This document shows, piece after piece, positions 1-20,847 of a stretch of DNA of 20,847 bases. A model generated the notes under the pieces. The model was given only the letters and a program-made list of their open reading frames with translations, searched no databases and was not told the DNA's origin. Location of the stretch: the IMG/VR virus record IMGVR_UViG_3300043438_001309, positions 1 through 20,847 of that record, one strand, 5' to 3'. Made by a program: the position numbers and the translations under genes. How positions within the stretch are numbered: position 1 is the stretch's first letter; each line of letters begins with the position of its first letter. This DNA is from a virus.

Positions 1-714
1 TTGATTTAAAGAATCAAAAGATATTTTAGTAAATTCTGTTTTATTTATTTCATCATAAAATAGAATTTGAATATTTTTTCCCAACTGCATTCTAGATTTT
101 GAAACTGTAATGTTTATTTTATTAGCTTCAGCAAATTTGGAAGTAAGATTAATTACTTGTAAAATTTCAGTATCAGCAGAATAATAAGAACAATTGTGCT
201 GAGGAGTAGAACCAAAGATATCATCGCTGTAAGGACAATAAGATATATTTTGATTCTTAGAAACTAATTCTTTATGTGAGCATATGTCGCCTATCGAGCT
301 GTTAGCATAATGGTAATCTTTTGACTTAAAGAAATTATGAGAAGCAGTAAAGAATTTACAAGTTGGGATTGAAGAGTAGTCAACAGAAATAGACATCACA
401 TAATCAAAACGAATGTAATAAGATTTTTCCTCAGGATTATAAGTAGCCCATTTTGGAAGAGATGTATTAGGAGTAGGAACTTCTTTGAATATACCTCTAT
501 CAATGTATTGATCATATATTTGAGATAAAGTTTCTGAAATTTGAATTATCTTTGAATATGGAGGAAGATTATAATATATATAACCAGTATCAAAAGTATC
601 CCATCGAGCAGATCCAGCAATCATATTGGGATCTTTAACAAGGGTAATGGTATGATTGCCATTATCAACTGTATAAGTTATGGCATTATCGTTTAAAATA
701 GAATAGTTTGACAT
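1..714 (-). CDS. Unknown protein, 3' end outside window
   Basis: I translated this frame by hand: 238 sense codons run from an ATG at 714 to the window edge with no stop, so the C-terminus is missing. I do not recognise the family. The visible part is rich in Tyr, Ser and Asn and carries Cys at about residues 119, 145, 160 and 175. The Cys145-Cys175 stretch could bind a metal, but there is no clean CxxC pair. No signal peptide or membrane segment is evident. The start follows the upstream stop by only 6 nt, and a GGAGA Shine-Dalgarno lies within the last codons of that upstream gene, so the two are co-transcribed. It is the last visible gene of the unit that includes the AAA ATPase. Confidence 0.7.
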   Translation of the reverse strand, partial: MSNYSILNDNAITYTVDNGNHTITLVKDPNMIAGSARWDTFDTGYIYYNLPPYSKIIQISETLSQIYDQYIDRGIFKEVPTPNTSLPKWATYNPEEKSYYIRFDYVMSISVDYSSIPTCKFFTASHNFFKSKDYHYANSSIGDICSHKELVSKNQNISYCPYSDDIFGSTPQHNCSYYSADTEILQVINLTSKFAEANKINITVSKSRMQLGKNIQILFYDEINKTEFTKISFDSLNQ

Positions 715-720
715 TTGAAG

Positions 721-1356
721 TTATCTCCAAGTAGTTAGGTAATCTTGAACTCTAGTATTTTGGATATTGTCAATTTCCGCAATTAGTTCAGAATTAATAG
801 ATTTAAGTGCAAGATTTTCTTGCAAAAGATAAGTTATATCAGCTTGTTGATTGTTGACTAAAGCAGCAACATGAACCATAGCTTCAATAACAGATTGATA
901 TTGTATAGGGTTTAAATGATGAAAATCATCTTGTGTAAATAAAACAGGATAAAATACTAAAGCTTTACCTTGACCAGTTCCAATTTGTACTATCCTAGTA
1001 GTTGATTTCATGTAAGAAAATACGTGATTAAACAAACTAGGAAGACAATCGCTAAAAAATTGTTTAGCGAATTGCTTCTTAGAGAAAGGATAAACAAAAG
1101 GTGTTTGTTCTGAAAAAGATGAATTATCAGAATATGACTGGTCAGTCAAAGGAGAATAATTTAGATTATATAATTCTTCATAATAATTATAAGAATTATC
1201 AGAATCTTGCAAAACTATCCGCAACTCTTCAATCCTGTTATTAATTAAAGCATCGTTAGTCATTGAGTCTAATGGTAAAAAGAATTCTGAGTTTGTTTGA
1301 AGATCAGTAATAAATTTATTATTAAATTCCAGTAAAGTCTGCAAAGATGCTATCAT
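721..1356 (-). CDS. Unknown 211-residue protein
   Basis: No family recognised. The N-terminal part (about residues 1-60) looks helical. Residues 70-90 form a Ser/Asn/Tyr-rich, probably disordered linker. The C-terminal 60 residues look helical with coiled-coil tendency. A GTGQGKA stretch near residues 127-133 resembles a P-loop only superficially, because it lacks the GK[ST] ending. The ATG overlaps the stop of the preceding gene in an ATGA junction, which indicates translational coupling. Codon use is AT-rich like the neighbours. Its role is unknown; position places it downstream of the AAA ATPase group. Confidence 0.7.
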   Translation of the reverse strand: MIASLQTLLEFNNKFITDLQTNSEFFLPLDSMTNDALINNRIEELRIVLQDSDNSYNYYEELYNLNYSPLTDQSYSDNSSFSEQTPFVYPFSKKQFAKQFFSDCLPSLFNHVFSYMKSTTRIVQIGTGQGKALVFYPVLFTQDDFHHLNPIQYQSVIEAMVHVAALVNNQQADITYLLQENLALKSINSELIAEIDNIQNTRVQDYLTTWR

Positions 1357-1562
1357 GATATAACCTCTATCGTGTGAAGTTGGATTGTATTGTTTTTTAT
1401 AAAAAAAGATATTGATGAAGATATAACATGTAACGATAATACTTCTGGATACATTGATTTCACTAAAGGGTAAATTTTACTTAAACAAGAAGGACTATTG
1501 ATTAATTGATAAGATAGTTTATCTACAATTAAAACACAAGTTGAATTAACTGGTTCAGTCAA
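1353..1562 (-). CDS. Unknown 69-residue protein, probable TTG start
   Basis: The open frame extends upstream to 1640, but that extension lies wholly inside the end of the preceding gene. The best-placed initiator is a TTG at 1560-1562, which overlaps the preceding stop as TTGACTGA. This gives a 69-residue protein. The product has two Cys (about residues 9 and 26) and alternates short hydrophobic stretches with Ser-rich turns. No family is recognised and no clear membrane helix is present. The Shine-Dalgarno is weak, so expression would depend on coupling to the upstream gene. It ends in an ATGA overlap with the next gene. The start is less certain than the frame. Confidence 0.5.
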   Translation of the reverse strand: MTEPVNSTCVLIVDKLSYQLINSPSCLSKIYPLVKSMYPEVLSLHVISSSISFFIKNNTIQLHTIEVIS

Positions 1563-1929
1563 TATACTTTGAGTCAGCCACGTCTTCAATGGCTGCGGCA
1601 AGGTTTTCATTTTCATCGGCCACGAGTCCACGAGCACCATCCTTCATAATTGTTAGCATTTGCTTCCTACTATTGCCAAGGGTGGTGTGAAAATCCTTTT
1701 GGGCTTCTGGAGTAGCAAACTGAAGTTGACCCATCAAAGCCTCAAGAAAAACTGCTTGTTCTCCAAAACCTACTATCAAAGTAGCAACTTGCTTTTCATA
1801 TGATTCCATTGTCTTTTCAATGGCCATAATTTTTTCATCAAACTTAGCTGCTAACGCTACAACTAAATCGTTAACAAGTTTTCTAAATTCTTCAATTTCT
1901 GTTAATTCAGGAGTTTGTTGTTCTTCCAC
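1555..1929 (-). CDS. Helical coiled-coil protein, 124 residues, GTG start
   Basis: The start is GTG at 1927-1929, chosen because a TGAGG Shine-Dalgarno lies 6-7 nt upstream, partly within the last codons of the preceding gene. The protein is rich in Glu, Ala, Leu and Lys and should be almost entirely alpha-helical, with a likely coiled coil over residues 10-60. It has no Cys and no membrane segment. The C-terminal third is Ala/Glu/Asp-rich. No family is recognised. It follows the 208-residue protein with a 2-nt gap and is tightly linked to the AAA ATPase gene, so an adaptor or small partner role is possible but purely inferred. Confidence 0.7.
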   Translation of the reverse strand: MEEQQTPELTEIEEFRKLVNDLVVALAAKFDEKIMAIEKTMESYEKQVATLIVGFGEQAVFLEALMGQLQFATPEAQKDFHTTLGNSRKQMLTIMKDGARGLVADENENLAAAIEDVADSKYID

Positions 1930-1931
1930 TT

Positions 1932-2558
1932 TTATACCTCATACCAGTCTTTGTTATTAGTAACATGAGACATTATAGCAAGATCTACTATATAAGAAAT
2001 TGAATGTATATCTTGACGAGTTACTTTAATTGAATCAAAAGAAATTATATTCTTCATATCAGGAATAAAAGCACCGGACTCAGCCATACGTGCTTCAAAA
2101 TGACCAGTCTTAAATACAAAGTTGTTAGGGTCAAAGACATCGCCATTTTGCCAATAATGAGATTTAAAGATTCTACTTACTGGCTTGCCATTTATCTTGG
2201 CACCGCCGTAAGATACAAATCCTTCAGCACTAGGGACACCAGTTCTTTCATTAGCTGGATAAGCTTCTAATGCAGTACCATTGGTTATAGCTTTAAGATA
2301 AGCACCAAAGTCAACAATGTCAACAAAGACATTTGTGCTGCTGATTAACTTTCCATCAGGAGATGTTTTACCAATATCAACTCGTAATTTTAGTCCTTGA
2401 AACCAAGGGCGAATTGATAAAAATCCACTTTGAGTTTTAGAACGAAACCATTTCTTGTATAAGTCCTTGTCGTAAGTCTTTTGAACTTCACCAGTAGCTG
2501 CATCTATTGCAGACTCTGGGCTAACTGAATCATCGTAAAAAGAAAATTCTTCTGACAT
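1932..2558 (-). CDS. Unknown 208-residue protein next to the AAA ATPase
   Basis: A full-length frame with ATG at 2558 and an AAGGA Shine-Dalgarno at good spacing. The first 30 residues are acidic and probably disordered. Residues 40-200 look like a mixed alpha/beta or beta-rich single domain, with motifs such as LSIRPWFQGLKLRV and NVFVDIVDFGAYLKAI. No catalytic signature, Cys pair or membrane helix is visible. I do not recognise the family with confidence. The gene starts 15 nt after the AAA ATPase stop and is followed by the coiled-coil gene, so the three form one unit. A nucleic-acid-binding or adaptor role would fit the size, but there is no direct evidence. Confidence 0.75.
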   Translation of the reverse strand: MSEEFSFYDDSVSPESAIDAATGEVQKTYDKDLYKKWFRSKTQSGFLSIRPWFQGLKLRVDIGKTSPDGKLISSTNVFVDIVDFGAYLKAITNGTALEAYPANERTGVPSAEGFVSYGGAKINGKPVSRIFKSHYWQNGDVFDPNNFVFKTGHFEARMAESGAFIPDMKNIISFDSIKVTRQDIHSISYIVDLAIMSHVTNNKDWYEV

Positions 2559-2573
2559 ATTTATCCTTTGTAG

Positions 2574-4205
2574 TTACCACTTAAAAGCGTTTGCTTTTGG
2601 TGTTGATTTTGGTGTTGAGTTGGTAATAGGAGATCCTCCTATTACCATTTTAGCATCTTCAAACTGCTCTGTAGATGCCCAATCCCACTGTTCTATAGCA
2701 GTGGAATATAGATCTTGAATCATTTGACGATTTTTATTCCAAAGAATATTTCTTTGTTTTGGAGCATAAGCAACTATATCACGAGTATCAATTGGGCGAA
2801 GTTCAGCAGAAGAAATATTAAATTTAACTTCTTTAATTAAAGACTTCATTTCTGCACCAGTAAAATATTGAGTAGCATGGGCAATTGCTTCAAGATCAAA
2901 TACATGATCTGTTTTAATTCCCTTAAGATATATATTAAGAATAGACATACGCTCACTAAATGAAGGCAAGCCTACAAACATAATCTTATCAAAGCGATCA
3001 GCTCGCAACATCTCTGGTTTAAGATGTTCAAGTTGGTTAGCAGCACACATCAAGAATACATTGTCAGGAAGTTCTTGGATACCTGTTAAGAACTCACCAT
3101 GAACACGGTCAGTAGTACCACCGTCAACTTGTCCAGAACTTTGACCACCAGACATGTCTCGACCAAACTCATCAATCCAAACACATAAAGGAGCCATAAC
3201 ATTAATCTGTTTAAATACAGTACGCATGTTTTGCTCTGATTGACCAATGTAGGAGTTCATTACTTGGCTAACACCAGTGCGAGCAAGATCCAATCCTAGT
3301 GCATTTGCAGTAGCTTCACAGATAGCAGATTTACCAGTACCTGGAACTCCAACCATAAGAATGCGACGAATAGGACTAATGCCGAACTCAGCAGCTTTTT
3401 CTGGGTTGTGCCAAAGAACAGCGTTGCGAGTAATAAGTTCTTTAATATTATCAAGACCACCTATGTTGTCAAACGTAGTCTTAGGACGAATGATTTCAAG
3501 AATGCCATTCTTTTTAATATCGGCCATCTTAAAATTGTAAATATAATCTGGATCAATGTTGCCAGATTCTAAAACGGAATTCAAACAAACATTAATAAAA
3601 TCAGATTCAGTAAGACCTATTGCTGCTTTAGCAATAGCTGGCAAAGTACCAGGCTTTACAAGAGTGCCACCAGAAGAAGTGTCAATGTGGTTAACAATAG
3701 TTGCTAACTCTTCAAGATTTGGTTCTTCAAAATCAGATTGATAAAACATATTTTTAAAATCTTCTGGACAATCAAACCAAGACATAAAGATTAGCTGAAG
3801 AGGCATTTGTTCAAGATCGTCTGACCAAAAAGCAGAACGATATTGGCTATTGTTAATAGCGATAAGGCCAGAAAACATTTCCATCATTGCTTCAGGTTTA
3901 GTGTACACTGAATAAAGAAAAGTAGAAGATTCTTTATTAATTTCTATCTGTTCAAGAAGATGAGTGTAAGCAACAGTAAAGTCAAAAGTAATTGCTTCAC
4001 GACTGTTTTCTGGATTATTGGGATCAGGCATCTTTACTAAAATGCTTTTCCATTCTTTGTCAACAAGTTTAGAATATCCTTTGATGGGATCAATGGTGTA
4101 AAAAGAACGATTATTAAATTTAACAATAGCTTCTGTAGTTCTTGAGTAATCAGAAGTTTTTAGCCAAATTGAAGGAACGCCCAATTTGATTTGAGAGAAT
4201 AGCAT
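2574..4205 (-). CDS. Ycf46-like AAA ATPase, 543 residues
   Basis: Residues 1-230 form a poorly conserved N-terminal region. Residues 235-460 are a complete AAA module: the DNIGGLDNIKELI entry motif at 246-258, Walker A GVPGTGKS at 286-293, Walker B CVWIDEF at 341-347, a sensor 1 Asn at about 390, a RADRFD arginine-finger motif at 401-406 and a sensor 2-like TGAEMKSLI at 449-457. The segment just before the AAA module and the RFDKIMFVGLPSFSER motif resemble Ycf46-type AAA proteins, which have a degenerate N-terminal ATPase-like domain. There is no HExxH, so it is not FtsH. The C-terminus is a Ser/Thr/Pro/Lys-rich tail. AAA proteins of this kind remodel or unfold protein substrates by ATP hydrolysis; the substrate here is unknown. 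It lies downstream of the ubiquitin-like cassette, separated by two hairpins. The AAGG Shine-Dalgarno supports ATG at 4205. Confidence 0.9.
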   Translation of the reverse strand: MLFSQIKLGVPSIWLKTSDYSRTTEAIVKFNNRSFYTIDPIKGYSKLVDKEWKSILVKMPDPNNPENSREAITFDFTVAYTHLLEQIEINKESSTFLYSVYTKPEAMMEMFSGLIAINNSQYRSAFWSDDLEQMPLQLIFMSWFDCPEDFKNMFYQSDFEEPNLEELATIVNHIDTSSGGTLVKPGTLPAIAKAAIGLTESDFINVCLNSVLESGNIDPDYIYNFKMADIKKNGILEIIRPKTTFDNIGGLDNIKELITRNAVLWHNPEKAAEFGISPIRRILMVGVPGTGKSAICEATANALGLDLARTGVSQVMNSYIGQSEQNMRTVFKQINVMAPLCVWIDEFGRDMSGGQSSGQVDGGTTDRVHGEFLTGIQELPDNVFLMCAANQLEHLKPEMLRADRFDKIMFVGLPSFSERMSILNIYLKGIKTDHVFDLEAIAHATQYFTGAEMKSLIKEVKFNISSAELRPIDTRDIVAYAPKQRNILWNKNRQMIQDLYSTAIEQWDWASTEQFEDAKMVIGGSPITNSTPKSTPKANAFKW

Positions 4206-4240
4206 ATTTGCACCTTAGGTATAAGTAGGGGCCTTGTAGT

Positions 4241-4291
4241 AAAAAATAGAGGGGTGGGGGAGAATGATCGATTTAAAACATTCTCCCCCAC
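4241..4291 (-). terminator. Hairpin plus T-run, probable (partial) terminator
   Basis: A perfect 13-bp inverted repeat (arms 4254-4266 and 4279-4291, 12-nt loop) has a GC-rich base half. On the minus strand it is followed by CCCCTCTA and then six T (4241-4246), which fits an intrinsic terminator after the Ubl gene. The AAA ATPase begins only about 36 nt further on, with no convincing promoter between, so partial read-through is likely. Confidence 0.6.
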
Positions 4292-4298
4292 AACTTGG

Positions 4299-4335
4299 GT
4301 GAGGAAGAGGACTGAAAGGCGTTCCTCTTCCTCAC
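4299..4335 (-). other. Second tandem hairpin after the Ubl gene
   Basis: A perfect 13-bp inverted repeat (arms 4299-4311 and 4323-4335, 11-nt loop) lies 10 nt after the Ubl stop and 7 nt before the terminator-like hairpin. It has no T-run of its own. It may stabilise the 3' end of the upstream mRNA, block ribosome or exonuclease movement, or act with the next hairpin as a double attenuator. Confidence 0.55.
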
Positions 4336-4345
4336 GAACTTAAGT

Positions 4346-4597
4346 TCAGCCCTTTTCGCCAGCGCGACGGTGGAACTCTAAATTGTCAGATGGCTGAACG
4401 ACATAGTCTTCATCGAGCTTGTCTTTACCTTTGTAAGCAATTGCGTCAGTTGGGATTCCCCACAACTTGCTGAATTGCTCACGAACTTCTTTGACGCTTT
4501 TGCCAGCAACAGGTGTTGGCTGGCTGTAAACGCCGAATCTAACGTTAGCAACGCCTGAAGCTGCCGAAGCAGACGACGATGATGTCTGGTTATTCAT
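4346..4597 (-). CDS. Ubiquitin-like protein (PRTRC-C/Prok_Ub-like), 83 residues
   Basis: The first 15 residues are a Ser/Ala/Asn-rich flexible tail. Residues 17-79 fit a small beta-grasp: strands at about 18-25 and 28-31, a helix with VKEVREQFSKLWGIP at 35-49, then strands around AIAYKG, YVVQPSD and LEFHRR. The C-terminus HRRAGEKG resembles the Gly-ended tail of PRTRC system protein C, which as I recall ends in a VGTKG-like motif, and functionally resembles the RLRGG end of ubiquitin. It sits directly after a ThiF/E1 gene and a JAMM gene, the expected context for a conjugated modifier. AGGAG lies 9 nt before ATG 4597. By hand count the gene is about 49% G+C, well above its neighbours. The tail is not a canonical di-glycine, and sequence similarity is weak, so the fold should be checked. 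Confidence 0.75.
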   Translation of the reverse strand: MNNQTSSSSASAASGVANVRFGVYSQPTPVAGKSVKEVREQFSKLWGIPTDAIAYKGKDKLDEDYVVQPSDNLEFHRRAGEKG

Positions 4598-4618
4598 TTA
4601 GGATACTCCTATTAGTAA

Positions 4619-5392
4619 TTATACTGTTTGTGGGGTTTGTTGAACCATACGATTATATGGTTCTGATTTTCCGACTCCGAGATCAAAATATATCTCAGTT
4701 TCTTCGGGGTTTTGATTGTTCACAATGGTTTTGTGAATACGACCAAGAATAAATGCCGCAACAGCCATATTGGTAGCTAGTAACTGAGTACCACCATCTA
4801 CTTCTGCGCGTTCTTGACAGGACATTTCACCTGGGTTTTTATCTGGTGGACTGTCATATTCTGGGTGAAAATGAACAGGATGCTCTGTGATATCTCTACC
4901 GTTGCGACGCTGGTAATGATAAACTGATCCGAAAAGCTCATCATCATTACCGCCAGTAAAGACATCAACATCATCAAGCTTAGAAGCTGCGTCAAACAAA
5001 ATTTTTCTTGCAGCAAAATTATCTACAACTGCAAGAACTATATCTCCGTTAGTGATAAGTTCTGATGCTTTAATCTTAGGTGAATCTTCATCAGTAACAC
5101 CATTAAAGTTATCATCAACAACCCATTTAGGAACTGGGATAAACAAAGTCTTAGTAAAAGATTGAGTAAGCTCTAAAGCTTTAACTGAAGCCTTGTTACC
5201 CATTTGTTTAAAATTTTGCCGTTCAAGATTCTTTTGCTCATAGTTGTCTCCATCTACAATAATTACTGCAGAACCCGGAAACTTCCATTCAAGCATACGA
5301 GCAACGCCTTCAGCAAGCCAGGTGCCAATGCCACCAGCTCCAACAAGGACTACTCGTTTAGGAGAATTATTATTATTATTATTATCAGTCAT
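4619..5392 (-). CDS. ThiF/E1-like adenylating enzyme, 257 residues
   Basis: A single-domain E1/ThiF/MoeB-type protein. Visible motifs: Rossmann GAGGIG at 18-23, the acidic ribose-binding strand IIVDGD at 44-49, the E1 signature NLERQNF at 55-61, VVDNFAAR at 122-129, and a candidate catalytic Cys at 192 in EMSCQERAEVDGGTQ. The spacing C-x2-R and following GGTQ-x-x-A-x-N resembles the ThiF-family member of PRTRC systems. Such enzymes adenylate the C-terminal Gly of a beta-grasp protein and may pass it to the Cys. No second E1 half, ubiquitin-fold domain or rhodanese is present. The start overlaps the JAMM stop as ATGACTGA. Residues 4-9 are a poly-Asn run encoded by six AAT codons (5366-5383), a possible slippage tract. 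The Ubl gene follows 21 nt later. Confidence 0.9.
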   Translation of the reverse strand: MTDNNNNNNSPKRVVLVGAGGIGTWLAEGVARMLEWKFPGSAVIIVDGDNYEQKNLERQNFKQMGNKASVKALELTQSFTKTLFIPVPKWVVDDNFNGVTDEDSPKIKASELITNGDIVLAVVDNFAARKILFDAASKLDDVDVFTGGNDDELFGSVYHYQRRNGRDITEHPVHFHPEYDSPPDKNPGEMSCQERAEVDGGTQLLATNMAVAAFILGRIHKTIVNNQNPEETEIYFDLGVGKSEPYNRMVQQTPQTV

Positions 5393-7109
5393 AAATACCG
5401 CTATCTATATTACTTGCAACGATGGAAAAATCTGCCCAAGAATCACAACCATCTATTGTTTTGGATGGAAGCTGTTGAGTGCTTATGTATTCAACTATTA
5501 GATTACGATAATCATTACATTCAGGAAGGCAATAGAATGCACAAGTATGACACATCGAAGCTGGTTCATATTTTTGTATGCTAACAGTAGCATTTTCAAA
5601 TGTTTCAATGTCTTCCCAATAAACTGTAGGAGAACACTTACAATCTACCCAAGCTTTTTCAGAAGGACATGCACAACATAAGGTCACATCGTCTGCGTAA
5701 AGAAATAAACTGTTTTCTTTCAATAAAGATAATCCAGCTTCCCACTCTATTTCATCAGCATATTCTGCATATTCTGCAAACTCATCAAAACGATCTATTC
5801 TAGAACCATTTGGAGAAGGTCGATTATCTAATTCATCTGGTTTAATCTGAATAAGAAAATTTTCGTTCTTATCGTCTATACACCAAAGATAATAGGCAAC
5901 GCCAATATCTTTATTTCGCATGCGTCGATATTCATCAGTTAGAAATTGTATTTGAGAAAGACCAGCATTTTTAGCAGCTAATGGAATGTCGCAAGCTGGA
6001 CAATAACCATGTGTTTGTATATCTGCTTTAAAAAGATAAAGATCACACGAAGGACAAGTTATAGACTGAATTAATGGATCAACTTCAGCAATTAACTGAC
6101 CATCGTATTCATCCATCTCAAAGGGAATGTTTTGGTTACGAGATGGGACAGAACGCCCACCGTAATAGTTAATCCCAGTACTGCCCGTATGTCCCAACGC
6201 TAGACCCTGACCAGTTTGCTGTGCCAGACCCTGACCAGTTGGCTGTGCCATTGGAGTACCCAAAACCCCCGCTTTGTATGGCGGGGGGGAAACTTTTTTT
6301 ACTTTGCCAGACCACTCCACTACATCGGGATCAGGATCCTTTAGGGGAATGGCATCTTCAAAGACATCATCAATATTCAAGACATAAGCAGTACCGTTCA
6401 TTTGCATCTCTGCGTGATACTCTGTAGCTCCACCATTTTTGGTCTTCTGCCAGCCATAGGTGATGTGGACCCCATCGAAGTCTGCTTGGTCCTCATGGTC
6501 GGTCCCAGAGGCATATGCTGCCATCTCAGGGTGACTATGGACGGAGCCAACAATGATTACGTGATCAGGCTTAAGGTCAACAATAGAATCAGCATCGTAT
6601 TTGCAATGAACTGAAGTATTGGTTTGTTCAGGGACTAAAACGCCCCAACCTTGTTCTCCACCAACGGTAGGGTCAAAAGTTAAGATAACAATTGATTCTG
6701 TCCCGTGTTGAGCATGGACAAGTCTAAAGAATTCATCAAGCTTATTAACAATAACTTTAGGTATTCTAGGCATGTTGTATGTTGCGGCTTCTTCGACTGA
6801 AGCCAAAACATCAGAACCAAAAGAATCATCTGTTTCAGAAATTGAACGACCAACAATGTTGTTAACAACTTTAAGAACACGAGCTTTGTGTTCAGTCTGA
6901 ATCCAAGTTGTATCTTTTTGTTGAGCGTCTTTTCCTTTCATCTGTTTATTGATTTCAAGGTCAGCGATTAAATAATAAATCTGAAAACCTAGAGATTCAA
7001 CTATTTCGCAGATGTCTTCACGATCAGCCATGAAACATGGTGCACCGCTTTGCATCCAGAAATAATCTAGATCTTCTAATGTGATTGGTTTTTCATCTTG
7101 TTTAGACAT
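5385..7109 (-). CDS. JAB/JAMM isopeptidase with C-terminal zinc motifs, 574 residues
   Basis: Residues 1-115 are an uncharacterised helical N-terminal region. Residues about 116-255 are a JAB/MPN domain with the full JAMM motif: H191-x-H193-x7-S201-x2-D204, and a probable catalytic Glu152 in GEQGWGVLVP. Residues 285-312 are a Gly/Gln/Thr linker containing an 8-residue repeat. A zinc ribbon with C352/C355 and C370/C373 follows. Further Cys clusters lie at 478-492 and 520-531 (CHTCAFYCLPEC). JAMM enzymes cleave the bond after a Ubl C-terminal Gly, either maturing it or removing it from targets. Prokaryotic JAB genes next to ThiF and Ubl genes are established for PRTRC and related systems. GGAGAA precedes ATG 7109. 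The JAB-coding part (about 6170-6570) looks G+C-richer than the rest, which suggests a mosaic or fused origin. The roles of the C-terminal zinc motifs are unknown. Confidence 0.9.
   Translation of the reverse strand: MSKQDEKPITLEDLDYFWMQSGAPCFMADREDICEIVESLGFQIYYLIADLEINKQMKGKDAQQKDTTWIQTEHKARVLKVVNNIVGRSISETDDSFGSDVLASVEEAATYNMPRIPKVIVNKLDEFFRLVHAQHGTESIVILTFDPTVGGEQGWGVLVPEQTNTSVHCKYDADSIVDLKPDHVIIVGSVHSHPEMAAYASGTDHEDQADFDGVHITYGWQKTKNGGATEYHAEMQMNGTAYVLNIDDVFEDAIPLKDPDPDVVEWSGKVKKVSPPPYKAGVLGTPMAQPTGQGLAQQTGQGLALGHTGSTGINYYGGRSVPSRNQNIPFEMDEYDGQLIAEVDPLIQSITCPSCDLYLFKADIQTHGYCPACDIPLAAKNAGLSQIQFLTDEYRRMRNKDIGVAYYLWCIDDKNENFLIQIKPDELDNRPSPNGSRIDRFDEFAEYAEYADEIEWEAGLSLLKENSLFLYADDVTLCCACPSEKAWVDCKCSPTVYWEDIETFENATVSIQKYEPASMCHTCAFYCLPECNDYRNLIVEYISTQQLPSKTIDGCDSWADFSIVASNIDSGIYD
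6202..6249 (-). repeat. Two tandem 24-bp direct repeats in the JAMM linker
   Basis: Units 6202-6225 and 6226-6249 differ at a single base. They keep the frame and encode an 8-residue Gly/Gln/Leu/Ala/Thr unit in the linker between the JAB domain and the zinc ribbon. A recent slippage or duplication is likely. Confidence 0.85.
6262..6300. other. GC-rich hairpin inside the JAMM linker
   Basis: A 7-bp all-GC inverted repeat (6266-6272 and 6281-6287, 8-nt loop) lies within coding sequence. On the plus strand it is followed by seven T (6294-6300); on the minus strand by TTTT (6262-6265). It therefore looks like a bidirectional intrinsic terminator embedded in the gene, perhaps a scar of an old gene boundary. 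Confidence 0.45.
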
Positions 7110-7143
7110 AATTTCTCCAATAGTATATTTGTAGTTTTAGGTG

Positions 7144-9060
7144 TTAAAAGGGCTCTGTTGAATATTCAGTACCATCTAAATTAAATAGCTGAAATCCAGT
7201 AGAAAAAGTTGGAGCAATTTTATATTGAATAGCTGCAATAGCTTGACTCAACATTTTCTTAGACTTAAAAGGAATAGAAAGTGGATCTGTATCATCATAT
7301 TCTTTATCAAAACATTTGATACATATTTCGTTAACCTTAAGAAGTACTTCGGTGTTATCAATCTTGTTGTCAAAAGGTTTAGAAACCCAAGGAATTATTG
7401 CTGCTTGAGCGTGAGAAGACCAATGTCCAGCTGAACAGTAGCTATAATTTTTAGCACAAGAAAGGCAAAGATAGGATTGATGGATTAACCAATTCTCATA
7501 CGGAACTTCGTCTTGAGTAAATATAAGATCAACATTATTAGCAGTATCTAAAATCACATTTTTAACTGGAACAGAATAATGGGCAAGTTGAGGTACGTCT
7601 TTAATTAACTCAGTTTCACAACCCATGCAAGAAGTAACATAGCCACCATAGAAAGGATTACCTCCTAAAATGGAAGTTGGTTCTAGCTCTAATTGTTTTG
7701 CAACGGTGTTCGAGAAACATTCAGTACAAAAATGTAAAGTATCTAATTCATCTCCTGGAAGATCAATAGAATAAAATGGATATGATTTAGTACTTCCGCT
7801 AGGAACCCAATGCAAACAATCACAAGAAGGACAATTTTCTGTTTTAGCATGAGTTGAATCAATCCAAATTCCAGATGATTCTATATAAACACAATTATCA
7901 TCATTGGAATGTAAGTATTCTTCTGTATTTTCACAGTAAATCCAATACTCTTGGAAACATCCTTGACACCAGTATGATCCATCTGGAGCAGAAAACTTTT
8001 CTTCATCATCAAGATCATAAAGTTCTTCGCAAGATGGACAAGTAAAATTATTATCTTCTTGATTGAACAAAGAAGGTTGAATAAATGTTTCTGATATTTT
8101 AACTTTATTTGAAGAAGCAGCGTCAAACTGATCCATTTTCTGAGGTTCAGTTTTAGCAGAGTTATGGGCTTGTGCAAATATGTCAAAGACTTGACTAACA
8201 GGAATGCTTATATCAGAACGAGCAAAAGCATTTACCAATTTAGGATGTTGAGTGTCATTGTAATAAGAATTATAATTACCAAGCAAAGCCATTGCAAAAG
8301 TTAAAGGTTGACCATCATCATAATGCTTTTCTTGGTTATCCATATCTTTAACTAAAATAGGTATCCAAAGATCTTCATTTAAAGTCCAGTCAAATCCTTC
8401 TTCTTGAGATTTATCTTGCCAAAGAGTAGGATTCCAAAGATGTTCAGGTTTATTGTGATCACGATAAAAACGAGGACCATCAGTCTCTGACATATTGGCA
8501 TCATTATAGGCTTCAATGCCTGAACAACGTTGTATTAACTTGTTAACTTTATCATTAAAAGAAAGGTTAGTCCAATCCTCGTTGTGGTACAAGCACTGCC
8601 ATCCTACACCGTTACCCCTATAACCTTTACAGTTAGTGTTAGGAAGATTGACGTGATACAATGGTTGATCTGGATGACTAATTGGATATGGGCTATAAAA
8701 CATTCTAGCACCATACAAGTTACCGTCTAAAAGATCTGCTATCCAAATACGATAAGGCTGAGCAAGTAAATAAGCCTTAGCCTTTGGGTCTCCTTCATTA
8801 GCACCCCAGTTAATATAGGCAAGTGCAGGAGCATGTTGAAAAGCTATTTGAGTATGCCGTCCTGCAGAACGGATTGCTAAAGTACCAGTTCCGTTTAAGG
8901 GTAAAAGGCCGGTATCAAATAATGCTTGATTAGAAACGTTACGATAATAAGAAGTTATATCTTTATCTGTAACATGGTCCAAGTTAAAAGACTTAACAGT
9001 AGAACGAACAAGAATGTTTCCGTCTTGTTTTTCAATAGAATACTTAATATTATTAGTCAT
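7144..9060 (-). CDS. Candidate E2-like domain fused to a CxxC zinc array, 638 residues
   Basis: The frame is open from TTG 9075, but ATG at 9058-9060 is preferred because it overlaps the upstream stop as ATGACTAA and has GAAGAAGA upstream. The N-terminal half (about 50-200) has the pattern I associate with PRTRC protein B/Prok-E2_D: a GTGTLAIRSAGRHTQIAF segment, an aromatic/Pro stretch, then PLYHVNLPNTNCKGY and a Cys at about 156 in GWQCLYHNEDW, where the E2-like Cys would sit. Residues 341-583 hold about 18 Cys, mostly in CxxC pairs (341/344, 365/368, 410/413, 445/448, 478/481, 532/535, 580/583), consistent with several treble-clef or RING-like zinc sites. The order E2-like, JAB, ThiF, Ubl matches known ubiquitin-like operons. 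The E2 call is an inference from remote similarity; the zinc array is directly visible. Confidence 0.65.
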   Translation of the reverse strand: MTNNIKYSIEKQDGNILVRSTVKSFNLDHVTDKDITSYYRNVSNQALFDTGLLPLNGTGTLAIRSAGRHTQIAFQHAPALAYINWGANEGDPKAKAYLLAQPYRIWIADLLDGNLYGARMFYSPYPISHPDQPLYHVNLPNTNCKGYRGNGVGWQCLYHNEDWTNLSFNDKVNKLIQRCSGIEAYNDANMSETDGPRFYRDHNKPEHLWNPTLWQDKSQEEGFDWTLNEDLWIPILVKDMDNQEKHYDDGQPLTFAMALLGNYNSYYNDTQHPKLVNAFARSDISIPVSQVFDIFAQAHNSAKTEPQKMDQFDAASSNKVKISETFIQPSLFNQEDNNFTCPSCEELYDLDDEEKFSAPDGSYWCQGCFQEYWIYCENTEEYLHSNDDNCVYIESSGIWIDSTHAKTENCPSCDCLHWVPSGSTKSYPFYSIDLPGDELDTLHFCTECFSNTVAKQLELEPTSILGGNPFYGGYVTSCMGCETELIKDVPQLAHYSVPVKNVILDTANNVDLIFTQDEVPYENWLIHQSYLCLSCAKNYSYCSAGHWSSHAQAAIIPWVSKPFDNKIDNTEVLLKVNEICIKCFDKEYDDTDPLSIPFKSKKMLSQAIAAIQYKIAPTFSTGFQLFNLDGTEYSTEPF

Positions 9061-9454
9061 AATTATCTTCTTCAAAAATAGATGTAAGATCTTTTTCTAT
9101 CTCATCACTGAAATCACCAAAAGTCCAAGCGAACCATTCTGGATCTTTTTGTGCGGTATCAATGATAGATAAGCGAGATTTCAAATTGTCTTGAACTTCA
9201 ATAAGATCAGCAATTCTATCAATTCCTTTAGCAAGTTTCTTCAGCTCTTTTTTATTATGAGTAGATTGGAGTACCAGCCTAATCATAGGCATGCCGTCAA
9301 TAGTTACTTTATTGATAATATTTTCAATTCGATCTGTGATAGAATCGAACTGATCTTGAAGTTCTTTCTTAACAGAAGTTGCAACGTTGAGGGAAAAAGT
9401 AAACTTACTTAAAGGCTTGCTTTCTTCAGGTAGCTTTTCTGGATATTTAGACAT
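9053..9454 (-). CDS. Helical 133-residue protein upstream of the Ubl cassette
   Basis: No family recognised. The sequence is Lys/Glu/Asp/Ile-rich and should be largely alpha-helical, with coiled-coil potential over residues 25-100 and an acidic C-terminus. It has no Cys and no membrane segment. ATG 9452-9454 overlaps the upstream stop as TAATG with an AGGGG Shine-Dalgarno just before it. Its own stop overlaps the start of the E2-like/zinc gene. This coupling makes it a possible first member of the ubiquitin-like operon, but nothing in the sequence shows a function. Confidence 0.7.
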   Translation of the reverse strand: MSKYPEKLPEESKPLSKFTFSLNVATSVKKELQDQFDSITDRIENIINKVTIDGMPMIRLVLQSTHNKKELKKLAKGIDRIADLIEVQDNLKSRLSIIDTAQKDPEWFAWTFGDFSDEIEKDLTSIFEEDNYD

Positions 9455-9669
9455 TAAATCCCCTTAGTGAATTTATAAGATTTTAGTAATGTTTTGAGCT
9501 CTATGGAAGATACCCAAACAGTTACTAAACCAACACTTATCTTAGTCATTAATTTGACTAATTGTGTTTCTGTAAAAGATAATTTAGTTCCTATTGAATG
9601 AACATCAAAATAGGACTCTTCAAAGAACGTATTAATTTTATCGTGTAAAACTTGCTTATCTGTTGTCAT
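9454..9669 (-). CDS. Small unknown protein, 71 residues
   Basis: The frame reaches TTG 9684, but ATG 9667-9669 has an AGGA Shine-Dalgarno 6-7 nt upstream and is preferred. The product is helical; residues 44-56 (KISVGLVTVWVSS) are hydrophobic but short for a transmembrane helix. There are no Cys. No family is recognised. It overlaps the next gene by 1 nt (TAATG) and follows the metalloprotease gene after a 37-nt gap in which I see nothing. Confidence 0.6.
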   Translation of the reverse strand: MTTDKQVLHDKINTFFEESYFDVHSIGTKLSFTETQLVKLMTKISVGLVTVWVSSIELKTLLKSYKFTKGI

Positions 9670-9706
9670 GATTTTCCTGTTCAATGTATGATTTTGATTT
9701 TTTTGA

Positions 9707-10144
9707 TTATATAGAAAATTTCTTTGCTTTACGATATCTTACACCGTCGGAACCAAAAATGTTAAAAAAGAGTTCTAAAAACAAAATGGTAAACAACGAA
9801 GTAAAAGAGAATATATTAAGAAAATAATTATGTAACATTATATTTAAAATAAAAGAAACAGAAAATAATATACCAGCTATAGCAACAGAAGCTTTGTGTT
9901 GAGGATCTAGATTTTTGACTCTAGTAAAACCTATAGCTAAAAAAGGTAAAGGTATGAAAATAGGATAAGATGGATCAGCATTAAAATATTTAGAAATAAT
10001 ATAATGACCCATTTCATGAACAAATAAAAATAGTGTCAATAAAAATACTATTGGGCTATGAACAATACTGTAGTTAATAGCAGCTAAAGCCATGATACTA
10101 CAAGAACTAATCATAAAAGATTTTGCTTTTTTGCTAATCTTCAA
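9707..10144 (-). CDS. Site-2-protease-like M50 membrane metalloprotease, 145 residues
   Basis: A compact integral membrane protease with HEMGH at residues 43-47 inside a hydrophobic segment and a second metal-binding region FFNIFGSDGVR, with Asn128 and Asp133 in the positions of the usual N-x-x-P-x-x-x-L-D-G motif. Hydrophobic segments lie at about 12-30, 31-50, 60-72, 86-102 and 108-130. Family members cut transmembrane helices of substrate proteins, often anti-sigma factors or signal peptides. At 145 residues it is close to the minimal core and lacks PDZ or CBS domains. The start is TTG at 10142-10144, overlapping the upstream gene by 11 nt; Met11 is an alternative. The Pro of the second motif is replaced by Gly, so activity is probable but not certain. 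Confidence 0.85.
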   Translation of the reverse strand: MKISKKAKSFMISSCSIMALAAINYSIVHSPIVFLLTLFLFVHEMGHYIISKYFNADPSYPIFIPLPFLAIGFTRVKNLDPQHKASVAIAGILFSVSFILNIMLHNYFLNIFSFTSLFTILFLELFFNIFGSDGVRYRKAKKFSI

Positions 10145-10895
10145 TATCGTCTTCTTCTACTTTAATATTTACAAACTTTTTAATTGTTTCAGAGAGAACT
10201 TCTGAAAGAATATTTTTAAGTTCTTCATCTTTAATGATCGAAGTATTAAACAAATTACTAGAAAAAGAATCATAATCGACTGGAAGCTTATGCTGAGAAT
10301 CGTCTTCATCATCTAAGTCTGCTTCAAATGGAAGAGAAAGATATTGAGCTAAAGATTTATATACAGAATATGTTTCTATAATATTAAATTGATTAACATT
10401 ATAAAAAGAACCAAAGTATGTAGCAATGAATCTTTCATCTAAAGAAAGATTTAGCCTGCTAGAAACAGCTGCAATCTTTTGAGGATTATCAACAATTTGA
10501 CGAACAAATATATTGATTATCCGACGTCTTAAAAGTTGAGATTGAGCATCGAAATATCTTTCATAATAAACAAAATCTTTAGCTTTTCCTTCTTGTTGAT
10601 CTATGAAATAAGTGTGTAAAGCTTTTTGAAAGCATTCGTTAGATTTGTGCTTAACCCAACTAGTAGCAGAAGAATAAAAAGTAAGAATTAGATGAGCTGT
10701 AGGAGAAGAGTTGTCTTCATCATCATCTCCTATTAAGGTGTCTATTACATCTTTAAAACTAGAAGAAGAAAGAGAATCAGATTCTTCTTTAGTTTCAGTA
10801 AAAGATGATTTGTTAGTAGGTCTTGCATCTGAAAGATTTTTAGAATCATCAAAGATATCATCATCATTTTCAGATTCAAAAGAATAGTTATACAT
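10134..10895 (-). CDS. Acidic helical protein, 253 residues
   Basis: No family recognised. Residues 1-65 are Asp/Glu/Ser-rich and probably disordered, with acidic runs at 11-16 and 57-61. Residues 65-190 look like a helical domain containing a basic LLRRRIINIFVRQIV segment. Residues 193-205 are again acidic, followed by a helical C-terminus ending in an acidic tail. There is no membrane helix and only one Cys. It lies between WhiB and the S2P protease, overlapping the latter by 11 nt. The acid-basic-acid layout would fit a regulator or a protease target, but this is speculation. ATG 10895 follows a TGGAGA Shine-Dalgarno. Confidence 0.7.
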   Translation of the reverse strand: MYNYSFESENDDDIFDDSKNLSDARPTNKSSFTETKEESDSLSSSSFKDVIDTLIGDDDEDNSSPTAHLILTFYSSATSWVKHKSNECFQKALHTYFIDQQEGKAKDFVYYERYFDAQSQLLRRRIINIFVRQIVDNPQKIAAVSSRLNLSLDERFIATYFGSFYNVNQFNIIETYSVYKSLAQYLSLPFEADLDDEDDSQHKLPVDYDSFSSNLFNTSIIKDEELKNILSEVLSETIKKFVNIKVEEDDIED

Positions 10896-10918
10896 ATAGT
10901 CTCCAATAATGGGGATAG

Positions 10919-11320
10919 TTATTGTTTTTTGCGGGATGAATTTATAGAAATTGAAACTTTTATACCAGTAGAATCAACTTCGTCATAAATTCTTTTAGCA
11001 GATTCTAAAGTAAAATTAGTCAAATTATTACCTAGATAAAGAGTAATTATTTTATTTCTAGCTTCTTGAGTAAATCCACCCCAAATGCCATGGTATTGAT
11101 ACATGATTGCATTATACAAGCAATCTGATTTAACAGGACAAGAATGACAAATTGATAAAGCTTTGCGAGCTTCTAAAGATTTATGAGGAGAAAAAAACCA
11201 AGAAGTATCTACTTCTTTTTTGTTACAAGAAGCTTTTAATCGCCAACCATTTTCAGAGGCAGAAATCATATTAAAATCTTCTAATTTTTTATAACCAGTT
11301 GGTTTTCTAGTTCCCGCCAC
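10919..11320 (-). CDS. WhiB-family Fe-S transcriptional regulator, 133 residues
   Basis: The four cluster-binding Cys are present at 32, 58, 61 and 67 in the C-x25-C-x2-C-x5-C pattern typical of WhiB proteins, followed by the signature turn GIWGG at 78-82. WhiB proteins bind a 4Fe-4S cluster and the principal sigma factor region 4 to alter promoter choice. They are restricted to actinobacteria and their phages, which is strong evidence for the host phylum. The C-terminal tail (95-133) is longer than the core and Ser/Lys-rich, probably the DNA-contacting part. GTG at 11318-11320 is chosen for its GGAG Shine-Dalgarno at good spacing; it overlaps the upstream gene by 14 nt. It lies in the operon headed by the promoter at 11771-11799. 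Confidence 0.92.
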   Translation of the reverse strand: MAGTRKPTGYKKLEDFNMISASENGWRLKASCNKKEVDTSWFFSPHKSLEARKALSICHSCPVKSDCLYNAIMYQYHGIWGGFTQEARNKIITLYLGNNLTNFTLESAKRIYDEVDSTGIKVSISINSSRKKQ

Positions 11321-11591
11321 TAATAACTCCGTCTTTTATATTTTGAATTGATGAATTAATTTTTAAGTTTAATGATTCTATAATAGATGAAATTTCTTCA
11401 AGAGCATCCAGTGTTGATTGAGTATCTTTGTTTTGGATGTACTCAATGCAAGAAGCAAGATTTATTAATATTTGTTTTGGTATCCAAGTAATTTCAAGTA
11501 TACCAGAAATCATATTAGTATATTGATCAATGGATTTATTGTAATCAATGATCACTTCGTTGACGATGTCGTCAATCGGGTTTAAGTTCAT
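11307..11591 (-). CDS. Helical 94-residue protein upstream of WhiB
   Basis: No family recognised. It is Ile/Asn/Ser/Glu-rich and almost certainly all helical, with one Cys (about residue 48) and no clear membrane segment. ATG 11589-11591 follows the tRNA-Ile 3' end by 18 nt with a GAAAG Shine-Dalgarno in between. Its end overlaps the GTG start of WhiB by 14 nt, so the two are translationally coupled. A partner of the regulator is possible but not shown. Confidence 0.65.
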   Translation of the reverse strand: MNLNPIDDIVNEVIIDYNKSIDQYTNMISGILEITWIPKQILINLASCIEYIQNKDTQSTLDALEEISSIIESLNLKINSSIQNIKDGVISGGN

Positions 11592-11609
11592 AAGAATCTT
11601 TCTATGTAG

Positions 11610-11683
11610 TACCGAGTACAGGAATTGAACCTGTTCAGGAAACTTATAAGGTTTCTTCCGTCATACCGTTCGGACCACTCGGC
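11610..11683 (-). tRNA. tRNA-Ile (anticodon UAU)
   Basis: A complete cloverleaf: acceptor GCCGAGT/ACTCGGT, D-stem TCCG/CGGA with GG in the loop, anticodon stem GAAAC/GTTTC with loop CTTATAA (anticodon TAT), 4-nt variable loop, T-stem ACAGG/CCTGT with loop TTCAATT, and discriminator A. CCA is not encoded. Position 8 is G instead of the near-universal U, which is unusual. It would read AUA, a frequent codon in these AT-rich genes. Confidence 0.85.
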
Positions 11684-11708
11684 TTGCAGTATTGTCTACT
11701 ACAAGCCG
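11680..11708 (-). promoter_or_regulatory. 12-bp leader hairpin overlapping the 5' end of tRNA-Ile
   Basis: On the minus strand CGGCTTG, T, AGTA, a 5-nt loop GACAA, TACT, G, CAAGCCG form 12 continuous pairs including one U-G. The last four bases are the first four of tRNA-Ile, so hairpin and acceptor stem compete. It may guide or delay 5' processing. Confidence 0.55.
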
Positions 11709-11770
11709 CGTATTCGAAAATCTAAAATCATATTGAGTTCTCTTTAGAAAGTTGTTCTTTGAATAACTAC

Positions 11771-11799
11771 AGTATAGCAATTATCTTTTTGAATAGCAA
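11771..11799 (-). promoter_or_regulatory. Sigma-70-type promoter for tRNA-Ile/WhiB unit
   Basis: On the minus strand TTGCTA (11794-11799) is separated by 17 nt from TATACT (11771-11776), which is preceded by TGC, an extended -10. It lies in the gene-free interval after the 84/76-residue gene and about 90 nt before tRNA-Ile. The -10 matches the consensus at five of six bases, the -35 at four of six. Confidence 0.6.
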
Positions 11800-11808
11800 A
11801 TGGTGTTG

Positions 11809-12039
11809 TTAATCTTCTTCATCATATTGCTCTTGTTTTGGTTTGAATGAATCTCTGCTATAATATCTGACTTTAAGCCAAGGATTATAATTTTTGTAGA
11901 GTCCAGCCATAGTATTTTTATATAAAACTAAAGCGTCTATATGATCAGAGACTTTAATTTTTTCATAATACTTTTCTAAAACTTTCATTCTCATTGAGAT
12001 AGGAGGATGTTTAATGTTTTGTCTATTAGCAAAAGACAT
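11809..12039 (-). CDS. Small basic protein, 76 residues
   Basis: The frame is open to GTG 12063, but ATG 12037-12039 starts just after the upstream stop and has AGGA about 10 nt upstream, so 76 residues is preferred. It is rich in Lys, Arg, Tyr and Met, with a basic N-terminal part and an acidic EQYDEED end. No Cys, no membrane helix, no family recognised. It ends its transcription unit; the following interval carries the promoter for the WhiB operon. Confidence 0.6.
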   Translation of the reverse strand: MSFANRQNIKHPPISMRMKVLEKYYEKIKVSDHIDALVLYKNTMAGLYKNYNPWLKVRYYSRDSFKPKQEQYDEED

Positions 12040-12040
12040 T

Positions 12041-12523
12041 TTAGCAAATCCTAAATCCACCACAGTTTTGTAAAAACTGTTGGAACTCTACAACAAGATC
12101 ATAGTCCATATGGTAATGAGTTGCAAAGCTAGATACTTTTAAAGTACCTTCGCAAGCATTACATTGTTTAGTAACAGATTGTTCTTGGCCATTTGCGTCA
12201 GCTTCTTTCCAAACACGAACGCCTAAACCATCACAATACTTACAGTCTTCTAATGGAAGAGAATCCATGTGAGCTTTGTATTGCTCAATGTAAGCTTTTA
12301 TAGTTCCATCTTCTAAATCTTTAGCTAAAAGTTTAGCAAGTGTTATAGAATACTTAGCATTTAAACCTGATCCAGAATTATCGTGAGGACTTTCACATTT
12401 AGAACAAATACTAGGATGAAGCTTTTCAAGGCAATCCCATAGAGGATGCCAATACCATACATTAGCACGGAAGTATTCGCCTTGTTCGTTTTTTGGCTTA
12501 ATGCCAAAAACATCCATTCCCAT
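12041..12523 (-). CDS. Phage-type conserved protein with DnaJ-like zinc motifs, 160 residues
   Basis: The N-terminus MGMDVFGIKPKNEQGEYFR followed by N-x-W-x-W-x-PLW is a pattern I recognise from conserved hypothetical proteins of phages and environmental bacteria; its function is not established. Cys pairs lie at 40/43, 94/97, 121/124 and a last pair at 154/160. The segments CKYCDGLG (94-101) and CNACEG (121-126) resemble half of a DnaJ-type C-x2-C-x-G-x-G zinc module, which suggests zinc binding and perhaps peptide binding. No membrane segment. ATG 12523 is preceded by AAGGA. The next gene starts 1 nt after its stop. Confidence 0.8.
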   Translation of the reverse strand: MGMDVFGIKPKNEQGEYFRANVWYWHPLWDCLEKLHPSICSKCESPHDNSGSGLNAKYSITLAKLLAKDLEDGTIKAYIEQYKAHMDSLPLEDCKYCDGLGVRVWKEADANGQEQSVTKQCNACEGTLKVSSFATHYHMDYDLVVEFQQFLQNCGGFRIC

Positions 12524-12532
12524 AATTAATCC

Positions 12533-12709
12533 TTAAATAGCTTTAGATGCAGGTAAACTATAACGTTCATGAGTAGAACAGTAAGTTGTAGGATTATACT
12601 TTGAAAGACGAACTTTGCAGTCTTCATGCTGGCATTGTCTAGATGTATCGGGATGATAGACTTTAGAAGGTCGATCTATTCTAGCAGTAGCGTTGATTCT
12701 ATTAGTCAT
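12533..12709 (-). CDS. Mini zinc-finger protein, 58 residues
   Basis: Translated by hand. The central motif C26-x4-C31-x12-C44-x2-H47 with KVRLSKYNPTTYCSTHE is a small Cys3His zinc-binding motif that I recognise from actinobacterial and actinophage mini-proteins (pattern C-x4-C-x-x-x-LS-x-YNP-x-x-x-C-x-x-H). Flanking segments are basic and probably disordered. A nucleic-acid-binding or adaptor role is the usual guess; no function is established. ATG 12707-12709 overlaps the upstream stop as ATGA. TAA lies at 12533-12535, 9 nt before the next gene. Confidence 0.8.
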   Translation of the reverse strand: MTNRINATARIDRPSKVYHPDTSRQCQHEDCKVRLSKYNPTTYCSTHERYSLPASKAI

Positions 12710-12957
12710 ACAGTATAAACATCTCCATTAGAATCTATTTTAATATCTTCATATGGAGCAGCTATGCGACGATAAAGTTCTAGCTTTGCGCATTCTAATG
12801 CACCAATAGCTTCATTAATCACGGCGTATGACTTACCTTTTTGATTAATAAAATTATTAATTAAAGTACTAATATAATAGTTTAATTCGCCGGCATTTGA
12901 AATTGATTCAGGTTCTAACAATATAGAAGAACGAAGTTCAGGTTGAATGTAGGGCAT
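12706..12957 (-). CDS. Unknown 83-residue protein
   Basis: The frame extends to 13020, but that extension lies inside the preceding small gene. ATG 12955-12957 follows that gene's stop by 1 nt and has CAGGAT at suitable spacing, so 83 residues is preferred. The protein looks helical over residues 20-65 (Asn/Ile/Leu-rich) and ends in a short Asp-rich strand. One Cys. No family recognised. Its stop overlaps the next ATG as ATGA. Confidence 0.65.
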   Translation of the reverse strand: MPYIQPELRSSILLEPESISNAGELNYYISTLINNFINQKGKSYAVINEAIGALECAKLELYRRIAAPYEDIKIDSNGDVYTV

Positions 12958-12958
12958 G

Positions 12959-13114
12959 TTATTTATCCTGTTCAGGGTAATACCAGTTTTTGGTAGGGGC
13001 GTATGCAATTCGAGAAGCAACGTAAAATATAAATATTGCTACAAACTGCATAACTATAGACTCGGTTAATCCAATATAGATTAACCAGATATAGGTAAAT
13101 AAAAGATTTATCAT
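12959..13114 (-). CDS. Single-pass membrane micro-protein, 51 residues
   Basis: Translated by hand from ATG 13112-13114 to TAA 12959-12961. Residues 3-33 are strongly hydrophobic and could form one long or two short transmembrane helices; the last 16 residues are polar and Tyr/Pro-rich. No Cys, no family recognised. The start lies 2 nt after the 3' end of tRNA-Met, and its only plausible Shine-Dalgarno (AGAGG, 7 nt upstream) is inside the acceptor/T-arm of that tRNA. The next gene begins 1 nt after its stop. Confidence 0.65.
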   Translation of the reverse strand: MINLLFTYIWLIYIGLTESIVMQFVAIFIFYVASRIAYAPTKNWYYPEQDK

Positions 13115-13116
13115 AG

Positions 13117-13190
13117 TGGGCCCTCTGGGGCTCGAACCCAGGACACACGGATTATGAGTCCGATGCTCTAACCGACTGAGCTAAGGGCCC
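13117..13190 (-). tRNA. tRNA-Met (anticodon CAU)
   Basis: A full cloverleaf: acceptor GGGCCCT/AGGGCCC, anticodon stem TCGGA/TCCGT with loop CTCATAA, T-arm CTGGG-TTCGAGC-CCCAG, discriminator A, no encoded CCA. It looks like an elongator tRNA-Met, not an initiator, since the acceptor begins with a paired G-C. A lysidine-modified tRNA-Ile2 cannot be excluded. Confidence 0.93.
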
Positions 13191-13205
13191 GTAGGACAGT
13201 TGTGA

Positions 13206-13230
13206 CCACCTGATCTGGGGAGGCAGGTGG
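13206..13230 (-). other. Hairpin 5' of tRNA-Met
   Basis: A perfect 7-bp inverted repeat CCACCTG/CAGGTGG (13206-13212, 13224-13230, 11-nt loop) lies 15 nt upstream of the tRNA in the 129-nt gap after the cold-shock gene. No coding frame is evident in the gap. A weaker CCCC/GGGG repeat near 13277-13292 could be a csp terminator remnant. Confidence 0.45.
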
Positions 13231-13319
13231 ATTGGTATATTCACTTTGTGGACGGGCTAGTCGTAAACGAATAGAACCCCGTAGCAATGGGGACTGTAAG
13301 CTCCCAAAGTAATACTCTA

Positions 13320-13520
13320 TTAGAGTGGACGGACGTTTTTAGCTTCCATGCCTTTTTGGCCTTGGCCAACTTCAAACTCTACTTCTTGACCAGTTGCAAG
13401 AGAACGGCGACCTGATCCTTCAATGTTAGAGAAGTGAACGAAAAGATCGTCACCGTTTTCACGAGAAATAAAGCCGAAGCCTTTTTCATCATTGAAGAAT
13501 TTTACTGTTCCTATATTCAT
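13320..13520 (-). CDS. Cold-shock-domain protein, 66 residues
   Basis: A full-length CspA-family protein: [18 protein letters not shown] contains RNP1 (KGFGFI at about 13-18) and DDLFVHF at about 24-30 is RNP2. The length equals that of the normal single-domain family. These OB-fold proteins bind single-stranded RNA or DNA and melt RNA secondary structure. AGGAA precedes ATG 13520. The gene is G+C-richer than its neighbours, which may reflect conservation or acquisition from a host. Its place next to tRNAs and structured RNA suggests a role in phage RNA metabolism, but that is an inference. Confidence 0.95.
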
Positions 13521-13554
13521 TATTATTCCTTAATATTTGTTTTTGATTTTAATT

Positions 13555-13728
13555 TTAATTGATAGTAGTAGAGTTAGATGGTGTTGATTGTTCGTTGATC
13601 AAAAGATACAAACGAATATCCAACAATAAATCTGTCATCTCAGAAGTAGAAACTAACTGTTGACCAGATATATCTTTAATAGCCTGATCTACAAGTTGAA
13701 CTGCACTTTTATTTGGGTCTAGTGACAT
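13555..13728 (-). CDS. Small helical protein, 57 residues
   Basis: Translated by hand from ATG 13726-13728 to TAA 13555-13557. Residues 7-45 should form two helices (DQAIKDI and TDLLLDIRLYLLI), followed by a Ser/Thr/Asn tail. No Cys, no family recognised. The start overlaps the upstream stop as TAATG and has GGAG 7 nt upstream, which supports translation. The cold-shock gene follows 34 nt later. Confidence 0.65.
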   Translation of the reverse strand: MSLDPNKSAVQLVDQAIKDISGQQLVSTSEMTDLLLDIRLYLLINEQSTPSNSTTIN

Positions 13729-14006
13729 TACGCTTCTCCTCCACGTTTTTTATATATAGTAACCGCTTCTTGTAAAGTAGAGCAGTAGTCTCCATTGCAC
13801 GCAGAAAAACCATCAGGTCTAGCTACAACACTCCATACTACATATGGATGAAGCTGACCATCTTGATGGCATATAGTTATCCAATGAGCATAGCTATCAT
13901 CAACAATTCTATCAGCTTTTTTAGTAAGTGCTATAACTGTTCTTTTAGTGGTACCTACAGTATCACCAATATGAAGCTCATTTAATAAATTTAGTTCATT
14001 TGTCAT
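13728..14006 (-). CDS. Unknown 92-residue protein
   Basis: The frame starts at ATG 14024, but ATG 14004-14006 gives an 11-nt overlap with the upstream gene instead of 29 nt and is preferred. The sequence looks like a small beta-rich domain: IGDTVGTTKRTVIALTKKADRIVDD, then HWITICHQDG and YVVWSVVARPDG, followed by CNGDYCSTLQEAVTIYKKRG. This order resembles short phage proteins that end in a strand, turn and helix, but no named family is recognised. Three Cys are present without a clear zinc pattern. It ends in a TAATG overlap with the next gene. Confidence 0.65.
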   Translation of the reverse strand: MTNELNLLNELHIGDTVGTTKRTVIALTKKADRIVDDSYAHWITICHQDGQLHPYVVWSVVARPDGFSACNGDYCSTLQEAVTIYKKRGGEA

Positions 14007-14127
14007 ACGGTTTTGTTCTTTCATGAACTTTGCAGAATAAAGAATTATGAAAAGCTATACGTAAACATTTAGTATTATTAGATGTTAAAGCAGAACATTT
14101 TCTTTGATGTTTTTTTACAATTGCCAT
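13996..14127 (-). CDS. Mini zinc-finger protein, 43 residues
   Basis: The open frame runs back into tRNA-Lys, but the real start is ATG 14125-14127, 2 nt after the tRNA. The protein has C11-x9-C21-x10-C32-x2-H35 within KCSALTSNNTKCLRIAF and FCKVH. This matches the C-x-A-x-T-x-x-G-x-x-C-...-YC-x-x-H type of small phage zinc finger that I recognise from memory; function not established. The N-terminus is basic. The only Shine-Dalgarno, GGAGG 7 nt upstream, is part of the T-arm and acceptor stem of tRNA-Lys. It overlaps the next gene by 11 nt. Confidence 0.8.
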   Translation of the reverse strand: MAIVKKHQRKCSALTSNNTKCLRIAFHNSLFCKVHERTKPYDK

Positions 14128-14129
14128 AG

Positions 14130-14270
<141 letters not shown>

Positions 14271-14276
<6 letters not shown>

Positions 14277-14313
14277 TCTGAACCGTGAGACTTTCTAACT
14301 GAGCTAAAGGCGC
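14271..14313 (-). repeat. Duplicated segment with a tRNA-Lys 5' fragment
   Basis: Bases 14297-14313 repeat 17 nt of the tRNA-Lys 5' end (14186-14202) exactly. Bases 14271-14298 match 15072-15099 at 26 of 28 positions, which is the 3' end of the 46-residue gene and the start of the micropeptide. A further block, 14210-14234, matches 15023-15047 at 23 of 25. The two sources are joined within a shared CTAA/AACT border, so a recombination or template switch is likely. Confidence 0.75.
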
Positions 14314-14322
14314 CAGTTGATA

Positions 14323-14991
14323 TTAATTAATTAAGAATTCTTTAGCAAACAAAAGTTCTGGAAATTCAATTAAATCTGATGGCATATTTAATAATGGTAA
14401 TAAATCATTTTTTACAAAGATACAATTACCAGGTTGAGATACAAGAGTGTATTCTTTTTCTTTAGCGATGTTTAACATCTCACTAAACGTTGTTCCTATT
14501 GAAAGAGAATCAACAGGAGTGTCTTTATGTCTCCAATAAACACCAGGAGGAACAGTGCCATTGATTTCTATAACTACAACTTTAGCAGAATAGTCTTGAA
14601 AAGTTTCCCAGATATCAGAATCATAAGAATCAACATCAATTGATAGAAGCTCAAAGCTATTAGGAATAGGTGTTGCTTTTAAAAGTTTATCTAAAGAATT
14701 GTCTTCAGTATCATATTGTGATACATAAGCTTGTATAATATGCATGTTTTGAAAGTCTTTAGATGTTTGAACTAAAGATTCAAATCTTCCAGAGTCTCCT
14801 TCAATCATTACAGAAGACCAGCCTTGAGTTACAAAGTTAAAAGTGTTACTAAGATGTTTACCATCCCAAGCACCAAATTCAACACACCAAGAGTCAGTTG
14901 AATTGTGCACGCCAAGAAGTCTAAATATTTCTTCTAAAATACCATCTTCACCGTTTTGGGAATAAACATTTTTTGCATACTGTTTAAACAT
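14323..14991 (-). CDS. FkbM-like SAM-dependent methyltransferase, 222 residues
   Basis: Motifs in order: SQNGEDGILEEIF at 11-23, VEFGAWDGKHLSNT at 37-50 (the glycine-rich SAM site), MIEGD at 62-66 (acidic residue for the ribose), LLSIDVDSYDSDIW at 115-128 and VVVIEINGTVPPG near 138-150. This set is typical of FkbM-related methyltransferases often found in glycan or natural-product clusters and in phage genomes. The substrate is unknown; O-methylation of a sugar or other small molecule is the family norm. Length is normal for the short version. AAAGGAA precedes ATG 14991. Transcribed with the membrane micropeptides upstream. Confidence 0.85.
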   Translation of the reverse strand: MFKQYAKNVYSQNGEDGILEEIFRLLGVHNSTDSWCVEFGAWDGKHLSNTFNFVTQGWSSVMIEGDSGRFESLVQTSKDFQNMHIIQAYVSQYDTEDNSLDKLLKATPIPNSFELLSIDVDSYDSDIWETFQDYSAKVVVIEINGTVPPGVYWRHKDTPVDSLSIGTTFSEMLNIAKEKEYTLVSQPGNCIFVKNDLLPLLNMPSDLIEFPELLFAKEFLIN

Positions 14992-15005
14992 TATATAATT
15001 TCCTT

Positions 15006-15077
15006 TTAATCTAGAATATTTTCTAATATCCAGATAACAGCAGCAATGACAATAAATGTTATTACTAATTCAATCAT
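15006..15077 (-). CDS. Membrane micropeptide copy 1, 23 residues
   Basis: Frame from ATG 15075-15077 to TAA 15006-15008, found by hand. Residues 2-17 are one hydrophobic helix, followed by LENILD. The ATG overlaps the stop of the 46-residue gene as ATGA, the same coupling used throughout the window, and the sequence has a diverged paralogue at 14193-14276. Both points support a real product. Function unknown; tiny single-helix proteins in phages are often holin-like helpers or modulators, but nothing specific is visible. Confidence 0.5.
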   Translation of the reverse strand: MIELVITFIVIAAVIWILENILD

Positions 15078-15214
15078 TCTGATCCATGAGACTTTCTAAT
15101 TGCATTGCGGGCAGACTCAACCATTTCTTGAATTTCTTTATCTTCTTCACGAATACAAATAAGAGTAAAGATACCCCATAAAGCGCCAATGGCAATAATT
15201 ACATAAGTTAACAT
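15074..15214 (-). CDS. Single-pass membrane micro-protein, 46 residues
   Basis: Hand-translated from ATG 15212-15214 to TGA 15074-15076. Residues 2-21 (LTYVIIAIGALWGIFTLICI) form a clear transmembrane helix, followed by a charged helix EEDKEIQEMVESARNAIRK on the probable cytoplasmic side. It overlaps the upstream gene by 7 nt and the downstream micropeptide as ATGA. No family recognised. Its last codons are repeated near 14272-14297. Confidence 0.65.
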   Translation of the reverse strand: MLTYVIIAIGALWGIFTLICIREEDKEIQEMVESARNAIRKSHGSE

Positions 15215-15429
15215 TCTGGATAAATATCTTGAATAGTAGTAGGTTCAATAATCTCTACTTTTTGTAAAATCTTTTTAAACTTTTTACGTTTTTTAATTTT
15301 GTATCCGTTAAGTTGAAGCTCTGAAACTATTTGTTCTGGAATGCCATACCAAACTGTAATTCCATTACGAGTTAAAACATGAGCTATGATATCTAATTTG
15401 TTTTTAACATGCATTTTTACATAAGTCAT
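15208..15429 (-). CDS. Unknown 73-residue protein with basic segment
   Basis: No family recognised. The first half is a helix-rich region with WYGIPEQIVSELQLNGYKI, followed by the very basic KKRKKFKKILQK (about residues 46-57) and an acidic/Ile-rich end. The basic run suggests nucleic-acid or membrane-surface binding. ATG 15427-15429 overlaps the upstream stop as ATGA. It overlaps the next gene by 7 nt. Confidence 0.65.
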   Translation of the reverse strand: MTYVKMHVKNKLDIIAHVLTRNGITVWYGIPEQIVSELQLNGYKIKKRKKFKKILQKVEIIEPTTIQDIYPEC

Positions 15430-15560
15430 TCGTAGTAACCTGAATTTCTAGAAGGAACTCCATAAGGAGTTTGATGAATTTTATTATAAGCTTTGTAGCG
15501 TTGTTTAGCTGTACGCTTAAATGATATACGAGTAATTAGATCTTGAATGTAATGAATCAT
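15426..15560 (-). CDS. Basic 44-residue protein
   Basis: Hand-translated from ATG 15558-15560 to TGA 15426-15428. It is basic (Lys, Arg, His) and Tyr-rich, with a helical start MIHYIQDLITRISFKRTAKQ and a Gly/Pro/Ser C-terminus. AAGGAAAA lies just upstream and the stop is coupled to the next ATG. No family recognised. It is the first gene after the structured gene-free stretch, so that RNA could form its 5' untranslated region. Confidence 0.6.
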   Translation of the reverse strand: MIHYIQDLITRISFKRTAKQRYKAYNKIHQTPYGVPSRNSGYYE

Positions 15561-15577
15561 ATTTTCCTTAAGATAAA

Positions 15578-15835
15578 TTGATAGTAGGTAATGATTGCAT
15601 ATATGTGGCTACTAGTGTCATTACTTTTCCGTTAACAATTCAGTCGGCTTATTTCTGTCTTATCGACGTAGTAAACTTGAATTACTAGCTACTATCAAAA
15701 CAATTGGCGTTATCGTCGCTCCATGTCCCAAAGCGCCAACAACACCAAACTAATTTAATCAGCAGTCACAACGGGAATATGGGCCCACCCTAAAATGTTG
15801 TGATTACGTATCCACTACAAAGGCTACTGATTAAA
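15578..15835 (-). ncRNA. Candidate structured RNA with nested perfect helices
   Basis: No gene is evident between 15561 and 15823. Instead there are three modules of inverted repeats. Module A is a perfect 9-bp helix 15754-15762/15827-15835 enclosing a 7-bp helix 15766-15772/15797-15803. Module B is a 6-bp helix 15704-15709/15734-15739. Module C is closed by a perfect 10-bp helix 15578-15587/15689-15698 and holds three inner hairpins: 15588-15594/15618-15624 (7 bp), 15643-15646/15664-15667 (4 bp) and 15669-15674/15682-15687 (6 bp, 7-nt loop), making a four-way junction. The helices pair on the minus strand, the strand of all genes here. Module A overlaps the last codons of the upstream gene. 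It could be a stand-alone RNA or a long structured leader. No known class is recognised. Confidence 0.6.
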
Positions 15836-16123
15836 ATCTACATGTACAACATTGTCATTAGTATTAATAACTTGACTAGGATTGTACAAAAGAACTTTAG
15901 AAACTGCTTGTAAATAGTTTTTCCAAGCAGGGTGATCTAATTTTTCTTTAGAAATATCTTCTCCGTATTGTCCACGATGGATGAACAGAATACGTCCATC
16001 AGGCATGCAAAAGTCTAAACGGTATCCCGATTCAGAAATAAAATATTCTAAAGCTGAAGATAAATCTTCAAAATGATCATGGACTTGACCATCATCAGAA
16101 CGAGTAAAAAAAGTAATAGACAT
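15824..16123 (-). CDS. Unknown 99-residue protein
   Basis: No family recognised. The sequence reads like a compact alpha/beta domain: MSITFFTRSDDG strand, DLSSALEYFISES helix, YRLDFCMPDGRILFIHRGQYG strands, then a helix around HPAWKNYLQAVSK and a final strand VVHVDF. One Cys. ATG overlaps the upstream stop as TAATG. The last codons and stop lie within the 5' arm of the structured-RNA module A, so translation could disturb that helix. Confidence 0.7.
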   Translation of the reverse strand: MSITFFTRSDDGQVHDHFEDLSSALEYFISESGYRLDFCMPDGRILFIHRGQYGEDISKEKLDHPAWKNYLQAVSKVLLYNPSQVINTNDNVVHVDFNQ

Positions 16124-16332
16124 TAATATTTAACCTTCCATCTATCTACACCTGGAACAAGACCAAGTGATGATCCGTCTTCCCAGCTAACAAAAACAGT
16201 TCCAAAGTCATCTATAAAATTGACTATTCCCATAGAACCTGGTTTTAGTTTTGTGTATTCGTCGTCAGTAAATACTAGTTCAATCCGTTTACCGAGAAGA
16301 TGAAACATTTGATCATGATAACTTTCTATCAT
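16123..16332 (-). CDS. DUF4314-like small beta protein, 69 residues
   Basis: The frame is open to 16404, but ATG 16330-16332 starts 1 nt after the upstream stop and gives a protein of the right length. GKRIELVFTDDEYTKLKPG, then GIVNFIDDFGTVFVSWEDG and SSLGLVPGVDRW, fit the DUF4314 pattern I know from actinobacteria and their phages (G-x-R-I-x-L, then pG-x-x-G-x-V-x-x-iD--G-x-i-x-V-x-W-dG). This is an SH3-like small barrel of unknown role. No strong Shine-Dalgarno is visible, so coupling is assumed. Confidence 0.8.
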   Translation of the reverse strand: MIESYHDQMFHLLGKRIELVFTDDEYTKLKPGSMGIVNFIDDFGTVFVSWEDGSSLGLVPGVDRWKVKY

Positions 16333-16333
16333 A

Positions 16334-16810
16334 TTAATTACTGTTGCTGAGGTAAAGATTAAGATCACCTTTGTATTCATCACAAATATATGTAATTGCT
16401 CCAAAGATTACCGAAGCATACAAAGCAGCATCGGTTTCGCCAGAAGAACTATTTGAAAGATAACCTACGATGTAAGGAATTGTTCTACCATTATCCAAGG
16501 CTGAACAAATAGTGTCGCCATATTCAATAAGAGAGGCTTTAGTAATTGTATTAGCTTGACCAGAGTTATTATATACATGATCAAGATAAGCTTCATACTT
16601 ATTAACCACTGGAGCTGGAGCATATGTTTGCACTGGAGCAGGAGGATTTGTAGCTGCGGGAGCAGATGATCCATCGCGTGATGCAAGCAAAATGCCTATA
16701 AGCAAAGCTACAGCTGCAAGAAGAACCATAATGATTCCCATTTGTTTCATGCCATTTGCATCTTTTTTAGGTTGTTCCATTGAAGGAAGCGGTGGTGTTA
16801 ATTCAGTCAT
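16334..16810 (-). CDS. Membrane-anchored DUF732-like protein, 158 residues
   Basis: ATG 16808-16810 is chosen for its AAAGGA Shine-Dalgarno; an in-frame ATG 27 nt earlier is less likely. Residues 1-22 are polar, 23-43 (QMGIIMVLLAAVALLIGILLA) form one transmembrane helix, 44-70 are an Ala/Pro/Ser linker, and 71-150 form the outer domain. That domain has YEAYLDHVYNNSG, a Cys in YGDTICSALDNGRT and a second Cys in FGAITYICDEY, the arrangement of DUF732 proteins known mainly from mycobacteria, where the two Cys may pair. It should face outside the membrane. A role in surface modification or superinfection exclusion is only a guess. The gene follows tRNA-Leu by 43 nt, with a candidate promoter between. 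Confidence 0.8.
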   Translation of the reverse strand: MTELTPPLPSMEQPKKDANGMKQMGIIMVLLAAVALLIGILLASRDGSSAPAATNPPAPVQTYAPAPVVNKYEAYLDHVYNNSGQANTITKASLIEYGDTICSALDNGRTIPYIVGYLSNSSSGETDAALYASVIFGAITYICDEYKGDLNLYLSNSN

Positions 16811-16839
16811 TTTTTCCTTTATTATATTGTATTGCATAT

Positions 16840-16848
16840 ATTATAGCA
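16840..16848 (-). promoter_or_regulatory. Extended -10 element after tRNA-Leu
   Basis: On the minus strand TGCTATAAT is a perfect extended -10, 30 nt before the DUF732-like start. No clear -35 is visible, since that region lies in the tRNA. Extended -10 promoters often do without one. Confidence 0.45.
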
Positions 16849-16853
16849 CACAG

Positions 16854-16936
16854 TACCCGAGACCGGACTTGAACCGGTAAGATCTTGCGATCCGGGGGGT
16901 TTAAGCCCCCTGCGTCTGCCATTCCGCCACTCGGGT
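16854..16936 (-). tRNA. tRNA-Leu (anticodon UAA)
   Basis: A class II tRNA: acceptor ACCCGAG/CTCGGGT, D-arm with TGGCGGAATGGCAGACGCA, anticodon stem GGGGG/CCCCC with loop CTTAAAC (anticodon TAA), a long variable arm GGATCGCAAGATCTT-like, T-arm ACCGG-TTCAAGT-CCGGT and discriminator A. No CCA. It would read UUA, frequent in this AT-rich sequence. Confidence 0.95.
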
Positions 16937-16943
16937 AGATCAA

Positions 16944-17186
16944 CTATACTAGATTAGGTTCTAGTATAATATCTTCGCTGTTTCCAGCGTGTAGTATAAC
17001 ATTTTTCATTGAGTTATACCAATCGATAAGTGTTTCTAATTTTTCAGAATTGAATTGTCCACCAGCAAGATCAATGATTGATTGCTTTTGTGGAAGTGTT
17101 TCTTTTAAGTATTCTAGAGCAGCGACTGTATCTACAATACGAGAAACGTCTTCAATGTCTGATCCAATTAAGACATGTAATGACAT
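16944..17186 (-). CDS. Unknown 80-residue protein
   Basis: No family recognised. It appears to be an alpha/beta mini-domain: HVLIGSDIEDVSRIVDTVAAL, a helix LEYLKETL, then a helix KLETLIDWYNSMKNVILHAG and an acidic end. No Cys, no membrane helix. AAAAGGAAAA lies before ATG 17186. The last codons and stop lie in a 9-bp hairpin that precedes tRNA-Leu. Confidence 0.65.
   Translation of the reverse strand: MSLHVLIGSDIEDVSRIVDTVAALEYLKETLPQKQSIIDLAGGQFNSEKLETLIDWYNSMKNVILHAGNSEDIILEPNLV
16945..16968 (-). other. 9-bp hairpin 5' of tRNA-Leu
   Basis: A perfect inverted repeat TATACTAGA/TCTAGTATA (16945-16953, 16960-16968, 6-nt loop) covers the end of the 80-residue gene and ends 8 nt before tRNA-Leu. 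No T-run follows, so a processing or mRNA-end role is more likely than termination. Confidence 0.5.
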
Positions 17187-17209
17187 AATTTTTCCTTTTA
17201 TATTTATAG

Positions 17210-17371
17210 CTACGTATTATTTTTAATGTAATCCATTAAACACAGCATGCAAAAATGCTTATTGTATTTAATGGACTTCTCTACTTCTTTTGACTTTAAG
17301 CCACAAGAAGAACAAGTGTTTGTTAGAGATCTGAAAGTTTTAATGTTTAAAGCTTTATTGTTTTTTTTCAT
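17210..17371 (-). CDS. Cys4 mini zinc protein, 53 residues
   Basis: Hand-translated from ATG 17369-17371 to TAG 17210-17212. C20-x2-C23-x17-C41-x2-C44 is a classic four-Cys zinc site, and the ends are basic (MKKNNK and KYNK), which suggests nucleic-acid contact. The start overlaps the upstream stop as ATGA. The family is not recognised, although small C4 ribbon proteins are common in actinophages. It is followed by a 23-nt gap. Confidence 0.75.
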   Translation of the reverse strand: MKKNNKALNIKTFRSLTNTCSSCGLKSKEVEKSIKYNKHFCMLCLMDYIKNNT

Positions 17372-17754
17372 AACGAATTAAATCTATTTATAATTTCATT
17401 TATATAAGTTATGGGTAGTGAATTAAATCTTTCTTTGTTTTGAGTAGTATAATCATTATTATAACCCAATAACAAAGCATTGCCATATATAACTTCGCTA
17501 TAAGAATAGCGATAGCTATAGGTTCTATAGATATTTGTTGCTAACATATTAACTTCTTTTAAAGAAGGATGTTCTAAATCGTAACAAATACACATATCGT
17601 TTTTAAGGATAAGAACAGTTAAAGTATCGAGTGATAAAGAAGTATAATCTATCAAAGCTTCTAAAGAACCAGTTATTATTTGAGGATAAGAATCCCAGCA
17701 AAGTTGAACTGATTTTATTTCATTAATATTAATATCTTCTTTAAGGTAACTCAT
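17368..17754 (-). CDS. Unknown 128-residue protein
   Basis: No family recognised. The sequence alternates strands and helices (EIKSVQLCWDSYP, ITGSLEALIDYTSLS, LTVLILKNDMCICYDLEHP, then a Tyr-rich helix), with three Cys in the first half. No signal peptide or membrane helix. ATG overlaps the subtilase stop as ATGA and its own stop overlaps the Cys4 gene. A partner of the secreted protease is possible by position only. Confidence 0.65.
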   Translation of the reverse strand: MSYLKEDININEIKSVQLCWDSYPQIITGSLEALIDYTSLSLDTLTVLILKNDMCICYDLEHPSLKEVNMLATNIYRTYSYRYSYSEVIYGNALLLGYNNDYTTQNKERFNSLPITYINEIINRFNSL

Positions 17755-19373
17755 TTAGAAATAGATTCCCACCATGTTTTAGGGCCAAGAAAAGAATCTT
17801 TGGCTCCTTGTAAATAGCAAGAAGAAATTCCTTTAGCGGAAGCAAAAGTGCCATCAGAATTCTTTAATCTATAACTATTAAATCTAGCTGACATATTAAT
17901 AGGAATAACATACTGTTGTCCTGTATTGCAGGTTAACAAATAATGAGAAAGTAAAGTTTTGCCATAAGAAACATCTATATATCTAACCATAAAGATATCA
18001 TAAGTATATGATCTCCATATAGTAGAATAAGAATCTAACGAGGTTAATCTTGGCTTTCCAATATTGTAAGTTTGACCAGGGATTGTAGTAGTAACTACAG
18101 TAGAAGTAGTAGATGTAGAAACGGGAACAGTTGTACTACTGGTAGTAGAAGGAGGAGGAACTAAAGTTGTAGTAGGAGACACTAAGGTGGTAGTAGTAGT
18201 TGAAGCAACAGTAGATGTTGTAGTGGTAATAATTGGAACAGAAACCGCTTGATCTATCAAGGATTTCATATTGATTCTTTTAGTGATAATACCACTGTAT
18301 CTGTCTGTAGCAGGAGAAGAATATTTTTGTAAATCAGAAACAGCTTTATCTACAGTTTGCACACCAAACTTAGACCTATAGATAGCAAAAGCTCCTGTAA
18401 CGAATGGAGCAGACATAGATGTGCCTGAAGCAGATCCATAGCTACCCATTAATTTAGAAGAATTAATTTGAAGACCTGGTGCTGATAAGGTAGTGTACTG
18501 GGATACATTAGAAAAGTCGGTTACTGCATCAGTGACGGTTGAAGTCGCAGCTACACTAACAGCATCTGATATACAAGCAGGAGAACTCATACCTACTGCA
18601 TAGGAGTTACCTGAAGATACTACGGTCGCAATATTTTTTAACTTTAAATTGCGAACAGCAGTAGTCATATCGGGAATGTAATCGTCACATGTTCCTTTGA
18701 ATATGGTATTGCTACCAAGAGACATGTTTACTGATGTTATATTATACTCAGAGGCAATCGAATTAATCCAATTGAGAGCCTTGATAATGTCCCCGTCATA
18801 GGCTCCACCATACGGGTCAAACACATTGATGGCAATGATTTTTGCGTCTGGAGCAATGCCGTGGAATGATGCGTTGCTACCAGCAATAATACCCGCAACA
18901 TGGGTCCCGTGATAGTGAACGGGGGCCGCAGCTCCAGCACCAATCATCTGAGATTGTCCATTGGGACATCTGCTAGAAAAACATGCTTCAAGTGCTACTT
19001 TACCTGCTAGAAAAGGATGAGATTTTTCTACCCCTGTGTCAATGATAGCCACATAAGATCCTGCACCAGTAAATCCAAGATCGTAAGAATAGTTTGCACC
19101 GATTTTAGGAATAGCTGTGCTAAGACTGAGCTTAAACTTAACTGGACCAGTAGCAGTAGGAACAGAAGAAGTCTTAGATTTTACTGTTTTATAAGTGTAA
19201 GTTTTTAGTTTTTTCTTTTTAACATTAAGTTTAGATTTAGGTTTTACTGTTGAAGAATTATCTTTATTATTAGAAGCACTGGCAGTAAGTGAGTTACTAA
19301 AAATAAAAGTTATTAACATTATAAAAACTAATAAGAGTTTAGAATATTTTTTATACATAAAATGGGTTACCAT
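17751..19373 (-). CDS. Secreted S8 subtilisin-like protease, 540 residues
   Basis: Residues 1-34 are a signal peptide: a basic start, a hydrophobic core LLLVFIMLITFIF, and a TASAS-type cleavage site. Residues 35-80 are a Lys/Thr-rich segment, shorter than a normal inhibitor prodomain. The catalytic domain spans about 90-375 with Asp112 (IDTGV), His155 (HGTHVAG), the oxyanion Asn256 (SSGN) and Ser319 (GTSMSAP). Residues 381-432 are a Thr/Ser/Val/Pro linker, probably extended and possibly glycosylated. Residues 433-540 are a C-terminal beta-rich domain of unknown type with three Cys. A secreted serine protease with cell-wall-spanning linker fits action outside the host cell. The Thr-rich linker resembles Acidimicrobiia secreted proteins. 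ATG overlaps the helicase stop by 7 nt. It may be of host origin. Confidence 0.93.
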   Translation of the reverse strand: MVTHFMYKKYSKLLLVFIMLITFIFSNSLTASASNNKDNSSTVKPKSKLNVKKKKLKTYTYKTVKSKTSSVPTATGPVKFKLSLSTAIPKIGANYSYDLGFTGAGSYVAIIDTGVEKSHPFLAGKVALEACFSSRCPNGQSQMIGAGAAAPVHYHGTHVAGIIAGSNASFHGIAPDAKIIAINVFDPYGGAYDGDIIKALNWINSIASEYNITSVNMSLGSNTIFKGTCDDYIPDMTTAVRNLKLKNIATVVSSGNSYAVGMSSPACISDAVSVAATSTVTDAVTDFSNVSQYTTLSAPGLQINSSKLMGSYGSASGTSMSAPFVTGAFAIYRSKFGVQTVDKAVSDLQKYSSPATDRYSGIITKRINMKSLIDQAVSVPIITTTTSTVASTTTTTLVSPTTTLVPPPSTTSSTTVPVSTSTTSTVVTTTIPGQTYNIGKPRLTSLDSYSTIWRSYTYDIFMVRYIDVSYGKTLLSHYLLTCNTGQQYVIPINMSARFNSYRLKNSDGTFASAKGISSCYLQGAKDSFLGPKTWWESISK

Positions 19374-20847
19374 TTCTTTTGAGAGCTAATTTTGTTTTGC
19401 AACCATTTTGGTTGAGGATTGTTCTCATAATACTTAGAAATAATTTGAGAAGCCATACCCTTGGTTACATCTGCGGTTAAAGGTATGCCAATACGTTTGA
19501 GCATTTTCTTTTGAGCATCAGTTGGACCATCAGCCCTCCAAGCAGCAGAAGAGTCAATGAGAACTAAAGATGAGTTGCGATGTTCTTGAATCCATTTATC
19601 TGTACCAGAGAATACAGATCTAAGATTGTCGGCTCGACCAATAAGCTTTACTGAAGTTTTACCATTATCTTTATAATGTAGTTCAGTATTCCAACGACCT
19701 AAAGCATCAAGTGTTATATGCATAGATTCGTTAGCATTAAGACCTAAATGATAAGAGTTTTCACCAATTTCTGCCCATACATATTTAGAGTATTCAAGTA
19801 CTGCTGGGTTAGGTGGTGGCGGCATAAACAAGTTAATGCGTTTGTATGCGCCTTCGATATCATCAGGATTGAGAACACGAATAGCTTCGCCTGGACAATA
19901 GTCTTCTAACTCTTCAAATTTCTTTGCGACGTCTGTTAGGCTTTGTCCTTGTAAATCGAATTCGGGAGGCAGACCTAAAAGTGTTGGTAGGCCAATAGGC
20001 TTTCGACCCCTTGTGGTATCTGCAATATCGATAATCGTACAATGTTTTTTGCCTTCGAATAGACGAGTACCTCGACCAACTATCTGAGTATACAGAAGGG
20101 TTGATCTGGTTGGTTTAGCTAATATAATAGTTTGCAATGATGGTTCGTCAAAACCTTCAGTCAAAACTCCAACATTTACAATAACGGAAATCTGGCCCTT
20201 TGCAAACTGAGCAAGGATACTTTCTCGTTCTTCTCTTGGAGTTGTACCTATTATTACTGCTGTTTCTATCGACGCTTCTCGAAAGGATAAGGCCAAGTTT
20301 TCGGCGTGCTTGATGCCGGATGCGAATACAAGGGCTTTCGTAGCCATTGCCAAATTGCGATAGGTAGCGACAACAAAAGCGTTGCGCTCAGGAGTATCCA
20401 CTTTTTCTTCGAGCTGAGATTGAACATAATCACCATTCTGTATTTCGACATCTGAAATGTCTACATTTGTTTTTACTCTATATCCGATCAGTGGGCTGAG
20501 CCAACCATCTTCAATTAGATCTTGAATTGATTTATAGTAAACTATGTCATCAAAAACGTCAACGAGTCTAACCGAATCCGACCTCTGTGGGGTCGCCGTA
20601 ACTCCAAGTAGAAAAGGAGGATTAAAATAGTCAATAACTCTTCGATAAGAAGTAGCGGCAGCATGATGAGCCTCGTCAATCACAATAGTTTTAAAATAGT
20701 CTTTAGGATACCCCTCAATGCGAGGAGTACCATTGCGACCTAGTGTAGCAACAGATGCTACAACTACGTCTACATGTCCAGCTTTTCTTTCAGCTTGTTC
20801 AATCTCTATACTGAGAGTAGGATTAGCAGCTTTAATTTTTTCTTTAG
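19367..20847 (-). CDS. Superfamily 2 DEAH helicase, 5' end outside window
   Basis: The frame is open to the window edge (492 residues visible), so the N-terminus with Walker A is missing. Visible motifs: VDVVVASVATLGR (motif Ib region), IDEAHH (motif II, residues 56-61), GVTATPQRSD (motif III), VNVGVLTEGFDEP (motif V) and QIVGRGTRLF (motif VI). This is the layout of SF2 helicases related to type I/III restriction and XPB-like enzymes, which unwind or translocate on duplex DNA with ATP. After about residue 280 follows a non-helicase C-terminal part ending in AWRADGPTDAQKKMLKRIG, then TKGMASQIISKY, a motif I know from other phage helicases. Likely roles are replication or recombination. No nuclease motif is visible. 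Confidence 0.92.
   Translation of the reverse strand, partial: KEKIKAANPTLSIEIEQAERKAGHVDVVVASVATLGRNGTPRIEGYPKDYFKTIVIDEAHHAAATSYRRVIDYFNPPFLLGVTATPQRSDSVRLVDVFDDIVYYKSIQDLIEDGWLSPLIGYRVKTNVDISDVEIQNGDYVQSQLEEKVDTPERNAFVVATYRNLAMATKALVFASGIKHAENLALSFREASIETAVIIGTTPREERESILAQFAKGQISVIVNVGVLTEGFDEPSLQTIILAKPTRSTLLYTQIVGRGTRLFEGKKHCTIIDIADTTRGRKPIGLPTLLGLPPEFDLQGQSLTDVAKKFEELEDYCPGEAIRVLNPDDIEGAYKRINLFMPPPPNPAVLEYSKYVWAEIGENSYHLGLNANESMHITLDALGRWNTELHYKDNGKTSVKLIGRADNLRSVFSGTDKWIQEHRNSSLVLIDSSAAWRADGPTDAQKKMLKRIGIPLTADVTKGMASQIISKYYENNPQPKWLQNKISSQKKW

Follow-up and report, generated by a model that had tools for sequence, protein, structure and literature searches.

A conserved gene cassette of large phages predicted to encode a ubiquitin-like conjugation pathway

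Results

Organisation of the locus

The window analysed here is the whole of a 20,847-base viral record (IMG/VR IMGVR_UViG_3300043438_001309), and all of the cassette genes lie on its minus strand. A prior sequence-only reading had claimed four adjacent, coupled genes and this held; the open reading frames and their coordinates were confirmed, and the genes are co-directional, head-to-tail and tightly packed. The first of the four (7144..9060) encodes a large protein with an E2 (UBC)-like domain at about residues 25-245 and a C-terminal array of CxxC zinc-binding pairs; it has an ATG at 9060 and an in-frame TTG also at 9075. It is followed by a JAMM/MPN metalloprotease with an N-terminal extension and a C-terminal cysteine-rich (zinc) region (5385..7109), a single-domain E1/ThiF-like adenylating enzyme with a candidate thioester cysteine, Cys192 (4619..5392), and an 83-aa ubiquitin-like modifier (Ubl) with a GEKG end (4346..4597). 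The cassette's constant first gene encodes a small protein, g133 (9053..9454), for which family searches gave no significant match. The g133 and large protein genes overlap by 8 bases, as do the JAMM and E1 genes.

Downstream of the Ubl gene, and also on the minus strand, lie an intergenic region with strong, terminator-like or attenuator-like hairpins (4206..4345), a gene for a Cdc48/PAN-like AAA+ ATPase that has a single AAA domain and an N-terminal domain of its own (2574..4205), and genes for two conserved proteins, g208 (1932..2558) and g124 (1555..1929). Neither g208 nor g124 matched any family, and g208 showed no profile similarity to the product of the gene that follows the AAA gene in other phages. 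The window also contains a WhiB gene (Pfam Whib 2e-14), which supports the earlier actinophage label and thus an actinobacterial host, although the host itself was not determined. More generally, the viruses that carry the cassette are large, and their bacterial hosts are probably actinobacteria.

Distribution and conservation of the cassette

More than 40 loci were recovered from IMG/VR, on contigs that reach 268 kb in length. The computation shows gene order plainly: the order g133, E2-zinc, JAMM, E1, Ubl is kept in 46/46 related loci as far as each contig reaches, and the full co-directional eight-gene order, continuing through AAA, g208 and g124, is present in 40 of the 46. The remaining six loci keep to this order for as many of the genes as their contigs contain. 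Both g208 and g124 are present in 44/46 loci, and the two contigs that lack g208 stop short of its position. There are 28 distinct E1s among the 46 loci at the 95% level. With the full eight-gene order in 40 loci and the other six consistent with it, chance does not account for the arrangement.

The cassette keeps the same flanking genes even between phages whose proteins are only about 40-60% identical. In every clade a g133 homologue immediately precedes the E2-like gene, and this extends to the divergent loci L083, L085, L087, L089 and L090 (E 1e-27 to 1e-38). These five form a sister clade in which the JAMM zinc region is a separate gene, and in the three whose contigs reach the AAA gene (L083, L085 and L089) extra genes stand between Ubl and AAA. 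An interpretation of the cassette as part of an accessory region, proposed in the sequence-only reading, failed and was dropped, since such wide conservation makes the module a conserved phage part and not an accessory insertion. One pattern-based scan of 84,980 bacterial and archaeal species genomes returned a single relative; it lies in a metagenome-assembled genome, on a contig of 10.4 kb that could plausibly be phage itself. As far as has been searched, the module therefore appears to be restricted to viruses.

The E1 and JAMM proteins are homologous to PRTRC components

The E1 matches Pfam ThiF (4.4e-13), and its top NCBIfam model is TIGR03736 PRTRC_ThiF (1.7e-8), with 34.1 bits against a cut-off of 144.75 and hence below cut-off. 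It also scores against adenyl_thiF (4.8e-8) and is weakly matched by PADLOC E1-E2 models. Comparison with PRTRC ThiF by hhalign gave 9.7e-14 and placed Cys192 on the conserved cysteine of the PSCS motif, so homology between the two is shown by computation. The motifs claimed for this protein (GAGGIG, NLERQN and a candidate Cys192) held in an alignment of homologues, where GAGGIG and N-x-ERQ are near-invariant and C192 is invariant. In a midpoint-rooted tree the PRTRC E1s form one clade (100/99), E1s from Bacillota, Rubrobacter, the Bacillus jumbo phage vB_BauM_KLEB27-3 and gut phages a second (96/91), and the window lineage a third, separate clade (100/100) on a very long stem. Its exact place in the tree is uncertain because of that long branch.

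For the JAMM protein the Pfam match is marginal (Prok-JAB 1.9e-5, 24.9 bits against a cut-off of 25) and the match to the NCBIfam PRTRC_A model is weak (16.7 bits against a cut-off of 101.8). Nevertheless, PRTRC_A was matched by 14/14 JAMM members and hhalign comparison with PRTRC_A gave 5.9e-6, and homology is likewise shown by computation. The motif had been given as E152, H191, H193, S201 and D204, which held only in part: the two histidines, the serine and the aspartate are invariant in 14 homologues, but the invariant glutamate is E138, 53 residues before H191, and E152 is not conserved.

The 83-residue protein is modelled as a ubiquitin-like fold

The GEKG ending of the 83-residue protein was also borne out, as its C-terminus, EFHR[RK]xGEKG, is invariant in 22 sequences. 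The Ubl had no match to the NCBIfam PRTRC_C model and no significant match in Pfam. Absence of a beta-grasp had been set beforehand as grounds for refutation, and the AlphaFold2 model favours a beta-grasp, with beta-beta-alpha-beta order and a mean pLDDT of 82; its closest relatives in the PDB are ubiquitin, SUMO and NEDD8 (E about 3e-4, TM 0.6-0.7). PRTRC protein C shares the G-x-K-G terminal pattern, and profile similarity between the Ubl and PRTRC_C lay above 60/60 column shuffles.

Five loci carry a two-residue tail directly after GEKG, which is SL in L041, L043 and L044, NI in L049 and SK in L090, and from these GEKGSL, GEKGNI and GEKGSK ends the mature Ubl probably terminates at the GEKG glycine. 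The link between JAMM and Ubl was tested independently on 80 PRTRC loci from phages or prophages, in which a Ubl tail after GxKG was found in 55/59 loci with a JAB gene and 0/16 without one (Fisher 6e-13). After dereplication the counts were 6/7 with JAB and 0/9 without (p = 9e-4). Some of the missing JABs may be detection failures, which would weaken the contrast rather than create one. The correlation supports trimming by JAB, with the glycine of KG as the working end, and it yields a concrete biochemical prediction, namely cleavage after GxKG.

The E2-like domain is the weakest assignment

An E2-like N-terminus had been claimed for the large protein and this held with weaker support, from profile and motif only. 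The motif LYHVNLPN-x-NC...GNGVGW-x-CLY is invariant or nearly so in 22 homologues and looks, by eye, like the E2 enzyme signature HPN...G-x-[IV]-C-L. Cys149 and Cys161 are invariant (643-aa numbering, in which Cys161 is counted from the TTG at 9075 and is equivalent to Cys156 from the ATG at 9060). Against a Prok-E2_D profile of Bacillota, Rubrobacter and KLEB27-3 proteins, a set that itself matches PRTRC_B at 4e-27, hhalign scored 28.2, above all 80 shuffles (mean 14.1, sd 2.4, maximum 23.3; z about 6). The alignment runs collinearly through 141 columns, placing the invariant Cys161 on the conserved cysteine of these proteins. The significance of this result is qualified by the fact that the set was picked after earlier comparisons had failed, and it is the only comparison in which the E2-like profile exceeds all shuffles.

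Against proteobacterial PRTRC_B alone the hhalign value was 0.14, within the column-shuffle range, with no help from a larger PRTRC_B set, and the score against UBE2D2 was not significant. Though not significant, both of these alignments set Cys161 on the conserved cysteine. The protein had no significant Pfam match and no match to the PRTRC_B or Prok-E2_D HMMs. Foldseek found no significant fold match in the PDB for a full-length AlphaFold2 model of the E2-zinc protein, while in BFVD it found one clear phage homologue, a 241-aa viral protein (E 1e-9), as well as another phage protein. The zinc arrays could not be assigned with confidence to RING, LIM or any other family. The E2 assignment is weaker than those of the other three proteins, and E2 activity is inferred from sequence alone.

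One alternative is that the cassette encodes a sulfur-carrier pathway. The 83-aa protein would then be a carrier of the ThiS/MoaD type, trimmed by the JAMM protein, and the ThiF-like enzyme would generate a thiocarboxylate, by analogy with siderophore or cysteine pathways. ThiF and beta-grasp proteins do occur with JAMM in sulfur pathways (Iyer 2006), and the adenyl_thiF score of the E1 is in keeping with this. However, genes for a rhodanese, a cysteine synthase or biosynthesis are absent from the operon, which does include an E2-like protein with an invariant cysteine, and the best family match of its E1 is PRTRC_ThiF; a sulfur-carrier role is thus unlikely.

A conserved hairpin separates the cassette from an AAA ATPase gene

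Wherever a locus is long enough to show it, an AAA gene lies downstream of Ubl. The ATPase matches Pfam AAA at 9.4e-24, its best PDB relatives are VCP-like ATPases and Cdc48, and it is also near PAN. It differs from the unfoldases Cdc48/p97, PAN and Mpa in having a single AAA domain with its own N-terminus, while the domain itself is closest to Cdc48/VCP and PAN. Relatives of the ATPase are also found in phages without the cassette. The Ubl-AAA gap of the window folds with an MFE of -52.0 kcal/mol (z -7.9), and all 17 loci that were folded have a GC-rich hairpin there, usually with a T run after it (z -3.4 to -8.8 relative to mononucleotide shuffles). Since this hairpin is conserved, AAA may form a unit of its own or one subject to attenuation. 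The AAA gene is thus probably associated with the cassette, perhaps as a separate transcription unit; a functional link to the Ubl is conceivable but is inferred.

Discussion

The operon co-encodes a Ubl, an E1 and an E2-like protein each with a candidate cysteine, and a JAMM protein with the E/H/H/S/D residues, and in this respect it meets the criterion for a pathway. The best explanation is a phage-encoded, PRTRC-like Ubl-conjugation pathway with Ubl, E1, E2_D and JAMM, as in Iyer row 6d, which the data favour, although conjugation itself is inferred. Iyer et al. 2006 (PMC1779556) described row 6d as Ubl, JAB, E1, E2 and a helical protein, and predicted conjugation for this operon kind (section 14). 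Besides the weak E2 similarity, two points count against a conjugation reading: no biochemical activity for any PRTRC system was found in the literature searched, and the Ubl terminates in a single glycine (KG) rather than GG. The earlier suggestion that the system could modify proteins is thus supported as a reading, whilst the activity and its targets are inferred.

PRTRC (ParB-Related, ThiF-Related Cassette; TIGR03734-03742) systems belong to row 6d, and the claimed E2-JAB-E1-Ubl logic of these systems held. The phage cassette shares with them the E2-JAB-ThiF order, a small stand-alone Ubl with a GxKG end, homologous E1 and JAMM proteins, the E1 cysteine on the PSCS cysteine and a conserved E2 cysteine. 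It differs in that the Ubl gene follows E1, the E2 and JAMM proteins have zinc-binding extensions, g133 is extra, AAA lies downstream, the E1s form a separate clade with a long stem, and every PRTRC model is either below cut-off or without a match. Absence of ParB or other PRTRC genes had been claimed and was confirmed, as no ParB, PRTRC E or PRTRC F was found among the window genes scanned, and g133, g124 and g208 show no similarity to E and F. The zinc arrays, claimed as additional, were confirmed as extensions. Strict PRTRC membership is ruled out by the ThiF and PRTRC_A scores below cut-off, the lack of ParB, E and F, and the separate E1 clade. The cassette is a third lineage of the Iyer row-6d kind, restricted to viruses as far as searched, related to PRTRC and similar to it in its inferred working, with new zinc fusions.

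Other phages also carry cassettes of this broader kind. Canonical PRTRC, seen in prophages as well, is common in phages, including Burkholderia phage BgVeeders33 and at least 171 IMG/VR stretches, where Ubl, E2, JAB and E1 are likewise phage-borne, but contigs are mostly about 40 kb, the families are standard PRTRC and the Ubl often has a tail of about 48-100 residues after GTKG. An E2_D/PRTRC_A/ThiF set is present in the Bacillus jumbo phage vB_BauM_KLEB27-3 (gp196-194) and, with the same three enzymes in the same order, in E2_D-JAB-ThiF plasmid cassettes of Bacillota and Rubrobacter. These gave the closest E2 profile match and are the nearest E1 group in the midpoint-rooted tree, albeit weakly supported (91/80), but no zinc extensions, g133 or AAA module were seen and no adjoining Ubl of the window type was identified. 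The literature searched, coverage of which was incomplete, held no description of the phage cassettes reported here.

A PRTRC-like role in replication or maintenance, with the tag acting on DNA-metabolism proteins (clamp, SSB, partition), remains possible. Plasmid relatives adjoin ParB or DnaN, an SSB-like gene and UDG lie downstream in L036, and a ParB-like DUF6551 gene follows Ubl in L090; against this, the window genes scanned include no ParB. As such a role is a matter of what is tagged, it does not conflict with the main conjugation explanation.

BilABCD also combines Ubl, E1, E2 and JAMM in one operon. There, BilA has two Ubl domains, BilD has an inactive and an active adenylation domain, and BilB has a CEHH motif (C, E+6, H+8, H+13) (PMC11354881), whereas the window cassette has a single Ubl and a single-domain E1, and CEHH spacing of the BilB type is absent among the invariant residues after C161. 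The cassette therefore does not meet the criteria for BilABCD, nor those for CBASS type II (Cap2/Cap3), since E1 and E2 are separate genes with no E1-E2 fusion; no CD-NTase was found among the proteins scanned against PADLOC and Pfam. Host Ubl pathways do defend against phages (PMC10097602), which raises a counter-defence alternative where the set competes for or removes host conjugates of Ubl immunity (Bil, CBASS type II) and has no substrate programme of its own. JAMM enzymes deconjugate, and the weak PADLOC matches of the E1 also fit, but a full set with its own Ubl, E1 and E2 exceeds the needs of a decoy and the E1 is a separate clade on a very long stem. Counter-defence is the least credible of the alternatives.

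Returning to the conjugation pathway, its mechanism can only be inferred from knowledge of the family. The JAMM protein would trim the Ubl to ...GEKG in lineages with a two-residue tail, after which E1 would adenylate the terminal glycine, perhaps holding it as a thioester on Cys192, and hand the Ubl to Cys161 of the E2 domain. The zinc array on the E2 would bind the substrate and act as a built-in E3 while the Ubl is joined to a target amine, and the JAMM-zinc protein would later take the tag off. The Cdc48-like ATPase may work on tagged proteins, with the conserved hairpin separating AAA from the cassette. A bolder version proposes a viral ubiquitin-unfoldase axis, in which the phage Ubl tags host or phage proteins via an E2 with a zinc-array E3, the downstream Cdc48-like ATPase remodels them or delivers them for degradation, and the JAMM-zinc protein recycles the tag; at present this is improbable.

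The operon is real, conserved and probably functional; it represents a new lineage and carries new domain fusions. A role in bacterial protein conjugation was predicted for PRTRC-like operons in 2006, and no experimental test was found in the literature searched. A compact, strongly conserved version kept by large phages provides a defined set to express and test. Furthermore, that at least 28 phage lineages have kept the entire module implies that tagging matters for infection and, if so, ubiquitin-like modification would join the ways in which phages control their hosts or their own proteins.

Gene neighbourhood of the cassette

A strong GC-rich hairpin is present in every inspected gap between the genes for the ubiquitin-like protein (Ubl) and the Cdc48/PAN-like AAA ATPase, i.e. 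at 4206-4345 of the window and at 16 other loci. Its arms are typically GTGGGGGAG...CTCCCCCAC and are mostly followed by a T run, and the gap in the window contains two perfect tandem hairpins. Within the divergent sister clade, L083, L085, L087 and L089 carry extra conserved genes after Ubl and ahead of the ATPase, encoding one protein of ~350-390 amino acids and one of ~175, and no family matches were found for either of these inserted proteins.

In many related phages the gene at window 12041-12523 is also kept upstream of the cassette; its 160-amino-acid product has only a weak match to the DnaJ CXXCXGXG zinc domain (1.2e-4, under the cut-off). The window additionally encodes a putatively secreted subtilase with a Thr/Ser-rich linker (17751-19373; Peptidase_S8, 1.4e-34), which is unusual phage cargo.

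Two divergent cassette copies (L002 and L009) are located near opposite ends of a single viral contig, UViG 3300042868_009074 (267,766 bases), and their E1 proteins are 89% and 76% identical to the window E1. The contig could be a chimera of two phages, or the cassette could be truly duplicated.

Related cassettes in other phages

The 217-kb jumbo Bacillus phage vB_BauM_KLEB27-3 contains an E2_D/PRTRC_A/ThiF set (L184, 3846-6894) that resembles the set found on Bacillota plasmids. A 241-amino-acid viral protein (BFVD entry A0A7R7G2H5) matches the fold of the E2-zinc model (E 1.1e-9, 13% identity), and its size fits a stand-alone Prok-E2_D protein.

Canonical PRTRC (ParB-Related, ThiF-Related Cassette) loci are common on phage and prophage contigs of ~40 kb (IMG/VR loci L104-L183). 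Burkholderia phage BgVeeders33 likewise has a complete C-F-B-A-ThiF set (L102, 4327-8250), annotated as hypothetical proteins, in which Ubl sits within a longer precursor that reads RRAVGTKG and then continues into a tail. Among the IMG/VR phage and prophage loci, the PRTRC Ubl extends beyond GxKG in 55 of the 59 that have a JAB gene, versus none of the 16 that lack one. The tail is therefore almost confined to JAB-bearing loci, and this co-occurrence indicates, by inference, that JAB is likely to be the Ubl maturation protease of phage PRTRC cassettes.
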